From the NCBI GenBank assembly GCA_013538715.1, contig JACAFH010000001.1, positions 124,001 to 188,000 on the forward strand: DNA of 64,000 nt. The letters run 5' to 3'. Numbering within the stretch: position 1 is the stretch's first letter; each line of letters opens with the position of its first letter. Position numbers and translations under genes: made by a program. The DNA is from Candidatus Nitrosothermus koennekei. Lineage in GTDB: Archaea; Thermoproteota; Nitrososphaeria; Nitrososphaerales; Nitrosocaldaceae. The notes under the pieces are model-generated. The model ran no database searches and was not told where the DNA came from. It saw only the letters and a list, made by a program, of their open reading frames with translations. Below are positions 1 through 64,000 of the stretch, in pieces.

Positions 1-56
1 CAGAACAGGTTATAATATTAGATGTTAAAAAATTAACAAGGATATTCGAATAGTAA

Positions 57-590
57 TTAGTGGTGATGAGGTGGTGGCTGCGAACTCTTTGCTAATGCTT
101 CATTATAAGTACCAGCTGCCTTTTCATGATATTCAAGATTAGACTGATCTACTTTGATAGCTTGTGGTGGACATACAGAGACACATGCCATGCACCATAT
201 ACAATCATGCTCTCTTATGGGATCTGCTTTATCAGTGAAATCTTTTCTATGTTCTTTTACAGATTCACCATTCCCTCCAGGATGTTTCCACGCTTCATTA
301 TTTGGAACATCGTTTGAAGTTCTGTACCATTCATATACTTGTACTGGACATGCTTCTATACATGCACCATCTGCTACACATACATCCCAATCTACTGCAA
401 CCATAGTTCCATGAACTCCAACTGGTTCTATATTTTCTCCTCTAGTAGCATAATCCTTCTTACATTCTTCATTCTGTGCAGCATCAGCTAATCTTCCTGG
501 TCCCCATACAAAATGGAAATGTTCACCATCTTTGTTATAGTGCTTACCTATTACTTCATATCCTTTTGGAAAGTCTGGATTTATTGGCAT
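57..590 (-). CDS. zfx: 7Fe/zinc-type dicluster ferredoxin
   Basis: Soluble low-potential electron carrier, 177 aa. The C-terminal half has two cluster motifs: C71-x5-C77-x3-C81-P, where D74 stands where a 4Fe ferredoxin has a cysteine, and C130-x2-C133-x2-C136-x3-C140-P. By family knowledge this gives one 3Fe-4S and one 4Fe-4S cluster, as in Sulfolobus Zfx. A His-rich N-terminal extension (H17, H24, H26) resembles the zinc-binding extension of that family; zinc binding itself is inferred. The protein ends in three prolines and three histidines, an unusual natural His-rich tail. A TATA-like element lies near 621-630 and a GAGG precedes the ATG. The gene stands alone on its strand. Confidence 0.88.
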   Translation of the reverse strand: MPINPDFPKGYEVIGKHYNKDGEHFHFVWGPGRLADAAQNEECKKDYATRGENIEPVGVHGTMVAVDWDVCVADGACIEACPVQVYEWYRTSNDVPNNEAWKHPGGNGESVKEHRKDFTDKADPIREHDCIWCMACVSVCPPQAIKVDQSNLEYHEKAAGTYNEALAKSSQPPPHHH

Positions 591-752
591 TCCTCTTCAT
601 ATAGAGAGAAGTTATCGTGTTATTTAAATTATATGCTAATAATTCAAGCCTTGATATCATATTAAATTATCAAAAATAGAGTAATAGAAACTAATTAGTA
701 TATATCAAAAATGTTTATTAACTATTAGTATATTATTTATCATGGTGAAAAG

Positions 753-1010
753 ATGACCAAAACCCTAAATGTTGAGATCGATGCAACCGTAAATAACACC
801 AATGCAGCAAAGCAATTTATAGAAGAGTTAGAGCACCAATATGCAGATCTAACAGTATCAAATGTCAACGTAAGTTCTAATAAAGTATCTTTTAGTGTAG
901 CATCTCCTGGAATGGATGATCTTACAGCAGCAGATGTAAAATTTAGAATAGACGAATTTGTATCAATGAATGTGCCGCCATTTACTATAAAGAAGATAAA
1001 TGTAAGTTAA
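753..1010 (+). CDS. small conserved-looking hypothetical protein
   Basis: An 85-aa acidic soluble protein with no signal peptide, membrane segment or recognised motif. The sequence alternates short beta-like stretches with one helix, roughly a beta-alpha-beta-beta-alpha-beta order, which would suit a small ferredoxin-like or dodecin-size fold; this is only an impression. The start is supported by a purine-rich GGTGAAAAG just before the ATG and a TATA-like TTTATTAA near 713-720. It is divergent from the ferredoxin gene and convergent with the kinase-like gene that follows. Function unknown. Confidence 0.6.
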   Translation: MTKTLNVEIDATVNNTNAAKQFIEELEHQYADLTVSNVNVSSNKVSFSVASPGMDDLTAADVKFRIDEFVSMNVPPFTIKKINVS

Positions 1011-1024
1011 AAACCTAATTTATT

Positions 1025-1507
1025 TTATCTCTTGTAACCTATTCTTCTTAAAAATACTTTTCTTTCTTCTTTATCATTTTCATCTTCCACACTTTTACTA
1101 CTAATACCATCAATAACTCCTATCACACCTCTTCCTTGCTCACTCACAGCAATTATAACTTCGAGAGGATTTGATGTAGCACAGTAGATATTTACCACTT
1201 CATCTACCATCTTTATCTTATTTAATACATTAATAGGATACGCATCTCTTAAAACTATCAAGAATACATGCCCCGCAGATATCTTCTTGATCTCATTTAT
1301 AGCTTCTTCTTCTAACTCTTTATCATTACCATCATGTCTTATTAGAGCCTTTCCACTAGCCTCACAGAATGCTATACCAAATTTTATGCATGTGCTACTA
1401 CTAATTAAGGCTTCATAGAGATCTTCAACGCTCTTTATGAAATGTGCTTGACCAAGTATTATATTTCTACCTTCCTTTATATCCAACTTTACACTCTCTA
1501 TCTTCAT
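1025..1507 (-). CDS. adenosine-specific kinase-like protein (DUF355)
   Basis: A 160-aa protein matching the small archaeal/bacterial Adenosine_kin (DUF355) family over its full length. Recognisable family segments are [16 protein letters not shown] near residue 20, [11 protein letters not shown] near 45, the INVLNKIK stretch near 92, [10 protein letters not shown] near 110, [10 protein letters not shown] near 126 and the terminal LRRIGYKR. The family name comes from structural work suggesting binding of adenosine nucleotides; the physiological reaction is not established. It lies 23 nt downstream of the 258-aa gene on the same strand, so the two are probably co-transcribed. Confidence 0.85.
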
Positions 1508-1530
1508 ATTACTTTTATAGAATGATGATA

Positions 1531-2307
1531 TTAATAACTCTTCATCAATTCTTTACACATTTTAAATAGAATACTAGCTAGTCTTTCTGTGTTTTGTACA
1601 TCGTTGGTAAGATCTAGTAATATAGCAAGACTAGGGAGTATATCATGATAACCATCTTTTGCTAGTTTTATTGCTAAATATGTAATGTATAAACTACAAT
1701 CGACATATTTATGAATCTCATAAAGATATAATGCTTTCCTACTTATTAATCTAGAATTAATTAACTTGTATAACATATCTAACGCTCTAATTAGAGATGA
1801 ACTATTAGCACGTTCTAGTCCTAAAGGTTCGTAAAACATTGTTAGATCAACTTTTAATTCTCTTAATTGGGTTAAGATATGCAATGGAGAAGGTATAACT
1901 TTATTTAATAAGAGTAGAGAGTTTAGATAATTATAAGCTGCCCTCTTTAATAAGAAAGATGCCTCAAAACCATTACTCGTCATAGCCTTGCTTGCATCTA
2001 ATAACGCGTCTAAAAGTAGATCTCTTGAATATAATCTTAAATCGTATGTTAAACTATTCTTTAATGCACTAAGTATAAACGATGGGTCGTTTAATATCAC
2101 TGCATTGTAGAGCTGTAAAGTTCTATATCTATTATCATTGCTAATTTTATGAATCTCAATATATTTATCCTCTTTAATTTCTACACCTTCTTTGCAATCC
2201 TCTAATATTATCAAATCATATTCACAGCACTCATAAGCAAGCTTAGTTGCTCTACATCCTGTTAATGCAATACTATACTTGTTATAATATTCTTCCATAT
2301 TAAGCAT
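1531..2307 (-). CDS. hypothetical protein, possible degenerate nucleotidyltransferase plus helical HEPN-like region
   Basis: A 258-aa protein I do not recognise by name. Near residues 16-34 it reads [19 protein letters not shown], which resembles the nucleotidyltransferase signature hG[G/S] followed after about 10 residues by [D/E]h[D/E]h, but with Cys in place of the Gly/Ser. Residues 60-258 are almost entirely helical and leucine-rich, like the HEPN-type or helical domains that follow minimal nucleotidyltransferases. Both assignments are inference from pattern. The ATG at 2307 lies about 27 nt from an AATAAATAA box near 2328-2336, so it is probably leaderless. The adenosine kinase-like gene follows in the same direction. 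Confidence 0.5.
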
Positions 2308-2360
2308 GTATATTACATATGGAACGGAATAAATAATGGTTATGCTAAATTATCTAAAAA

Positions 2361-2436
2361 GCTCCGGTGGTGTAGTCCGGTTAAGCATAGCGGCCTCTCG
2401 AGCCGTTGATCCCGGGTTCAAATCCCGGCCGGAGCA
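2361..2436 (+). tRNA. tRNA-Glu (anticodon CUC)
   Basis: Full cloverleaf, no intron. Acceptor GCTCCGG (2361-2367) pairs with CCGGAGC (2429-2435), discriminator A at 2436. The anticodon stem GCGGC/GCCGT encloses the 7-nt loop CTCTCGA, so the anticodon is CTC (Glu, GAG codons). The T arm is CCGGG-TTCAAAT-CCCGG. Stems are nearly all G:C although the surroundings are AT-rich. CCA is not encoded. Its 3' end is only 10 nt from the stop codon of the opposing MNIO gene. Confidence 0.95.
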
Positions 2437-2446
2437 TTCTTAAGAA

Positions 2447-3880
2447 TTATCTCTCATTGGTATCTGCTATATCGATGTTAGATATGCCATTCTCACCTAT
2501 CTTTATCTCAAAGATACCTGGTTCTACAGAACTTGGTAACTGCATCTTTAATAATGACTCTAGTACTTTTAGAGGGTTGTATTTAAAATATATGATCTCA
2601 TTCTTATCTTCAATTTTACACAAAAGTATTGTCTTTTCTAATGTTAAGATATCTTTAAGATACTCTATTTTTAGGTCTAAATCTTCTAGATATTTAATAA
2701 ACGATAATGCCTCATCGGTTGTAAATAGTTTAGGCATATCTATCTTCCAAAAATCCGATAATATACTTTCTATATCTAAAGAGAGCATTAGTAATCTAGT
2801 AGTTAAAGGTAAGGCTCTTGCTATCATCGATGCACGAAATGATGAGATCAATTTATTGTAAAGTGGTATTGCAGGATCTGAAGATAATCTATCACCTAGG
2901 AGAGTATTAATCTTAAAGCCATTAACTAATCTTGCAAGTGTATATTCCCATTCTTCTGGTATATAATCTGGTTCATTGTAATTATATATACCTCTTTCAT
3001 AACTATATTCTCTTATATCTGAACCTCGAATATCCCACAAACTATGTAATATCTTTAATTGTTCTCTTAAAATATTCTGCTCAATCTTAGTTGCATAAGA
3101 TGGATATAACTCAAATATTATAGCATGAAGATTCCTTAATCGTGGTATTACATTCTTAGCTATCTCTATTAATTGATCCGGAATAGTTCCAGCATGTGCA
3201 TCTAGCCAATAGTTATCCTCTCTAGTACCGCCTGCAAGATGAACCTCCCATACTTTATCTAATGGAATATTGCTTATGAAATCCTCAACCTTTTCTCTTC
3301 CATTAAGTTCATTAGCCCAAATATTATGCAGATCTAGTAATATACCACATTCACTTCTCTCAACTATCATCCTTACAAATTCACTATCTCTAACTTCATT
3401 ATTATTTGGCTTAAGATAATTCACACCTGTTTCAATAGCAAAAGGAACTTGAAATTCATCTTTTAAAATATTTATATTTCTACTTATGTATTCAACACTT
3501 CTCTTGCTTTGGATAGGTGGCAATAAGAATCCAGTATTAAACATGATGCCATTATATCTTACTGAATTAAATGACAAATGTTCACTGATCCATGGAGATT
3601 CTATCTCTTTTATTATATTATTGAGTAAGAGTATCTGTTTATAATCTGGAATCACTGTTCCACCTATTGGTATACTTACGCTGTGAATAATCTTCTTACA
3701 TGGAATATTTTTTATCTTCTCCATTACCTCTTTATCCATTTTAAATTCATCAGATAATGTATGGTGCCAAAAGTTTTGAGGTTCTATCTCTATAACATCT
3801 ATAAGATCTATGTTAGATTGTATGAATGGTTCCAAAGATAAAAAATATGTTAGACCTACCCCTCTGTCTGGTATATTCAT
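2447..3880 (-). CDS. DUF692 / MNIO-family iron oxidative enzyme fused to a partner-like C-terminal domain
   Basis: 477 aa. Residues 1-285 are a DUF692 (UPF0276) TIM barrel, the family of MbnB, TglH and other multinuclear non-heme iron enzymes that oxidatively modify peptides, often at cysteine. Visible candidate metal ligands: H66, E100-H101 (SEHLS), E150 (AIETGVNY), D183, H185 and N190 (LLDLHNIWAN), H214 (VHLAGG), D227 and H229 (DAHAG), E257 (FELYPS). Residues 310-477 are a helical domain with RALPLTTRLL and YLKDILTLEK, resembling the separate MbnC/DUF2063-type partner that normally delivers the precursor; the fusion is my inference. Its ATG overlaps the stop of the 94-aa CxxCH gene (ATGA), implying translational coupling. 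The peptide-modification role is family-based; the substrate is unproven. Confidence 0.85.
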   Translation of the reverse strand: MNIPDRGVGLTYFLSLEPFIQSNIDLIDVIEIEPQNFWHHTLSDEFKMDKEVMEKIKNIPCKKIIHSVSIPIGGTVIPDYKQILLLNNIIKEIESPWISEHLSFNSVRYNGIMFNTGFLLPPIQSKRSVEYISRNINILKDEFQVPFAIETGVNYLKPNNNEVRDSEFVRMIVERSECGILLDLHNIWANELNGREKVEDFISNIPLDKVWEVHLAGGTREDNYWLDAHAGTIPDQLIEIAKNVIPRLRNLHAIIFELYPSYATKIEQNILREQLKILHSLWDIRGSDIREYSYERGIYNYNEPDYIPEEWEYTLARLVNGFKINTLLGDRLSSDPAIPLYNKLISSFRASMIARALPLTTRLLMLSLDIESILSDFWKIDMPKLFTTDEALSFIKYLEDLDLKIEYLKDILTLEKTILLCKIEDKNEIIYFKYNPLKVLESLLKMQLPSSVEPGIFEIKIGENGISNIDIADTNER

Positions 3881-4161
3881 GTTGATATATTGAATGAGTC
3901 TCCTAATGACTTTGGTTCTAAGTTCTTTGTTATTACAAAATCATTCATAAATACACGCCTTATATCTCTTGTTATGCTATACACATCTTTGAAGAGTATA
4001 TCTTTACCAGAATGACAGTTTGGGCAACCTACTATATCAAGTATATTCCTCATACTCGCTTGTATTTGTTCAAAGTTATATGATATATCTTTAGGTAAGA
4101 CTACTATATGATCATATGTTATGCTATCTCTTACTATTTTCCTACTTATATCGCTTGCCAT
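3877..4161 (-). CDS. small CPNCHSG protein, candidate substrate of the MNIO enzyme
   Basis: 94 aa from the ATG at 4161; a longer frame from TTG at 4176 is less likely because a TATA box at 4183-4192 places the transcript start at the ATG. The only cysteines are in GCPNCHSGKDI (C46, C49, H50 counted from the ATG), preceded by a helical, charged 40-residue region and followed by about 40 more residues. There is no signal peptide or membrane segment, so a CxxCH heme-c site is unlikely. Stop and MNIO start overlap as ATGA. By analogy with MNIO systems this could be the precursor, with the first ~40 residues as leader and the Cys motif as core; it could instead be an accessory metal-binding protein. 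No database relative was checked. Confidence 0.7.
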   Translation of the reverse strand: MASDISRKIVRDSITYDHIVVLPKDISYNFEQIQASMRNILDIVGCPNCHSGKDILFKDVYSITRDIRRVFMNDFVITKNLEPKSLGDSFNIST

Positions 4162-4182
4162 TGCTTCTATTAACAAAAAGTT

Positions 4183-4192
4183 GTATAAAAAG
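4183..4192 (-). promoter_or_regulatory. TATA box of the CxxCH-MNIO operon
   Basis: On the minus strand this reads CTTTTTATAC. Its centre is about 27 nt before the ATG at 4161, the expected archaeal TBP spacing for a transcript starting on the start codon. It decides the start of the small protein and indicates a dedicated promoter for the two-gene unit. Confidence 0.6.
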
Positions 4193-4577
4193 ATTATGTT
4201 TTTAACTAAAGATAATCATCTACCATTACATAGAATAGCATGGGTGCCTCTTAATCTCAACTATTTTAGTATTCCTTGTTCAATTATAGAATTAATCTAA
4301 TACTAATTACCTTCATTAGATCTTATGCTCACATATCAAGCCTATCTTCTCAATACTCATATTAGTCATTACCTACAAGTATCAATGGTTTATTTGTATA
4401 TTCTAATATCTTTATGATAAGCATCTATATTGATGAACTGATCAATATACTAAACATAAAATATATAATCACTAAATTTCTTTTCACATCATCGACATAT
4501 TAATATCTTATCATAAGTGTTTATACACAAAACATTTTTCGTATAATTATTATAGCCATTCGTCTGTATAGTTAGTA
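4193..4577. other. intergenic stretch without a supported gene
   Basis: About 385 bp of AT-rich DNA between two divergent genes. A TATA-like TATAATTA near 4542-4550 fits the promoter of the rightward gene at 4578. A 34-codon frame at 4196-4300 has no recognisable features. No structured RNA or repeat is evident by eye. Confidence 0.6.
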
Positions 4578-4910
4578 ATGAGAGTTGATTATGAAGAATT
4601 TGAGAAAGTAGAAGATATAATGGCATATCTAGTAGCTGTTGCACCATTGATGAAGCAGATAGTTACTATAAATAGTTATAAGGGATATACGTTCGCATTG
4701 ATACCCTTGTCTCCTTTATCTGGGGAGAATATACTCATGGTATACACGAAACAACAATTGGAACCTGGATTATTTGAATTTGACCTCTCTACACAAAAAT
4801 ACAAGAAAGTTATGAATGTAGAAAGAGCAGATAAGAGCTACTTTATAGTTATATCTCCAAAGAGAAACACGTTAGCAGATGAGGCTATAAAGGGTATAGA
4901 ATCAAATTAA
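4578..4910 (+). CDS. conserved-looking hypothetical protein
   Basis: 110-aa soluble protein, no motif recognised. It starts with an acidic helix (YEEFEKVEDIMAYL) and continues with alternating beta strands such as YTFALIPLS, ENILMVYT and SYFIVISPK, suggesting a compact alpha/beta fold. A TATA-like box about 27-35 nt upstream supports the ATG. It is convergent with glnA, with only 4 nt between the stops. Function unknown. Confidence 0.6.
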   Translation: MRVDYEEFEKVEDIMAYLVAVAPLMKQIVTINSYKGYTFALIPLSPLSGENILMVYTKQQLEPGLFEFDLSTQKYKKVMNVERADKSYFIVISPKRNTLADEAIKGIESN

Positions 4911-4914
4911 TTTT

Positions 4915-6351
4915 TTATATATCAAAGTATAATGCAAATTCATACGGGTGTGGTCTTAAAGCAATCTCACTAATATCTTTTCTACCTTTTTCTATAATCC
5001 TCTCTATAATATCATCTGTTAATATTGGCTTAAGGTAATTATTATCACTCTCCAATGCATCCATAGCAGCATTTAGTGTTGCTGGTAATTGTTTTATACC
5101 TAATTCTCTCCTCTTTATAGAATCTAATCTATATATATCCATATCTACAGGATTCCCAGCATCTATTCTCTTCTTTATACCATCAAGACCTGCCAATAAT
5201 ACAGCAGTAAATGCTAAATATGGATTTGATGATGGATCTGCTAATCTAAGTTCTATCCTTTTACTCTTTGCATATCCTTTTCCCTTAAAATGTGATGGTA
5301 TTCTTACTATAGCAGATCTATTATTTTTACTCCATGCAATGTATACTGGCGCTTCAAATCCAGGTATAAGTCTTCTATATGAATTTGCTGTTGGAGCTAG
5401 GATTGATGCTAACGATTGAGCATGATCCAATAAGCCTCCTATAAAATATCTAGCACTCTGACTAAGCTCTGCATATTGATCATTCTCATCATAAAATATA
5501 TTATCTTCTTTCCATAGACTCAAATTTATATGCATGCCACTTCCATTATCATTTATTAATGGTTTTGGCATGAATGTAGCTACCATACCGTGCTTTCTTG
5601 CAACACTCTTTATGACATATTTATATGTCATTACATTATCTGCAGAATTTTTAAGTTCATCGTATCTTATACTAATCTCACACTGCCCAGCTGTAGCAAC
5701 CTCATGATGGTGATCTTCGCATATCATTCCAAAATTAGATAACATATTTACACATTCGTTTCTAAAATCTACTAAAGTATCTATAGGTTCTTCAGGCATA
5801 TAGCCATTCTTATTCATAATAGGATATGCACCACTAATCTCTTGAGAGTCTATCTTATAGTAACTCTCATTGGTATTTATATGCCACGACGCGGAGTTAA
5901 ATATAAAGAATTCTGTCTCAGGACCAAAGTAAGAACGCTTATAGCCCTCTTCTTTTAGTAATTCTTCACATCTAGATGCTATTGCTCTGGGATCTCTAGG
6001 AAATACACTTCCATATTTCCAGTATACATCACATATCATCCTAGCGGTCTTATTATCATCTCTATACCATGGGATAATTGCAAATGTATTAGGATCAGGC
6101 TTTAGTACTAAATCTGACTCATATATCTCACTAAATCCTTTTATTGATGAACCATCAAGTTTTGGAAAACCATCTATTAGTGATGATAGATCTATATTTT
6201 CAGCAGGTATGGTTATATGATGAAATCTTCCAAATAAACTTGTAAATTGTAGATCTAAGAATCTGATATTCTCATCTTTAATTATTCTAAAGATATCTTC
6301 ATGAGTATAATATACATTCTCTATACCATCATTAGTATATCTATATGGCAT
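4915..6351 (-). CDS. glnA: glutamine synthetase, type I
   Basis: 478 aa, the usual GSI size. Makes glutamine from glutamate, ammonia and ATP as a cytoplasmic dodecamer. Seen in order: N-terminal beta-grasp with LFGRFHH, the DGSSIKGF loop, the metal-binding Glu segments GPETEFFIF and QCEISIRY, NGSGMH, NSYRRLIPGFEAP, and NNRSAIVRIP followed by ELRLADPSSNPYLAF. A HEVATAGQ segment precedes the second metal motif. A minus-strand TATA-like CTTTAAATA near 6374-6382 is about 27 nt from the ATG, so the message is probably leaderless. Transcribed alone. Central to ammonium assimilation. Confidence 0.97.
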   Translation of the reverse strand: MPYRYTNDGIENVYYTHEDIFRIIKDENIRFLDLQFTSLFGRFHHITIPAENIDLSSLIDGFPKLDGSSIKGFSEIYESDLVLKPDPNTFAIIPWYRDDNKTARMICDVYWKYGSVFPRDPRAIASRCEELLKEEGYKRSYFGPETEFFIFNSASWHINTNESYYKIDSQEISGAYPIMNKNGYMPEEPIDTLVDFRNECVNMLSNFGMICEDHHHEVATAGQCEISIRYDELKNSADNVMTYKYVIKSVARKHGMVATFMPKPLINDNGSGMHINLSLWKEDNIFYDENDQYAELSQSARYFIGGLLDHAQSLASILAPTANSYRRLIPGFEAPVYIAWSKNNRSAIVRIPSHFKGKGYAKSKRIELRLADPSSNPYLAFTAVLLAGLDGIKKRIDAGNPVDMDIYRLDSIKRRELGIKQLPATLNAAMDALESDNNYLKPILTDDIIERIIEKGRKDISEIALRPHPYEFALYFDI

Positions 6352-6426
6352 ATCATAATGGAAAATAGATGCTTATTTAAAGTATACCTAATAGTATTTA
6401 AGTATATTGATATATCATAATTCTTA

Positions 6427-6957
6427 ATGATAGATATTAAATCATTATATGGATTGATATTGAATGAAGTAAATACAGATACATTACAGCCTATTGATAA
6501 AAATATCTATACTAATATATCTAATATATTAACAGAATTAAAAGGTCAAGTTTATGAAGGTTTAGAGAGTAATATTAGAGATGCGTTTGTATCATTAATA
6601 TCTGAGATGGTTAATACATTATTAGAGATAAGACTGTCTAAATATAATACAAATAGAGTTAATTTAACATATGAAGAGATGTTTATAATAGATATAGAAG
6701 ATGAATATAAAATAAGGAAGGATTTTGTAATTCAAACAATAATAGAAGGAAGAAAAAAGGTGCTTGAAGGTATAGTTAATAAGATAAAGACAAAGAGAAT
6801 TATAGTTAGATTACTTGCAAATGTAGATGAATTCATAGGTGCTGATAATATAAAGTATGGGAAGTACAACGCTGAGGATATAGTAGTACTCCCATTAGAA
6901 GATGCTAAGAGGCTTATCAATGATAATATTGCAAAAGAGGTAATAATGTTAGATTAG
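6427..6957 (+). CDS. archaeal GINS complex subunit (Gins51/Sld5-like)
   Basis: 176 aa. GINS joins MCM helicase and the Cdc45/RecJ-like protein in the archaeal replicative helicase complex. The N-terminal two thirds is the helical A domain; the C-terminal B domain is recognisable from IIVRLLANVDEFIGADN followed by YGKYNAEDIVVLPLEDAKRLI, the typical FxGxD-YGPY-EDVVxLP arrangement of Gins51. That B domain placed C-terminally fits the Gins51 rather than the Gins23 order. It starts 75 nt from the divergent glnA start and is followed by a small membrane protein on the same strand. Confidence 0.82.
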   Translation: MIDIKSLYGLILNEVNTDTLQPIDKNIYTNISNILTELKGQVYEGLESNIRDAFVSLISEMVNTLLEIRLSKYNTNRVNLTYEEMFIIDIEDEYKIRKDFVIQTIIEGRKKVLEGIVNKIKTKRIIVRLLANVDEFIGADNIKYGKYNAEDIVVLPLEDAKRLINDNIAKEVIMLD

Positions 6958-6989
6958 GTATTTATTAGTAATGAGATAATCTTTAGAAT

Positions 6990-7247
6990 ATGTCTCATAC
7001 CGATATAGATGTTGTAACTCATCTCTTACTTGCAGTATATCCAGCAATAGCATTATTTGTGATAGAGATTGTGTATAGATTTACTAAGTTTAAAGAATGG
7101 ATAAAATATACTATGCAAGGATTTGCATCTATAGCATTTGCAATAGCATATTTAACACTAATAGATGCAAGTGGCATATCGTTAATGTTATTTATATTAG
7201 CTCCAGCGTTATTCCTGCAAGCAAAGAGGGCTAAGGATAGAGCTTAG
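6990..7247 (+). CDS. small three-helix membrane protein
   Basis: 85 aa with hydrophobic segments at about residues 9-28, 41-58 and 62-76, and basic residues at the C-terminus (QAKRAKDRA). No enzymatic motif. It starts 32 nt after the GINS gene and may be co-transcribed with it; its last 17 nt overlap the 3' end of coaBC on the other strand. Function unknown. Confidence 0.6.
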   Translation: MSHTDIDVVTHLLLAVYPAIALFVIEIVYRFTKFKEWIKYTMQGFASIAFAIAYLTLIDASGISLMLFILAPALFLQAKRAKDRA

Positions 7248-8436
7248 ATATCTCATCTATTAAAATCCTGGCTATGTTACTCTTATCATTCAATTCTATA
7301 TACCTAATATCTTTGCCAACAACGAAACCTTCAATTCTATCCTCACTGACCTTCTTTACATCATTAGCAAATACTAGATCTGCATTACATTCTCTCATTA
7401 ATCTCTTTGCTGAATCTATTAACTCTTCTTTACTAACATCATACAAAGCCTTAAATGCGATGAGTTTAATCTTTGGGTTAATCTCTTTAACTCTATTAAT
7501 GATCTTAGGAGTTGCATCTAATTCTATTCTCAATCTAGCATTCTCTCTACTCTCTATCTTTTTATCTCTCTTCTCACTTGGTTTATAATCTGTAACAGAA
7601 GCACTCATTATGAGTATATCATTATCTAGATTAGAAAGTATAGCATTAAGCATCTCATTTGTAGTATCTACTCTAATTATATTAAGATTAGGTAGAGTAG
7701 CGCTTCCATGTCCATAGATAAGTGTAACATCTGCTCCTAACCTATATGCATGTTTTGCTATCTCTACACCAAATCTACCACTTGCAGTATTAGTAATTAC
7801 TCTTATAGGGTCTATATATTCTCTAGTCGATCCCGCTGTAACAAGTATCCTCTTGCCTTTAATCTTATGGGATGACAATAATCTGATAGAAGCATCTACT
7901 ACCTTCTCATATGATGCAACCTTCGCTTTATTCTCTATTATATCTGGTTCTATTATAGTAACATATTCTTTGAGCTTCTCAATATTCTCTTTTACTATAG
8001 GATTAGAATACATAGCTTCATGCATTGCTGGTGCTATTATTATTGGAATCTTTGAACCTAATGCTACACTTGCTATAGATGTTATGCTAGTATCATCTAT
8101 TCCATTAGCAATCTTACCAATTGTATTTGCTGTGCATGGATAAAATATTATTAGATCTGATCTTCCATAATCTGCTAATTGTATATGCTCTAGCTCTTTA
8201 CTTAACTCTATTACCACTTTATTACCAGTAGCCCAATACATTAGATCTTCAGTTAAAAGTAGCCTTGTTTTCCTACTCATAACAACATAAACTTCTGCTC
8301 CATATCGCATTAATAGTCTAGCAAGATCAACAGATCTATAAGCAGCTACACTTGAACTTATACATAATACTATCTTCTTATCCTTAAGATAATCTCCAAA
8401 ACTACCTATTATCTCTTTTGATGGATGCTTATTCAT
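7231..8436 (-). CDS. coaBC: bifunctional phosphopantothenoylcysteine decarboxylase / phosphopantothenate-cysteine ligase
   Basis: 401 aa. Converts 4'-phosphopantothenate plus cysteine to 4'-phosphopantetheine. Residues 1-185 form the flavin-dependent CoaC domain (CISSSVAAYRSVDL, YPCTANTIGKIANGIDD, PAMHEAMY with the active-site region); residues 190-401 form CoaB (ILVTAGSTREYIDPIR, SGRFGVEIAKHA, IMSASVTDYKP). Last gene of a four-gene CoA operon; its ATG overlaps the panB stop (ATGA). The pathway steps after this one are not in the window. Confidence 0.95.
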   Translation of the reverse strand: MNKHPSKEIIGSFGDYLKDKKIVLCISSSVAAYRSVDLARLLMRYGAEVYVVMSRKTRLLLTEDLMYWATGNKVVIELSKELEHIQLADYGRSDLIIFYPCTANTIGKIANGIDDTSITSIASVALGSKIPIIIAPAMHEAMYSNPIVKENIEKLKEYVTIIEPDIIENKAKVASYEKVVDASIRLLSSHKIKGKRILVTAGSTREYIDPIRVITNTASGRFGVEIAKHAYRLGADVTLIYGHGSATLPNLNIIRVDTTNEMLNAILSNLDNDILIMSASVTDYKPSEKRDKKIESRENARLRIELDATPKIINRVKEINPKIKLIAFKALYDVSKEELIDSAKRLMRECNADLVFANDVKKVSEDRIEGFVVGKDIRYIELNDKSNIARILIDEISKLYP

Positions 8437-9251
8437 AAACTCTTATACTCCTCTTCGCTCATGTGAAATGTATGTTCATCAGCAGGAAACTTACCATTTA
8501 TAACATCTTCTGCATAAAGTTTAATTGCATCCCTTATTATACTTGCTAATTCTGCATATCTCTTCACAAATCTAGGTTTGAATTTTTCATATAAACCAAG
8601 CATATCATGAATAACTATTATCTGTCCATCACATGCATTACCAGATCCTATACCTATGGTTGGAATCGATAACCTCTCACTAATCATCTTTGCTACCTCA
8701 TATGTAACTTGTTCTAATACTATTGAGAATGCTCCTGCATCTTCTAATGCTTTTGCATCTTCCAGTAGTTTTAAGGCAGAATCTTTTGTTAAACCATGAA
8801 CTTTGTAACCATGCCAAAGTGTTGCAGTTTGAGGCTTTAAACCTATATGAGCCATGACTGGTATTCCAGCGTCAACCAACCTTTTAATCCTATCACTCAT
8901 CTCCTTTCCTCCTTCTATCTTTACAGCATCAACATTAGCATACTTTACTAACTTAAATGCATTCTTTAAAGTAGAGGTATCATCTATATGATATGACATG
9001 AATGGCATATCTGCTACTATCATTGCTCTCTTTCTACCCTTTGCTACGCCTTTACAGAATAGTAACATCTCATCCATACTTACTGGTATAGTATTATCAT
9101 ATCCAAGCATTACCATTCCTCCACTATCACCAACTAAAATTATATCAACTAATTCGTCAATAAGAGTAGCAGTAGTATAATCATATGCTGTAATTGCTAC
9201 TATCTTCTTCTTGCCCTTTAATCCTTTTATATAATCAACAGTTATCTTCAT
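8433..9251 (-). CDS. panB: 3-methyl-2-oxobutanoate hydroxymethyltransferase (ketopantoate synthase)
   Basis: 272 aa, normal family length. Forms ketopantoate from 2-oxoisovalerate and methylene-tetrahydro(methano)pterin. TIM-barrel motifs seen: AITAYDYTTATLID at the N-terminus, the metal-binding LVGDSGGMVMLGYDNT, VKIEGG, MAHIGLKPQ and the IGIGSGNACDGQIIVIHDMLG loop region. Coupled by ATGA overlaps to phosphopantothenate synthetase upstream and coaBC downstream. No ketopantoate reductase gene is in the cluster, so that step must be encoded elsewhere. Confidence 0.96.
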   Translation of the reverse strand: MKITVDYIKGLKGKKKIVAITAYDYTTATLIDELVDIILVGDSGGMVMLGYDNTIPVSMDEMLLFCKGVAKGRKRAMIVADMPFMSYHIDDTSTLKNAFKLVKYANVDAVKIEGGKEMSDRIKRLVDAGIPVMAHIGLKPQTATLWHGYKVHGLTKDSALKLLEDAKALEDAGAFSIVLEQVTYEVAKMISERLSIPTIGIGSGNACDGQIIVIHDMLGLYEKFKPRFVKRYAELASIIRDAIKLYAEDVINGKFPADEHTFHMSEEEYKSL

Positions 9252-10003
9252 CTTATCCCTCTTAGTATAGTTTTTAGACTCTCTTCAAGATTCGATTTAT
9301 TATCAAAATTGTCTATAATGGATTGCAACTCTTCTCTATTAACCCTACTATATTCTTGAGCATATTTTATCATTAAAGGTATAACTCTTATAATATTATC
9401 AACTATACTTATCTGAGCAGTAGTAGATGTTCTAGATAAAGGATTCAAATCTATTGCTATAACCTTCTTACCCATCTTTACAAGTGCTTCTGTTCTATCT
9501 CCATCTTCTAATGGAACAAGCACAACATCAGACAAATATATACCATATCTATCAACTATTCTTCTAGCGCTACTTAATTCTTGTATCACTGCATAATTAT
9601 TCTCTTCAACTCCATATATCTTCTTGCTATAATATCTCTTCAACTCTTCTTCTATAATCTTTATCCTCTCCTTACTTCTATAAAATATGTTTATCTCAAT
9701 CTTTGCGTTAATTATCTCTGCAAGATTTGCTATCTCTTTTGAACATAAACATGCCACATTGCCATTTACAGATAATACTGGCTCTTTTGCTAATAATAAT
9801 GCTGCTACTGCTGTTTTGATAGCATTTAGTGCAGTTGAAGTTGTCTTCTCTCCAATAAGGTAATCATATGCTTCACCTCTTCCATGAGCTATTAAACCTT
9901 GTTCAACTACCATACCTTTTCTAAAACATTCAACTAATCTCTCTCTAATCTCTAACGATACTCTTCTAGGATGATCCGATGGTATCAATAATTCTTGCAC
10001 CAT
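9248..10003 (-). CDS. 4-phosphopantoate-beta-alanine ligase (archaeal phosphopantothenate synthetase)
   Basis: 251 aa, the archaeal DUF137 family. Joins 4-phosphopantoate and beta-alanine using ATP, replacing bacterial PanC. Seen: IPSDHPRRVSLEIRERLV at the start, GLIAHGRGEAYDYLIGE, LSVNGNVACL and VLVPLEDGDRTEALVKMGK. The start overlaps the pantoate kinase gene by 38 nt; no later Met precedes the conserved N-terminus, so the overlap appears real. Its stop overlaps the panB start by ATGA. Confidence 0.93.
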   Translation of the reverse strand: MVQELLIPSDHPRRVSLEIRERLVECFRKGMVVEQGLIAHGRGEAYDYLIGEKTTSTALNAIKTAVAALLLAKEPVLSVNGNVACLCSKEIANLAEIINAKIEINIFYRSKERIKIIEEELKRYYSKKIYGVEENNYAVIQELSSARRIVDRYGIYLSDVVLVPLEDGDRTEALVKMGKKVIAIDLNPLSRTSTTAQISIVDNIIRVIPLMIKYAQEYSRVNREELQSIIDNFDNKSNLEESLKTILRGIR

Positions 10004-10868
10004 TATTATCTATCTTTGCTACTATAACCTTTCCATATCTTTCTAGTAATGTTTTAACATATTCAACGTCATTATCACTAACTATAGTAAATATTGTCTC
10101 CCCAAACATTGCAAGAGATGAATTATAACCATGCTCTAATAATTCATCCATGATTGAGTAGCACTTCTTACTCATAAATTTTACCGATCTTGCAAATCTA
10201 GATGAGAGATCTAGAAAATTATCTATCGTAGGATTTGAATCTAATTTTGTTAGCATCTTACCGCCAATTCCATTTATTAAAGAGATCTTATTTGTAAGAA
10301 ACTCTTTTGTTGAGATAGCATCTAAGCAGAGTACAATAACATTATCCTTATCATAATCAAGTTTCTTTACTTTAGATATGCCTGGTGCTCCAGCCTCTAA
10401 TCTCATCTCAAAACCTCCATGATATTCAGCAACTACTGTCCCCATACCACACTTGCACTCAAGATCTGCTATATGAGCAATCTGTGCAGCATGTAATTTA
10501 TCAAACAATTGTAAGGCATCATTTAATGCATATGATAAACTTAATGCAGCAGCACCACTACTGCCTATTCCATATCCAATTGGTATGTCTATATAATGTT
10601 TTATGGTAAGATCAAATCTCTTTTTAAGTAATGATAGATAGTATCTTGCTACATACAACGACACATCTGCATTGTTAACAATTTTATCATTGATATAGAT
10701 TGAGATATTATTTTTATTACTCTCCCTTAATGAGATACATGTTAATACACCTTTATTTATACATACTCCTGCACCTCTAGAACCTATACTTAAAGTATCA
10801 CCATGTTTAATGGGAAATTCAACAAATCCTGTAATATGCCCTGGTGCAAATGCTTTATGCATAAGCAA
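9966..10868 (-). CDS. pantoate kinase (GHMP family)
   Basis: 300 aa. Phosphorylates pantoate to 4-phosphopantoate in the archaeal CoA route. GHMP features: N-terminal AFAPGHITGFVEF, the ATP-binding IPIGYGIGSSGAAALSLS at about residues 93-110, and a C-terminal ACT-like half. First gene of the CoA operon. A TATA-like tract near 10885-10895 lies about 27 nt before the ATG, divergent from the promoter of the AbrB-PhoU gene. Confidence 0.92.
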   Translation of the reverse strand: MLMHKAFAPGHITGFVEFPIKHGDTLSIGSRGAGVCINKGVLTCISLRESNKNNISIYINDKIVNNADVSLYVARYYLSLLKKRFDLTIKHYIDIPIGYGIGSSGAAALSLSYALNDALQLFDKLHAAQIAHIADLECKCGMGTVVAEYHGGFEMRLEAGAPGISKVKKLDYDKDNVIVLCLDAISTKEFLTNKISLINGIGGKMLTKLDSNPTIDNFLDLSSRFARSVKFMSKKCYSIMDELLEHGYNSSLAMFGETIFTIVSDNDVEYVKTLLERYGKVIVAKIDNNGARIIDTIGSS

Positions 10869-10884
10869 GACTTAAATAAAGATA

Positions 10885-10906
10885 TATATATAAATGTCGT
10901 TTAAAA
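10885..10906. promoter_or_regulatory. divergent core promoters, CoA operon and AbrB-PhoU gene
   Basis: Only 56 bp separates two divergent genes. TTTATATATA on the minus strand (about 10885-10895) is ~27 nt from the pantoate kinase ATG at 10868; TTTAAAA on the plus strand (about 10899-10906) is ~27 nt before the TTG at 10925. The two promoters nearly touch, so the polymerases may interfere with each other. Confidence 0.5.
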
Positions 10907-10924
10907 AATATAAATTGATATAAA

Positions 10925-11859
10925 TTGAGATATTATAGAAAGGTACAAAAGATAGGCAGTAGTATGCTAGTATCTCTTCCAAAAGAATGGGTAATAGAGA
11001 ATGAACTAAGTAAGGGGAGTGTATTATTGGTTGATGTAGGAAATGATATAATAATTCGCTCTAAAAGAGAGAGTAAGAGTAAAGAAGCTGTAATAAATTA
11101 TCCATCTAGATATGGTGACATGCCATTAAAAGAGATAACTGGAGCCTATCTACTAGGTTATGATATAATTTTAGTAAAAGGAGAGAATTCTATCTCGTAT
11201 AATGATAGAGAGTTGATAAAGGATGCTATAAAGAGATTAGTAGGTTTAGAGATAATAGATGAGGATGCTCATAATATAAAAGCGCAGTTCTTATTAGATG
11301 CCACTACTTTAGATCCTAGAAAGATTTTACAGAGAATAAATAGTATAATAAATGGTATGTATAAAGATACCATCTCGTCATTTAATAACAAAAATGATTC
11401 TATAATGAAGATAATTAGAGTTAGGGATGAAGAGATCAATAGACAATATTTTCTGCTAGTTAGATTCCTAAGGAGTGCTTTACTTGATAACACTTTGGCT
11501 GAGAGAATAAATCTTACTAGTATAGATATATTAGATTATAGGATAGCCGCAAATTTATTTGAAGGAGTTGGAGATTCTATAGTAGAATTAGCAAGACTGG
11601 TTGCAAATACTAAGGATGTAGAAATGGATGTTATAGATACCGCTTTGATGATAGGAAAACTTCAATCATTGGCAGTAAATGCATTCCTTAATAATAATAG
11701 GGCATATTCCATTCAAGTAATTAATGAGTATAATACGCTAAATAATATATTTGAGAAGATGAAGAGTCATAAGGATGCTTCTACACTAAATATAATATAT
11801 ATGCTTGATAGAATAGCAAAAGCATGGACTGATGTAGCAGATCTGGTAAAGACTATAGA

Positions 11860-11863
<4 letters not shown>
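10925..11863 (+). CDS. AbrB-PhoU fusion, phosphate-type transcriptional/transport regulator
   Basis: 312 aa. Residues 1-50 are a SpoVT/AbrB swapped-hairpin DNA-binding domain (KVQKIGSSMLVSLPKEWVIENELSKG), followed by a PhoU-like all-helical region of about 220 residues with the typical acidic metal-binding helices (NLFEGVGDSIVELARL, DRIAKAWTDVADLV). Such fusions are common in Nitrososphaerota and are annotated as phosphate uptake regulators; the target genes are unknown. The start is TTG: no ATG is available before the conserved N-terminus and a TATA-like box lies 20-27 nt upstream. Its stop overlaps the stop of the convergent aminopeptidase gene. Confidence 0.85.
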
Positions 11864-14349
<2,486 letters not shown>

Positions 14350-14540
14350 TGAGAAAGGAAGAGATAATGGGATTTATTAAAATAACGTTTAGAATTATAA
14401 GAGCTTATTAATGATAATTTAGATTAATCTATATATATCTTAGTAGAAATACTAAATAATTATTAAAATATAATATATATTTGTAGGAAGATAAGTCTAA
14501 AAAATATAATATTGTAATAAGTTTAATATTCAAGGATAGA

Positions 14541-16019
14541 TTATCTGTGTTTTATTATAGTAAATACAATATTTAGTATATAACGTACCTCCTCAATTCT
14601 TACTGCTCTCAATCCAAGTGATGCTATTGAGTATATGATTACTGATACTAACAATGTATATAATGTGTTAAATGATGAGGAGATGATGTAGCCTATACCA
14701 ACCGCTATAGATATAGATATTACTGGCCTGAATATGCCTACTGAAATAGTAAAAGACTCTTTTTTAATATGAATATATAATAGAATAAGGTTTGTTAACG
14801 AGCCTAATAGTAATGCAATAGCAGCGCCATCCATATAAAAGAGTAATGCTAGTAATGGTGTTAATACTATTATAATAATCGAGGATATTATGCTCCTTAT
14901 TGCTACCTCTTTTGCCTTGTTTACTGCATTAAGTATAGATATCATTAGATTATTAATAGAAGTTATCATATATGCTATTACAAGTATTCTTAATGAAGTA
15001 GCAGCATCAATATAATCTCTAGAGATTATACTAAGAATATAGTTAGGCTCTATTATTAGTAACAATATTATAAAACCATTGAATGTTAGTGCAATTCTTA
15101 AAACAGTATTAAAGATAGATCTTATGTTTTCTCTATTACTATTCCTTGTTAACTCTTCTGATGCTACTGGTAATAATATGCTAGAAACAGAGTATATGAC
15201 ACTACCCACTATTTGTGCTATTAAAGATGCTATGCCATAAAATGCAGACCATTCTATACTATATGAACCTAGAGTTATTATGCCTATCTGAGATGTTAGA
15301 GTATTTATGCCACTTACTACATAATTAAAGCCAGAGAAACTTAGAATATGTTTTAAACCTTCACCCTTATTTGGAACATTGTTAGTATTATAATCTTTAG
15401 TAACTCTATGAACAATGAGATAACCTAATAATGAGTTAGTAAACGCAGCTATTGCAAATCCAGTAAGTATACCAAATTCTTTTAAACCATAAATGATCAA
15501 TGATATTGATATAAGTAATCTAAGAGCTTGAAATATTAACGATATAATTAATATATACTGCGTCTTATGTAATCCTTGGTATACCCCATTCAAGATAGCT
15601 ACTATACTCTGTGCAGGTAGGAATGTCAAGGCTGCAAATGTTAATAAGATTGTTAGAGATGGATTATTGTAAATATAAGTCGCAATATAATTGGATAAGA
15701 GAGATAAGATTATAGCAACTACTAAACCAATTATTAATGTAATTATTATACCAAATTTTATTAATCTCTTTGTGTATGTATGCATGTTCTTTGCTTTGTA
15801 TTCTGCAACATATTTTGCTAATGTCACTTGTATTCCATTAGCAGAGAATCCTATTATCGATGTTACAAAGGCTATAACTATCATAATTCTACCAATACTT
15901 TCTGCCTCTACGATCTTCGCAAGTATTAGCCAGAACAATGCCCCAATCATAGTGTTAACTAAGTTACTTAAGAGCATAAAAGATGAACCTTTTGCAAGTC
16001 TCTCGAATGGTTTATCCAT
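14541..16019 (-). CDS. polysaccharide flippase, Wzx/MVF-type
   Basis: 492 aa, about 12-14 transmembrane helices throughout. The N-terminus (FERLAKGSSFMLLSNLVNTMIGALFWLILAKI) is the usual start of polysaccharide biosynthesis/O-antigen exporters of the MATE/MOP superfamily, which flip lipid-linked glycans across the membrane. No close pathway partner lies next to it; the glycosyltransferases, epimerase and sulfotransferase at 56-62 kb are candidates for supplying its substrate, which is inference only. About 190 bp of AT-rich spacer separates it from the aminopeptidase start. Confidence 0.88.
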   Translation of the reverse strand: MDKPFERLAKGSSFMLLSNLVNTMIGALFWLILAKIVEAESIGRIMIVIAFVTSIIGFSANGIQVTLAKYVAEYKAKNMHTYTKRLIKFGIIITLIIGLVVAIILSLLSNYIATYIYNNPSLTILLTFAALTFLPAQSIVAILNGVYQGLHKTQYILIISLIFQALRLLISISLIIYGLKEFGILTGFAIAAFTNSLLGYLIVHRVTKDYNTNNVPNKGEGLKHILSFSGFNYVVSGINTLTSQIGIITLGSYSIEWSAFYGIASLIAQIVGSVIYSVSSILLPVASEELTRNSNRENIRSIFNTVLRIALTFNGFIILLLIIEPNYILSIISRDYIDAATSLRILVIAYMITSINNLMISILNAVNKAKEVAIRSIISSIIIIVLTPLLALLFYMDGAAIALLLGSLTNLILLYIHIKKESFTISVGIFRPVISISIAVGIGYIISSSFNTLYTLLVSVIIYSIASLGLRAVRIEEVRYILNIVFTIIKHR

Positions 16020-16274
16020 TACTAATTTACACTCTATCTAGTTATATCTTTGCAAGAGTATAAAAAGATTAATAACAAGAAAAAAGGATTATAATACTAA
16101 TCAGATTATCATATAAAGACGAAATGTATAGATTATTTTTTATTTATAACAGTTTTTCATATTTATGATATATAAATAATTAGTATAGGATTTGTATTAA
16201 TATTAATATTTTATCAATTTAATATTTAATATATTATGTTAACATTTATTATATGCATCGAGCTTGAACTCTAT

Positions 16275-16379
16275 ATGAAAAGAAATGATAGTATAAAATG
16301 TAAATATTGCAATAGCATATTTCTAGACAACAAACATCTTGAGAAGCATACTAAGATAGCACATGCTAAAGGAAGATAG
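16275..16379 (+). CDS. tiny C2H2 zinc-finger protein
   Basis: 34 aa. The whole protein is one zinc finger, CKYC-x12-HTKIAH (C9, C12, H25, H30), with a basic tail AKGR. Single-finger microproteins of this type occur widely in Archaea and are thought to bind nucleic acid. A longer start at 16236 would add 13 hydrophobic residues not belonging to the finger, so the later ATG is preferred. It sits 43 nt before an intron-containing tRNA gene. The roughly 250 bp before it (16020-16274) hold only AT-rich DNA. Confidence 0.65.
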   Translation: MKRNDSIKCKYCNSIFLDNKHLEKHTKIAHAKGR

Positions 16380-16421
16380 ATATAAATTTGTTAATAAACT
16401 CTGTTTATCTTGCCATGCCCT

Positions 16422-16578
16422 GGGGTCGTATCTATAGCGATAAGCCTAGCACGGCATGGCGACAGTGTAACCGCTAAGGGCTCCAGATGTTGCAATGGGT
16501 CATCTGACGAAAGAATGATGTTGATCTGGAGCTGCAGGGCTGACCCGTAGGTCAGGGGTTCAAATCCCCTCGACCCCA
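16422..16578 (+). tRNA. tRNA-Trp (anticodon CCA) with anticodon-loop intron and probable second insertion
   Basis: Acceptor GGGGTCG (16422-16428) pairs with CGACCCC (16571-16577), discriminator A. T arm AGGGG-TTCAAAT-CCCCT. Anticodon loop CTCCAGA gives CCA at 16483-16485. The 3' anticodon strand follows A16543, so a 56-nt intron can be placed at 16487-16542 (canonical 37/38 site). GCTCCAGAT around the anticodon is perfectly complementary to ATCTGGAGC inside the intron, as expected for a bulge-helix-bulge. After removing it the 5' half is still about 26-28 nt too long between positions 9 and 27, suggesting a second intron in the D arm whose ends I cannot fix. One A-G mismatch remains in the anticodon stem. 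Confidence 0.8.
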
Positions 16579-16652
16579 TTATTAATTGGTATGTGTGTAT
16601 AACCATAAGAGGATAATAGAGTACTGGCTAAGAAGGATAAAGGAAGCATGAT

Positions 16653-16865
16653 ATGACTACAAGCAAATTCATTGATGCATTAAGGTTAGCAGGTATAGGA
16701 GAGAGTAAGCTCCAATCATACACTCAATTCATATTATCATGAAGATGGCTAAGCATAGTAGAACTAACAAGAGATTATATAGATAGGATAGCAAGAGTTA
16801 GCCTATCAACTATAGCATTAAGGACATTGAAGAGACGTTTTAATCACACTATCATAATGACGTGA
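16653..16865 (+). pseudogene. short broken reading frame downstream of tRNA-Trp
   Basis: Seventy codons in one frame interrupted by a TGA at 16740-16742. The first part reads MTTSKFIDALRLAGIGESKL, which is vaguely like the N-terminal SAM-like helices of tyrosine recombinases; the second part is basic and helical (RDYIDRIARVSLSTIALRTL). Both halves have coding-like composition and share a frame, so this may be the remnant of a gene, possibly an integrase at a tRNA site. Equally it may be chance; no second half of a recombinase is present. Confidence 0.3.
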
Positions 16866-16962
16866 CAGATTGTTCATATACTCTTTAAGAAATGTTATGC
16901 TTTGTTACATATGTTAATACAGCAAATCTACTATTGATACTCTAGTATATAATCTGCTTTAG

Positions 16963-17073
16963 TTATGCAAAAGTAATAATTTCTATAACATAATAATCAT
17001 TTCGTAAGATGTGAACTAAGGCTATACTTCTTGCCTCCTCTACTGATCCGTTGTCTGATAAGATGTTTCGCAT
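16963..17073 (-). CDS. possible small protein or gene fragment
   Basis: 36-codon frame beginning MRNILSDNGSVEEARSIALV and ending IEIITFA. The frame is open for 12 codons before the Met (SKIGSGTE...), so it may be a fragment of a longer decayed gene. The pattern of an acidic helix followed by a hydrophobic strand looks protein-like, but no family is recognised and there is no clear promoter. Confidence 0.25.
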   Translation of the reverse strand: MRNILSDNGSVEEARSIALVHILRNDYYVIEIITFA

Positions 17074-17364
17074 CTCTGTTCCAGACCCAATTTTAGAATG
17101 TTCTTTGCTATATTATGTTTATATCAAGATACATATATCATAACATGCATATTGAGAGATAAGTTTGAGCATCTGCAATGTAGAGCATGTATTGATAACT
17201 AATTTATTGCACTAGGCAGTAAGTGACATTTATTGCTAGATATGGTTCTTAACTATTTTTAATATTCAACCCGGTTGCTTCTTTGTTCTCCATACCCTTC
17301 ATTAGACTAATCTATGAACATACTATAGAAAGACATTAATGCTATCGACTGTTCATTTTAATAG

Positions 17365-17856
17365 ATGAAGAAACCAAGAAAACCACCATCGGATGAGAAT
17401 CAGAAGAAGAAACTTGATAAGAAACAATTATTAATGTTACCAATAGCTGCTTCTGTAGGTCTCATTATAGTATTTATAATGACACAATTTACTCCAAAGA
17501 TATTAGAAGAATGTTTAGTAAGTGATGATAATATCTATAGTAAGCATATACATCTAGAGGTATTACTTGATGGGGAAAGAATGGATATACCAGATGATCT
17601 AGGATTTAATGAGAATTGTATAAAGCCAATACATCTTCATGGTGAAAATGATATACATGTATTATATAATAAGGAGATAAGGATAACATTGTATGAATTC
17701 ATCAAATTGTGGAACATTAATCTTGATAGTTACGAGGTATCAATATTTGTAAAGACTGCTGATAGTGAAGAGTTCCAACCATTCCATGGTTCACCAAAAT
17801 CATTGCCATTAGATGATAAGATGAGTATAAGATTTGAATTAAAGAGTAAGAGATGA
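17365..17856 (+). CDS. membrane-anchored extracytoplasmic His-rich protein
   Basis: 163 aa. A basic, charged N-terminus (1-22) precedes one transmembrane segment at about 24-42; the rest is outside the cell. The external domain has HIHLEVLLDG, a Cys in NENCIKPIHLHGENDIHV, and TLYEFIKLW. This matches a family common in Nitrososphaerota and some bacteria with the pattern H-x-H ... C-x-PIH-x-H ... IHV, whose histidines suggest metal binding, perhaps copper. Metal binding is inference. It is followed 28-37 nt later by the dehydrogenase gene in the same direction, which has its own TATA-like box. Confidence 0.7.
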   Translation: MKKPRKPPSDENQKKKLDKKQLLMLPIAASVGLIIVFIMTQFTPKILEECLVSDDNIYSKHIHLEVLLDGERMDIPDDLGFNENCIKPIHLHGENDIHVLYNKEIRITLYEFIKLWNINLDSYEVSIFVKTADSEEFQPFHGSPKSLPLDDKMSIRFELKSKR

Positions 17857-17893
17857 GAAGAGTTAAATATAAAATGTATACTTCATGCTTGCT

Positions 17894-18907
17894 ATGAAAG
17901 CAGCCATAATCAAAGGTGATGGAACTGGACCAGAATTAGTAGATTCTATGCTTCATGTTCTAAAGAGTTGTAACACAGGAGTTGAGTTACTATTATGTGA
18001 AGCAGGATCAGAGCATTGGCAGAAACATGGAGGTTCTTCCTACATACCAGAAGAGACATGGAAACTATTAAAGGAAAGTAACGCTTGTTTCAAAGGACCA
18101 ACAACAACTATACCAGATCCTAATGCACCAAGGAGTGTAGCAGTAACTATAAGACAGTATTTTGAGTTATATGCTAATATAAGACCTATTAAGACATATG
18201 GAAAGAGTGAGAGAAAGCTAGATTTTGTATGTGTAAGGGAGGCTACAGAAGGTCTGTATACTGGTTTGGAGTTTAAGATAGGAGATGATGCTGCAATAGC
18301 TATGAGAAAGATAACAAGAAAAGGCTGTAATAGAATAGTCAAAAGAGGATTTGAAGAAGCGAAGAATAGAAATTTTAAGAAGATAATAGCAATTACAAAG
18401 CGTAATATACTAAAAGAGACAGATGGCATCTTTATGCAAGAAGTCGAGAGAGTAAGTAAAGATTACTCTGCTATAGAAGTAGAGGAGTATTATATAGATA
18501 ATATATGCCAACAACTGGTAAAGAATCCTGAAAGGTTTAATCATTGTGTCTTGTTAAGCACTAATCTATTTATGGATATAGTATCTGAAGCAGCATCTGG
18601 AAATGTTGGTTCAATAGGAAATGTATACTCTGCAAATCTTGGTGATAAATACGCTATGTTTGAACCAGCACATGGAAGTGCTCCAAAATATAAGGGCATG
18701 AATAAAGTCAATCCTACAGCAACAATACTCTCTGGAGCATGGATGTTAGCATATCTAGGAGAAAAGGATATAGCAGATGCTATATTTAAAGCAGCTGAAG
18801 AAGTTATAGAAGAAGGTAAGTATGTAACTTATGATTTAGGAGGTAATGCTGGAACTAGAGAGATGAGTGAAGCTATAGCAAAAAGAGCAATGAAGATATT
18901 ATCATGA
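17894..18907 (+). CDS. isocitrate/isopropylmalate-type dehydrogenase
   Basis: 337 aa from the ATG at 17894; an ATG 9 nt earlier exists, but the TTAAATATAA box near 17862-17871 lies about 27 nt from the second ATG, and MKAAIIKGDGTGPEL is the normal family start. Beta-decarboxylating NAD(P)-dependent dehydrogenase: GDGTGPE nucleotide region, R-x(8,9)-R substrate arginines around IRPIKTY and VREATEGLYTG, active-site AITKRNILKETDG, and FEPAHGSAPKYKGMNKVNPTA. Substrate could be isocitrate, homoisocitrate or 3-isopropylmalate; leuCD lies 6 kb away but is not adjacent, so the choice is open. Confidence 0.85.
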   Translation: MKAAIIKGDGTGPELVDSMLHVLKSCNTGVELLLCEAGSEHWQKHGGSSYIPEETWKLLKESNACFKGPTTTIPDPNAPRSVAVTIRQYFELYANIRPIKTYGKSERKLDFVCVREATEGLYTGLEFKIGDDAAIAMRKITRKGCNRIVKRGFEEAKNRNFKKIIAITKRNILKETDGIFMQEVERVSKDYSAIEVEEYYIDNICQQLVKNPERFNHCVLLSTNLFMDIVSEAASGNVGSIGNVYSANLGDKYAMFEPAHGSAPKYKGMNKVNPTATILSGAWMLAYLGEKDIADAIFKAAEEVIEEGKYVTYDLGGNAGTREMSEAIAKRAMKILS

Positions 18908-18976
18908 TTATTGTTAAGATGATTAATAGAATAAGGTTAAATCAAACCTTTTTTATATGGATGCTCTGTAAGAATC

Positions 18977-20137
18977 ATGATGGTAAGATTATTCTTATTT
19001 GAAGCTGGTATTGTAATGATAGATGGTATTAAAAGTATCAGATTTGATAAACAAACCATGCTAGATGAGTTTATGAATGTCATTAACGGGGAATATGATC
19101 TCTCTTTCCTAAAAGATGTTAAGGAAGATATCTATGCAAATCATCAGTCTATAGTAGATAAAGCAAGAGAGTATAGATTGAATGCACATCTAATGAAAAG
19201 CGATGAGATATTAGAAGCCCAATATAATAAGATAGAGATGATGATAAATTCTCATCTTGTTAATACAAAAGAGGAAGCAATAGAACTGATAAGAGAGTTT
19301 GCTATCAAATTATCAGAACTAAAGATAAGAGAGGCATCTACAAGAAGGGATCTACATATAATTCAAGCTATAAATGCCCTCGATGAGTATGATAAATTTA
19401 TAAATATACTCTCAGAGAGGATTAGAGAATGGTATGGATTACATTTTCCAGAGCTGAGTTCAATGATAGAGAATATCAACACATATACCGATATAGTGTT
19501 AATTGGGAAGAGAGATGAACTAACCTTAGAGTCACTTAATAACGAAAAAGCATCTCAAATAATAGATGCAGCAAAGAGTAGCAAAGGAGGAGATGTAACA
19601 GCAAATAGTATAAATGTTATGAAGGTAATAGCAAAAGAACTAAAGGCGTTAATAAGAGCAAGGGATATTATAGTAAGATATTTAGAAGATGAGATGGAAG
19701 AAACGGCTCCAAATGTTAAAGAATTGGTAGGTGCTAATATAGGTGCTAGGCTCATAGCAAAGGCTGGAGGTTTGGATAGACTAGCTACACTTCCAGCAAG
19801 TACTATACAAGTTCTTGGTGCAGAGAAAGCATTATTTAGAGCATTAAAGACTAGAAGTAAACCTCCAAAACATGGTATACTATTTCAACATGTATTGGTT
19901 CATACTTCTCCTTTATGGCAGAGAGGTAAGATTGCTAGAACATTAGCATCAAATATAGCACTAGCAGCAAGGATTGATCTATACAAAGGAATTAAAGATC
20001 CAGAGTTACTTAAGAGGCTTGAGAGAAGGATAGAAGAGATAAGAGAGCGTTATAAAGAAATGCCAAAGAAGATAGAAGAGAAGCCCAAGAAAGAGTATAA
20101 GAGAAAGTGGAGGAAACATGATAAGAAGAGAAGATAA
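18977..20137 (+). CDS. nop5: Nop5 (Nop56/58) core C/D box RNP protein
   Basis: 386 aa. Scaffold of archaeal C/D box sRNPs guiding rRNA 2'-O-methylation; binds fibrillarin and L7Ae-bound sRNA. Seen: N-terminal fibrillarin-binding domain, a coiled coil (about 75-215) with REWYGLHFPEL, then the Nop domain GGLDRLATLPASTIQVLGAEKALFRAL and HGILFQHVLVHTSP-QRGKIARTLA, and a Lys/Arg-rich tail. TTTTTTATA near 18947-18955 is ~27 nt before the ATG. Overlaps flpA by 20 nt. Confidence 0.96.
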   Translation: MMVRLFLFEAGIVMIDGIKSIRFDKQTMLDEFMNVINGEYDLSFLKDVKEDIYANHQSIVDKAREYRLNAHLMKSDEILEAQYNKIEMMINSHLVNTKEEAIELIREFAIKLSELKIREASTRRDLHIIQAINALDEYDKFINILSERIREWYGLHFPELSSMIENINTYTDIVLIGKRDELTLESLNNEKASQIIDAAKSSKGGDVTANSINVMKVIAKELKALIRARDIIVRYLEDEMEETAPNVKELVGANIGARLIAKAGGLDRLATLPASTIQVLGAEKALFRALKTRSKPPKHGILFQHVLVHTSPLWQRGKIARTLASNIALAARIDLYKGIKDPELLKRLERRIEEIRERYKEMPKKIEEKPKKEYKRKWRKHDKKRR

Positions 20138-20801
20138 TATAGCATGGCTATATATAAATGGCGAAGAGAGATTATGTACTAGGAATTTAGCAAAGGGAGG
20201 AGTATATGGAGAGAGGATTATAGTTTATGAGGGTGAAGAGTATAGAGTATGGGATCCTTTTAGAAGTAAATTGGCGGCTATTATAATTAAAGGTTTAAAG
20301 AATATGCCTATTAAAAGAGGCACATCCGTATTATATCTTGGGGCATCTACTGGAACCACGGTAAGCCACATCTCGGATATAGTTGAGGATGGGATAGTAT
20401 TTGCTGTAGAACCCGCAGTAAGAGTTGCAAGAGAATTGTTAGAGAAAGTTGTTAAGAAGAGAAAGAATGTAATACCTATAATAGAAGATGCTAGAAAAGC
20501 ATTGTACCATTCTATATTTGGTAAAGTAGATGTTGTTTATTGTGATATAGCACAACCAGATCAGACAGAGATAGCCTTGATGAATTGTAAGAACTATTTG
20601 AAAGAGGAAGGATATCTAATGTTAGTAATAAAGAGTCGAAGTATAGACGTTACAAAGGAACCTAAAGATGTTATAAACGAGGAGATATCAAAATTGAGAA
20701 TGTTTGAGATATCAGAATCGATCAATCTAGAACCTTTTGATAAGGATCATGCAATGGTAATTGCAAGATATTCTTCACGCTCTTCCAAGAATATCTTATA
20801 A
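20118..20801 (+). CDS. flpA: fibrillarin-like rRNA 2'-O-methyltransferase
   Basis: 227 aa. Catalytic SAM-dependent methyltransferase of the C/D box sRNP. Seen: short N-terminal beta domain, the family segment YRVWDPFRSKLAAIIIKGL, SAM motif VLYLGASTGTTVSHISD, AVEPAVRVARELL, VDVVYCDIAQPDQTEI and LMLVIKSRSIDV. Overlaps the end of nop5 by 20 nt, so translation is likely coupled. Its last 80 nt overlap, on the other strand, the 3' end of the RNase HII gene; the usual family end is near HAMVIARY, with a nine-residue extension here. Confidence 0.96.
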   Translation: MIRREDNIAWLYINGEERLCTRNLAKGGVYGERIIVYEGEEYRVWDPFRSKLAAIIIKGLKNMPIKRGTSVLYLGASTGTTVSHISDIVEDGIVFAVEPAVRVARELLEKVVKKRKNVIPIIEDARKALYHSIFGKVDVVYCDIAQPDQTEIALMNCKNYLKEEGYLMLVIKSRSIDVTKEPKDVINEEISKLRMFEISESINLEPFDKDHAMVIARYSSRSSKNIL

Positions 20802-21363
20802 ATTCTGGATAGAAATTATTACTCATACAATTCGCTACGAACTCTCTAGTATAAGGATCGGAAGGATATCCAGATCCTATACTCCCATAACATCTTAACT
20901 TCTCTATAGCATTATCCCTATTTACTTTTGCTATTATAGATGCAGCAGATACCACTAGATTATCTCTATCTGCTTTATGCGAAGCATGAATTGTTGCATC
21001 ATACTCTATAGATTCTGCTATAATCTTTTCTAGTCTATCTGTCTTAACATCAAACGAGTCTATGTATATGAAATCACTTCTTGCTCTATCTATCAATTCT
21101 ATTATAGCATTAAGTTCTAACTTGTTAAGAGTGCTTCTATTATCTATCTCTCTAGCAGATAATTCTCTTACAACTATCTTATGTGCAATCTTCTCTATCT
21201 CATTAGCAAGAGTGCTTCTCTTCTTCTTACTTAGCATCTTCGAGTCTTTTACACCTAAAGATCTTAAAAGAGAGAGATCCTCCTCCTTAACTATTACATA
21301 TGCTATAACTAATGGACCAATAATAGATCCTCTCCCAGCTTCATCTATTCCAGCAATAAGCAT
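20722..21363 (-). CDS. rnhB: ribonuclease HII
   Basis: 213 aa. Cleaves RNA in RNA-DNA hybrids and at single ribonucleotides. Catalytic acidic residues lie in GIDEAGRGSIIGPLV (D6, E7), YIDSFDV and SHKADRDNLVVSAASIIAKVNRD; GSGYPSDPYTREF and SWKSVKNI mark the C-terminus. About 15 residues follow, encoded in the 80-bp antisense overlap with flpA. Starts 2 nt after the THEP1 gene; last gene of the acyl-CoA synthetase-THEP1-rnhB unit. Confidence 0.94.
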   Translation of the reverse strand: MLIAGIDEAGRGSIIGPLVIAYVIVKEEDLSLLRSLGVKDSKMLSKKKRSTLANEIEKIAHKIVVRELSAREIDNRSTLNKLELNAIIELIDRARSDFIYIDSFDVKTDRLEKIIAESIEYDATIHASHKADRDNLVVSAASIIAKVNRDNAIEKLRCYGSIGSGYPSDPYTREFVANCMSNNFYPEFIRYSWKSVKNILQLPLHDPYQKVLD

Positions 21364-21365
21364 AA

Positions 21366-21881
21366 TTAGATTCCTCTCTCCTTCCTAATTAATTTATCAA
21401 TAACCTCTGCTACTTTATCTCTATTGTCTAATCTTACCTCTATCAACATATCTGCCCTCTCTCTATACTCCTCTATCAATGGATCTTTTAATCTCTTATG
21501 AATGCTAAATATTCTATCAGCATTGCTATATAGCAGCATTCTTACTACATCTTTGAACTCTCTTGATTTAAATTCCATAGGACCTAGTTCATCACATATA
21601 ATTATCTCATACTCTTTACTTAATATATTAGCAGCAAATTTACATCCTTCCAAGTTAACGTGATACTTTCCAACCATTGGTCCTATTCCATCTATACTTG
21701 CCAATACTCTTCTCTCATTACTTACTATATCTATAAACTCAAATCCTATTCGAGAATTGTTACTCCTTATCTCTCTTGCTATAACTCCCCCAACTCTGTA
21801 TCTATGCTTTAATATGTTTATAAGATTAATAAGTACAGTAGTCTTACCCACACCAGGATCTCCAGTAATAAGTATAAGCAA
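21366..21881 (-). CDS. THEP1-family nucleoside-triphosphatase
   Basis: 171 aa P-loop NTPase. Walker A GDPGVGKTTVLINL near residue 7, GGVIAREIR (family strand/switch), Walker B IIICDELGPMEF near 95-107, and IFSIHKR. Biochemically such enzymes hydrolyse NTPs, especially ATP and GTP; the cellular role is not known. It lies 9 nt behind the acyl-CoA synthetase and 2 nt ahead of rnhB. Confidence 0.9.
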   Translation of the reverse strand: MLILITGDPGVGKTTVLINLINILKHRYRVGGVIAREIRSNNSRIGFEFIDIVSNERRVLASIDGIGPMVGKYHVNLEGCKFAANILSKEYEIIICDELGPMEFKSREFKDVVRMLLYSNADRIFSIHKRLKDPLIEEYRERADMLIEVRLDNRDKVAEVIDKLIRKERGI

Positions 21882-21890
21882 CTTAAAAAA

Positions 21891-23984
21891 TTATAGATTT
21901 AAGCCTATTCTAACATCAACCACTTTGCAACCTTTACCCTCTTCTAATACCATTACTGGATTCATATCTATCTCACTTATTTCAGGAAAATCATTTACTA
22001 GTTGTGACAATCTCTCTATACACTCTGCTAATTTTATTTTATCAGAAGGTTTCTCGCCTCTGACTCCATCTAATAGTTTACTCATTTTTATCTCATTTAT
22101 CATCCTTCTCGCCTCTTTATTTCCTATAGGTGCTAATCTAAATGTAACATCTTTAAGAACCTCTACATATATACCTCCTAATCCAAACATTACTATAGGA
22201 CCAAATTTTGGATCTTTTTTTGCTCCAATGATTACCTCTTTGCCATTTTTAACCATCTCCTCTACTAAAATACCAGTTATTCTTGCATTAGGATTATATC
22301 TCTTAACATTTGAGATTATTGTATTATATGCCTCTCTAACTTCTCTTTCATCCCTAAGATTAACCTTAACCGCTCCTGCGTCAGACTTGTGAATTATATC
22401 TGGTGATACAATCTTTAATACAAGTGGATATCCTATATTCTTAGCTGCTATCACAGCATCCTCTTCGTTATTTACAACTCTTCTAGATGGTATGGGTAAT
22501 CCATATGCTTTTAATATCTCATATCCTTCCTCTTCTAAGAGATTTGCTCTTCCTTCCCTCTTTGCTCCATCTATTATGCTCTTTACCGCCTCTTTAGATA
22601 CATTCTTTGGATTTATAATATCATCATCCTCTTCTAACCATCTTCTATAATCATACATCCTCTTCAACGCTTTTATAGCTAATTCAACATACATATAATG
22701 AGGTATACCACCTTCAGCCATTATCTTCTTATTCTCACTACCCTCTGCTAGACCCATCAGACTTGCAACTATAGTTTTATTAGTGCTCTTCATATCAGTT
22801 ATTACATTTGCTAATCCATTATAGTCTAGTGTTGCAGATGGTGTGCACATAACTATGCATGAGCCTACATTCTTATGATTTAATACTAGTGATAAAACCT
22901 TCTTAAATCTTGTGTAATCTGCATCACCAACTATATCTACTGGATTTCTTGGAGAACCATACGATGGTATTACTTCTTCTATCTTACTCCTAATATCACT
23001 AATATCAGCTAATTTTAATGAATGAAGAGAGAGATAATCTGTAGCTATTATTCCAGGTCCTCCAGCATTAGTAACTATTACAACACCATCCTGAGGCAAT
23101 GGCATCTTAGCAAATGCTGTTGCATAATCAAACAGCTCTTGCATGCCATCCACTCTAATAGCTCCAGCTTGTCTTAATATAGCATCATATATCTCATCAG
23201 AACCCATTAATGCACCTGTATGACTCATAGCAGCTTTTGCTCCCTCTGGAGTCCTCCCTGATTTAAGAACAAGAACAGGAATCTTTAACTCCTTAGTTAT
23301 CTTTTTACATACATTAACAAACCTTTTTCCATCCATTATCTCTTCCAGATACATAACTATAACTTTAGTCTCTTTACTCTCCATAAGCATCTCTAGTATA
23401 TCACATTCATCAAAGTCAACTTTATTGCCTATACTTACAACTGCAGAGAAACCTATATCCTGAGCTATGGCATCTTCAACCAAGGCAGCGCAAATGGCAC
23501 CAGATTGTGATACGAGAGCGATATTGCCACTCTTTGGTGTAACCTTTAGAAATGTTGAGTTCATCATAGTATCTGGAGAAAGATTCATTACACCTAGACA
23601 ATTTGGACCTATTATTCTTATTCCATACCTCTTTCCAATCTCTTTTATCTGTTCTTGAAGTATCTCTCCTTCTCCTCCAATCTCTTTAAAACCAGCAGTT
23701 ATTATTATTGCACCCTTGATCCCTTTCTTACCACATTCTTCTAGAACCATAGGTACAATCTTACTTGGTGTTGCAATAACTGCAAGATCTATCTTTTCAT
23801 CAACATCTAAAACACTCTTATAAGCCTTAATACCAAATACTGTATCACTTGATGGTGTTATAGGAAATATCTTACCCTTATATCCATTCTTTATATTAGT
23901 TATTATTGCTTTACCTATACTGCCACTCTTCTCAGAGGCTCCTATTACTGCTATTGACTTTGGATTCATGAATGTTGATGTCAT
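21891..23984 (-). CDS. fused ADP-forming acyl-CoA synthetase
   Basis: 697 aa. Residues 1-460 hold the CoA-binding and ligase alpha part (MNPKSIAVIGASEKSGSIGKA, GPNCLGVMNL, SQSGAI, phospho-His motif MSHTGALMGSDE, NAGGPGIIATDYL); residues 480-697 are the ATP-grasp beta part (LPIPSRRVVNN, GYPLVLKIVSPDIIHKSDAGAV, MFGLGGIYVEVLKDVTFRLAPI). Converts an acid plus CoA and ATP to acyl-CoA, ADP and Pi. In ammonia-oxidising Nitrososphaerota close relatives activate 3-hydroxypropionate or 4-hydroxybutyrate in the HP/HB carbon-fixation cycle; acetate is another possible substrate. I cannot tell which from sequence alone. First gene of a three-gene unit. Confidence 0.9.
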   Translation of the reverse strand: MTSTFMNPKSIAVIGASEKSGSIGKAIITNIKNGYKGKIFPITPSSDTVFGIKAYKSVLDVDEKIDLAVIATPSKIVPMVLEECGKKGIKGAIIITAGFKEIGGEGEILQEQIKEIGKRYGIRIIGPNCLGVMNLSPDTMMNSTFLKVTPKSGNIALVSQSGAICAALVEDAIAQDIGFSAVVSIGNKVDFDECDILEMLMESKETKVIVMYLEEIMDGKRFVNVCKKITKELKIPVLVLKSGRTPEGAKAAMSHTGALMGSDEIYDAILRQAGAIRVDGMQELFDYATAFAKMPLPQDGVVIVTNAGGPGIIATDYLSLHSLKLADISDIRSKIEEVIPSYGSPRNPVDIVGDADYTRFKKVLSLVLNHKNVGSCIVMCTPSATLDYNGLANVITDMKSTNKTIVASLMGLAEGSENKKIMAEGGIPHYMYVELAIKALKRMYDYRRWLEEDDDIINPKNVSKEAVKSIIDGAKREGRANLLEEEGYEILKAYGLPIPSRRVVNNEEDAVIAAKNIGYPLVLKIVSPDIIHKSDAGAVKVNLRDEREVREAYNTIISNVKRYNPNARITGILVEEMVKNGKEVIIGAKKDPKFGPIVMFGLGGIYVEVLKDVTFRLAPIGNKEARRMINEIKMSKLLDGVRGEKPSDKIKLAECIERLSQLVNDFPEISEIDMNPVMVLEEGKGCKVVDVRIGLNL

Positions 23985-24041
23985 AGCGTAAAGCTTGATA
24001 AGTGTGACATAAATAGTTATTGTTAAATAAAAAGGGAGATT

Positions 24042-24326
24042 TTATACTCTTCTCTCCTCTGGTAATAGACCGATACCTTCTCTCTCATAATACTTTTCTA
24101 GCTCTGCCACCCAAGCTTCTCTTGCTCCTATACCTTTCCTCTTTGTCCAAAATGCAATAATGCTAAGTAAGAATACACCAAACATCATTGTACCAACTAT
24201 GTAGATCATTACATCGAAGAAGAGAGGGTCAAATTGCGGTCCTATCTGTCCAGCCACGCTTTCTAACAATCCTCCTAACAATGCAAATATGCCAGCCATG
24301 GCATCCATCATTACTAGTATAATCAT
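24042..24326 (-). CDS. small two-helix membrane protein
   Basis: 94 aa. Hydrophobic helices at about residues 5-27 and 37-61, followed by a basic stretch WTKRKGIGAREAW and a charged amphipathic C-terminal helix that would lie in the cytoplasm. No catalytic motif. A TATATTTAAAG box on the minus strand near 24352-24362 supports a start at or near 24326; a second ATG-ATG at 24311 is possible. It precedes nothing on its strand within 50 nt. Function unknown. Confidence 0.6.
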   Translation of the reverse strand: MIILVMMDAMAGIFALLGGLLESVAGQIGPQFDPLFFDVMIYIVGTMMFGVFLLSIIAFWTKRKGIGAREAWVAELEKYYEREGIGLLPEERRV

Positions 24327-24411
24327 ACGAGCATATATACATTTCTTCTTCTTTAAATATAATTATAATATATTAACAATGAACCTTATTATGATATAGC
24401 ATCTAACAAAT

Positions 24412-24621
24412 TTATCTATGTTTATGATAAAGTATCTTATTATCCTTTCTTATATATACTATCCTAGTTATAGGTATAAGATTTAGATTATCTGACTCTT
24501 TCATAAATTGTAAAAGCGGTAACTCTTTTATCTTATCAAAATCTCTATATCCAATAAAATAAAGTGATGGATCATCAGAGTATATAGCTTTACTTATTAT
24601 CTCTCTTAATGCACCTTTCAT
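24412..24621 (-). CDS. DUF504 (UPF0248)-like protein
   Basis: 69 aa. The pattern LYFIGYRDFDKIKELPLLQF ... IPITRIVYIRKDNKILYHKH fits the small archaeal DUF504 family, which ends in a similar IP-x-HRI-x-x-I motif. Here Thr replaces the usual His. Possibly RNA-binding; no established function. Its ATG overlaps the stop of the preceding DUF1059 gene (TAATG), so the two are translationally coupled. Confidence 0.6.
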   Translation of the reverse strand: MKGALREIISKAIYSDDPSLYFIGYRDFDKIKELPLLQFMKESDNLNLIPITRIVYIRKDNKILYHKHR

Positions 24622-24788
24622 TACTTGATCGCTTTCTTTACCTTCTCAGCAAGATCTGGTGTAATCTCTGATATGTTATGAGCATATTTTGCATGAACCT
24701 TTGCTATCTCCATCGCTTCATTCTCATTGCTAACATTTTTAATCTCAAAATCACAGTTCATTCCAACATCTTTGCACTTGAATTTCAT
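24621..24788 (-). CDS. DUF1059-like small protein
   Basis: 55 aa, read from the sequence: it begins MKFKCKDVGMNCDFEIKN and ends LAEKVKKAIK. The KCKDVGMNCDFEI opening with two cysteines, followed by HAKYAH and EITPDL, matches the short DUF1059 family found in archaea and actinobacteria. The cysteines and histidines might bind a metal; function unknown. Overlaps the DUF504-like gene by TAATG. Confidence 0.65.
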   Translation of the reverse strand: MKFKCKDVGMNCDFEIKNVSNENEAMEIAKVHAKYAHNISEITPDLAEKVKKAIK

Positions 24789-24862
24789 ATCATTACTTCT
24801 ATTATTTATATTATAAAGTTTTTCATTAAATAATAAAATTTGAAATAATAATAATTAATAGA

Positions 24863-25351
24863 TTATTGTGTATAATTTAATAATCCACCAGCATCTATTA
24901 TCTTCTTTATAAGTTCTGGAAATGGTTTTATCTTATATACTCTCTTCTTTGTAAGATTTCTTACTTCATTCTTCTCTATATCTATCTCTAACTCATCCTT
25001 ATCACTTATATCATTATATGCTTCTCTATCTATCTCTATTGGTAATAAATGTGCACCATCTATACAATTCCTATAAAATATTCTTGCGAATGATAATGCT
25101 AATACTGCTCTTATACCAGCATGCTTTAATGCTATTGGTGCATGTTCCCTACTAGAACCACATCCAAAGTTATTACCAGCAACTAAGATATCTCCATCTT
25201 TTACCTTTCTAATAAAGTTAACATCCAATCCTTCCATTGCATGTTTGCCTAATTCATTCGGGTCCATGATCTTTAGATACGGTCCTGGGATTATAACGTC
25301 TGTATCTATATTATCTTTTTCGTATTTATGAGCAATTCCCCTCTGCATCAT
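24863..25351 (-). CDS. leuD: 3-isopropylmalate dehydratase small subunit
   Basis: 162 aa swivel domain of an aconitase-type hydro-lyase. Seen: DNIDTDVIIPGPYL at the start and the substrate-specificity loop NNFGCGSSREHAPIALKHAG, then SFARIFYRNCIDGAHLLPI. Leucine biosynthesis is the default assignment; homoaconitase is the alternative. Coupled to leuC by an ATGA overlap. Confidence 0.88.
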   Translation of the reverse strand: MMQRGIAHKYEKDNIDTDVIIPGPYLKIMDPNELGKHAMEGLDVNFIRKVKDGDILVAGNNFGCGSSREHAPIALKHAGIRAVLALSFARIFYRNCIDGAHLLPIEIDREAYNDISDKDELEIDIEKNEVRNLTKKRVYKIKPFPELIKKIIDAGGLLNYTQ

Positions 25352-26619
25352 ATATCCCTCGGATCTGTTATTTTACCTTTCAATGCACTTGCAGCAACTA
25401 CTTGAGGTGACGCTAAGTACGTCTTTGATTCTACATGTCCCATTCTTCCTGGAAAGTTTCTATTTGTAGTGCTAACACAAACCTCATCTTTTGCTAATAC
25501 ACCCATGTGTGCGCCACAACATGCTCCACATGTTGGTGGGCCTATAACAGCTCCAGCATCCATGAATATATCAAGTAATCCATTCTTCATTGCTTTATGA
25601 TAGATTGATTGTGTAGCAGGAAGAACCTCTAACCTTACTTTGCTCTTCCTACCTTTTAATATCTTTGCTGCGGCTAAGAGATCTGTATACTTTGCTCCTG
25701 TACATGATCCTATGTATGCCTTGTCTATCTCAATATTACTAACCTCTCTAGCAGTAGATATATTTGCTGGTGAGTGTGGTTTTGCTACTATAGGTTCTAG
25801 TTCATCTACATAATATTCATATATAGCATGATATTGAGCATCGCTATCACTCTTTATAAGATCAAACTTTGCATCAGGTCTTCTCTCTCTTATATACTCA
25901 ATAGTCTTTTGATCTGGATCTATTATGCCATTCTTTGCTCCACATTCTGTAGTCATATTTGTTAATGTAAATCTCTCCTCCATTGGCATGTTAGTTATAG
26001 CCTCTCCAGTGAATTGTATAGCTTTATAATTACCAAACTCAGTTCCATGATCTCCTATGATCTTTAAAATCATATCTTTTGCCATTATGTATGGTGGTAT
26101 CTCCCCATTCATTTTGAAGAGTATAGTCTCTGGAACTCTAAACCATATCTTACCATGTAATAACACATATGCTACATCTGTATGCCCCATACCAGTAGCA
26201 AAGCAGCCTAATGCACCAGTTGTATTTGTATGAGAATCCCCTCCTACATAAACCTCTCCAGGTAATACCATTGCCTCTTCATGAGATAATGTATGACATA
26301 TACCATATTGCCCCATGCCATATCTAAAATGCTTCTCTATTCCAAACTCTTTTGAGAACTTATCTAACATAACCAAATTTTGTGCTGCTATCTTATCAAC
26401 CGCTGGAACGAAATGATCCTCTGTTATCCATACTCTATCAGCATCCCATATCTTTTCTACTCTCTTTCCTCTCTTCTCTAACTCCTTCAATACAGTAATA
26501 ACCCCAGGTCCTGATACATCATGTACCATTACTTTATCTACTTTAGCAAATACAACATCGCCAGGTTCAACTCTACTTCTATTTGATGCCTTTGCCAATA
26601 TCTTCTCTGTTATATTCAT
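25348..26619 (-). CDS. leuC: 3-isopropylmalate dehydratase large subunit
   Basis: 423 aa from the ATG at 26619. An in-frame ATG at 26646 would add nine hydrophobic residues absent from the family; MNITEKILAKASNR is the usual opening. The 4Fe-4S ligands are the Cys in YIGSCTGAKYTDL and the two in GPPTCGACCGAHMG; GDSHTNTTGALG and HVESKTYLASPQVVAASALKG are also clear. With leuD forms the isomerase of leucine synthesis. It follows pgk by about 36 nt on the same strand. Confidence 0.92.
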   Translation of the reverse strand: MNITEKILAKASNRSRVEPGDVVFAKVDKVMVHDVSGPGVITVLKELEKRGKRVEKIWDADRVWITEDHFVPAVDKIAAQNLVMLDKFSKEFGIEKHFRYGMGQYGICHTLSHEEAMVLPGEVYVGGDSHTNTTGALGCFATGMGHTDVAYVLLHGKIWFRVPETILFKMNGEIPPYIMAKDMILKIIGDHGTEFGNYKAIQFTGEAITNMPMEERFTLTNMTTECGAKNGIIDPDQKTIEYIRERRPDAKFDLIKSDSDAQYHAIYEYYVDELEPIVAKPHSPANISTAREVSNIEIDKAYIGSCTGAKYTDLLAAAKILKGRKSKVRLEVLPATQSIYHKAMKNGLLDIFMDAGAVIGPPTCGACCGAHMGVLAKDEVCVSTTNRNFPGRMGHVESKTYLASPQVVAASALKGKITDPRDI

Positions 26620-26655
26620 AAGTATTATAGAGTATAAAATACTCATTAAAATATG

Positions 26656-27858
26656 TTAGCATGATTTATTGATTCTAGCCGCTGCTTCTTTTAGACTTTC
26701 TAACATAGGTAAACGTTTTCCAGCAAGATATAATACTAATGCACCCCCCGCTGTACTTATATGATCTATCTTCTCTGCTAACTTATATCTGTGTAATGCA
26801 GCGTTTAGATGTCCACCACTTATTATACTTGTGCAAAAGGATGACGCTATTACATCTAACAACTCTTTAGTTCCATATGCATAATCTTCCTTCTCAAATG
26901 CTCCTGCTGGTCCACTCATAAATACAGTTCCTGCACTATTTATTATCTTTGAGTAATGCTTAATTGTTTTATGACCTATATCAAGCGCTTTGTCTTCCTT
27001 CTCTAACTCTTTAACATCCTTCTCCTTTCTTTCACCATTATTATTTATTGCATAATCTAATGGAACCTCTATTATATTTGGATATTTCGTTAATAATTTC
27101 TTAGCCTTTTCAACTTGTGAATCATCCTGATCTAAGTTCTTTAGTTGTCCTAAAGCCTTTAGAAATACTAGAGAGATGAGACCTGTTAGCAATACCTTAT
27201 CAGCTCTACCGCTTGATACAAGTGTATCTATAGCCTCTAATCTATCAGATACTTTAGCACCTCCTAGCACTACTACAAATGGAGATTTTGATATAGTAAG
27301 TATCTCATCTAATGTATTTACCTCCCTTGCAACTATCTTACCAGCTAATGCAGGAAGTTTGTGAGAAAATCCTACAATAGATGGATGTGCTCTATGAGCA
27401 CTAGGGAAACAGTCCAATACACATACATCGAAATAATCTGCTAAGCGCTTAACCATAACTGTGTTAGCAGCTTCACTAAAGGAGTATTCATAATTCTCTT
27501 CTGCACAAAATCTTAGATTATCCAAGAGCAATATCTCCCCATCATTCATATTTTTTATCATCTTTCTCGCCTCTGGGCCTATTACATCTTCTACAAACTC
27601 TACTCTTCTGTTAAGTAATCTTGATAATATCTCAGCATGTTGATGCATATCAATATAATCATATCTGCCTACTCTCCCTTGATGTGATGCTACAACAACT
27701 TTACTCTCTTTTAATGCATTTATACTCTCACATGCCTCTTCTATTCTACTAAATTCTATTATTTTAGATGTATCAGGCTCTATAGGACAATTCATATCTA
27801 CTCTTAAAAAGACGGTTTTTTTACTTGTATCAAAATCCTCTAAAGTTAATATCTTCAT
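26656..27858 (-). CDS. pgk: phosphoglycerate kinase
   Basis: 400 aa from the ATG at 27858. A longer frame from TTG at 27882 is unlikely, since AATTAAAAG near 27881-27889 sits ~27 nt from the ATG and MKILTLEDFD is the normal start. Seen: FLRVDMNCPIE, ASHQGRVGRYDYIDM (substrate His/Arg), LLDNLRFCAEENYE, AHRAHPSIVGF, VVVLGGAKVSDRLEAI, and SGPAGAFEKEDYAYGTKE. Interconverts 1,3-bisphosphoglycerate and 3-phosphoglycerate, mainly for gluconeogenesis in autotrophic archaea. Archaeal in length. Confidence 0.95.
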   Translation of the reverse strand: MKILTLEDFDTSKKTVFLRVDMNCPIEPDTSKIIEFSRIEEACESINALKESKVVVASHQGRVGRYDYIDMHQHAEILSRLLNRRVEFVEDVIGPEARKMIKNMNDGEILLLDNLRFCAEENYEYSFSEAANTVMVKRLADYFDVCVLDCFPSAHRAHPSIVGFSHKLPALAGKIVAREVNTLDEILTISKSPFVVVLGGAKVSDRLEAIDTLVSSGRADKVLLTGLISLVFLKALGQLKNLDQDDSQVEKAKKLLTKYPNIIEVPLDYAINNNGERKEKDVKELEKEDKALDIGHKTIKHYSKIINSAGTVFMSGPAGAFEKEDYAYGTKELLDVIASSFCTSIISGGHLNAALHRYKLAEKIDHISTAGGALVLYLAGKRLPMLESLKEAAARINKSC

Positions 27859-27975
27859 TACTGTATTTTTCTTAATAGTCAATTAAAAGTTTTACGATCA
27901 TGATATTCTAAATATATTAAACTCATTTATGAATATTATTTATAACGATACTCTTCTCTAAGCTATCTATATAAA

Positions 27976-29610
27976 TCATATCTTGTGTTGGAATACACAT
28001 GCATTTCTAAACCACTCAGGGATCTTATTCTCTACATCCTTTATAAGCTTTGTAGCATTCTTGTCTAATACATATATCTTACAATAATCTTTATCATGTC
28101 TAACTCCCCTTCCACATCCTTGAATTAATCTCATTGCACTTTGCAAAAGATACCATTCTTTATCGCTTCTCATCTTAACTGCTATCCTTCTATCATTAAG
28201 ATCTAGATATGGTGCTTTAGCAATTATTATAAATCGACATAGATCATCTTTTAGATCTATTCCATCCCACAATGAAGGAGAGATCATTACACTATTACTA
28301 CTGCTCTTTAATGCATTGATAACCTCTTCCCTCTTTATTTCATTACTAACTATAATCCTCTTCTTCTCTCTTACTCTATCTTTTATTGCTAATGCTAATG
28401 CATAGCTTGTAACTAATATCAATCCCCTCTCGTTTTTATGGTTATTCATTATAGTATCTATACTCTGTGCTACTTTCTTGATAACCTCTTCTCTCTTTAT
28501 ATTATCCTTATTTAATGAATAACTTTCAAGAAAATAAACTCTTCTATTTTCTACTGGGAAAGGCGAGTCTATACTGATGAATTTTGCATTATTTATTGCT
28601 AATGATTTAGGAAAGATATCATCATCTATAGTAGCACTCATAAAGAGTCTAACCTTACTCATACTAAATAACTCCTTTGTATATTTTGATATATCTATAG
28701 GCAATAATGTTACCTTACTAAGATTATCATTATCCCTCTCTATATTAACTACATAGTTTGATGTATTGCTACTAATCTCATCATAGATAAACTCTATCCG
28801 TTCCATATTAGCTTCAACTTTACTCATCTCCTCATTTAATCTTATTAACTCATTAATACCAGCATTAGTTAAATTATTTGACATATCATTAAGCATCGAT
28901 GAGTATCTATCTTTTAATTCATTCAATAGAGCAAGCCATGTATCTATCTCATATATATTTGATGATGGTAACTCCATTTTTGCCGTTGCAAGTAATCTCT
29001 TTGTTATACTATAGCCATAAAACTCTACCAACCTATTCTCCAATAGATGCGCTTCATCGCATACCATGATACTCCTATAAGGTGCTTGATTAGTAAATTT
29101 TAATAACGAAAGGTACTCATGATAATTAAAAATAGTATGACTAGATAGAATAGCTTCAAATTTTTGTTTATAATATTCACATAATTGTATATTTTCTCCA
29201 TCATATATTATCTTTTCATCTATCCCCTTCTTATCTACTCTAAAATCCTTCTGGTTAGGATAAAATTCACAGAATCCTTTATTCTTATTATAGCATAATG
29301 AAGAGGATATGTTATCACATGTAATCTTCTTATTAGCTATCTTTAAGCAATTAAAATTTTTCTTGCCTTTTATAGTCTTTACAAATGGGAAATCTCGCAT
29401 ATATTGATCTTGTAGATCTACGGTAGCTGTTAGGATTGATGACGAGCCATATGCTAAAGCTAAGCATATAGCTATGTATGACTTTCCAGTTCCAGTAGGT
29501 GCACAAAGTATTATATCGTTATAGCCATTCTTTAGAGCATCGTCTATCTCATTTACTATCCTAATTTGATGATCCTTTGGTTTGCCATAAAAACTCTTTA
29601 ATAGTCTCAA
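27976..29610 (-). CDS. XPD/Rad3-like superfamily 2 helicase with iron-sulfur cysteines
   Basis: 544 aa. Walker A APTGTGKSYIAICLA near residue 40, four cysteines in FNCLKIANKKITCDN...LCYNKNKGFC spaced C-x9-C-x7-C-x7-C (about residues 107-135) as in FeS helicases, DEAH box VCDEAHLLENR, motif ATIDDDIFP, and motif VI LIQGCGRGVRHDKD. Unwinds DNA 5' to 3' in repair by family analogy. Shorter than many XPD proteins (about 600-650 aa), so a DinG/Rad3-like paralogue is an alternative. Confidence 0.88.
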   Translation of the reverse strand: MRLLKSFYGKPKDHQIRIVNEIDDALKNGYNDIILCAPTGTGKSYIAICLALAYGSSSILTATVDLQDQYMRDFPFVKTIKGKKNFNCLKIANKKITCDNISSSLCYNKNKGFCEFYPNQKDFRVDKKGIDEKIIYDGENIQLCEYYKQKFEAILSSHTIFNYHEYLSLLKFTNQAPYRSIMVCDEAHLLENRLVEFYGYSITKRLLATAKMELPSSNIYEIDTWLALLNELKDRYSSMLNDMSNNLTNAGINELIRLNEEMSKVEANMERIEFIYDEISSNTSNYVVNIERDNDNLSKVTLLPIDISKYTKELFSMSKVRLFMSATIDDDIFPKSLAINNAKFISIDSPFPVENRRVYFLESYSLNKDNIKREEVIKKVAQSIDTIMNNHKNERGLILVTSYALALAIKDRVREKKRIIVSNEIKREEVINALKSSSNSVMISPSLWDGIDLKDDLCRFIIIAKAPYLDLNDRRIAVKMRSDKEWYLLQSAMRLIQGCGRGVRHDKDYCKIYVLDKNATKLIKDVENKIPEWFRNACVFQHKI

Positions 29611-29783
29611 CTTTTCTACTTTATATAAATACTTTATTTAAATCAATTTATTGTTTGTATTAAATAGATAAGGATTGTATGCCATGTTTAATATGAGTAC
29701 TAAGGTTCTAGAATAATAAATCATGTATATAGAATGCTTAATAGATATAGAATTAATTGTTAATTACTAAAAAAAGGATTGTG

Positions 29784-32051
29784 TTAACGCCTCTTATATG
29801 CTAGTATACTTAGTGCCGTTCCTATCAATGCTATTGCTCCAATTACTGTCTCAGATACTACATTGAATGATACTATAGTGCTTATAGATACACTACCATG
29901 TTCAGTAAAGTCAGCATTTATACTCCAATCTCCAGCTTCATTCATAGTTATAGTCTCTATCCATATGAATGGATTTGGTATTGAACTGCTCCAGTACCAA
30001 TCTTGTATAGGAGTGCTTATACCATTAACTACTTGATATAGATGGAGATCATCTATCGTTATACTCTCACTTGGATTTGCTAAGAAGAATACTATACAAT
30101 CTACCTGTTCTCCAATACTTAATGGTGGTGTATGAGGTAATATACATGCTAAGCCATATACACTACCTTCTGTAGCATTTACTATCAATACTCCATCATC
30201 TGGTAATGCTATACTATTCTCCTCTATGTAATCCTCTATAGCATTAACTGTATTTATAGCATCTTCTTCACTTATACCAGAGTTGAGTAATGCATATTCT
30301 AAAGTAGATAGATCATTAAACTCGTATGAAGAACCTACATGTATTAGAATCTCTACACGAATCTCATTTCCATCATTTGTGAATATGTTTACTAACCTCC
30401 ATTCTCCATTCTTATCAAGATCTATAGCAAATGGATCGAAATAGAACTCTGTTGTTGATATATCATTATTCCTTCCCTCGTGTCTACCAGTATTATCATA
30501 ATAATATACCTCTCTTATTACTCCATCAGGATCTATGAAGTATGATCTTATATGCCCTTCAATTGTCTCTCCTGAATCAGCAAGCGGTATTGCCAAAGGT
30601 GCACAATATAATGTATCTCCAATTTGTGGTGGTGGATTATGATATTCTGCTGGATCACTAATACCTGTTGAACCTGGTTTACCTATAACACACGCTGCAT
30701 TATAAACAATATTGCTATCTATAACTAGATCGCCCTTCAACGAACTAGACCATGGTATATTTAATCTAGCATCATTTGGTAAGCTCCTTAAGATTGTTAG
30801 AACAACCTCTAATGCTTTTGATGGTATGTTGAGTGCAGTCTTTGTTGCAGTATAATCATCTATTCCTTCTTCTATTAACTTGGTATAAATAATTCTAGAT
30901 ATTGTTTGAAACATCTCTCTATGTGCAGAGAATCTATACCATTCTCTATCTTCTATTGGATCTATATCTGGTTGATCGTAATCATTTGGTATTGTATCAT
31001 TTAGAGTTAGGACAACTATTCTTGCATTGCTAGCATCGGCAAGATATACTTTATCATCTTCCATTATGATCTTTCTAGGTGTGTTTAATTCTCTCTCACC
31101 ATTTCCTGCAATACCACTTCCATAGTAAAATATTGGTGTGTTGATACCATCACTAAGAGTAGAGTAATCAAATACTTGTAGCCTATTATTTAGGTTATCA
31201 CTTACTATTAGATAGTTATTATTAGTATCATGTAATATACCTCTTGGTTCATTAAATTGTCCAAGTTCACTTCCAGCTTCTCCAATACTTACTATTCTCT
31301 CCACACTCCTACTATTATAATCTATGTTATAGATTGCAATGAAACCAGTCTTATATGCTACCATTACCTTTCCATCTCCACTCATCTTTACATCAAGTAT
31401 ACTTGGCCATGGATTTATTGAATAACCATTAGTAACATTACCAATATCATTGCCATTAGCATCATATATATCAGCATTATTGAATGCAAAGGCTAAGCTT
31501 ATGCCAGTATCAGTAACCTCATATACCTGAATTTTTCTATCTAGACCAGAACCACCACCTATTATAATTAGATCATGTCCGTCTATAGTTGTTGTTGTGA
31601 GGCCATGTGGGAACATGAAGAGTGTTCTATTTGGTGTAACACCTTGTATCTCATGCACTATATCAGCATTTGCGAGCGTTCCATCTGTATTATAGGTTAA
31701 GTTATAAAGGTAGATTGCACCTTCTGGATGTACATGTGTAAGTACTGCTAATCTCCCATATCTATCAAATGACATATCAACAGCAGATCTTCTATCAAAT
31801 GAACCCATTACATGCCATGAGCTATCTACTTTTTGTAATACGTATATCTTCTCATTTGTTGTATCGCTTACTATAAGATGAGTACCATCACTTGCTAAAG
31901 CAAATGGAAAGCCAAATGTAACATCATCTGCATTTGTTATAAACTCTATAGGTTCATAATTTAATGCATATGCATCATTTACAGTAATTAGAGCTAATGA
32001 TATTACAATTGCTGCTACACTTAATCTCATTGTTCTTTGATTGACCGTCAT
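29784..32051 (-). CDS. secreted, membrane-anchored NHL-type beta-propeller protein
   Basis: 755 aa. N-terminal signal peptide (about 1-29, ending DAYA). Residues 35-355 contain NHL/six-bladed propeller repeats such as GSELGQFNEPRGILHDTNNN, VSDNLNNRLQVFDY and RELNTPRKIIMEDDKVYLAD. Two beta-sandwich regions follow (about 440-580 and 630-730), then a C-terminal membrane helix IGAIALIGTALSILAYKRR with a basic stop. So the protein hangs outside the cell from a C-terminal anchor. Ligand unknown; propellers of this type usually bind proteins or carbohydrates. It stands alone with about 170 bp before the helicase gene. Confidence 0.82.
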   Translation of the reverse strand: MTVNQRTMRLSVAAIVISLALITVNDAYALNYEPIEFITNADDVTFGFPFALASDGTHLIVSDTTNEKIYVLQKVDSSWHVMGSFDRRSAVDMSFDRYGRLAVLTHVHPEGAIYLYNLTYNTDGTLANADIVHEIQGVTPNRTLFMFPHGLTTTTIDGHDLIIIGGGSGLDRKIQVYEVTDTGISLAFAFNNADIYDANGNDIGNVTNGYSINPWPSILDVKMSGDGKVMVAYKTGFIAIYNIDYNSRSVERIVSIGEAGSELGQFNEPRGILHDTNNNYLIVSDNLNNRLQVFDYSTLSDGINTPIFYYGSGIAGNGERELNTPRKIIMEDDKVYLADASNARIVVLTLNDTIPNDYDQPDIDPIEDREWYRFSAHREMFQTISRIIYTKLIEEGIDDYTATKTALNIPSKALEVVLTILRSLPNDARLNIPWSSSLKGDLVIDSNIVYNAACVIGKPGSTGISDPAEYHNPPPQIGDTLYCAPLAIPLADSGETIEGHIRSYFIDPDGVIREVYYYDNTGRHEGRNNDISTTEFYFDPFAIDLDKNGEWRLVNIFTNDGNEIRVEILIHVGSSYEFNDLSTLEYALLNSGISEEDAINTVNAIEDYIEENSIALPDDGVLIVNATEGSVYGLACILPHTPPLSIGEQVDCIVFFLANPSESITIDDLHLYQVVNGISTPIQDWYWSSSIPNPFIWIETITMNEAGDWSINADFTEHGSVSISTIVSFNVVSETVIGAIALIGTALSILAYKRR

Positions 32052-32369
32052 GCCTCGTAATTAAGGAGTAGAATGATAAATTTTTTATGATACAAAGATA
32101 GAAACTAAAATATTTTATGGTACATTGATAGAATCATATGATTTCCATATAATAGTTAGTAATATCATATATTATCTATTTTAAGTTAATATTGAATATT
32201 AAACCATATATAAAGTAACTTTTTAGTATAGCATGATATAACATTATCTCAAAACATCTATGATTTAGAAGTTATATAAGATATAATACTTATTTATAGT
32301 TAAGATAGAAAGACTAAAATATATTAAAGAGAGAAAGATATATTTTAGGTATTAATTAAATCTAGTTTA
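32052..32369. other. divergent intergenic region before the RNA polymerase operon
   Basis: 318 bp, strongly AT-rich. TATTTTAGG near 32340-32348 lies about 27 nt before the rpoH ATG and probably is its core promoter. Sequence near 32080-32100 on the other strand would serve the propeller gene. No gene or structured RNA seen. Confidence 0.55.
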
Positions 32370-32600
32370 ATGTCTGAGGAGAGGCATATTTATGTACCTA
32401 AGCACGAAGTTCTTTCAGTAAAAGAGGCTGAAGAGGTGCTTAGAACTTTTAATGCAAAACCACATCAGTTACCATTTATACTTTTAAACGATCCAGCTTT
32501 AAAGGGATTAAATGTAAAACCGGGTGATATAATAAAGATAACAAGAAAGAGTGCAACCGCTGGTGAAAGTATTTATTATAGATATGTAGTGGAGATATAG
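32370..32600 (+). CDS. rpoH: RNA polymerase subunit H (Rpo5)
   Basis: 76 aa, the C-terminal-domain-only archaeal homologue of eukaryotic RPB5. Seen: YVPKHEVLSVKEAEEVL, KPHQLPFILLNDPALKGLN and KPGDIIKITRKSATAGESIYYRYVV. First gene of the transcription-translation operon; rpoB starts 2 nt after its stop. Confidence 0.96.
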   Translation: MSEERHIYVPKHEVLSVKEAEEVLRTFNAKPHQLPFILLNDPALKGLNVKPGDIIKITRKSATAGESIYYRYVVEI

Positions 32601-32602
32601 AT

Positions 32603-35600
32603 ATGGAAAATAACTATTGGCCAATAATTTATGACTTATTACAAAGAGAAGGTATTGCTAGACAACATTTAACATCATATAATGAATTTATAGAATATGG
32701 TTTACAAAGTATAATTGATGAGGTTGGAGAGATTGAGATTGAGAACGCAGAATATCCTTACAAGATTAGATTAGGGAGAGTAAAGTTACAACAACCAGGT
32801 GTAATGGAATTAGACGGATCCATAACAAGAACAACTCCCTTAGAAGCAAGATTAAGAAATATAACGTATAGTTCACCAATAATGTTAGAGTGCGAAGTTG
32901 TTGAAGATAATAAGATTATAGAATTAAAGTATATACATATTGGAGATCTACCTGTGATGGTTAAATCCAACATATGTGTATTAAATAGCATACCAGAGAA
33001 TAATTTGCTTGAGAATGGAGAAGATCCAAGAGATCCAGGAGGATACTTCATAATCAATGGATCAGAGAAGGTCATAATAGGTTTAGAGGATCTCTCATAT
33101 AATAAAATAATAGTTGGAAAGGAAGAAGTTAGTGGGTCAATAGTGTATAGTGCTAAGATTTACTCTTCTATAGTTGGTTATAGAGCAAAGCTTGAACTTA
33201 TCATGAAGAAGGATGGTGATATAGTAGCAAAGATACCAAATTCACCAGTAGATATACCACTAATAGTATTAATGAGAGCATTAGGTTTAGAATCTGATAA
33301 AGATATTGCAGATGCGATCTCTGTAAAAACAGAGATACAAGACGAGTTAGAAACTTCATTTGAGAATGTACAAGATATAACAAATACTCGAGAAGCTATA
33401 GCATATATTAGTAAGCGTATAGCGCCTGGTATGCTTGAAGAGTTTCAGATAAGAAGAGCGGAGACATTGCTAGACTGGAGTCTCTTGCCACATTTAGGCA
33501 AAAATGTGGAGAACAGAATAGAAAAGGCATTGTTTATAGGAGAAGCAGCATGTAAGTTAATAGAGCTAAAGTTAGGTTGGATAGAGCAAGATGACAAAGA
33601 TCATTATGGTAACAAAGTTATCAAGTTTGCAGGACACATGTTGGCAGATCTATTTAGAACAGCATTTAGAAATCTTGTTAGAGATATGAAATATCAATTA
33701 GAGAGATCTGGGCAGAAGAGGGGTATAAATACAGTCATGGCTGCTGTAAGACCAGGAATAATAACTGATAAACTAAATAATGCAATAGCAACTGGCAATT
33801 GGGGCAGAGGTAGAGTAGGTGTTACTCAATTACTCGATAGAACAAATTATCTATCTACAATAAGTCATTTAAGGAGGATACAATCTCCATTAAGTAGAAG
33901 TCAGCCTAATTTTGAGGCTAGAGAGTTACATCCTACACACTTTGGTAGGATATGCCCTAGCGAAACTCCAGAAGGTGCTAATTGTGGTTTGGTAAAGAAT
34001 CTTGCATTATCAGCAGTTATCTCTGTTAGTGTACATACTGCAGAGATTATTGAGAAATTATATGAATTAGGTGTTATACATATAAACGATGCTAGTAATG
34101 AGATAAAGGCTAATGGATGCAAAATCTTTGTTGACGGTAGATTGATAGGGTTCACAGCAGATGGAGTATCATTAGCCAATAAGTTAAGATTCTTAAGAAG
34201 GAATAATAAGATACATCCTCATACAAGTATAGCATATTCTCAATATAATAATCCAAATGCTACCAAGAGGTTATACATAAATTGTAATGCAGGTAGAATA
34301 TTGAGACCTTTAATAGTATTGAATAATGGTAAAAATCCAATAGATGACAAAATGTTAGAAAAGATCATCAAGAAGAACTTGTCATGGGAAGATCTACTTG
34401 AGATGGGTATGATAGAGTTAATAGATGCAAATGAGGAGGAGAATTGTTATATAGCATTATCTCCATCTCAAATAACAGAAAAGCATACACATCTTGAGAT
34501 ATTTCCAAGTGCAATACTTGGTGTTGCAGCGTCGTTAATACCATATCCAGAACATAATCAATCCCCAAGAAATACATACGAATCTGCAATGGCTAAGCAA
34601 TCTCTAGGGTTCTCAACCCCAGTAATGAATTTTAATTCATATGTTAGGCAGCATTTTATGGTATACCCACAAGTACCATTGGTTAATACTAAAGCATTAT
34701 CATTGTTAGGCCTTAATGATAGGCCAACTGGTCAGAATTGTATAGTTGCTGTATTGTCATATGAATGTTATAATATTGAGGATGCAATAGTAGTTAATAA
34801 ATCATCAGTAGAGAGGGGTTTGGCAAGAAGCTTCTTCTATAGAGTTTATGAAGGAGAAGCAAAACAGTATCCAGGAGGTATGAAAGATAATTTTGAGATT
34901 CCAAGTGTAGATGATAATATAAGAGGTTTTAGAGGTGAGAGAGTTTATAGATTACTAGAATCTGATGGCGTTGTAATGTCAGAAGCAGTTGTTGAAGGTG
35001 GAGACATATTGATAGGAAGAACTAGTCCACCAAGGTTCATAGAAGAGTATAAAGAGTTCGAGACAAGAGGTCCATATAGAAGAGATACTAGTATAGGTGT
35101 TAGACCATCTGAAAATGGCGTAGTAGATTCTGTTATAATGACGCAATCTACAGATGGCGGTAAACTATATAAAGTTAGAGTAAGGGATATGCGTATACCA
35201 GAGATTGGTGATAAATTTGCTTCTAGACATGGTCAGAAAGGGGTTATTGGTATGCTTATGAAGCAAGAAGATATGCCATATACTGAAGATGGAATAGTGC
35301 CAGATGTTATAATAAATCCTCACGCATTTCCATCTAGGATGACCGTTGGTCAATTTATGGAGTCTTTAACTGGAAAGGCAGCAGCACTAGCAGGAAGATT
35401 TGTCGATGGTACAGCATTTGTTGGAGAGAAGAGTGAGGATATAAAGCCTATATTAGAGAGATATGGCTTCAAGCATACTGGTAAAGAGATAATGTATGAT
35501 GGAAGGACTGGTAAGAAGTTTCCAGTAGATGTGTTTATTGGAGTAGTGTATTATCAGAAATTGCATCATATGGTTGCAGATAAGATACATGCGAGAGCAA

Positions 35601-35944
35601 GAGGGCAGGTACAAATGCTAACGAAACAACCTACAGAAGGAAGGGCACGAGGAGGAGGGCTAAGATTTGGTGAGATGGAGAGAGACTGTTTAATAGCATA
35701 TGGTGCCTCAATGGTACTTAAAGATAGATTACTTGAAGAATCAGATAAATCAGATATACTGGTATGTGAGAGATGTGGTTTGTTAGCATATTATGATATG
35801 AAACAAAGAAAATATACCTGCAGGATCTGTGGAGATAAAGCAAAAGTATCTCCAATAATAGTAGCATATGCATTTAAGCTACTCTTGCAAGAAATGCTAA
35901 GTCTTAATATAGCTCCAAGAGTTATAATAAAGGATAAGGTGTGA
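32603..35944 (+). CDS. rpoB: RNA polymerase subunit B, unsplit (Rpo2)
   Basis: 1113 aa, one chain rather than the B''/B' split of many euryarchaea. Seen along the protein: the GYFIINGSEKVIIGLEDLS region, LSRTNYLSTISHLRR-type fork loop (DRTNYLSTISHLRRI), HPTHFGRICPSETPEGANCGLVKNL, NAIVAVLSYECYNIEDA-like hybrid-binding region, FASRHGQKGVIGMLMKQEDMPY and TEGRARGGGLRFGEMERDCLIAYGAS. A C-terminal zinc ribbon has CERCGLLAYYD and CRICGDK. Separated from rpoA by 3 nt. Confidence 0.98.
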   Translation: MENNYWPIIYDLLQREGIARQHLTSYNEFIEYGLQSIIDEVGEIEIENAEYPYKIRLGRVKLQQPGVMELDGSITRTTPLEARLRNITYSSPIMLECEVVEDNKIIELKYIHIGDLPVMVKSNICVLNSIPENNLLENGEDPRDPGGYFIINGSEKVIIGLEDLSYNKIIVGKEEVSGSIVYSAKIYSSIVGYRAKLELIMKKDGDIVAKIPNSPVDIPLIVLMRALGLESDKDIADAISVKTEIQDELETSFENVQDITNTREAIAYISKRIAPGMLEEFQIRRAETLLDWSLLPHLGKNVENRIEKALFIGEAACKLIELKLGWIEQDDKDHYGNKVIKFAGHMLADLFRTAFRNLVRDMKYQLERSGQKRGINTVMAAVRPGIITDKLNNAIATGNWGRGRVGVTQLLDRTNYLSTISHLRRIQSPLSRSQPNFEARELHPTHFGRICPSETPEGANCGLVKNLALSAVISVSVHTAEIIEKLYELGVIHINDASNEIKANGCKIFVDGRLIGFTADGVSLANKLRFLRRNNKIHPHTSIAYSQYNNPNATKRLYINCNAGRILRPLIVLNNGKNPIDDKMLEKIIKKNLSWEDLLEMGMIELIDANEEENCYIALSPSQITEKHTHLEIFPSAILGVAASLIPYPEHNQSPRNTYESAMAKQSLGFSTPVMNFNSYVRQHFMVYPQVPLVNTKALSLLGLNDRPTGQNCIVAVLSYECYNIEDAIVVNKSSVERGLARSFFYRVYEGEAKQYPGGMKDNFEIPSVDDNIRGFRGERVYRLLESDGVVMSEAVVEGGDILIGRTSPPRFIEEYKEFETRGPYRRDTSIGVRPSENGVVDSVIMTQSTDGGKLYKVRVRDMRIPEIGDKFASRHGQKGVIGMLMKQEDMPYTEDGIVPDVIINPHAFPSRMTVGQFMESLTGKAAALAGRFVDGTAFVGEKSEDIKPILERYGFKHTGKEIMYDGRTGKKFPVDVFIGVVYYQKLHHMVADKIHARARGQVQMLTKQPTEGRARGGGLRFGEMERDCLIAYGASMVLKDRLLEESDKSDILVCERCGLLAYYDMKQRKYTCRICGDKAKVSPIIVAYAFKLLLQEMLSLNIAPRVIIKDKV

Positions 35945-35947
35945 AGT

Positions 35948-38900
35948 ATGAGCAAAGAAGAGATGTATAAGGTAATAGGAGGAATAAAATTCTCAATCTT
36001 ATCACCAGCAGAGATCAGGAAATACTCTGTAGCAGAGATTACTGCACCAGAGACTTATGATGAAGATGGCTTACCGGTTCAAGGAGGTTTAATGGATAAT
36101 AGGCTAGGTACTCTTGAACCTGGTCAAAAATGTGCTACATGTGGTAATACATCTGCAAAATGTCCTGGACATTTCGGACATATAGAATTAGCTGAACCAG
36201 TATTACATATAGCATTTATAGATGAGATTCATAAATTATTGCTTATAACATGTAGATATTGTAATAGAATAAAATTAGAGCAAGAAGTATTAGATGAGTA
36301 TAGGGAGAAATTATCTCATAAATCAGGTTTATTAATAGGGGAGAAGATTAAGGAAGAGATAATAGATAAAGCTAAAAAGGTAAAGACATGTCCTCATTGC
36401 AAGAAGGAGCAGTATGAATTAATATTTACAAAACCAACTATGTTTACAGAGAAGACTGAGGTTGGAGAGAATAGATTATTACCAATAACCATAAGAGATC
36501 GTTTAGCACAGATTAAAGATGAGGATCTAGAACTCTTAGGTTTTGATCCAAAGAGCGCTAGGCCTGAATGGTTTGTGTTACAAGTATTACCAGTTCCACC
36601 TGTTACAGTAAGGCCATCTATAATATTAGAGAGTGGTATTAGATCAGAGGATGATCTAACACATAAGGCAGTAGATATAATTAGAGTTAATCAGAGATTA
36701 AAAGAGAGTAAAGAAGCTGGTACTCCTCCTTTAATAGTGCAAGATCTTGTAGATCTATTACAATATCATGTTACAACATATTTTGATAACGAAGTATCTG
36801 GTATACCTCAGGCACATCACAGATCTGGAAGACCGCTCAAGACATTAACACAGAGATTAAAAGGTAAAGAAGGTAGATTTAGAGGAAGTCTATCTGGTAA
36901 GAGAGTAGATTTTGCTGCAAGAACTGTAATCTCTCCAGATCCTAGTTTAAATATATCAGAAGTAGGTGTGCCAATAGATATTGCAAAGAGATTAACAGTG
37001 CCAGAGATTGTATCACCATGGAATATTGAACGTTTAAGAAGATTAATACTCAATGGACCTAATAAACATCCTGGTGCAAACTATGTAATAAGGTTAGATG
37101 GCATAAAGATAAGGTTAGATTTCGTTGCAGATAGAAAGCCTATAGCAGATGCTTTAGCTCCAGGTTTTATAGTTGAAAGGCATCTAGATGATGGCGATAT
37201 AGTTATATTCAATAGACAACCATCGTTGCATAGAATATCCATAATGAGTCATTATGTTAAGGTATTGCCATATAGAACATTTAGGTTACATCCTTCTATA
37301 TGTCCTCCTTACAATGCTGATTTTGACGGAGATGAGATGAACTTGCATGTTCCTCAAAGTCAAGAAGCTAGAGTAGAGGCTATGTTGTTAATGAGAGTAC
37401 ATGATCAGATAATATCACCTAGATATGGCGGGCCAATAATTGGAGGTATTAGAGATTTTATAACTGCTGCATATCTCATTACTAAAGATGATACTCTTCT
37501 TACTAAAGAAGAGTTTTATAATCTACTCGTAGAAGGAGAGTATGAAGGTGAACTTCCAGAACCAATTAAGGTTGAAAATGGTGAAGAGTATTATTCTGGT
37601 AAACAGCTATTTTCCCTCTTCTTAAGAGATGATTTTAATTATACACTCAAGTCTAAATGGGCAAAAAGTATGAAGCAGAAGACAGCTGATGTAATAATTA
37701 AGAATGGTAAGTTGATCAATGGTGTAATAGATAAGGCATCTATAGGTGCTGAAGAGCCTGATAGCGTATTACATAGAATAGTAAAGGATTACGGAACAAC
37801 AGAGTCTAGAAGATTCTTAAACTCTATATTCAAGATACTAAAGGCTTTCATAACACATTATGGTTTTAGTTATGGATATAGTGATCTAGCCATACCTCAA
37901 GAGGCTAGAGAAGAGATTAATAATTATATACAAAAGATATATGAAAAGGTTTACGATTATATAAAACAGTATAGAGAAGGAACTTTACAACTAACAAGAG
38001 CATTATCTCCTGAAGAGGCATTGGAACTTAATATAATCTCGGAATTATCAAAGGCAAGAGATAATGCTGGAAGGATAGCTGATAGAGCATTACCTGATAA
38101 TAACCCAGGAGTGATAATGGCATCAACTGGCGCAAGAGGTTCTACAGTAAATATAGGCCAGATGGCTGGTTCTTTAGGTCAGCAGGCCATTAGAGGAAAG
38201 AGGATAATGAAAGGTTATCAAGGAAGAGCATTGACACACTTTCTTCCAAACGATATAAATCCAGATGCAAGAGGGTTCGTGAAATCTAATTATAGAGATG
38301 GGTTAAATCCAATAGAGTTCTTCTTCCATGCAATGGCTGGTAGAGAAGGGTTAGTAGATACAGCTGTAAGGACACAACAGAGCGGTTATATGCAGAGAAG
38401 GCTTATCAATGCACTGGAGCATCTTAGGATAGAATATGATCAAACTGTTAGAGACCCACATGGTAACATACTCCAGTTTAAATTTGGAGAAGATGGAATT
38501 GATCCAGCGAAGAGTGATCATGGAGAAGCAGTTAATATAGAATTACTGATAGCATCTCAAGCAGTAGTAGATGAAGGTAGCAAAGCAAATGAGGATGAGA
38601 TTAAGAGTATAGTTGCAAAATATGGAAAGAATCTAAATAAGAGGGTATACAAGAATTTGGAGAGTGAATTAATAAATAGTAATCTAAGTAAAGAAGGTGT
38701 AGAGAAGGTATGTAGTAGAGTAGTAGAATTGTTTGATAAGGCTAATACTGAACCAGGTGAGGCTATAGGTATAGTTACTGCACAATCCATAGGTGAACCT
38801 GGAACACAGATGACATTAAGAACATTCCATTTTGCAGGTATAAAAGAGAGGAATGTTACATTAGGATTGCCAAGATTGATAGAATTGGTAGATGCAAGGA

Positions 38901-39733
38901 AGATTCCTGCTACACCAACAATGGATATCTATATAAATCCACAACTATCCAAAGATAGAGAGATTGTTGCTAATATAGCAAAAGATATACTGTATACAAA
39001 ACTTGAAGATCTAGTAGCTAATACTGAGATAGATTATAATAATAACATTAAATTCATATTAAATGAGAGAAAATTAAACGAACATGGCTGTAGTATCGAT
39101 GATATATTAAAAGTCTTCAAATCGTCAAAGAAGAAATTGGAAGTATCTAGTGAAGATAATGTATTAGTTGTTAATATTCAGAATAATGATGTACCACTTA
39201 CTAGTATCAAGGATAAATTACTAAATACAAGGATAAAAGGCATACCTGGAATAGAGCGTGTTACAGTTATTAAGCAAGGAGAGGAGTGGATGATACAAAC
39301 ATCAGGTTCAAATCTAGCAAGAGTAATGGAGATAGAGAATGTAGATAAGAGTAGGACAATAACTAATAATATATATGAGATTGCGAATGTATTAGGTATA
39401 GAGGCAGCAAGAACAGCGCTAATAAGAGAGATAACGAGTACGTTAGAAGAGCAAGGAATGGAAGTAGATATTAGGCATATAATGTTAGTAGCAGATGTAA
39501 TGACATCAAAAGGAGTCTTACAGCAGATAGGAAGACATGGGATAGTTGGAACAAAGAGTAGTGTATTAGCTAGAGCAGCATTTGAGATAACTGTTCCAAC
39601 ATTAGCAGAAGCAGCAGTAAAGGGAGATATAGAGTTACTTAAAGGTGTAACAGAGAATGTTATAGTTGGTTCAACTATACCAGTTGGTACTGGTATGATA
39701 GAATTGTATATAGAGGTTGGCAGGAATGAGTAA
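35948..39733 (+). CDS. rpoA: RNA polymerase subunit A, fused A'-A'' (Rpo1)
   Basis: 1261 aa single chain equal to A' plus A''. An unsplit A subunit is typical of Nitrososphaerota and a few related lineages and supports the taxonomic call. N-terminal zinc site [20 protein letters not shown], second pair CPHC near 140, catalytic Mg motif [14 protein letters not shown], bridge-helix region, and the A'' part from about residue 880 with [23 protein letters not shown] and the C-terminal [19 protein letters not shown]. Its stop overlaps the start of the L30e gene by 8 nt. Confidence 0.98.
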   Translation: [1261 protein letters not shown]

Positions 39734-40025
39734 AACCATTCATAAAATACTTAGAGATGCGATAATGAATAATCAATATATTATAGGTAGTAAAGAGGTG
39801 ATGAAGAATATGGATAAGGCTAAACTTGTTATAACTTCTAATACTTTAGATGGTTATATGAGAAAGAAGATTAATGATGTATGCAAGGAAAAGAACATAA
39901 TAGTATATAATCTTAATAACACATCTAGAGAATTAGGAAGATTATGTAACAAACCCTTTAGGGTATCTATATTATCTATAACAAATGTAGAAGAGAAAGA
40001 TCTAGAGGCATTAACAAAAGAATAA
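39726..40025 (+). CDS. rpl30e: ribosomal protein L30e
   Basis: 99 aa from the ATG at 39726, inside the end of rpoA; a TTG 9 nt earlier is also in frame. L7Ae/L30e fold: TIHKILRDAIMNNQYIIGSKEV, AKLVITSNTLDGYMRKKINDVC, NNTSRELGRLCNKPFRVSILS. Standard archaeal position after RNA polymerase A. Confidence 0.93.
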   Translation: MSKTIHKILRDAIMNNQYIIGSKEVMKNMDKAKLVITSNTLDGYMRKKINDVCKEKNIIVYNLNNTSRELGRLCNKPFRVSILSITNVEEKDLEALTKE

Positions 40026-40049
40026 TAATTTGTTTTTGTAAATTATATC

Positions 40050-40265
40050 ATGCAGATGATAATTGGAGTTATACTTATATTCATAGGTATCTTTCTAATT
40101 ATGCTATCAGTAAGGCGCAATAATATAACTGGTATAATATTATTAGGCCCAATACCTATAATTATAGGTAATAAAGTATCTTACATAGTAACCATCTCAA
40201 TTATAATAATATTACTACTACTAATCTTATATACAAGAATTCCCTCTAATTCTATTGGGTATTGA
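40050..40265 (+). CDS. DUF131/TIGR00304-like small membrane protein
   Basis: 71 aa with two membrane helices (about 3-19 and 45-62) separated by a loop containing GPIPIIIGNK, the signature of the archaeal DUF131 family. It is wedged inside the RNA polymerase/ribosomal protein operon, 24 nt after L30e, and its TGA overlaps the next ATG by one base. Function unknown. Confidence 0.65.
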   Translation: MQMIIGVILIFIGIFLIMLSVRRNNITGIILLGPIPIIIGNKVSYIVTISIIIILLLLILYTRIPSNSIGY

Positions 40266-40492
40266 TGTATGATGTGATAGAGAGGCCTTTACTATTAGTA
40301 ATAGGTATAGTATTACTAATAATGGGCTTTATATTAGTAACATTGGAGTTAATAGAGATAAGAGAGAGTGATGGGTTTATCTACATCTTCCCCTTTATAT
40401 TCATAGATAAGCCAGATCCACTACTAATACTCATATTTATAATTTTATTAATACTGCCAATCATATTATTACAAAGTGTAAGATTTAAATGA
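40265..40492 (+). CDS. second DUF131-like small membrane protein
   Basis: 75 aa from ATG at 40265 (an in-frame TTG lies 3 nt earlier). Two membrane helices (about 8-27 and 50-70) with the central loop YIFPFIFIDKPDP, which resembles the P-I-P-I-I/F-x-G loop of its neighbour, so the pair are probably diverged paralogues. Overlap TGATG with the preceding gene implies coupled translation. Function unknown. Confidence 0.55.
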   Translation: MYDVIERPLLLVIGIVLLIMGFILVTLELIEIRESDGFIYIFPFIFIDKPDPLLILIFIILLILPIILLQSVRFK

Positions 40493-40525
40493 GACTTTAG
40501 TAGTTGGATTTAGATATTGGGGAGA

Positions 40526-40981
40526 ATGACAGAGATAAAGTTAACGGCAGATGAATTACAGATGATATCGTTGTTTCAAAATGTAAGTAGTGCGATGGCA
40601 AGGGATTGTATAATAGATGAGAAACAAGGCAGACTTATCTTTGTAGTTGAGAAGGGGCAGATGGGTTTAGCAATAGGTAAGAACGGTTCAACTATAAAGG
40701 CGTTACAGAGTGTCATGGGTAAGAAGGTTGAATTGGTAGAATTTTCTGAAGAGCCAACAATATTTATCAAGAACTCATTGGGCTTATATGTTCAAGACGT
40801 AAAGATAAATGAGACTAGTCATGGAAAAGTAGCTATAGTTGTGGTTGATCCAACAAAGAAAGGTATAGTAGTAGGTAAAGACGGGAAGAATGCTGAGAAG
40901 GCAAGGATATTAGCAAAAAGATATTTTGATGTAACAAACGTATTAATAGTCAGTCCAGAACAAGTAAGGAGTGATCTATAA
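40526..40981 (+). CDS. nusA: NusA-like KH-domain transcription factor
   Basis: 151 aa from the ATG at 40526; an in-frame TTG at 40517 is less likely. Two KH domains only, as in archaeal Nus[36 protein letters not shown] and [28 protein letters not shown] carry the two GxxG loops (GKNG, GKDG). Binds RNA and probably modulates elongation/termination. Its stop overlaps the S12 start (TAATG). Confidence 0.94.
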
Positions 40982-41421
40982 TGTCTAAAAAATCACCACT
41001 TGGACTATTTGCTGGAGGAGTCTTAAAGAGGAAAAGGAATAGACTTAGATGGTCTGATAAGTATTATAAGAGAAGCATACTTCAATTGGATAAAAAGGCA
41101 AATCCATTAGAAGGAGCGCCACAAGCAAGAGGTATAGTGTTAGAGAAGGTAGGGGTTGAATCAAAACAACCAAACTCTGCAGTTAGAAAGTGTGTTAGAG
41201 TACAATTAATAAAGAATGGTAAGACTATTACCGCGTTCTTACCTAGAGATGGTGCACTAAATTTTGTAGATGAGCATGATGAAGTAGTAGTAGAAGGATT
41301 AGGTGCAAGTATGGGCGGTGCTATGGGAGATCTACCTGGTGTAAGATGGCAAGTATTTAAAGTTAATGATGTATCATTAAAAGAGCTTTTGAAAGGGAAG
41401 AAGGAGAAACCTAGAAGGTAA
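40981..41421 (+). CDS. rps12: ribosomal protein S12 (uS12)
   Basis: 146 aa, normal archaeal length. The decoding-centre loops are clear: [20 protein letters not shown] and the [19 protein letters not shown] stretch. N-terminal [19 protein letters not shown] is typical of archaea. 32 nt separate it from the S7 gene. Confidence 0.98.
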
Positions 41422-41453
41422 CATATAAATGAGAATATAAGAGAGATGATAGT

Positions 41454-42041
41454 ATGAATCTGCTATTGTTTGATAAATGGGATTATTCTGAAGTAGAGGT
41501 TAAAGATCCTGGACTAAAAAGAGTTATATCATTAAAACCTATGATAGTTCCTACAAGTTTTGGAAGGCATGAACATAAAATGTTTGGTAAGAGTAATCTA
41601 AATGTTGTTGAGAGGTTAGTAAATAAGACTATGCATTTTGGTAAGAGATTTGCAAAGAATACTGGCAGAATGGCTGGTAAAAAGGCAAGAGCAATAAATA
41701 TAGTAAAGACTACGTTTGAGATCATACATCTAAAGACTGAAGAGAATCCTATAAGTGTGCTAGTTAGAGCTATAGAGAATGCAGCCCCAAATGAAGATAC
41801 TACCAGAATAATTTATGGAGGTGCTGTGTATCATGTATCGGTTGATGTATCTCCATTAAGGAGGATAGATCTTGCGTTAAAGTTTATAACAGATGGAGCA
41901 AAAGAGGCTACCTTCTCTTCTCCAAAGACAATAGAAGAGGCATTAGCTGATGAGATAATACTAGCATCAAAGAATGATATCAATAGTTTTGCAATAAAGA
42001 AGAAGAACGAGCAGGAAAGAGTTGCAATGTCATCTAGATAG
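41454..42041 (+). CDS. rps7: ribosomal protein S7 (uS7)
   Basis: 195 aa. Primary 16S rRNA binder of the small subunit head. Seen: VERLVNKTMHFGKRFAKNTGRMAGKKARA, NPISVLVRAIENAAPNEDTTRIIYGG, and VDVSPLRRIDLALKFITDGA. Last gene of the operon in this window; its final 12 nt overlap the 3' end of the opposing glycosyltransferase gene. EF-1A and S10, which follow S7 in many archaea, are absent here. Confidence 0.97.
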   Translation: MNLLLFDKWDYSEVEVKDPGLKRVISLKPMIVPTSFGRHEHKMFGKSNLNVVERLVNKTMHFGKRFAKNTGRMAGKKARAINIVKTTFEIIHLKTEENPISVLVRAIENAAPNEDTTRIIYGGAVYHVSVDVSPLRRIDLALKFITDGAKEATFSSPKTIEEALADEIILASKNDINSFAIKKKNEQERVAMSSR

Positions 42042-43178
42042 ATATTCATTAATCTTATTTATTATAGTATCGAGTCCATTTAATTTATATGCAATCTCTC
42101 TAACTTTAGAGATATTACTCTTATACTTATCATCATCTAATATATTATTTATATATTCATTCATTCTATCAGTATCATTTACAACCATTCCTAATCCAAG
42201 CCTCTCAATCTTCTTAGCATTACCTATCTGTTCACCATGATTCTCTATGGGTATGCTTATGACAGGTTTGCCATATAGTATGCATTGCGAGAGTGTAGAG
42301 TGTCCTCCTCTGACTATAAGCAATTCACTAGTAGCAAATATCTCATCTCTTACAGGGCACCATTCATAATACCATCCATTCCTTATCTTTTTAGGATGAG
42401 CATTACCATTTGGTCTTCCTTCTGAGACTATAAGGTTTACATCATCCCCAATACTATCTATTATACTTTTAATTAACAAAGGTTTAGTATCTGAAGGTCC
42501 ACTTATATGAGCAAAGACAGTAGGTTTCCCATCCAATTGAAGCATTCTACGTACTTTAGTTATATTCTCTTCATTTAGATTGGGTCGAGGTATTAAAAAG
42601 CCGATATACTTTAGCCTGTTAGAGATGGTTGCAATATTCCATAAGTTATCTTGAGAGAGTGTATATGGAGGAGGCAGATCTGGTATCAATACCTCGTCAG
42701 AACTCCGCCATAAACATCCTAAAAATTCTGCAAGCATATCCTCAAACATCCTTGTAATACTATACTCTCTTAACCCATTGGATAGCATTAATTTAACCTG
42801 ATTTATTATTGTAATATTTGGTATATTATAGAGATGTGCAGCTACTAATGATGATAATCTAGTATCGGATACTATAACATTTGGTCTAAACCTTCCTATA
42901 TTATTACTCTCTTTTGCACATTGATTAATAAAATTAAAAAAGTTGATAGGTAGTCTTCTTATACTCTTTACTACATCAAATCCTTGATTAGGATCCCATC
43001 CAAACTCTACAGATGGAACTCTAATACAAGAATAACCATGCGCCCTTATATACTCTACCGCATCCCCAAACGATGAGAATCTTAATAGTTTATCGTTCTT
43101 CAATCTATCAGCAACTTGTACCATTCTACTTGCGTGTCCTAAACCGACACCATAAACTCCTATGTATACTCTTTTCAT
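42030..43178 (-). CDS. MurG/GT28-like glycosyltransferase
   Basis: 382 aa GT-B fold enzyme. N-terminal glycine loop GVGLGHASRMVQVADRL and C-terminal donor site VRGGHSTLSQCILYGKPVISIPIENHGEQIGNAKKIE are characteristic of family 28/1 glycosyltransferases acting on UDP-sugars. No signal peptide, so it acts at the cytoplasmic membrane face. Acceptor unknown. Last gene of the CBS-Mut7C-AMMECR1-GT unit, 1 nt after AMMECR1. Confidence 0.83.
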   Translation of the reverse strand: MKRVYIGVYGVGLGHASRMVQVADRLKNDKLLRFSSFGDAVEYIRAHGYSCIRVPSVEFGWDPNQGFDVVKSIRRLPINFFNFINQCAKESNNIGRFRPNVIVSDTRLSSLVAAHLYNIPNITIINQVKLMLSNGLREYSITRMFEDMLAEFLGCLWRSSDEVLIPDLPPPYTLSQDNLWNIATISNRLKYIGFLIPRPNLNEENITKVRRMLQLDGKPTVFAHISGPSDTKPLLIKSIIDSIGDDVNLIVSEGRPNGNAHPKKIRNGWYYEWCPVRDEIFATSELLIVRGGHSTLSQCILYGKPVISIPIENHGEQIGNAKKIERLGLGMVVNDTDRMNEYINNILDDDKYKSNISKVREIAYKLNGLDTIINKINEYLSR

Positions 43179-43179
43179 A

Positions 43180-43764
43180 TCAATGCAGTATTACCTCTCC
43201 TCTTGGAGATCTCTCTTCAAATATTATAGCTTGAAATTTATAGATCTTAGTATCATCATATAACCAGCAGTCTGGCAAAGCTCCAGCCTTTATACATGTC
43301 TCACAAAGAAATCTCTCCTCATCCCATCTATACTCAATTGCAACTTGTGGTAATAACAATCCAGAACCGTACCTCCAATATATTAGCAAACCGTCTCTTC
43401 CTATCTTGATCATTTTAGGATAATCTTTAAGATCTTTAACCTTTATAATCTCTGGTTCTGTTAATATACTTAATTCTATAGTTATGTTATCCATCTCACC
43501 AATCCTTACTGGTTCGAATCTTGGATCTCTTATAGCATTCCTTGCAGCATCTACCACTGCTTCATATAATGGCTTTATTGGTAATGGATAACCTATGCAG
43601 CCTCTTAACTCTCTAACTTTATTTAATGTAACAAATACACCCCTCTTCTCTCCATACCTTTTCTTTATATCATCGTCTAACCTAAAACCATTATTTGTTA
43701 GATAACTCTCTATACTATTCCTTGCAAGTCTAATCAGATTATAACCATCATCTAGAGTTAGCAA
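43180..43764 (-). CDS. AMMECR1-domain protein
   Basis: 194 aa. Family core LRGCIGYPLPIKPLYEAVVDAARNAIRDPRFEPV is clear, together with IELSILTEPE and LLPQVAIEYRWDEERFLCETCIKAG. AMMECR1 proteins are conserved from archaea to human; in archaea and bacteria they often lie near MEMO and radical SAM genes, but function is unsettled. Overlaps the Mut7-C gene by 17 nt. Confidence 0.93.
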   Translation of the reverse strand: MLTLDDGYNLIRLARNSIESYLTNNGFRLDDDIKKRYGEKRGVFVTLNKVRELRGCIGYPLPIKPLYEAVVDAARNAIRDPRFEPVRIGEMDNITIELSILTEPEIIKVKDLKDYPKMIKIGRDGLLIYWRYGSGLLLPQVAIEYRWDEERFLCETCIKAGALPDCWLYDDTKIYKFQAIIFEERSPRGEVILH

Positions 43765-44245
43765 CCTTTACATTCACCCTTTTAATAAGTTCCTGCATCT
43801 TCCTTATATGACTACCTTCCCAATATACTTTATTACAATTTACACAAAGATAGAAGAGTTTGTTATTATTGTAAACATTCTTTGGAACTACTTCCTTAAT
43901 ATCCTCTCTCTCATTAATTATAAGTGTTGAATTGCATAAAGGACATCTAGATCTATTCATATCAAGTTCTAATCTAATATCTAATAATTTTAATAACTTT
44001 ACTAAAGTGTCTTCATCCCTCCCTTCTGTAAATATAGCACGTAAATTCTCTTTCATTGCCCTCTTAAAGAGCTCTTTATCACTTGTTAATAATACTCTAC
44101 CCTCCTCTCTACAGATAGATAATAGATCATTATCTTCTATATGATTATAATATAAAGAATCAAAACCAAATATTCGTAGTTTTCTTGCAAGAGTGCCTAG
44201 CATAGAGTCTATTACAAACTTTACATTACTATACCTTCTCTGCAT
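43748..44245 (-). CDS. Mut7-C PIN-like RNase domain protein with zinc ribbon
   Basis: 165 aa. DUF82/Mut7-C: KFVIDSMLGTLARKLRIFGFD with the catalytic Asp, then LLTSDKELFKRA, followed by a zinc ribbon CPLCNST...YLCVNCNKVYWEGSH. Predicted RNase by relation to PIN domains. Its start overlaps the CBS gene by 25 nt and its end overlaps AMMECR1 by 17 nt. Confidence 0.88.
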   Translation of the reverse strand: MQRRYSNVKFVIDSMLGTLARKLRIFGFDSLYYNHIEDNDLLSICREEGRVLLTSDKELFKRAMKENLRAIFTEGRDEDTLVKLLKLLDIRLELDMNRSRCPLCNSTLIINEREDIKEVVPKNVYNNNKLFYLCVNCNKVYWEGSHIRKMQELIKRVNVKVANSR

Positions 44246-44784
44246 TCTTCACATAAATACTTACCATCTACATATTGAAGATAATCTGACCATTCTTCGC
44301 AATCATCACAATAACCAGAGATGAATACTTCTCTCCTTATTATATCTCCTCTTATTATACCAGCCTTTTCTGAGATTACATCCACTAGTTCTGGCATTAC
44401 TGCTATAACATCAGATGCAGATATTACACCAGCAAGTGTTCCTTTATAGAAGACTGCTAACCTCTTTGTATTATACTTTCTAAATAACCTAGCTGCTTTT
44501 GTTATACTCTCTTCGCTTTCAATACCAACTACTTTCTCCATTATCTCTCCTGCCTTTATTTTAGATGGTAATTCATCTTTAGTAACAGCTTTTGTAACTA
44601 TATCCTTCTCACTAACTATGCCTACTACATTCCCTTTATCAGTTATTATGACTGAGCCTACATGATTGTCCCTCATTAGCTTTGCCAATTCTTGTATACT
44701 AGCATCACTACTTGCTGTTATAGGCGGGCTATTCATAACATTCTTTACTAACAATCGCGTTGATATTGGTTCTCTCTCCATCAT
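44221..44784 (-). CDS. CBS-domain pair protein with C-terminal zinc ribbon
   Basis: 187 aa. Two CBS domains (about 13-68 and 78-135), with NHVGSVIITDKGNVVGIVSEKDIV and NTKRLAVFYKGTLAGVISASDVI, which probably bind adenine nucleotides. A zinc ribbon CDDCEEWSDYLQ...YLCEECREG ends the protein. Likely an energy-state sensor, function inferred. First gene of the four-gene unit. Confidence 0.9.
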   Translation of the reverse strand: MMEREPISTRLLVKNVMNSPPITASSDASIQELAKLMRDNHVGSVIITDKGNVVGIVSEKDIVTKAVTKDELPSKIKAGEIMEKVVGIESEESITKAARLFRKYNTKRLAVFYKGTLAGVISASDVIAVMPELVDVISEKAGIIRGDIIRREVFISGYCDDCEEWSDYLQYVDGKYLCEECREGIVM

Positions 44785-44853
44785 AATGGTATAGCAGTAT
44801 TGTTCTTAATAACTTTTGGTATTGTCTTAATTAAAATATATGATAATAATACT

Positions 44854-46572
44854 TTACCAATACTTTGTCTTTACCTTCTCTATGGCTCTTTCGTAATCTG
44901 CCCCTTTCTTCCTTGCATACTTTTCCATAGCAGTTAAAGGTATTCTCCCTAAACTTGCTGCTAAACCTGTAAAGAAGAACCTCCTTATAGGATCATTGCT
45001 CCCAACCTTATGCATGAACTTTACTATGCCATATTTGTAATTATGCTGCCATGTCTTGTACATAATAGCTAACTTTCCTGGATCTATACTATTACCTATA
45101 TCATAAAACGTAGACTTTTGTAGTAAACCTATAGGTACAAATGTTAATGGTGTTACTGTAAATCTAGATTCTGGTTGTTCTTGCTCTAATTCATAAATTA
45201 AATTTATAGTCTCCCAACTATCTTCTTCTACCTCATTGTTATCCAAACCTAGAATTAAGGTAAATGCAGGAATCCAATAATGTTCATTCAATGTCTTTAC
45301 ACCCTCTTTGACTACCCAATGCCACTCATTTGGAGAGAATGGTGCTAGTTTTCTATCAGCATATTTACTTATCAATCTAATACTACCAGTCTCAAAACCA
45401 CACTGTATGCCTATATGATTATCTGGACCTGATCTTATTATCTTTGATATCTCTGGTATCAATCTCTCATCAGCTATAGATCCTGCTAATGTTCCATGTG
45501 TAGGATTTGTATGAACAACTCCACTCTTCATTATAGCACTAAATAACTCAACTAATGCTTCTCTGTTAGGCTGCATATTCTTTGTCTTTCTAGGGTTTAA
45601 GCCATAAACAAATATATCATCGCTATGAACCCATGCATTCTTTAAGCCACCTTTTGTCATATTTATTTTGATCTCTTCTTGTACCTTCTCTGTAGGATAA
45701 TATCTTAATGGTCTTAATGTTACATCACAAAATTTACACCCTCTTCCACAACCTCGCATTACTTCTATCATACCATGCATGCTAGGTTCTACTATATTTG
45801 GAATCTCTTCTATTGATGGTTCATCCCAGTAATGAATAAATCTTCCATGATATGTCTTTCCATTCTTAAACTCTTTGATCTCTACCTTAAATTCACTCTT
45901 CTTAAACGGATTTGCTTCATCAAACTCTCCTTTTATAAGACTATCGAAGAATAGTCCTGCAACCCCATCTATCTCTGGACATATACCTCCTAGATCTCCT
46001 TCTACTATTGCATATATATCATACTCCTCTATCTTTTTTGGATCATAATTATATTGCCATGTTCCAGATGCACCAACTACTATCTTTGCTTTACTATTAC
46101 TCCTCTTCTTAGCCTCTATTATTTTATGATGTAAGAGAGAACTATAATACTCATCATAAGAGATCTTCTTTCTTCCATATGTGAATGTCATGGTAACTGG
46201 TCCCATACCTAGTGGATCCATCTCATATAAACCTACAACTTCAGTCTCTGGACCTATGAATCTATCTATATAGTCGGGGTGAGCAACTACAACATCTTCC
46301 CTTTTGTATCCATCTCTCAACAATCCTGCCTCTAACTTCCTTAAACCATATGGTGCATACTTTGCTATTCCATTATAATGAGGTGCTGTATTGCATATGA
46401 AGTCAAATAATACTTTAGGAGTTACTTGATTACCTAAGATCCACTTGAGAAAACCTTTCTCTCTATATGGATCTATTGCAGGTGCACATCCAAAGAATGA
46501 AGCAAGAGAGATACCTCTATAAAACGACATAAGAGTTCTATCTGCACTTAATACAATCTTTGGATACCTCAT
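44854..46572 (-). CDS. radical SAM protein with N-terminal B12-binding-like domain
   Basis: 572 aa. Radical SAM cluster motif in MRGCGRGCKFCDVTL at about residues 270-285 (C-x3-C-x2-C), followed by a TIM barrel with IGIQCGFETGSIRLISKYADR. The N-terminal ~250 residues form a Rossmann-like region of the cobalamin-binding kind but without an obvious DxHxxG, so cobalamin binding is uncertain. Such proteins are conserved in Nitrososphaerota; the substrate is unknown. It has its own transcription unit, 70 nt from the CBS gene. Confidence 0.85.
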   Translation of the reverse strand: MRYPKIVLSADRTLMSFYRGISLASFFGCAPAIDPYREKGFLKWILGNQVTPKVLFDFICNTAPHYNGIAKYAPYGLRKLEAGLLRDGYKREDVVVAHPDYIDRFIGPETEVVGLYEMDPLGMGPVTMTFTYGRKKISYDEYYSSLLHHKIIEAKKRSNSKAKIVVGASGTWQYNYDPKKIEEYDIYAIVEGDLGGICPEIDGVAGLFFDSLIKGEFDEANPFKKSEFKVEIKEFKNGKTYHGRFIHYWDEPSIEEIPNIVEPSMHGMIEVMRGCGRGCKFCDVTLRPLRYYPTEKVQEEIKINMTKGGLKNAWVHSDDIFVYGLNPRKTKNMQPNREALVELFSAIMKSGVVHTNPTHGTLAGSIADERLIPEISKIIRSGPDNHIGIQCGFETGSIRLISKYADRKLAPFSPNEWHWVVKEGVKTLNEHYWIPAFTLILGLDNNEVEEDSWETINLIYELEQEQPESRFTVTPLTFVPIGLLQKSTFYDIGNSIDPGKLAIMYKTWQHNYKYGIVKFMHKVGSNDPIRRFFFTGLAASLGRIPLTAMEKYARKKGADYERAIEKVKTKYW

Positions 46573-46678
46573 CCATTGATACTAAAACTATGCATGATAT
46601 AAAACTTGTGAATAGTTAGAAACGGTGAGATGTATGAATCTCTAGTATAAGTGCTATAGAATTCTATATAAATTATAA

Positions 46679-47197
46679 TCATATACTTCGCTTTGGTCTT
46701 TCTAGAACTATTGAGAGTGAATTCTCATTATGTAAGGTAGAAGTAATTCTTGTATCAAAATCTTTGATTAGGTTAGAGACAAGTGCTTCAAAGTACATTG
46801 ACCAGTTCTTACCTAAATCATGACTTATGATCAATTTTTGTTCAGGTGATTCAATATATCTTATATGCAAACCAGAATATATCAACCATTGTGTTAGTGT
46901 ATCTAATAATGTATCTATATTGTACTCACCACGCCTTAATACAGTTAACGACTTTATCTCGGAGTTATCCAATGCTAGATTCATAAGATCTTTCTCACTA
47001 ATTAGAGAGATCATAGATTTGTAACTTCCTCGAGGTACTGGCAAAAATCTTACTTTATCAGCAAACCTCTCCCATTCAACATATTTTTTAAGTATTTTAT
47101 GTATCAAGACATTTGTATTAACATACTCCTGCTCACCTTCCAATTCGAGTATATCTTTTATATATGCAGGTACTCTTAGACTAATTACACTTGTCAT
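46679..47197 (-). CDS. ribbon-helix-helix DNA-binding protein, probable regulator
   Basis: 172 aa. Residues 1-45 (TSVISLRVPAYIKDILELEG ... NTNVLIHKILKKYVEW) look like an RHH DNA-binding domain. Residues 50-172 form an alpha/beta domain with no motif I recognise (SLTVLRRGEYNIDTLLDTLT, IISHDLGKNWSMYFEALVS). Divergent from the 142-aa gene, with 160 bp between them, so it may regulate that promoter. Regulation is inference. Confidence 0.6.
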   Translation of the reverse strand: MTSVISLRVPAYIKDILELEGEQEYVNTNVLIHKILKKYVEWERFADKVRFLPVPRGSYKSMISLISEKDLMNLALDNSEIKSLTVLRRGEYNIDTLLDTLTQWLIYSGLHIRYIESPEQKLIISHDLGKNWSMYFEALVSNLIKDFDTRITSTLHNENSLSIVLERPKRSI

Positions 47198-47359
47198 TAT
47201 CTATTACTACTATCTCTTGATATATAAAAGTTCCTAAAAATGGTTATAAGTATACATTTATCTACATTAAATGATATTTATAGATATTTAATACAATTAC
47301 ATGAGACTAATTACATTTATAACATACTCCTTAAATCTATTCTAATATAATATTAGAAT

Positions 47360-47788
47360 ATGGATATAGCATCGCCATCTACTGGATATAACAAACACAT
47401 ATTATATCAAAATGATACAAAATTCCTAATTATTAGTAGATTAGATCTATTATACAAAGAGTTCTTAGATATAATGGAGGAACATTATAGATATATTTGC
47501 AATAACATACTTAAGATAGATGGTAGTATGTGTGTTTATCTATCTAATACTAGCGGAGATATAGTATATGGGTATCAAAAAGAACATTCAGATGTACAAA
47601 AGATGCTAACATCTATGGATGTTAATGAAGATAATGTTAAGATAATCAATACACCTATAACAGATTTTTATGTATATAAAGATAAGATAAAGTTTAGCAT
47701 AGATGAGTATACCATTACAGTCTTATTTAAGTATATTAGAGATCTTGATCAAATCATAAAGAGGCTTATAGATATAATCTCAAACTAA
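47360..47788 (+). CDS. hypothetical protein
   Basis: 142-aa soluble protein, no recognised motif. Alternating helices and strands (LLYKEFLDIMEEHYRYI, MCVYLSNTSGDIVYGY, FYVYKDKIKFSIDEYTITVLF) with a small roadblock- or PAS-like flavour that I cannot confirm. Divergent from the RHH protein. Its stop codon overlaps the stop of the convergent HAD phosphatase gene. Confidence 0.5.
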   Translation: MDIASPSTGYNKHILYQNDTKFLIISRLDLLYKEFLDIMEEHYRYICNNILKIDGSMCVYLSNTSGDIVYGYQKEHSDVQKMLTSMDVNEDNVKIINTPITDFYVYKDKIKFSIDEYTITVLFKYIRDLDQIIKRLIDIISN

Positions 47789-48744
47789 GTCATCTCTAGT
47801 AACGATGGTAATTGGTTTATATTTCTAATAATAGCATCTGCCTCAAATCTTTTAAAGAGAGATAATTGCTTCTCATTATCAAGACCATTCTCATATACAC
47901 CTACGAATGATACATTATATCCATATTTACTTGCATTTCTCGCCATAATTAGATCCTCCATCGAATCCCCTACACAGATAGCACTCTTTACATTCATAAT
48001 ATTCATACTCCTTATTAATGAGTATGGAGATGGTTTTGATACACTCTTATCAAATACAATCCTCTCCTCATCCTCTATGAATACAGAAGCTCTTAGATTA
48101 AAACTTGTTATCATCTCTTTTAGTGTATATTCTGTAGCAATTTTGCTTCTTCCAGATACAATCGCAATATTGGAGCCAAACACCTTCTTAAAAACATCTA
48201 ACGATTGAGGCGTTATTATTAGCCTATCATACTCTATAAACCCTCTGGAATTATCTACCTCAATACCATATATCTTATTAAATAACTCTTTACCATAAAA
48301 TAGTTCATCAAATTTTCTTGCTAATATGGAATCTTTGCTTGGATAGTTTAGATATTTCATAACATCAGTTAGATCATACCCTTTTAGTATCTCTAATATA
48401 GTTGGTACACCTCTAGCATCTGCTTTATTTATTACATTCATAGTAAACTCTCTAGCATCATTGATATCTTTAGCATTTGATGCTATTGCTATAAGTATGA
48501 AAGCATAACAAGCATCTATATCATTATTAAATCCACCACTAGCCCTAAGTATCTGTATTAATTCATCTGTAACATAATCATACCATTTCTTATCTAATAA
48601 TCTCTCAAGAAAGAAGCCTACTGTGTACTTGATGCATGCATTATATGAGTCACTTATATCAACTAAAGTGCCATCACAATCAAGTATTAATGCATCGCCA
48701 TCTATTGTATGATTAACGAATATTCCATCAGAGATCTGCTTCAT
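47785..48744 (-). CDS. HAD-superfamily phosphatase, candidate histidinol-phosphatase
   Basis: 319 aa. HAD motif I LDCDGTLVDISDSYNA (D22, D24), motif II AIVSGRSKIATEY, and motif IV ICVGDSMEDLIMARNA; the long helical cap lies between I and II. Substrate is not shown by sequence, but it is the fourth gene of the histidine operon and overlaps hisC by ATGA, and archaea lacking the bacterial HisB-N phosphatase need another histidinol-phosphatase. Hence the candidate role; it is inference from context. Confidence 0.75.
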   Translation of the reverse strand: MKQISDGIFVNHTIDGDALILDCDGTLVDISDSYNACIKYTVGFFLERLLDKKWYDYVTDELIQILRASGGFNNDIDACYAFILIAIASNAKDINDAREFTMNVINKADARGVPTILEILKGYDLTDVMKYLNYPSKDSILARKFDELFYGKELFNKIYGIEVDNSRGFIEYDRLIITPQSLDVFKKVFGSNIAIVSGRSKIATEYTLKEMITSFNLRASVFIEDEERIVFDKSVSKPSPYSLIRSMNIMNVKSAICVGDSMEDLIMARNASKYGYNVSFVGVYENGLDNEKQLSLFKRFEADAIIRNINQLPSLLEMT

Positions 48745-49769
48745 AATCGTACCTTCCTTAATGCATTTATGAATCTATCATTTGTATCTTTATTGCCTAT
48801 AGATACTCTATAGAATTGTTTACCGTTTATCTCTCCTAGATCCTTAACTATTATCCCGTTCCTAAGTAAGCCGTTAAAGATCTTCTTGCTCCCACTAAAA
48901 GCTATAAAGTTTGCATCAGACCTATATGCAGATAACCCAGAACTATTTATAGCATCATAAACTCTCTCCCTCTCCTTTTTGATAGTTGTAATTATATTAT
49001 TAATCTCATTCTTCATAGATAACATAATTCTTGCAGCATTTACTGCTATGCTATTAACAGGATAAGGGTATTGTATGACTCTATTAAATACATCTATAAT
49101 AGAAGGATTTGCTATAGCATACCCTATTCTTAAACCTGCTAAACCAAAAGCCTTTGACATAGTTCTTATTATGATGAGATTATCATATTTATTGATGATA
49201 TCTTTTAGTGAGTATCTAGCAAATTCTGCATATGCCTCATCTATTATTATAAATCCCTTAAATGACTCTATTATGTTGATTACCTCCTCTCTAGGGAATT
49301 GATTCCCAGTAGGATTATTTGGTGAGCATAGATATAATATATCTGCATCAGAGTCTATAACCTTCTTATAATCTAATCCAAAGTTATCATCAAGGGATAT
49401 CTCCTCTAGTGATAATGAGTATAATCTACATCTTGCAATATAAAATGAGAATGTAGGTTTTATGGTTATACTCTTCGTATCTCTTCCAATGCTTAGTAAG
49501 AGATCTATTATTTGATCAGAACCATTACCTATAGCTATGCAATCTCTCTTAACATTAAGATACTTTGCAAGATCACTCTTTAACATATCATAATTGATAG
49601 GATACTCTCTAGCATCTATCTTAGATGCTTTGCTAATAACTCTTGCTACTAATCTCTTAGGTATGGCTATATTCTCATTTGTATCAAGTTTTAATTTATC
49701 TTTATATATTTTAGGTTTATTATAACCTTCTAATTTACTTATTTCATCTATTATTCCTTTAAATCTCAT
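48741..49769 (-). CDS. hisC: histidinol-phosphate aminotransferase
   Basis: 342 aa, fold type I PLP enzyme. Seen: KLDTNENIAIPK, IAIGNGSDQIIDLL, LCSPNNPTGNQFP, IIDEAYAEFA and PLP-lysine motif RTMSKAFGLAGLRIGYAI. Third gene of the his operon, coupled by ATGA overlaps with hisD before and the HAD gene after it. Confidence 0.93.
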   Translation of the reverse strand: MRFKGIIDEISKLEGYNKPKIYKDKLKLDTNENIAIPKRLVARVISKASKIDAREYPINYDMLKSDLAKYLNVKRDCIAIGNGSDQIIDLLLSIGRDTKSITIKPTFSFYIARCRLYSLSLEEISLDDNFGLDYKKVIDSDADILYLCSPNNPTGNQFPREEVINIIESFKGFIIIDEAYAEFARYSLKDIINKYDNLIIIRTMSKAFGLAGLRIGYAIANPSIIDVFNRVIQYPYPVNSIAVNAARIMLSMKNEINNIITTIKKERERVYDAINSSGLSAYRSDANFIAFSGSKKIFNGLLRNGIIVKDLGEINGKQFYRVSIGNKDTNDRFINALRKVRL

Positions 49770-51022
49770 AATCTTGCCTCTACAGCTTTAGCATGATTTG
49801 GTAATCCCTCTGCTTCACTAATTGTTTTTATATGTCCTATTATTCTCTCTAACCCTTCCTTCTTAGCATAAGCCCTTGTAGCAAGTCTAAGAAAATCTAA
49901 ACATGATAATGAACCTCTAGAACGTGCAAATGTTGATGTTGGAAGCACATGATTTGTTCCAAAACAATAATCACTAGCCAAAGATGAAGAGTAACTTCCT
50001 ATAAGCACTAATCCAGCACTCCTTATCTCTTTAATAATCTTATCAGCATTACTAACAAATATCTCAAGATGCTCTGGTGCTACAGTATTCACTATCCTTA
50101 TTGCGGAGTTCTCATCACATACTACTATAAAGCCATTGTTGGTTAGACTATGCTTTATTATATCACTCCTCTTAACATCATTTATTCTAGCATTTATTTC
50201 TCTCTCAACATTATCAGCAAGTATTTTAGATGTAGTTACTAAACCACAAAGTGTATCATTGCTATGCTCTGCTTGAGCTATAAGATCATATGCTATTAAT
50301 TTAGCATCAGCACTATCATCTGCTAATACTAACAGTTCAGTAGGTCCAGCAAGCATATCTATGCTTACTTTATTAGAGACGAGATACTTTGCTATGGTTA
50401 CAAATATACCTCCAGGACCAACTATCTTATCAACTGGTTTTATACTCTCACTCCCATATGCCATTGCTGCTATAGCCTGTGCTCCCCCTATCTTATATAT
50501 CTCATCTACATTACATAGATCTGCTGCCACAAGTGTTAAAGGGTCTACTCCATTGCTAGATGATGGTGTTGATAATACTATTCTCTTTACACCTGCTACT
50601 CTTGCTGGAACGGTGCACATGATTACACTACTAGGATACCTTGCTTTTCCTCCTGGTATATAACATCCAACACTTTCAATAGCATCAAAATACCTCTCTA
50701 TCCTAATACCATCTATCTCTATCGATATACTCTTTAATGAGTTTAGTGTCTCCTCCTCTACTATCTTTACCCTCCTCTTCATCTCTTTTAATGCTTCTAT
50801 CTCTTTTTCACTAACTTTTGAATAAGCATCACTTATCTCTTCTTTACTAACCAGTAAAGAATCTAACAATACATTCTCAAACTTTTTACTATACTCTAAT
50901 AATGCTTTATCTCCATCTTTAATAACATTATCTATTATCTCCTTAACCAATCTAATATGCTCATCACTAATTATATCTCTTCTTATCTTCTCAATCTCAT
51001 CTATCTTTACTCTCCTTATCAT
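49766..51022 (-). CDS. hisD: histidinol dehydrogenase
   Basis: 418 aa. Zinc-dependent, oxidises histidinol to histidine in two steps. Seen: CYIPGGKARYPSSVIM, KIGGAQAIAAMAYGSESI, VGPGGIFVTIAKYLV, GPTELLVLAD, DLIAQAEHSNDT, VAPEHLEIFV and the C-terminal LRLATRAYAKKEGLERI-type end. Coupled to hisG by an ATGA overlap. Confidence 0.96.
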   Translation of the reverse strand: MIRRVKIDEIEKIRRDIISDEHIRLVKEIIDNVIKDGDKALLEYSKKFENVLLDSLLVSKEEISDAYSKVSEKEIEALKEMKRRVKIVEEETLNSLKSISIEIDGIRIERYFDAIESVGCYIPGGKARYPSSVIMCTVPARVAGVKRIVLSTPSSSNGVDPLTLVAADLCNVDEIYKIGGAQAIAAMAYGSESIKPVDKIVGPGGIFVTIAKYLVSNKVSIDMLAGPTELLVLADDSADAKLIAYDLIAQAEHSNDTLCGLVTTSKILADNVEREINARINDVKRSDIIKHSLTNNGFIVVCDENSAIRIVNTVAPEHLEIFVSNADKIIKEIRSAGLVLIGSYSSSLASDYCFGTNHVLPTSTFARSRGSLSCLDFLRLATRAYAKKEGLERIIGHIKTISEAEGLPNHAKAVEARL

Positions 51023-51993
51023 ACCTTATTATTTTGTACTATCTCTTCTAATGGTAGTATCAATCTTGGTTCATGAATTACTAATCCTTGTGCTAAGCTC
51101 CTTAATATAGGAACGATCTTAACAAACTCATCCTTACTTATTACTGTATTAACACCATACCATCCATCCTCACTCAATCTACTTATCGTTGGTCTCTTCA
51201 ATGCTGGGAGAGTCTTTAATAAAGCATCTAAATTCTCTTCCTTTACATTTACAAATATATGCAATTTTTTCCTACCTTCAACTACACCTTTAAGCAAGGT
51301 TAGGATATCATATATCTTCTCCTTCTTTGTCTTATCGTTTAATGATATTTTATTTGCTATCAATACAGCAGTAGATTCTAAGATGCTCTCTATAGCCTTT
51401 AGATTATTCTGCTCTAGTGTAGTTCCCGTCTCTGTTATATCTACTATAGCATCACAATCTTCTGGAGGCTTTGCTTCAGTTGCTCCAAACGATAATAGTA
51501 TCTGAACATTTTGATTCTCTCCACCTCTCCACCATGGTGTTATTAGCAAGGGCATCTTACTTCCATAATACCTTTTATAAGACTCATTATTGATGATATA
51601 AGAAGAGACTATGTTTAGATATTCTGTAGAGATCTTAAGAGTCTTATTTGTTCTAGCATAATCTTCTATTAACTCTGATAATGAATTATATCTATATGTT
51701 TTTGGTATTGCTATAACTAATCTTACATAACCATACTCTAGATCTAATAGAGTTATTACATTAGCGTTAGTTTCTCTAATCCAATCCTTGCCAGTAATCC
51801 CAACATCATACATACCTTCCTGAACATATGTTGGTATCTCTTGAGGTCTTAAGATCTTGATCTGTATATCTGGATCTGGTATCTTTACTCTATAAGTTCT
51901 TCCTCTACCCTTAACACTCCACCATGCTTGTTCTATCATATTAAATGTCTGTTCTTCTATACTACCCTTTGGCACTGCAAATTTAACTGGCAT
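51019..51993 (-). CDS. hisG: ATP phosphoribosyltransferase, long form
   Basis: 324 aa. First enzyme of histidine synthesis. Catalytic domains 1-225 (FAVPKGSIEEQTFNMIEQA, YDVGITGKDWIRE, DAIVDITETGTTLEQNNLK) followed by the ACT-like regulatory domain of the long HisG form (about 230-310), which gives histidine feedback inhibition. So no HisZ is needed. First gene of the his operon; AGATATATCTTT near 52015-52026 is about 27 nt upstream on the minus strand. Confidence 0.95.
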   Translation of the reverse strand: MPVKFAVPKGSIEEQTFNMIEQAWWSVKGRGRTYRVKIPDPDIQIKILRPQEIPTYVQEGMYDVGITGKDWIRETNANVITLLDLEYGYVRLVIAIPKTYRYNSLSELIEDYARTNKTLKISTEYLNIVSSYIINNESYKRYYGSKMPLLITPWWRGGENQNVQILLSFGATEAKPPEDCDAIVDITETGTTLEQNNLKAIESILESTAVLIANKISLNDKTKKEKIYDILTLLKGVVEGRKKLHIFVNVKEENLDALLKTLPALKRPTISRLSEDGWYGVNTVISKDEFVKIVPILRSLAQGLVIHEPRLILPLEEIVQNNKV

Positions 51994-52304
51994 GTCATCA
52001 TTCTCTATATTGTTAGATATATCTTTAACTAATTTTAATGAGCAATCTAAGCATTATTATGTAATATAATGTTGAAGAATTGATATATAATACATCTATT
52101 TAATCTTTAAATGATAAATTATTTACCATTTAATCATATAACATTTCATATATCTGTTATAAATAAAATTATAATATATTGTAATCATCTAACATATATT
52201 TCATATTAATGATACATCATTAAATTATAATATATTCTAATTATATAGTATGTATTATCAAATACTTACATAACATTATACTATACAGTATAGAGTATAA
52301 AGTT
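51994..52304. other. AT-rich intergenic region between his operon and GH5 gene
   Basis: 311 bp, very AT-rich, containing divergent promoters. The 15-nt sequence AAATTATAATATATT occurs twice (about 52164 and 52225), and an inverted repeat is present next to the downstream start. No gene or RNA is apparent. Confidence 0.55.
52281..52293. promoter_or_regulatory. inverted repeat in the GH5 promoter, possible operator
   Basis: CTATACAGTATAG is a perfect 6-bp inverted repeat with one central base, inside the larger imperfect palindrome TATACTATACAGTATAGAGT. It begins just after a TATA-like CATTATAC (52274-52281) and ends 11 nt before the ATG at 52305, so a protein bound there would block initiation. 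AT-rich palindromes also arise by chance, so this is tentative. Confidence 0.35.
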
Positions 52305-54713
52305 ATGAATTACAAGATACTGATAGCAGTTATGGTATTGCTAATACCAATGGCATATGCAGATGATCAATTAAAGCTTAAACAATTCACAATAGTAGCA
52401 GAGTTTAGTGCTAATAGTGATAGATGGTTAGTTAGTAGAGGAGATTACAGTAATGATGGTAAAAGCATTAATGATCTAAACTATGCTATATGGTTAAGTG
52501 ATGGGAAGATATATGCTGGATTTGAAGACTCTAATGGTAGAAATTATGTAGTAGGAACAACTAGCAGGTATAATGATGGAGTAAAGCATGTTGCTATCTT
52601 AACATATGATATGAAGTATCTTAAACTATATGTTGATGGGAAGTTCATAAAATCACGTTCTACTAAAGTAGTGCCAGATTACAATCATGATGCTATGTTA
52701 GTGATAGATGCTGATGTTAAGATATACAATAAAGCATTAACAGAGGAAGAGATAAAGAGTAATGTTAGTGATGGTTTAGTATATGTTAGCAATAAAACAC
52801 CAATAGCTAATGATCTTAACATAACTATAGATGAGGATAATAGTGTAGAGATTAGATTAGATGCTATAGATGATGATACTCTAACATATAAAATAGTAGA
52901 GCAACCTAAGAATGGAGTATTATCATTAAATAATGATGTTGCTATCTATACTCCTAATACTAATTATTATGGTGTAGATAGTTTTACTTATCAAGCATAT
53001 AATGGAAGTAATTATAGTAATATTGCTAGAGTTAGTATCAATATTAATGATATCAATGATGCACCAATAGCTAATGATGATTATTATAGCATAGATGAGG
53101 ATAGTATACTATCATTAGATATACTAGCAAATGATTATGATGTTGATAGTAATCTAACATATAAAATAGTAGAGCAACCTAAGAATGGAATTATTGAAGA
53201 TGATAGATACATTCCTAATACTAATTATTATGGTGTAGATAGTTTTACTTATCAAGCATATGATGGAAGTAATTATAGTAATATTGCTAGAGTTAGTATC
53301 AATATTAATGATGTTATAGATGTTAGAATCTTTAATGTTAAAGATTATGGAGCAATAGGCAATGGAGTTAATGATGATACTCAAGCAGTTAGAAATGCAA
53401 TAGAAGATGCTAATCAATATGATAGTGCAATTGTATACTTTCCTCAAGGAGAGTATGTAGTTAAAGAATGGAGTAATTATCCTAATATAATATTAGAAGG
53501 AGAGAATGCTAAGATAATAAGATACTTTAGTAATAAGATAGAGATGCCTATATCAAATATAACAGTAATAGATTTTGCTGATGCAATGCAAATAAGTGAT
53601 TTAAGAGGTATAGCAGTTGGATATAAGGATGTATTAATGTTACAAAAGAGTGGCACTGCATGGTCTGCAAAGAATCAACCCCCAATAGATGATGTATTAT
53701 CAGAGATAAAGAGTATGGGTATGAATATGATTAGAGCATACATATATTGGGAAGGATATTATTATGATAAAACAAGATTTGTACAAGGTTTGCAAGGATT
53801 GACAGAAGCTGCAGATAGGAATGGTATTGCAGTATTATATGATTATATGCAACAATGGCATTTAAGTAGTTATGTAAAGAGTGGTTCATCATATGGAGAT
53901 GGATTTCCGCATGAATGCTTAGCAATATTAGGAATACAAAAGGATAGTGAGTTAGATACTAGACAAAGTTATCTAAATAATAGAACTCCTAGAGATGTAT
54001 TTTGGAGTAACTTTACCGAAAATTATAGTTGCACTATAAATGGTATCAATAAACCAATATGGGAGCATATTAAAGATTATACTACTGTAGTAGTTAGCAT
54101 AACGAAAGATCATCCTAGCACTATAGGTTACGATATGCTTAATGAACCATTCTCTAATCATGTATTTACTATAGATGAGTTGAATGGATTAAGATCATAC
54201 TATAAAGAGATTGCATTACACATTAGAAGTTTAACAGATAAGAAGATATTCTTCCAACAATTCTTAAACTATGCAGAGAATTATAATTATGGAGTATATA
54301 AAAATAGAGGAGAGGCATTAGCTAGTTTAGCACCAAGATATGATAATGGTGCATTAATAGAGAATTTAGGATTTACATTCACATATTATGATGGTCCCAA
54401 TGTTACAGATAGAGCATGGCATAAAGCCTATCTTGATGATTTTAAGAAGTATATTGAGCCATTAGGTATACCAATATTTGTAAGCGAATGGAACACAGCT
54501 AAAAGTGCGTTTCCAGATAATTATCCATTTACTACTCAAGAGTGTATAAATTATATGCAATACTGGAAGAATAGTGGTTGGGGATGGAGTTATTGGAGCT
54601 ATAACCCTACTGATCATGGTATAAAAGACGCAAAATATAAAGATTTCATAAACACGAGAGAGAATAAGTCACAAAAACAGATACTAATAGATGCTATAAA
54701 CCAAATATACTAA
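52305..54713 (+). CDS. secreted multidomain GH5-type glycoside hydrolase
   Basis: 802 aa. Signal peptide 1-19 (ending AYA-DD). Residues 25-155 are a LamG/concanavalin-like domain (YAIWLSDGKIYAGFED, VKHVAILTYDMKYLKLYVDG). Residues 165-345 hold two Big_9/cadherin-like domains. Residues 345-410 resemble only the first turns of a pectate-lyase beta helix (DYGAIGNGVNDDTQAVRNAI, IVYFPQGEYVV). From about 435 follows a TIM barrel of the GH5 type: GMNMIRAYIYWEG, acid/base E614 in DMLNEPFS and nucleophile E728 in VSEWN. So it probably cleaves beta-linked polysaccharide outside the cell. Substrate not predictable. No C-terminal anchor. Repeats indicate recent duplication. Confidence 0.8.
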   Translation: MNYKILIAVMVLLIPMAYADDQLKLKQFTIVAEFSANSDRWLVSRGDYSNDGKSINDLNYAIWLSDGKIYAGFEDSNGRNYVVGTTSRYNDGVKHVAILTYDMKYLKLYVDGKFIKSRSTKVVPDYNHDAMLVIDADVKIYNKALTEEEIKSNVSDGLVYVSNKTPIANDLNITIDEDNSVEIRLDAIDDDTLTYKIVEQPKNGVLSLNNDVAIYTPNTNYYGVDSFTYQAYNGSNYSNIARVSININDINDAPIANDDYYSIDEDSILSLDILANDYDVDSNLTYKIVEQPKNGIIEDDRYIPNTNYYGVDSFTYQAYDGSNYSNIARVSININDVIDVRIFNVKDYGAIGNGVNDDTQAVRNAIEDANQYDSAIVYFPQGEYVVKEWSNYPNIILEGENAKIIRYFSNKIEMPISNITVIDFADAMQISDLRGIAVGYKDVLMLQKSGTAWSAKNQPPIDDVLSEIKSMGMNMIRAYIYWEGYYYDKTRFVQGLQGLTEAADRNGIAVLYDYMQQWHLSSYVKSGSSYGDGFPHECLAILGIQKDSELDTRQSYLNNRTPRDVFWSNFTENYSCTINGINKPIWEHIKDYTTVVVSITKDHPSTIGYDMLNEPFSNHVFTIDELNGLRSYYKEIALHIRSLTDKKIFFQQFLNYAENYNYGVYKNRGEALASLAPRYDNGALIENLGFTFTYYDGPNVTDRAWHKAYLDDFKKYIEPLGIPIFVSEWNTAKSAFPDNYPFTTQECINYMQYWKNSGWGWSYWSYNPTDHGIKDAKYKDFINTRENKSQKQILIDAINQIY
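52881..53313 (+). repeat. two near-identical domain repeats inside the GH5 gene
   Basis: Units at about 52881-53051 and 53154-53313 are nearly identical DNA; the second is 12 nt shorter near its middle. Both encode LTYKIVEQPKNG ... PNTNYYGVDSFTYQAY ... NIARVSININD. This marks a recent duplication or gene conversion of a Big_9-type domain. Confidence 0.9.
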
Positions 54714-54729
54714 TATTTTTATATATTTA

Positions 54730-56418
54730 TTATTGTGATAATCTAACTGTATGATGGTAAATACGACTATTACCTGTATTAATTAATAGGTTCTGATTGT
54801 TTGATACAGTATCTTCTACATTATTATACACTTCTTCAAGTCCATATTTATGTTTGAGGTTTAATAAATCTCCATCTGCAAATATATTAAAGTACTGTAT
54901 TTTATATAACATCTCATTCTCTATATATTGAGAGATTTTATCTTTACTAACACCGTCAAATAATTTATTCTCTATATCAAAGATTAAGGCGCGTTCTTTT
55001 ATGTAATTATCATTTATAGCCATTGTATATTTGTATACAAACGATGGCATAAGTATAGATATAACTCTATTTTTATTATCGTCATGAATAACTAAAGTGT
55101 TTATACCATAATATAAAGAAGGAGTAGCATACGTAGTAATATTTCTACTGTGCTTAGTGATAGGCAAAAGTATTAACGAACATACTACTAGTATAATAAA
55201 CGAAAACAGTAATAGTCTTTTCTTTCTATGATTATATATACTCATATATAATATTGGCATTATAAAAGCACTGTATGTTGTAATACGTAAGAATAGAAAT
55301 GGTGCTATAAAGGATGTTAGTGCAGCAGATATTACATAAGAAGATAATATTCCACTTGCTATCATTATAGGATAATTATTCCTCATTCTTCTTAATGAGT
55401 ATATAACTATTATTGTACTTATTATTAATATTAATATAGTACTAAACAAGAGGCGTAGATTTACAAAATATATGTAAGAAGGAGATGGAGAAGGTGTTAC
55501 TTTAATATTACTAAATTCTAGTAACTCATTTACATAACTACTATACGTATCAATCATATATGTAGCATTGGTTGTATAGATAGTTATCAGAGATAATGTT
55601 GATATTAAAACCATTATATTAAAGTAGCTTATTTTCGAATATTTTATATATAATAAGTGAAGTAATATAAGAAATATTATATTAATTACTATAAAGAAAG
55701 AGTTTGTAGGACTAGTTAGATTTATTGTTATTATAGATATAAATGATAATATTAGTAATTTATTATCGCGTTTATTTATAAACTTCATGATTGAGAATAA
55801 TAATAGCCCATACATTGCATATGCTAATATTTGTGGTGAAAAATCTGTAGGATGTGTAAACATAAATGATGTAAAAGCGATAGATGATAATAATGAGAAT
55901 CTACCAACTAACAGATTACTAGTAGCATAAACGGTTAGTGATATAATATTAATGATTAAAATTTCAAAGATATAGAAAAAAGTAAATGGTTCTATTCCTT
56001 GAATTAATAATGATATAGCCATGAAGATAAATACTAGAGGGAATCCAGATGAATATTCATATGAAGAGCTTAAATAGCCTCTATTTATTATAGGGAATGA
56101 TTCTGCACCATGAAGATATGTATCAATGAATGGAGGATATTCTGTTATAATAGTTGCTATTCCATCTGCATATAGATTTGTTAATATTATTAAAATAATA
56201 TCATACAGTTTTGATAGACCAAATTTTAATTGTAATATGATACTAAATATTAGGAATGAGATACCTATCCAGTATAAATAAGGGAGAGTTCTTACATAAT
56301 CAAAAGTATCGTTATATCCTGTAATTCTAACAGTTGTAGAAAGTATGAATAATATTATACTAATTGTTATTGTTGATATTATTAATCTTTTATCATTATT
56401 TAGCAATATACTTATCAT
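54730..56418 (-). CDS. polytopic membrane protein, possible GT-C glycosyltransferase
   Basis: 562 aa, about 11-13 membrane helices, with a non-membrane C-terminal domain of about 130 residues that contains DDNKNRVISILMPS and ends in a short beta region. The first external loop after helix 3 (YPPFIDTYLHGAESFPIIN) contains acidic residues, as in GT-C glycosyltransferases that use lipid-linked sugars, but no firm motif. Coupled by ATGA overlap with the sulfotransferase, so both probably act on the same glycan. Function inferred. Confidence 0.6.
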   Translation of the reverse strand: MISILLNNDKRLIISTITISIILFILSTTVRITGYNDTFDYVRTLPYLYWIGISFLIFSIILQLKFGLSKLYDIILIILTNLYADGIATIITEYPPFIDTYLHGAESFPIINRGYLSSSYEYSSGFPLVFIFMAISLLIQGIEPFTFFYIFEILIINIISLTVYATSNLLVGRFSLLSSIAFTSFMFTHPTDFSPQILAYAMYGLLLFSIMKFINKRDNKLLILSFISIITINLTSPTNSFFIVINIIFLILLHLLYIKYSKISYFNIMVLISTLSLITIYTTNATYMIDTYSSYVNELLEFSNIKVTPSPSPSYIYFVNLRLLFSTILILIISTIIVIYSLRRMRNNYPIMIASGILSSYVISAALTSFIAPFLFLRITTYSAFIMPILYMSIYNHRKKRLLLFSFIILVVCSLILLPITKHSRNITTYATPSLYYGINTLVIHDDNKNRVISILMPSFVYKYTMAINDNYIKERALIFDIENKLFDGVSKDKISQYIENEMLYKIQYFNIFADGDLLNLKHKYGLEEVYNNVEDTVSNNQNLLINTGNSRIYHHTVRLSQ

Positions 56419-57326
56419 GTCATCTTATCTATTTTATTTATACTTATACCTTTATTTTCGATAAATTCTAAAGTTTTTAGATAATCATCTTCTAGTATAT
56501 TTGCGATATTAGTTGGTATCATATTTATTAATTCTTTATGACTACTCTTAGCTTTCTTTTCTATAGTATTCTTGACAAATCTATATCTTACAGAATCTAT
56601 AACCTTCCTACTGAGCTTCTCTAACGATGAATTCTTACCTGCGTTAAGGATCTTCATAATTATATAATAAGTAACAAACATGCTATATCTATAAAGAGCA
56701 CTATCATTAGGTGTTACCATACTTGGATTTCTATATATAACTTGTATATTTATAGTCTCTAGATCAAGAAATTTAAATATTGAATTTAGTACCTCTTGAG
56801 GTTTATTTTTGAGTAGGTTATTTTCAATCACTATCATATTATCACCAAAAACTTTATAGTATTCACAAATTTTATCATACATAAGAAACGAATTCATCTC
56901 TGGTATAAAATATCTATCTATCCATATACTAAAGTCTTTAATCATATGTGTAAGATATGTATATAAATATGCGCTTACTAAGCGTTCTTTCTGATTTCTA
57001 ATACACATAAAGATCTTTGCGTGAGTATTAAACTCTTTAATTTTGTGCGCAATTATAGGATCATATGTATATGATGTAGAGCCATCTATTCTATATCTAT
57101 ACTTTGCAGCATCTTTATATAATAGAAGGTAAGATTTCATATCAAACTTACCCATGTTGTATCGTGTATTAAACCATGAGGGTAATCTATCATGTACTGT
57201 TAATGCATGAGGTTCCTTTTGCCATGGGGCAAATATAGATGTATGTTGTATTAAATAATCCACTAACGCTGTAGTTCCAGCCTTTGAGAAACCTACAACG
57301 AATAGATTTGGTTTCGTATCATTCAT
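56415..57326 (-). CDS. PAPS-dependent sulfotransferase
   Basis: 303 aa. The 5'-phosphosulfate-binding loop VVGFSKAGTTALVDYL opens the protein, and the 3'-phosphate-binding strand/helix FMCIRNQKERLVSAYLYTY lies near residues 105-125. This is the Sulfotransfer_1/3 fold used for carbohydrate or protein sulfation. No membrane segment. An acceptor on a surface glycan is suggested by the neighbouring membrane protein, glycosyltransferase and epimerase, but not proven. First gene of a two-gene unit. Confidence 0.85.
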   Translation of the reverse strand: MNDTKPNLFVVGFSKAGTTALVDYLIQHTSIFAPWQKEPHALTVHDRLPSWFNTRYNMGKFDMKSYLLLYKDAAKYRYRIDGSTSYTYDPIIAHKIKEFNTHAKIFMCIRNQKERLVSAYLYTYLTHMIKDFSIWIDRYFIPEMNSFLMYDKICEYYKVFGDNMIVIENNLLKNKPQEVLNSIFKFLDLETINIQVIYRNPSMVTPNDSALYRYSMFVTYYIIMKILNAGKNSSLEKLSRKVIDSVRYRFVKNTIEKKAKSSHKELINMIPTNIANILEDDYLKTLEFIENKGISINKIDKMT

Positions 57327-57424
57327 CTAGTCAACTATTTTTCTCAAATCATAATTAATAAATTTTTGTATTTTAGATTTAATAATACACTACATTAATA
57401 TAGGAAGTTTCTTCTATAATCTAC

Positions 57425-58456
57425 GTGGAGCACAAGTTTATTGATGATCTTTTGTATTCACAAATAGATTTTAATGAATATAATATAGCTATTATAGGTT
57501 TTGGTAAGATGGGCATACTTCATGCAGGAATTCTTAATCTGCTTAAACCTAATATAGTTAAATTTATTGTAGAGAAGAGTAAGTTAATAATTAAAGGTGG
57601 TTCATTACTTATCAAGAGTGTAAAGTTTGTTGAAGATCTAAATTCTCTTACTGATGTGAATGCTATATATATTACTACTCCCACTAATACTCATTATCCT
57701 CTAATTATGGATGCATTAAAGATGGGCATCAATTATATATTTGTAGAGAAACCTCCTGCACCTACATATGAAGAGACACTAAAGATTCTAGATCTACAAC
57801 CAAAGATAGTAATGGTTGGTTTACAAAAGAGATACTCTCTTCCTTTTAGACACGCTAAATTATTGTTGGATAATCATGTAGTAGGAGATATAGAAGGCAT
57901 AAGCGCCTATATCAGATCAGGAGATATATTGACACAAACAGATAGATTTGAAAGGGTTAAGAGAGGAGTTCTACTAGATCTTGGAATACATCTTGTAGAT
58001 CTATTGTGCTGGTTATTTGGTAAGATGGATATAAATTATGCTTCATATAAAAGTATGTATAGTGGTGTAGATGATTATTTTGATGCCGAATTATTATTTA
58101 ATAAATCTATAATTAAGATGAATGCAACATGGTCTGATAGTAATACTAGGATACCAACTACATATGTAGATGTAAAAGGCTCTAATGGATTTTTGAGAGT
58201 AACAGAGGATTATCTTAAGGTTGAATTAAAAGAAGCACATAGATTATTAAGCGATAATACTAAACTTGAGATGTATAAACCTAATTACTATCAAGGTTTT
58301 CCACCAGTTAACCTTGCAGATCCAGAATATACTATAGAGGATATGCATTTTCTTAATTGCTTAGAGAATAATAAAGAACCTATAACTAATCTTAATAAAG
58401 TTACGGAGAGTATGGAGTTGATAGAGAATTTATACAAAAGGGCTCAAAATGATTGA
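57425..58456 (+). CDS. Gfo/Idh/MocA-family oxidoreductase
   Basis: 343 aa. NAD(P)-binding IGFGKMGILHAGIL at about residues 25-38, EKPPAPTYEET with the conserved EKP, and GVLLDLGIHLVDLLCWLFG with the catalytic-site His. Acts on sugars or sugar nucleotides in general. The start is GTG at 57425. It is followed by the TIM-barrel-like gene with 8 nt overlap. Confidence 0.88.
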   Translation: MEHKFIDDLLYSQIDFNEYNIAIIGFGKMGILHAGILNLLKPNIVKFIVEKSKLIIKGGSLLIKSVKFVEDLNSLTDVNAIYITTPTNTHYPLIMDALKMGINYIFVEKPPAPTYEETLKILDLQPKIVMVGLQKRYSLPFRHAKLLLDNHVVGDIEGISAYIRSGDILTQTDRFERVKRGVLLDLGIHLVDLLCWLFGKMDINYASYKSMYSGVDDYFDAELLFNKSIIKMNATWSDSNTRIPTTYVDVKGSNGFLRVTEDYLKVELKEAHRLLSDNTKLEMYKPNYYQGFPPVNLADPEYTIEDMHFLNCLENNKEPITNLNKVTESMELIENLYKRAQND

Positions 58457-59309
58457 GATATTATTAGGCGATAATCCATTTATTGGAGTAAGTCACTTAT
58501 CACAAGATAAGGCAAGAGAAGAATCACGTGAATCTGTATTAGAGAATAAAGTTAAGGTTATAGAGGCAGCAATAAATGGAGGTGCAACGGGATTTACATT
58601 CTCTACTCATCCATTAAATCTAGAACTACTTCAGTATATTGCAAAGTATAGAAGGGAATTACTTGATAAACTAGATTATTACATACTAACTCCTTATGCT
58701 CAATCCTATGTTAGAACAGCAAACATTGCAGGTACACCAAATCTAATATCATCTATCATAAAAAGAATAAATCCATCAAGTCTTACAGCGTTTTTAACAT
58801 TAAATGTAAATAAATTATTAGGATTGTTTTTAGAGAGTGAGATCGAACCATATTTAAAAATATTACCAAAGAAAAGGATTAAATCGATCCTAATTCACGA
58901 AGTTATAACAGAACTCTTGATAGCATTTAATCTATATGATACTCTTAAGGAATTAGATAAGCATTTTACAAAAAAAGATATAGATTTTGGTGTAGAGAGC
59001 AGAAATATAAGCGCACTCGATCTATTTCTGAAGAATAATGGTCTTAATATAAAGTATGTTATGACACCATTTAACTGCATAGGATATCAGATGGCACGAG
59101 ATTTTACTTCTGCTATGAACGCAATAGATAATTTATCTAGAAAGAGTAAGATTATAGCAATAAGTATATTTGGAGCAGGTATTTTGAGTTTAGACGAAGT
59201 GATAGATTATCTCTCAAAACATAAGGATAAGATATATGCTATTACAACAGCCTCTACAAAAGCAGATGTTATATATAATAATTGTAGAAGGTTCTCTTCT
59301 TTAAATTAA
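58449..59309 (+). CDS. TIM-barrel-like protein of unknown function
   Basis: 286 aa. Starts EILLGDNPFIGVSHLSQDKARE; alternating strands and helices such as NGGATGFTFSTHP, YYILTPYAQSYV, SILIHEVI and IIAISIFGAGILS suggest an alpha/beta barrel like aldo-keto reductases, but no catalytic tetrad is certain. Coupled to the Gfo/Idh/MocA gene, so a joint sugar conversion is likely. Its last 4 nt overlap the end of the convergent glycosyltransferase gene. Confidence 0.65.
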   Translation: MIEILLGDNPFIGVSHLSQDKAREESRESVLENKVKVIEAAINGGATGFTFSTHPLNLELLQYIAKYRRELLDKLDYYILTPYAQSYVRTANIAGTPNLISSIIKRINPSSLTAFLTLNVNKLLGLFLESEIEPYLKILPKKRIKSILIHEVITELLIAFNLYDTLKELDKHFTKKDIDFGVESRNISALDLFLKNNGLNIKYVMTPFNCIGYQMARDFTSAMNAIDNLSRKSKIIAISIFGAGILSLDEVIDYLSKHKDKIYAITTASTKADVIYNNCRRFSSLN

Positions 59310-60439
59310 GCATTTCTCTTGACTTTTTCCCATTTACTCTGATTCCTACCCATTGCAAAATTTAGAATAGCTCTGAGTTGTGCATATTGTAAGTTTATAA
59401 ACATCCATATAGAGTTGAACATATTTCTTGCAGCTATAATTAATAATATAAATATTATTATAAATATATCTAGTATCATAGCATATCTAAAGACGATTAG
59501 GTCAATTATTATTAGTATTAATGAGACTAAGAGTAATAACGGAGAGATTATTATCATAAAGAAGTTAGATGGAAATACGTACAATCCAAATTTTCCATAC
59601 TTTGGATTAAATAGCATATCTATATTCTCTATAAGTATAATTATATGACCTTCTGCACGCCTGATCTTTTGTTTTAAAGAATCTGCTACACGTTCGTAAA
59701 ATATTGAAGAAGGATCATAACATACCTTATAACCTTGTCTCCTTATATGAATAGTCTGTATAGTTTCATCTCCATAATGATATGGTTCATATTGTCGTAT
59801 TAACGCTCTTCTATATGCAGAAAATGGATGCGCCATATATATAGAGTCTATATATGCTTCTGCCCTTTGGATTATATCTTGTATATCTCTATAACTGACT
59901 TCTTTAGAGTTATCAGAAGCTATCTTCATCTTACCAGTTACAGCACCTATAGAGGGGTTACTAAAATTTGATACAATATTAAGCAATGCATCTTTTTCAA
60001 GCACTATATCTGAATCTATCTTTACTATTATATCACCTTTACATTGTTCATATGCCTTGTTTAATGCTACTGCTAAACCTCTTCTTACATTATCATGTAT
60101 AAGCTTTATCGAGAGTTCTTTATGAACTTTCATAAATTCTTCTATTAATAAGGGCGTATTATCATTTGACGAATCAGTGATTATTATCTCCATCTTATCT
60201 ATTGGATATGTAAGATATAATAAACTTGATAATCTACTAGATATTATATCTTCTTCATTATATGTAGGAATAACTAGTGAGATAAACGGTAGTTCTGAAA
60301 TATTACTCCTAGTAACATATTTCTTACTATAAAAGAGTGATATGCTACCTATAATAACATAACAAAATATTAACACTATTAATGGACTATACAAAAGTAT
60401 AAACTTAGTATTAATTATGAATATGTCAATTATATTCAT
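59306..60439 (-). CDS. membrane-bound family 2 glycosyltransferase
   Basis: 377 aa. One N-terminal membrane helix (about 10-33), a GT-A domain with SLVIPTYNEEDIISSRL, IIITDSSNDNTP and metal-binding VKIDSDIVLEKDA, then two to three C-terminal membrane helices (about 290-345). Processive or lipid-linked polysaccharide synthases look like this. Acceptor unknown; lies among surface glycan genes. Confidence 0.87.
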   Translation of the reverse strand: MNIIDIFIINTKFILLYSPLIVLIFCYVIIGSISLFYSKKYVTRSNISELPFISLVIPTYNEEDIISSRLSSLLYLTYPIDKMEIIITDSSNDNTPLLIEEFMKVHKELSIKLIHDNVRRGLAVALNKAYEQCKGDIIVKIDSDIVLEKDALLNIVSNFSNPSIGAVTGKMKIASDNSKEVSYRDIQDIIQRAEAYIDSIYMAHPFSAYRRALIRQYEPYHYGDETIQTIHIRRQGYKVCYDPSSIFYERVADSLKQKIRRAEGHIIILIENIDMLFNPKYGKFGLYVFPSNFFMIIISPLLLLVSLILIIIDLIVFRYAMILDIFIIIFILLIIAARNMFNSIWMFINLQYAQLRAILNFAMGRNQSKWEKVKRNA

Positions 60440-60751
60440 ATATTGTTTATTATTAGCCTCACATTTATATTATTTCTTAGCAGCGATAAATATTAGGATT
60501 CCTTGTATTGATATTAATATTAAGGTTGCTAAAACCATATTGTCATGATACTATTAGAGAATTTCTGTTAGTAAAACTTGCTATATTTCTAACATTATAT
60601 AATATAAAGATCTTACTATTTAGCTATATTTCATGATTTGTAATAAAAATTACATATTATATATTGCACACATAATAGTATATATTATTTCGATCTCGAG
60701 ATGAACATTAATCTATAGTATATAGAACATAGAATAGTTTAATAACATGCT
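60440..60751. other. intergenic region with a possible micro-ORF
   Basis: 312 bp, AT-rich. On the minus strand, 60470-60538 encodes 22 residues (MVLATLILISIQGILIFIAA plus two lysines), a single-helix membrane peptide with a basic end. Composition alone makes such a frame possible by chance, so it is not called as a gene. TATA-like sequences before 60752 would serve the epimerase. Confidence 0.4.
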
Positions 60752-61705
60752 ATGAGGATTAAATGTCATTTGAGTGTATTAGTCACTGGCGGAGCAGGAT
60801 TTATAGGTAGTAGGCTAGTTATGAAATTACTGTCAGAAGGTACTGATGTTGATATTATAGATGATCTCAGTAGTGGTGATCCAAATTTTATAAGTTATAT
60901 AATTAAACAGCATTCAAACGTACGATTTTATAAACTTAATCTACTAGACAATATAGAACTAAAAGATTACGACATAGTTTACCATTTAGCAGCAAATCCA
61001 GAAGTTAGGATAGGAGTATCAGAGCCAAAGATACATGTAGAACAGAATATAATAGCGACATTTAAGCTATTAGAAGAGATTAGAAAGCATGATATAGAGA
61101 GAGTTGTATTTACATCATCATCAACTGTTTATGGAGACGCATTAATTATACCAACACCAGAAGACTATGCTCCATTAGAACCTATCTCTATATATGGTGC
61201 ATCAAAACTAGCATGTGAAGCCATCATAAGCTCTTATGCTCATACATATGGCTTAAAGGCTCTAATACTTAGATTAGCAAATATAATTGGTGAGAATAGT
61301 AATCATGGTGTTATAATAGATTTTATGAAGAGGTTGAAGAACAATCCTAAAAGATTAGAAGTACTAGGGGATGGAACCCAAAACAAATCGTATCTTTATG
61401 TTGAAGATTGCATAGATGCTATGCAGTACGCCATTAAAAGTAATAAAACCGTGGATTTCTTTAATATAGGCTCTGAAGATAGTATACTGGTATCTGATAT
61501 AGCAAAGATAGTAATAGAAGAATTAAGATTAAACAATACAGAGATAGTGTTTACTGGAGGCTATCAGGGTAGAGGATGGAAAGGTGACGTGAAGAATATG
61601 AGATTAGATGTAAGTAAAATTAAAGCATTAGGATGGAAACCTAACTATAATAGTTTAGAGGCTGTAAAGTACACAGTTAGAAGATTAGCAAAAAGTTTTA
61701 AATGA
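60752..61705 (+). CDS. NAD-dependent sugar-nucleotide epimerase/dehydratase
   Basis: 317 aa, extended short-chain dehydrogenase. NAD-binding VTGGAGFIGSRLVMKLL near residue 10, DIIDDLSSG, the VFTSSSTVYG stretch, catalytic Tyr/Lys in SIYGASKLACEA and LRLANIIG. UDP-glucose 4-epimerase is the nearest well-known type, but other epimerases are possible. Lies at the end of the surface glycan cluster. Confidence 0.88.
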   Translation: MRIKCHLSVLVTGGAGFIGSRLVMKLLSEGTDVDIIDDLSSGDPNFISYIIKQHSNVRFYKLNLLDNIELKDYDIVYHLAANPEVRIGVSEPKIHVEQNIIATFKLLEEIRKHDIERVVFTSSSTVYGDALIIPTPEDYAPLEPISIYGASKLACEAIISSYAHTYGLKALILRLANIIGENSNHGVIIDFMKRLKNNPKRLEVLGDGTQNKSYLYVEDCIDAMQYAIKSNKTVDFFNIGSEDSILVSDIAKIVIEELRLNNTEIVFTGGYQGRGWKGDVKNMRLDVSKIKALGWKPNYNSLEAVKYTVRRLAKSFK

Positions 61706-61788
61706 TATCAAAATTTTGATATATATTTATTATAGTAGATTAAAGAGTATTTATAAATATATAGGTTGTAATATATAATAAAAATAAT

Positions 61789-64000
61789 TTAGAGTTCACA
61801 AGAGATCTCTGTATCTGGATCACTTGAACAATTATCTATACCATTTCCTCCATCTATGTAATCATTGTATGTAACATTATCTAATACATTTAGAGCCGTA
61901 TCATTTCCATCATCTCCATACAAGTAATCTGTGCCAGCCTTTGCAAATAATCTATCATTCCCTGATCCTCCATAGAGAGTATCGTTACCTCCAATCGCAC
62001 CATATACTTGATCTCCATCATATAGTTTATCATCTCCAGCATCACCATACATTAGATCATTTCCAGCATCACCATAAAGAATATCTTTTCCACTTCCTCC
62101 ATGTATTTCATCATCACCATTTCCTCCCGAGAGGACTTCCTCTTCTATATCATTACTATTCTCTCCATATATCTTATCATTACCATCACCACCAATTAAT
62201 CTATCTACATCATCACCACCATGAAGTTCGTCATTTCCTATTCCGCCTAGTATATAGTCTTTACCTACTCCACCGTATACAATATCATTATTAGCATAAG
62301 CATCTACATAATCATCACCTTCTCCAGCATATACAGTATCATCACCTCTACCACTATAGATAGAATCATTACCACCACCACCACATATAATGTCATTTCC
62401 CGCATATCCATAAATAGTATCGTTTCCTCCTAAACCATCTATTACATCATTACCACTAGTGCCATTTATTACATCATCGCCATTAGTTCCTACTATAGTT
62501 GGATTAGCACATTCAGGTGAGGGGCCACCTCCACCACCTCCACCACCTCCACCACTACCATCATCTTCACAATTTACTTTATAATCAGGATCAGTTATGC
62601 ATGTATCTTTTATGAAATGATTTCCAGCATCAATCAAATCATTCTTTATTATTCCATCATTGCTATTGATCGTATCATCCTCATCCAAACCAATATGTAT
62701 ATCATTGTCAGCACCACCTGTTATATTGTCCTGGGAATCGCCTCCTGTCACTATATCATCCCCATCATTACCTTGTATAGTATCAGCACCACCATCACCC
62801 CATATTATATCATTACCTTCATTACCATATAGAGTATCTATTTGATGACCGCCTTGTATAAAGTCGTTACCTAAATTACCGTATATCGTATCGTCTCCCC
62901 ATGAACCTAATAATACATCATCTCCATTCTCTCCATATGCTACATCATTACCACTATCTCCAATGACATAATCTCTACCATTTCCTCCGTATATTGTATC
63001 ACTTGATGTAGTATCTATCACTATATCATCCCCATCGTTACCATATACAGTATCATTACCATCACCACTATAGATTATATCATTACCATCATCTCCACAT
63101 ACTATATCATCCCCAGCATTAGCATATATTATATCATCACCACCTAAAGCAACTATTACATCATTACCACTAGTTCCTACTATTACTTCGCTTTTAAATG
63201 TGCCTGTTATAGTTGGTGTAGCGCATAATGGAGATGGTGTAGTAGAACCATTAGATGGTCTCTGTGATGCACCCTCACAATTTATATCGTTATCTGGATT
63301 AGTTAAACATATGTCTTTACCATCTCCACCATCTACATTGTCATTATTTATTATATTATCTCTGCTTAAGATAACATCATTATCATTTTCTCCAAACATT
63401 TTATCATCCCCTGATTCTCCCATAAGCACATCATTACCATTTCCCCCATACAATGTGTCATCAATATCACCACCTTCTAGATAATCATCCCCATCCTCTC
63501 CATATAATTTGTCTATGCCAGCAGCACCTTTCAATACATCATTACCTAAACCACCATAGATTGTATCATCATTATCTAAACCATTAAGAGCATCATTACC
63601 TACACCTCCATAGATTGTATCTTTGCCTTCGCCTCCGTAAATCATATCATCTCCTCCCCCATCAAGATCATTCCCTGTATCACCATAGATTATATCATCG
63701 TCATCAAACTCATAAACTCCCCCATCTATGTAATCATTACCTAAACCACCATAGATTGTATCATCATTAGGTCCACCATTTATAAGATCATTACCATTTC
63801 CTCCATATAATGTATCAATACCATTACCACCAAATATTATATCTATTCCGTCATCTCCACATATTACATCATTACCGTCGTATCCATAAATAGTATCGTT
63901 TCCTCCTAAACCATCTATTACATCATTACCACTAGTGCCATTTATTACATCATCGCCATTAGTTCCTACTATAGTTGGATTAGCACATAATATATCAGCA
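61789..64000 (-). CDS. giant RTX-type calcium-binding repeat protein, 5' end outside window
   Basis: Partial: the frame stays open to the window edge, 737 codons visible. An ATG at 63645 lies inside a repeat and is not the start. Almost the whole visible part consists of nine-residue GGxGxDxhx repeats ([18 protein letters not shown]), which form parallel beta rolls that bind calcium. They group into three modules of about 220-240 residues, each opening CA(N/T)PTI(V/T)G and closing with a paired-cysteine motif ([36 protein letters not shown]). Linkers are Ser/Pro-rich and a run of ten glycines. Cysteines point to an extracellular location. Secretion signal and any catalytic domain are not visible. 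Confidence 0.85.
62405..62512 (-). repeat. 108-nt perfect direct repeat, downstream copy
   Basis: Identical base for base to 63881-63988, 1476 bp away in the same gene. It encodes the module opening [13 protein letters not shown] through NDTIYGY. The intermediate module opening near 63125-63230 is diverged, so copies one and three were homogenised recently. Confidence 0.95.
62525..62556 (-). repeat. trinucleotide repeat encoding polyglycine linker
   Basis: A run of CCA/CCT triplets on the plus strand, encoding ten glycines between the second and third RTX modules. Length variation by slippage would keep the frame. Confidence 0.85.
63881..63988 (-). repeat. 108-nt perfect direct repeat, upstream copy
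   Basis: Partner of the copy at 62405-62512. Its position at the window edge implies that further modules may follow upstream. Such identical tracts are a hazard for short-read assembly. Confidence 0.95.

Follow-up and report, generated by a model that had tools for sequence, protein, structure and literature searches.

Does an archaeal gene pair encode a complete protein-modification system, in which an MNIO enzyme carries its own partner domain and acts on the product of the gene beside it? MNIO enzymes carry out unusual cysteine chemistry. Machinery of this kind has been described almost solely in bacteria, and a landscape survey describes the precursors from bacteria alone (PMC12452194). 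In the present study, we analysed such a pair in the window, that is, the whole stretch of 64,000 nucleotides under study, and the following features were recognised.

3877 to 4161, minus strand: small gene, probable substrate (precursor); 94-aa ORF with an ATG start and without a signal peptide.
4006 to 4026, minus strand: CPNCHSG motif, probable modification site; it holds the sole cysteines of the small protein.
4184 to 4191, minus strand: TATA box TTTTTATA, with a spacing of -30 to the small gene's ATG; the same octamer and distance were found in Candidatus Nitrosocaldus tengchongensis.
2447 to 3880, minus strand: MNIO gene, 477 aa, with a fused C-terminal partner-like domain; PF05114 match and iron ligands.
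3026 to 3880, minus strand: MNIO TIM-barrel domain, residues 1-285; Pfam match over residues 17-254, phmmer and fold match.
2450 to 2983, minus strand: probable partner domain fused at the C-terminus (residues about 300-477); hhalign, TglI match and order of secondary structure.
2624 to 2887, minus strand: partner-like core, residues 332-419; hhalign alignment of 87 columns, nearly ungapped, over the whole DUF2063 helical region.

The host genome, Ca. Nitrosothermus, belongs to the Nitrosocaldaceae, a family of heat-loving, ammonia-oxidising archaea that also includes Ca. Nitrosocaldus. The assembly comprised 1,458,290 bases in 34 contigs, and the GC content of the window was 32%. The composition comparison gave 0.307 for the gene pair and 0.32 for its surroundings, and the neighbours were ordinary genes of the host genome. 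A bacterial contaminant is thus an unlikely source, and the pair does not look like one, which agrees with the archaeal origin proposed in an earlier reading of the sequence only. The pair was flanked by tRNA-Glu (2361-2436, plus strand) on one side and by an opposite-strand gene, followed by glnA, on the other. Just past the tRNA-Glu begins a gene for a 258-aa protein without a family match (1531-2307), and at 57-590 the window encodes an archaeal zfx-type ferredoxin, which contains zinc and has PPPHHH at its C-terminus.

The 477-aa protein matched PF05114 with an E-value of 5.7e-41 and a score of 140.9 bits (cut-off 25). phmmer retrieved PDB 3bww (1.4e-19) and TglH (9e-18), and the fold of the enzyme model matched TglH 8hi7 at 9.2e-12. 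The iron ligands of TglH have been reported as H71, H107, E151, D184, N187, H216, D229, H231 and E258 (PMC10880893). In the alignment to TglH, their equivalents were H66, H101, E150, D183, N186, H214, D227, H229 and E257, and all nine positions were invariant among 23 aligned MNIOs. Judged on its sequence, the protein is a genuine MNIO/DUF692 enzyme, and oxidase activity is predicted. Its scores lay below the cut-offs of the NCBIfam equivalogs, namely BufB (116/310 bits), HvfB (104/360), ApyH (115/400), ChrH (60/600) and MbnB (14/325). In a tree of MNIO domains, the two archaeal enzymes shared a very long branch that joined a Burkholderia MNIO, which may reflect long-branch attraction.

The small gene and the enzyme gene are joined by an ATGA overlap of their reading frames (3877-4161 and 2447-3880). 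The two cysteines of the small protein, Cys46 and Cys49, both lie within GCPNCHSG, and the DNA pattern for CPNCHSG occurred once in the host genome. An alternative TTG start 15 nt upstream of the ATG would yield 99 aa; the 94-aa leaderless start was favoured because the TATA box lies exactly at -30 from the ATG in both genomes. This is the spacing expected when an archaeal transcript is leaderless. The sequence-only reading had described a 94-aa leaderless gene with cysteines confined to GCPNCHSG, overlapping by ATGA a DUF692-family enzyme with all expected His, Asp and Glu motifs, and these claims were borne out by the ORF, the promoter and the nine ligands. Both genes lie within the range that it gave (2447-4192), although that range continues past the start codon far enough to include the TATA box.

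That reading had also called for comparative genomics, which revealed the pair in a second genus. Among 60 relatives, the small protein had one clear match, in Ca. Nitrosocaldus tengchongensis QQ.bins.115137, where its gene again overlaps by ATGA a gene for a 547-aa enzyme with the same C-terminal extension. Identity was 58% between the enzymes and 59% between the small proteins, about equal to the amino-acid identity of 57% reported between Nitrosothermus and Nitrosocaldus (PMC7819960). The flanking genes differ between the genera; the overlap and the TATA box at -30 were kept. Since the same pair with the same overlap recurs in another genus at 58-59% identity, the finding is not due to chance. 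The motif GCPNCHSGxDILFK was invariant between the two small proteins, which are the two known intact copies and test the conservation of single residues thinly.

Outside these two genomes, PF05114 was practically absent. Among 400 Nitrososphaeria genomes, theirs were the only real PF05114 proteins, and two other hits in the phylum were weak or broken. A PF05114 hit from Nitrosopumilaceae was rejected as an MNIO; it is a sugar-isomerase-like TIM barrel that has no MNIO ligands. Among further genome contigs, the enzyme query found nothing and the small-protein query found N. tengchongensis alone. Viral contigs gave no match to either the two enzymes or the small protein, and a broader MNIO alignment recovered from them one unrelated phage-borne MNIO. 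A phage-like contig, IMGVR_UViG_3300041409_000508 (L026:1811-4804), carries an MNIO beside a 665-aa gene whose product has ferritin-like features and, near its C-terminus, Cys-rich repeats (CAGQGGC); this product might be an MNIO substrate. On plasmids, no relative of the small protein was found, and the MNIO-domain matches listed reached at most 57% of the query, none with the extension. On a Tsukamurella plasmid (L036:932-3944), an MNIO gene directly follows fdxA and dapC and precedes two small hypothetical genes, an arrangement unlike bufferin clusters. Phages held no relatives of the pair.

A record of loss was observed between pyrG and trpA. The cassette of N. tengchongensis sits between these two genes, while that of Nitrosothermus lies at a different genome location. 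In three other Nitrosocaldus genomes, pyrG and trpA are neighbours about 300 nt apart, with no relic between them. In an N. cavascurensis-type genome (contig of 1,577,284 bases), the gap measured 2.0 kb, and its first 505 bases aligned to N. tengchongensis at 67% identity (DNA E=3e-48). In N. tengchongensis, the aligned stretch covers the intergenic region, the small gene over its full length and about two dozen codons at the start of the MNIO gene. In this relic, neither the start codon nor the reading frame nor the cysteine motif of the small gene survives, and nearly all of the MNIO gene is gone. On this sequence comparison, the N. cavascurensis lineage once had the cassette, and its two genes decayed jointly. 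The whole gap lies at L046:2556-4567, and beyond the relic it contains, on the opposite strand, a gene for a 310-aa copper protein of the plastocyanin family (PF00127, 5.1e-11), which occupies the former place of the MNIO gene. The joint decay is our best evidence that the small gene and the MNIO work together. Collectively, the conserved overlap, the conserved two-gene cassette and the joint decay supported a functional coupling of the two genes, and the loss pattern within one genus constitutes a natural experiment on the function of the cassette.

What the small protein does in this coupling can be judged from gene order. In bacterial clusters, a Cys-containing precursor gene stands before the MNIO gene and the partner gene after it (PMC12452194), and the same order, with or without a partner, was seen in the plasmid loci that we examined. 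The archaeal small gene lies directly upstream of the MNIO gene and encodes a conserved Cys motif. In addition, bacterial precursors that lack a signal peptide have been linked to PME-type 2 partners (PMC12452194), and a leaderless small protein together with a TglI-like domain, discussed below, agrees with this link. On account of these two parallels, the small protein is likely the substrate, and Cys46 and Cys49 are likely the targets. A different role was also considered, in which the small protein is a second accessory subunit, for example for redox or metal delivery, and the enzyme acts on some other protein or on a small molecule. Its conservation does extend well beyond the CxxC motif, for example through FMNDFVITK after it, and an obvious division into leader and core was not seen, while the joint loss would be expected of a subunit no less than of a substrate. 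However, a Cys gene immediately before an MNIO gene encodes the precursor in bacterial loci (PMC12452194; plasmid loci), and the role of the partner seems to be taken by the fused domain. We regard such a subunit as unlikely.

The C-terminal extension had been noted earlier as about 170 residues containing RALPLTTRLL and YLKDILTLEK; it was found to comprise about 190 residues beyond the barrel, with both motifs located as described. A two-sequence profile of this domain (Nitrosothermus and N. tengchongensis) was compared by hhalign with 18 partner proteins from plasmid MNIO clusters, of which the first eight all matched PF09836. Residues 332-419 aligned to the DUF2063 helical region with E-values of 0.005-0.008, as a single comparison, and with a probability of just 5-7%. 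The global score of 15.1 exceeded all of 200 column shuffles (maximum 13.0), and the local score of 23.2 exceeded 299 of 300, ranking second of 301; control comparisons with reversed profiles, the MNIO domain and the small protein scored 10-16. With 18,950 NCBIfam models, the sole match of the N. tengchongensis domain up to E=10 was TglI, in the same region (E=0.081), and the Nitrosothermus domain by itself had no match. A reverse search of the genomes with the TglI model found nothing. The predicted order of secondary structure is a helical bundle followed by a strand, a helix and two strands (beta-alpha-beta-beta). PME-type 2 partners have been reported to combine a helical domain with a complete or truncated RRE-type part (PMC12452194), and the archaeal order resembles those in which it is truncated. 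In both genomes, the partner-like domain lies in the same reading frame as the MNIO, and no separate partner gene follows the MNIO gene.

Some of the searches were negative. Pfam gave no match for the C-terminal domain up to E=10, and the DUF2063 signature that marks PME-type 1 partners was absent. AlphaFold models built from two sequences were poor (pLDDT 48 and 57); a fold search with the C-terminal model (pLDDT 57) matched no partner protein, which is uninformative because the model was too poor. The extension could instead be a lineage-specific helical domain, for instance for oligomerisation or for binding another protein, and the missing Pfam and fold matches and the low hhalign probability are in keeping with that. 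On the other side, an ordered, nearly ungapped alignment across the DUF2063 helical region surpassed the shuffles, TglI was the only match among all of the models, and a separate partner gene after the MNIO gene was lacking in both genomes. A lineage-specific domain of this kind is judged improbable. The fused-partner proposal of the sequence-only reading was moderately supported by the shuffle comparison, the TglI match and the secondary-structure order, and it gained nothing from Pfam or fold searches. Each line of support is weak alone; taken together, they suggested that the C-terminal extension is probably an MNIO partner domain.

Attachment of c-type haem needs an export signal. An ordinary zinc- or haem-binding CxxCH protein that is merely co-transcribed with the MNIO is quite unlikely, for although CPNCH fits both the c-type haem consensus and half a zinc ribbon, and Pfam and NCBIfam searches returned no meaningful family beyond a marginal zinc-ribbon match (E=0.18), the protein has two cysteines alone, inspection of the 94 aa revealed no signal sequence at the N-terminus of the kind borne by an exported c-type cytochrome, and the pair has been conserved as a unit with a coding overlap and decayed as one.

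We consider it rather probable that the small protein is the substrate of a self-contained fusion of MNIO and partner, by which its cysteines are modified oxidatively. A leaderless transcript would deliver first the small cytoplasmic protein and then the MNIO-type multi-iron oxidase. The fused C-terminal domain would do the job of separate partners such as TglI, MbnC or BufC, keeping the enzyme in its active form and bringing the small protein to the iron site. With O2, the enzyme would oxidise at least one of the two GCPNCHSG cysteines, which would become a Cys-derived group. The modified protein would remain whole and intracellular, and it may serve as a metal- or redox-active centre. That it probably stays in the cell is suggested by the cassette, which contains no protease, exporter or signal peptide; in neither genome is the pair flanked by genes for a protease, exporter, metal regulator or transporter, and the flanking genes gave no evidence of a metal role. 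Secretion of the product or a function in copper handling could be drawn from analogy only. A gene for a TldD-type protease, with an HEILGH motif recognised by eye, lies some 4.4-5.9 kb ahead of the window in the same genome (L010:2103-3554). TldD homologues mature some MNIO-modified peptides, but proteins of this family occur widely among archaea.

Several known systems resemble the cassette in part. The best fold match of the enzyme model was TglH of the 3-thiaglutamate system (TglH/TglI) of Pseudomonas syringae, with which it shares all iron ligands and the DLHN motif. TglH and TglI are separate proteins, whereas the archaeal enzyme and its partner-like domain form one chain. The substrate TglA receives a C-terminal Cys from a PEARL enzyme, whereas the cysteines of the archaeal small protein are internal; a PF04738 search for a PEARL (lantibiotic dehydratase-like) gene gave no match, but it was uninformative, as the control genomes did not give one either. 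Bufferin clusters (BufA-BufB-BufC, DUF2282/DUF692/DUF2063) share the order of a Cys precursor followed by an MNIO. In contrast to them, the archaeal enzyme, at 116 bits against a cut-off of 310, falls far short of BufB, the presumed precursor lacks a signal peptide, the partner is fused and is not a Pfam DUF2063 protein, and genes for DoxX or a sigma factor are absent. MbnB/MbnC of methanobactin synthesis likewise pairs an MNIO with a partner and acts on peptide cysteines, although the archaeal enzyme scores only 14 bits with MbnB, against a cut-off of 325. The bacterial adjamnio-7 putative precursors lack a signal peptide, contain a CxxC motif and adjoin a small MNIO cluster (PMC12452194); the archaeal small protein is like them by this description. 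In Vibrio methanobactin-like clusters, MovX is an MNIO with a winged-helix domain that has been suggested to replace the partner (PMC12452194). The archaeal extra domain differs in combining a TglI/DUF2063-like helical part with strands, rather than a winged helix alone, and the cassette lacks a methanobactin-like precursor.

In the searchable literature, we found no description of an archaeal MNIO system or of an MNIO joined to a TglI/DUF2063-like partner, so that the locus can still be called undescribed within that scope, with MovX (PMC12452194) as the nearest precedent, a possible case of an MNIO that is its own partner. Both the MNIO enzymes and their separate partners are already known; the fused two-gene version in archaea is apparently new. 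The fusion was sought in Nitrososphaeria genomes, viral contigs, plasmids and phages, and its uniqueness is not claimed. Whether this archaeal enzyme-partner polypeptide, in a predicted two-gene unit for protein modification as opposed to a cluster for a peptide natural product, modifies a folded cytoplasmic CxxCH protein in place, never to be exported, seems to us evenly balanced. If true, the cassette would offer the simplest setting in which to examine the cooperation between enzyme and partner, and probably a heat-stable one. The metabolism of ammonia-oxidising archaea depends on copper enzymes, and MNIO-type protein modification would, if the proposal is true, be present in these organisms.

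Follow-up and report, generated by a model that had tools for sequence, protein, structure and literature searches.

A sulfotransferase gene coupled to that of a GT-C-like membrane protein in Candidatus Nitrosothermus koennekei, and a probable role of APS kinase in sulfation

Two minus-strand genes in the window (the whole stretch of 64,000 nucleotides of DNA analyzed here) share an ATGA stop-start overlap (56415..56418). The first gene of the pair encodes a PF00685 sulfotransferase of 303 amino acids (aa) (56415..57326), and the second encodes a polytopic membrane protein of 562 aa that appears to be a remote relative of PMT_2-type GT-C enzymes (54730..56418). At the junction, the minus strand reads AAG ATG ACA TGA, and the membrane-protein gene (ATG ATA AGT) begins within it. 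The operon proper consists of these two genes only, with the direct neighbors on either side lying on the opposite strand. On one side, tail-to-tail with the membrane-protein gene, is a plus-strand gene for a protein that looks secreted and contains LamG, Ig-like, and GH5 domains (52305..54713). On the other side are genes for a Gfo/Idh/MocA oxidoreductase recognized by Pfam (343 aa, 57425..58456, plus strand), a 286-aa protein without Pfam matches (58449..59309, plus strand), a GT2 glycosyltransferase (377 aa, 59306..60439, minus strand), and an NAD-dependent sugar epimerase/dehydratase (317 aa, 60752..61705, plus strand). The original prediction of a coupled pair with a large membrane-protein partner is thus confirmed for both open reading frames (ORFs), their strand, and their overlap, and a Kyte-Doolittle scan places 10 hydrophobic segments in the 562-aa partner. 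Of the glycan genes that it named as company, GT2, epimerase, and Gfo/Idh/MocA do adjoin the pair (57425-61705); the flippase (PF01943, 14541-16019) is about 39 kb away and outside the cluster. No APS kinase is present in the window glycan cluster.

The source contig (C9) of this heat-loving, ammonia-oxidizing hot-spring archaeon has a G+C content of 0.317 over 209.6 kb, close to the 31.9 to 33.1% given for Ca. Nitrosothermus in the available text of PMC7819960. Contigs referred to below as the host's own (C numbers without a genome label) belong to the same assembly as the window (genome G000, a Nitrosocaldaceae MAG). The 286-aa protein has a 28% identical relative on C6 (locus L011, 2-757), which is also in a glycan cluster. 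RTX-like repeat proteins, recognized by eye, are encoded in the window (61789-63999, running to C9:188071), at C9:226803-227699, and in locus L046 (16380-17102); one adjoins the window cluster, and one adjoins a sulfotransferase gene in Ca. Nitrosocaldus sp. SKYG19 (G002), a genome of the same family as the host and of a different genus.

By its sequence, the 303-aa protein belongs to the PF00685 sulfotransferases and retains the motifs for binding PAPS. It scored 41.3 bits against PF00685 (cutoff, 22), and its only Pfam matches were PF00685 and PF13469; a search of NCBIfam returned no matches for either protein of the pair. With phmmer, the single sequence matched the solved structure 3rnl (E = 5.5e-11), and a profile of eight relatives matched it more strongly (E = 3.4e-28), followed by heparan sulfate 3-O- and N-sulfotransferases (E = 1.7e-8 to 1e-5) and, more weakly, cytosolic sulfotransferases. 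Residues K15, G17, T18, E38, R110, and S118 are invariant in all eight aligned sulfotransferases. We take K-x-G-T to be the 5'-phosphosulfate loop and R...S to be the 3'-phosphate site, and the invariant residues presumably represent PAPS-binding and catalytic positions. In the alignment with 1zrh, the glutamate of a KEPH motif falls in the ENEVHFF region. The Kyte-Doolittle scan found no hydrophobic segment or anchor in this protein, and a structure model built on an alignment of three rows had a mean pLDDT of 48.6. Relatives were found in 14 of 151 genomes (own included), some of them weakly, and a genome-contig scan with the sulfotransferase as the query returned none.

For the 562-aa membrane protein, comparison of profiles was more informative than searches with single sequences. 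The protein had no match in Pfam or NCBIfam up to E = 0.1, a PDB profile search returned nothing up to E = 1, and none of 10 distant family members had a Pfam match at E <= 0.01. In contrast, a 20-row profile of the family aligned with a 22-row profile of PMT_2 (PF13231) over residues 76 to 267, with a score of 78.0 and a probability of 95.8%. E93 and D99 are invariant across the eight close family members, and the profile-profile alignment matches Asp99 to the aspartate of the Asp-Glu pair in PMT_2. Together with the many hydrophobic segments, an acidic residue in what would be an early outer loop accords with GT-C enzymes. Controls scored far lower: 20 block-shuffled PMT_2 alignments gave 17.3 to 30.8, reversed profiles gave 28.5 and 27.5, and seven flippases gave 11.6. 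The family profile combined the eight close rows with 12 of 30 distant loci, leaving out own or SKYG19 copies and partial matches (row L121 was shortened by a stop), and the PMT_2 profile took 22 of 30 loci. With the eight close rows alone, the score fell to 43.5 and the probability to 47.7%. Membrane proteins from the host's own contigs C21 and C23 reached 86 and 95% against the 562-aa family and were near zero against PMT_2. Taken at the profile level, these comparisons support a remote relation of the 562-aa protein to PMT_2-type GT-C glycosyltransferases. An AF2 model based on an alignment of two rows had a mean pLDDT of 37.

Four paralogs of the 562-aa protein are encoded on the host's own contigs C6, C12, and C15. 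Relatives were present in 4 of 151 genomes, own included (G000, G002, G007, and G133), the profile of the eight close members matched 26 of the 398 genomes searched from the phylum, and a genome-contig scan with a two-row alignment returned one named relative. Several of the distant loci adjoin genes that look by eye like glycosyltransferase genes.

The order of sulfotransferase followed by membrane protein recurs at three of the eight close membrane-protein loci: the window, own contig C15 (24-nucleotide gap), and SKYG19 (16-nucleotide overlap). At the other five (C6, C12, the first copy on C15, G007, and G133), no sulfotransferase gene lies directly upstream. The SKYG19 locus (contig C41, JANWZS010000008) carries on one strand genes for an exosortase (PF09721), an epimerase, a GT2 glycosyltransferase, a sulfotransferase, the membrane protein, and a second sulfotransferase. 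Compared with its window counterpart, the epimerase is 52% identical, GT2 38%, and the membrane protein 38.5%; the first and second sulfotransferases are 45 and 57% identical, respectively, to the window enzyme. Sulfotransferase genes are also found near APS kinase genes, at about 4 kb in G002 and, for two relatives in G046, at about 7 and 9 kb. In G046, a PF01663 protein adjoins the APS kinase, with genes between that by eye are sugar-nucleotide and flippase-like genes. In G029, genes for an ATP-sulfurylase-like protein, a PF01663-like protein (both by eye), and an APS kinase are adjacent, and two sulfotransferases are on another contig. G007 combines the membrane protein with PF01663 proteins and APS kinase in one locus; a relative of the window sulfotransferase was not found in that genome.

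PAPS could be supplied by the host itself, whose genome encodes an ATP sulfurylase with CysH alongside and has seven APS-kinase matches, six of them full length. We fetched eight CysH loci (L175 to L182) out of 38 genomes with any CysH match, and all eight proteins contain both CCxxRKxxPL and SxGCxxCT. According to the available text of PMC3125206, both cysteine motifs occur in APS reductases and are absent from PAPS reductases, with one motif-bearing enzyme left undecided, and Fe-S CysH enzymes can be bifunctional, for example in B. subtilis (PMC6286981, available part). Because the APS-reductase motifs are present in all eight proteins, sulfate assimilation in this lineage probably bypasses PAPS. 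As a separate observation, CysH in L182 runs on, by eye, into an ATP-sulfurylase-like part.

The distribution of these genes was compared over 61 genomes, with strong matches defined as E <= 1e-15 for APS kinase and E <= 1e-30 for CysH and with genome sets read off the search lists by hand. APS kinase and CysH occurred independently (14 genomes with both, 15 with the kinase only, 15 with CysH only, and 17 with neither; P = 1), and G003 and G005 carry CysH with no APS-kinase match. APS kinase was present in six of the seven sulfotransferase genomes (Fisher P = 0.046, uncorrected, among genomes that are related and partly incomplete); this association is weak, because 23 of the 29 APS-kinase genomes are without a window-type sulfotransferase. 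Luo et al. 2021 assign CysC to assimilation and conclude that sulfate cannot be assimilated by members of Nitrosocaldaceae that lack it (PMC7819960, available text). The CysH motifs argue, at the sequence level, against the view that CysC loss abolishes sulfate assimilation, and the APS kinase, which in Nitrosocaldaceae lies in surface islands, probably feeds sulfation.

The seven APS-kinase matches of the host genome (1.46 Mb) lie on contigs C6, C12, C13, C21, C22, and C23 (L011 to L016) and on C9 near 247.9 kb (L018); six of them are on short contigs, usually close to one end, and the set could represent either a repeated island or co-binned strain alleles. Full APS kinases on five short own contigs are 88 to 96% identical to one another at the protein level. 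On C6, C13, C21, and C22, a leaderless ORF, GH5-like or similar, lies head-to-head with the APS kinase, and on C23 the ORF facing the APS kinase, which is cut, is pectate-lyase-like; no leaderless GH5- or pectate-lyase-like ORF faces the APS kinase on C12. G001 and G002 show the same head-to-head arrangement; in G004, an APS kinase at a contig end adjoins a match to the N-terminal block of the leaderless ORFs. The leaderless ORFs (L011, 7417-8826; L012, 1579-2970; L014, 927-2306; L015, 1917-3230; L016, 235-2007; L017, 2137-3453; and L046, 11442-13277) are mostly GH5- or pectate-lyase-like and, by eye, start inside a truncated Ig-like fold without a signal peptide. Their N-terminal block is found in G001 to G005, all of the same family, with G003 and G005 matching weakly and having shorter ORFs. 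The one candidate for a full-length version with a signal peptide, a C10 match (E = 0.013) within a 1,414-aa protein that by eye is subtilase-like, was unconvincing and was rejected.

In the single-contig genome G001, the island (L045, C1:510001-530000) has a G+C content of 0.25 to 0.39 per kb, compared with 0.424 at the CysH locus, which suggests acquisition from a low-GC lineage. We did not adopt amplification within one genome as the origin of the host's APS-kinase copies, because C12 and C22 begin at the same aligned base, next to the APS kinase; because a single copy is present in each of G001, G002, and G004; and because the C13 island genes are 90 to 94% identical to those of G001 at the DNA level (CysH, 77.6%). 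The extra copies may be co-binned strain variants, and the island pattern is compatible with such variants as well as with horizontal exchange.

We consider it reasonably likely that the window pair forms an operon with coupled translation that takes part in assembling a surface glycan, with sulfation fed by APS kinase. With PAPS as the donor, a cytosolic sulfotransferase would sulfate a sugar on a lipid-linked glycan or on a precursor of it, which would be made with the neighboring epimerase, Gfo/Idh, and GT2 enzymes, and the GT-C-like protein would then pass the lipid-linked sugar or glycan to a surface polymer or glycoprotein at the outer face of the membrane. APS kinase in this lineage would serve mainly sulfation, because CysH resembles APS reductase and PAPS would not be needed for assimilation. 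The original prediction of a sulfated surface glycan system, which staked itself on PAPS synthesis and on the fold of the membrane protein, is partly supported by the ATP sulfurylase and APS kinases, by the profile link between the partner and GT-C enzymes (the AF2 model being of low confidence), and by the glycan genes and gene order shared with a second genus; its flippase does not belong to the cluster.

Other acceptors and other roles for these proteins deserve consideration. The sulfotransferase might act on a membrane lipid, a small metabolite, or a protein and be linked to the membrane protein merely by a shared operon. PF00685 does include alcohol, phenol, and steroid enzymes, and such chains match the family profile; they do so more weakly than the heparan sulfate sulfotransferases, which are the best solved matches after 3rnl, and the order of sulfotransferase and membrane protein at three places, accompanied by GT2 and epimerase in another genus, also makes a non-glycan acceptor improbable. 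It is unlikely as well, if less so, that the membrane protein acts as a polymerase of the Wzy/EpsG type or as a polymer ligase instead of a transferase of single lipid-linked sugars: EpsG is matched weakly, below the cutoff, in the C-terminal halves of the paralogs on C6 and C12 (E = 7e-4 and 2.7e-3), but the window protein has none, and it is the N-terminal half that matches PMT_2 against the controls.

A further reading concerns APS kinase, which may serve sulfate assimilation through a CysH that uses PAPS, with sulfation as a side use. This is the published interpretation of Nitrosocaldaceae genomes (PMC7819960, available text), and it is compatible with the presence of sat, CysH, and APS kinases in the host genome. 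We give it only a modest chance, given the APS-reductase motifs in every CysH fetched, the two genomes with CysH and no APS-kinase match, and the independent occurrence of the two genes. Extending our preferred reading, in which APS kinase feeds sulfation, we tentatively propose, as possible rather than probable, that APS kinase in Nitrosocaldaceae, rather than serving assimilation, provides PAPS for a hypervariable surface island, spread by horizontal exchange, that gives rise to strain-variable sulfated coats, like serotypes. In such an island, GT-C-like proteins and sulfotransferases would accompany an APS kinase that faces leaderless cassettes of the GH5- or pectate-lyase-like kind head-to-head.

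If real, a sulfated coat would change the charge of the cell surface and the way in which metals and viruses attach to it. The CysH motifs render testable the published claim that Nitrosocaldaceae without CysC are unable to assimilate sulfate (PMC7819960, available text). In the literature searched, we came across no description of sulfated glycans in Nitrososphaerota, and sulfotransferase was never combined with Nitrosocaldus or with Thaumarchaeota and glycosylation; its combination with ammonia-oxidizing archaea (AOA) occurred in four papers. The word "sulfated" does not occur in the available part of a 2025 N-glycan paper (PMC12153357), and the available parts of PMC5797428 and PMC12448741 contain nothing on sulfotransferases. 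As far as the available sources go, sulfotransferases in exopolysaccharide (EPS) clusters of AOA are already known, as is the sulfation of glycans in archaea by enzymes of a different type; new within the literature searched are the recurring pair of sulfotransferase and GT-C-like protein and the argument that the APS kinase of this lineage feeds sulfation.

Each component has a better-known counterpart. The membrane protein resembles PMT_2 GT-C enzymes over residues 76 to 267, including the alignment of Asp99 with the first residue of the DE pair, but its family is divergent, present in 26 of the 398 genomes searched from the phylum, and without Pfam matches for single sequences. The window sulfotransferase shares the family profile, the phosphate-binding motifs, and a KEPH-type glutamate with heparan sulfate sulfotransferases and 3rnl, whereas it is archaeal, lacks a hydrophobic anchor, and is encoded by a gene overlapping that of its GT-C-like partner. 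In Nitrososphaera viennensis, a sulfotransferase is among the EPS genes up-regulated on air-exposed filters; unlike at the window locus, a paired GT-C gene or a dedicated PAPS supply is not described in the available text (PMC11561398). Agl30 and Agl31 of Halobacterium salinarum are glycan sulfotransferases inside a glycosylation gene cluster (PMC11980604, available text), an archaeal precedent for what we propose for the window pair. Agl30/31 carry an alkaline-phosphatase/sulfatase-type annotation in the same source, whereas the window enzyme belongs to PF00685 and has no such superfamily domain. PF01663 proteins of the alkaline-phosphatase superfamily are encoded near ATP sulfurylase or APS kinase in L049 (4560-7775, own contig C29), L046 (8287-9702), and L083 (5328-6764). 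Because Agl30/31 are of a related type, these proteins may, by analogy, represent a second kind of sulfotransferase, one nearer in kind to the Halobacterium enzymes than the window enzyme is.
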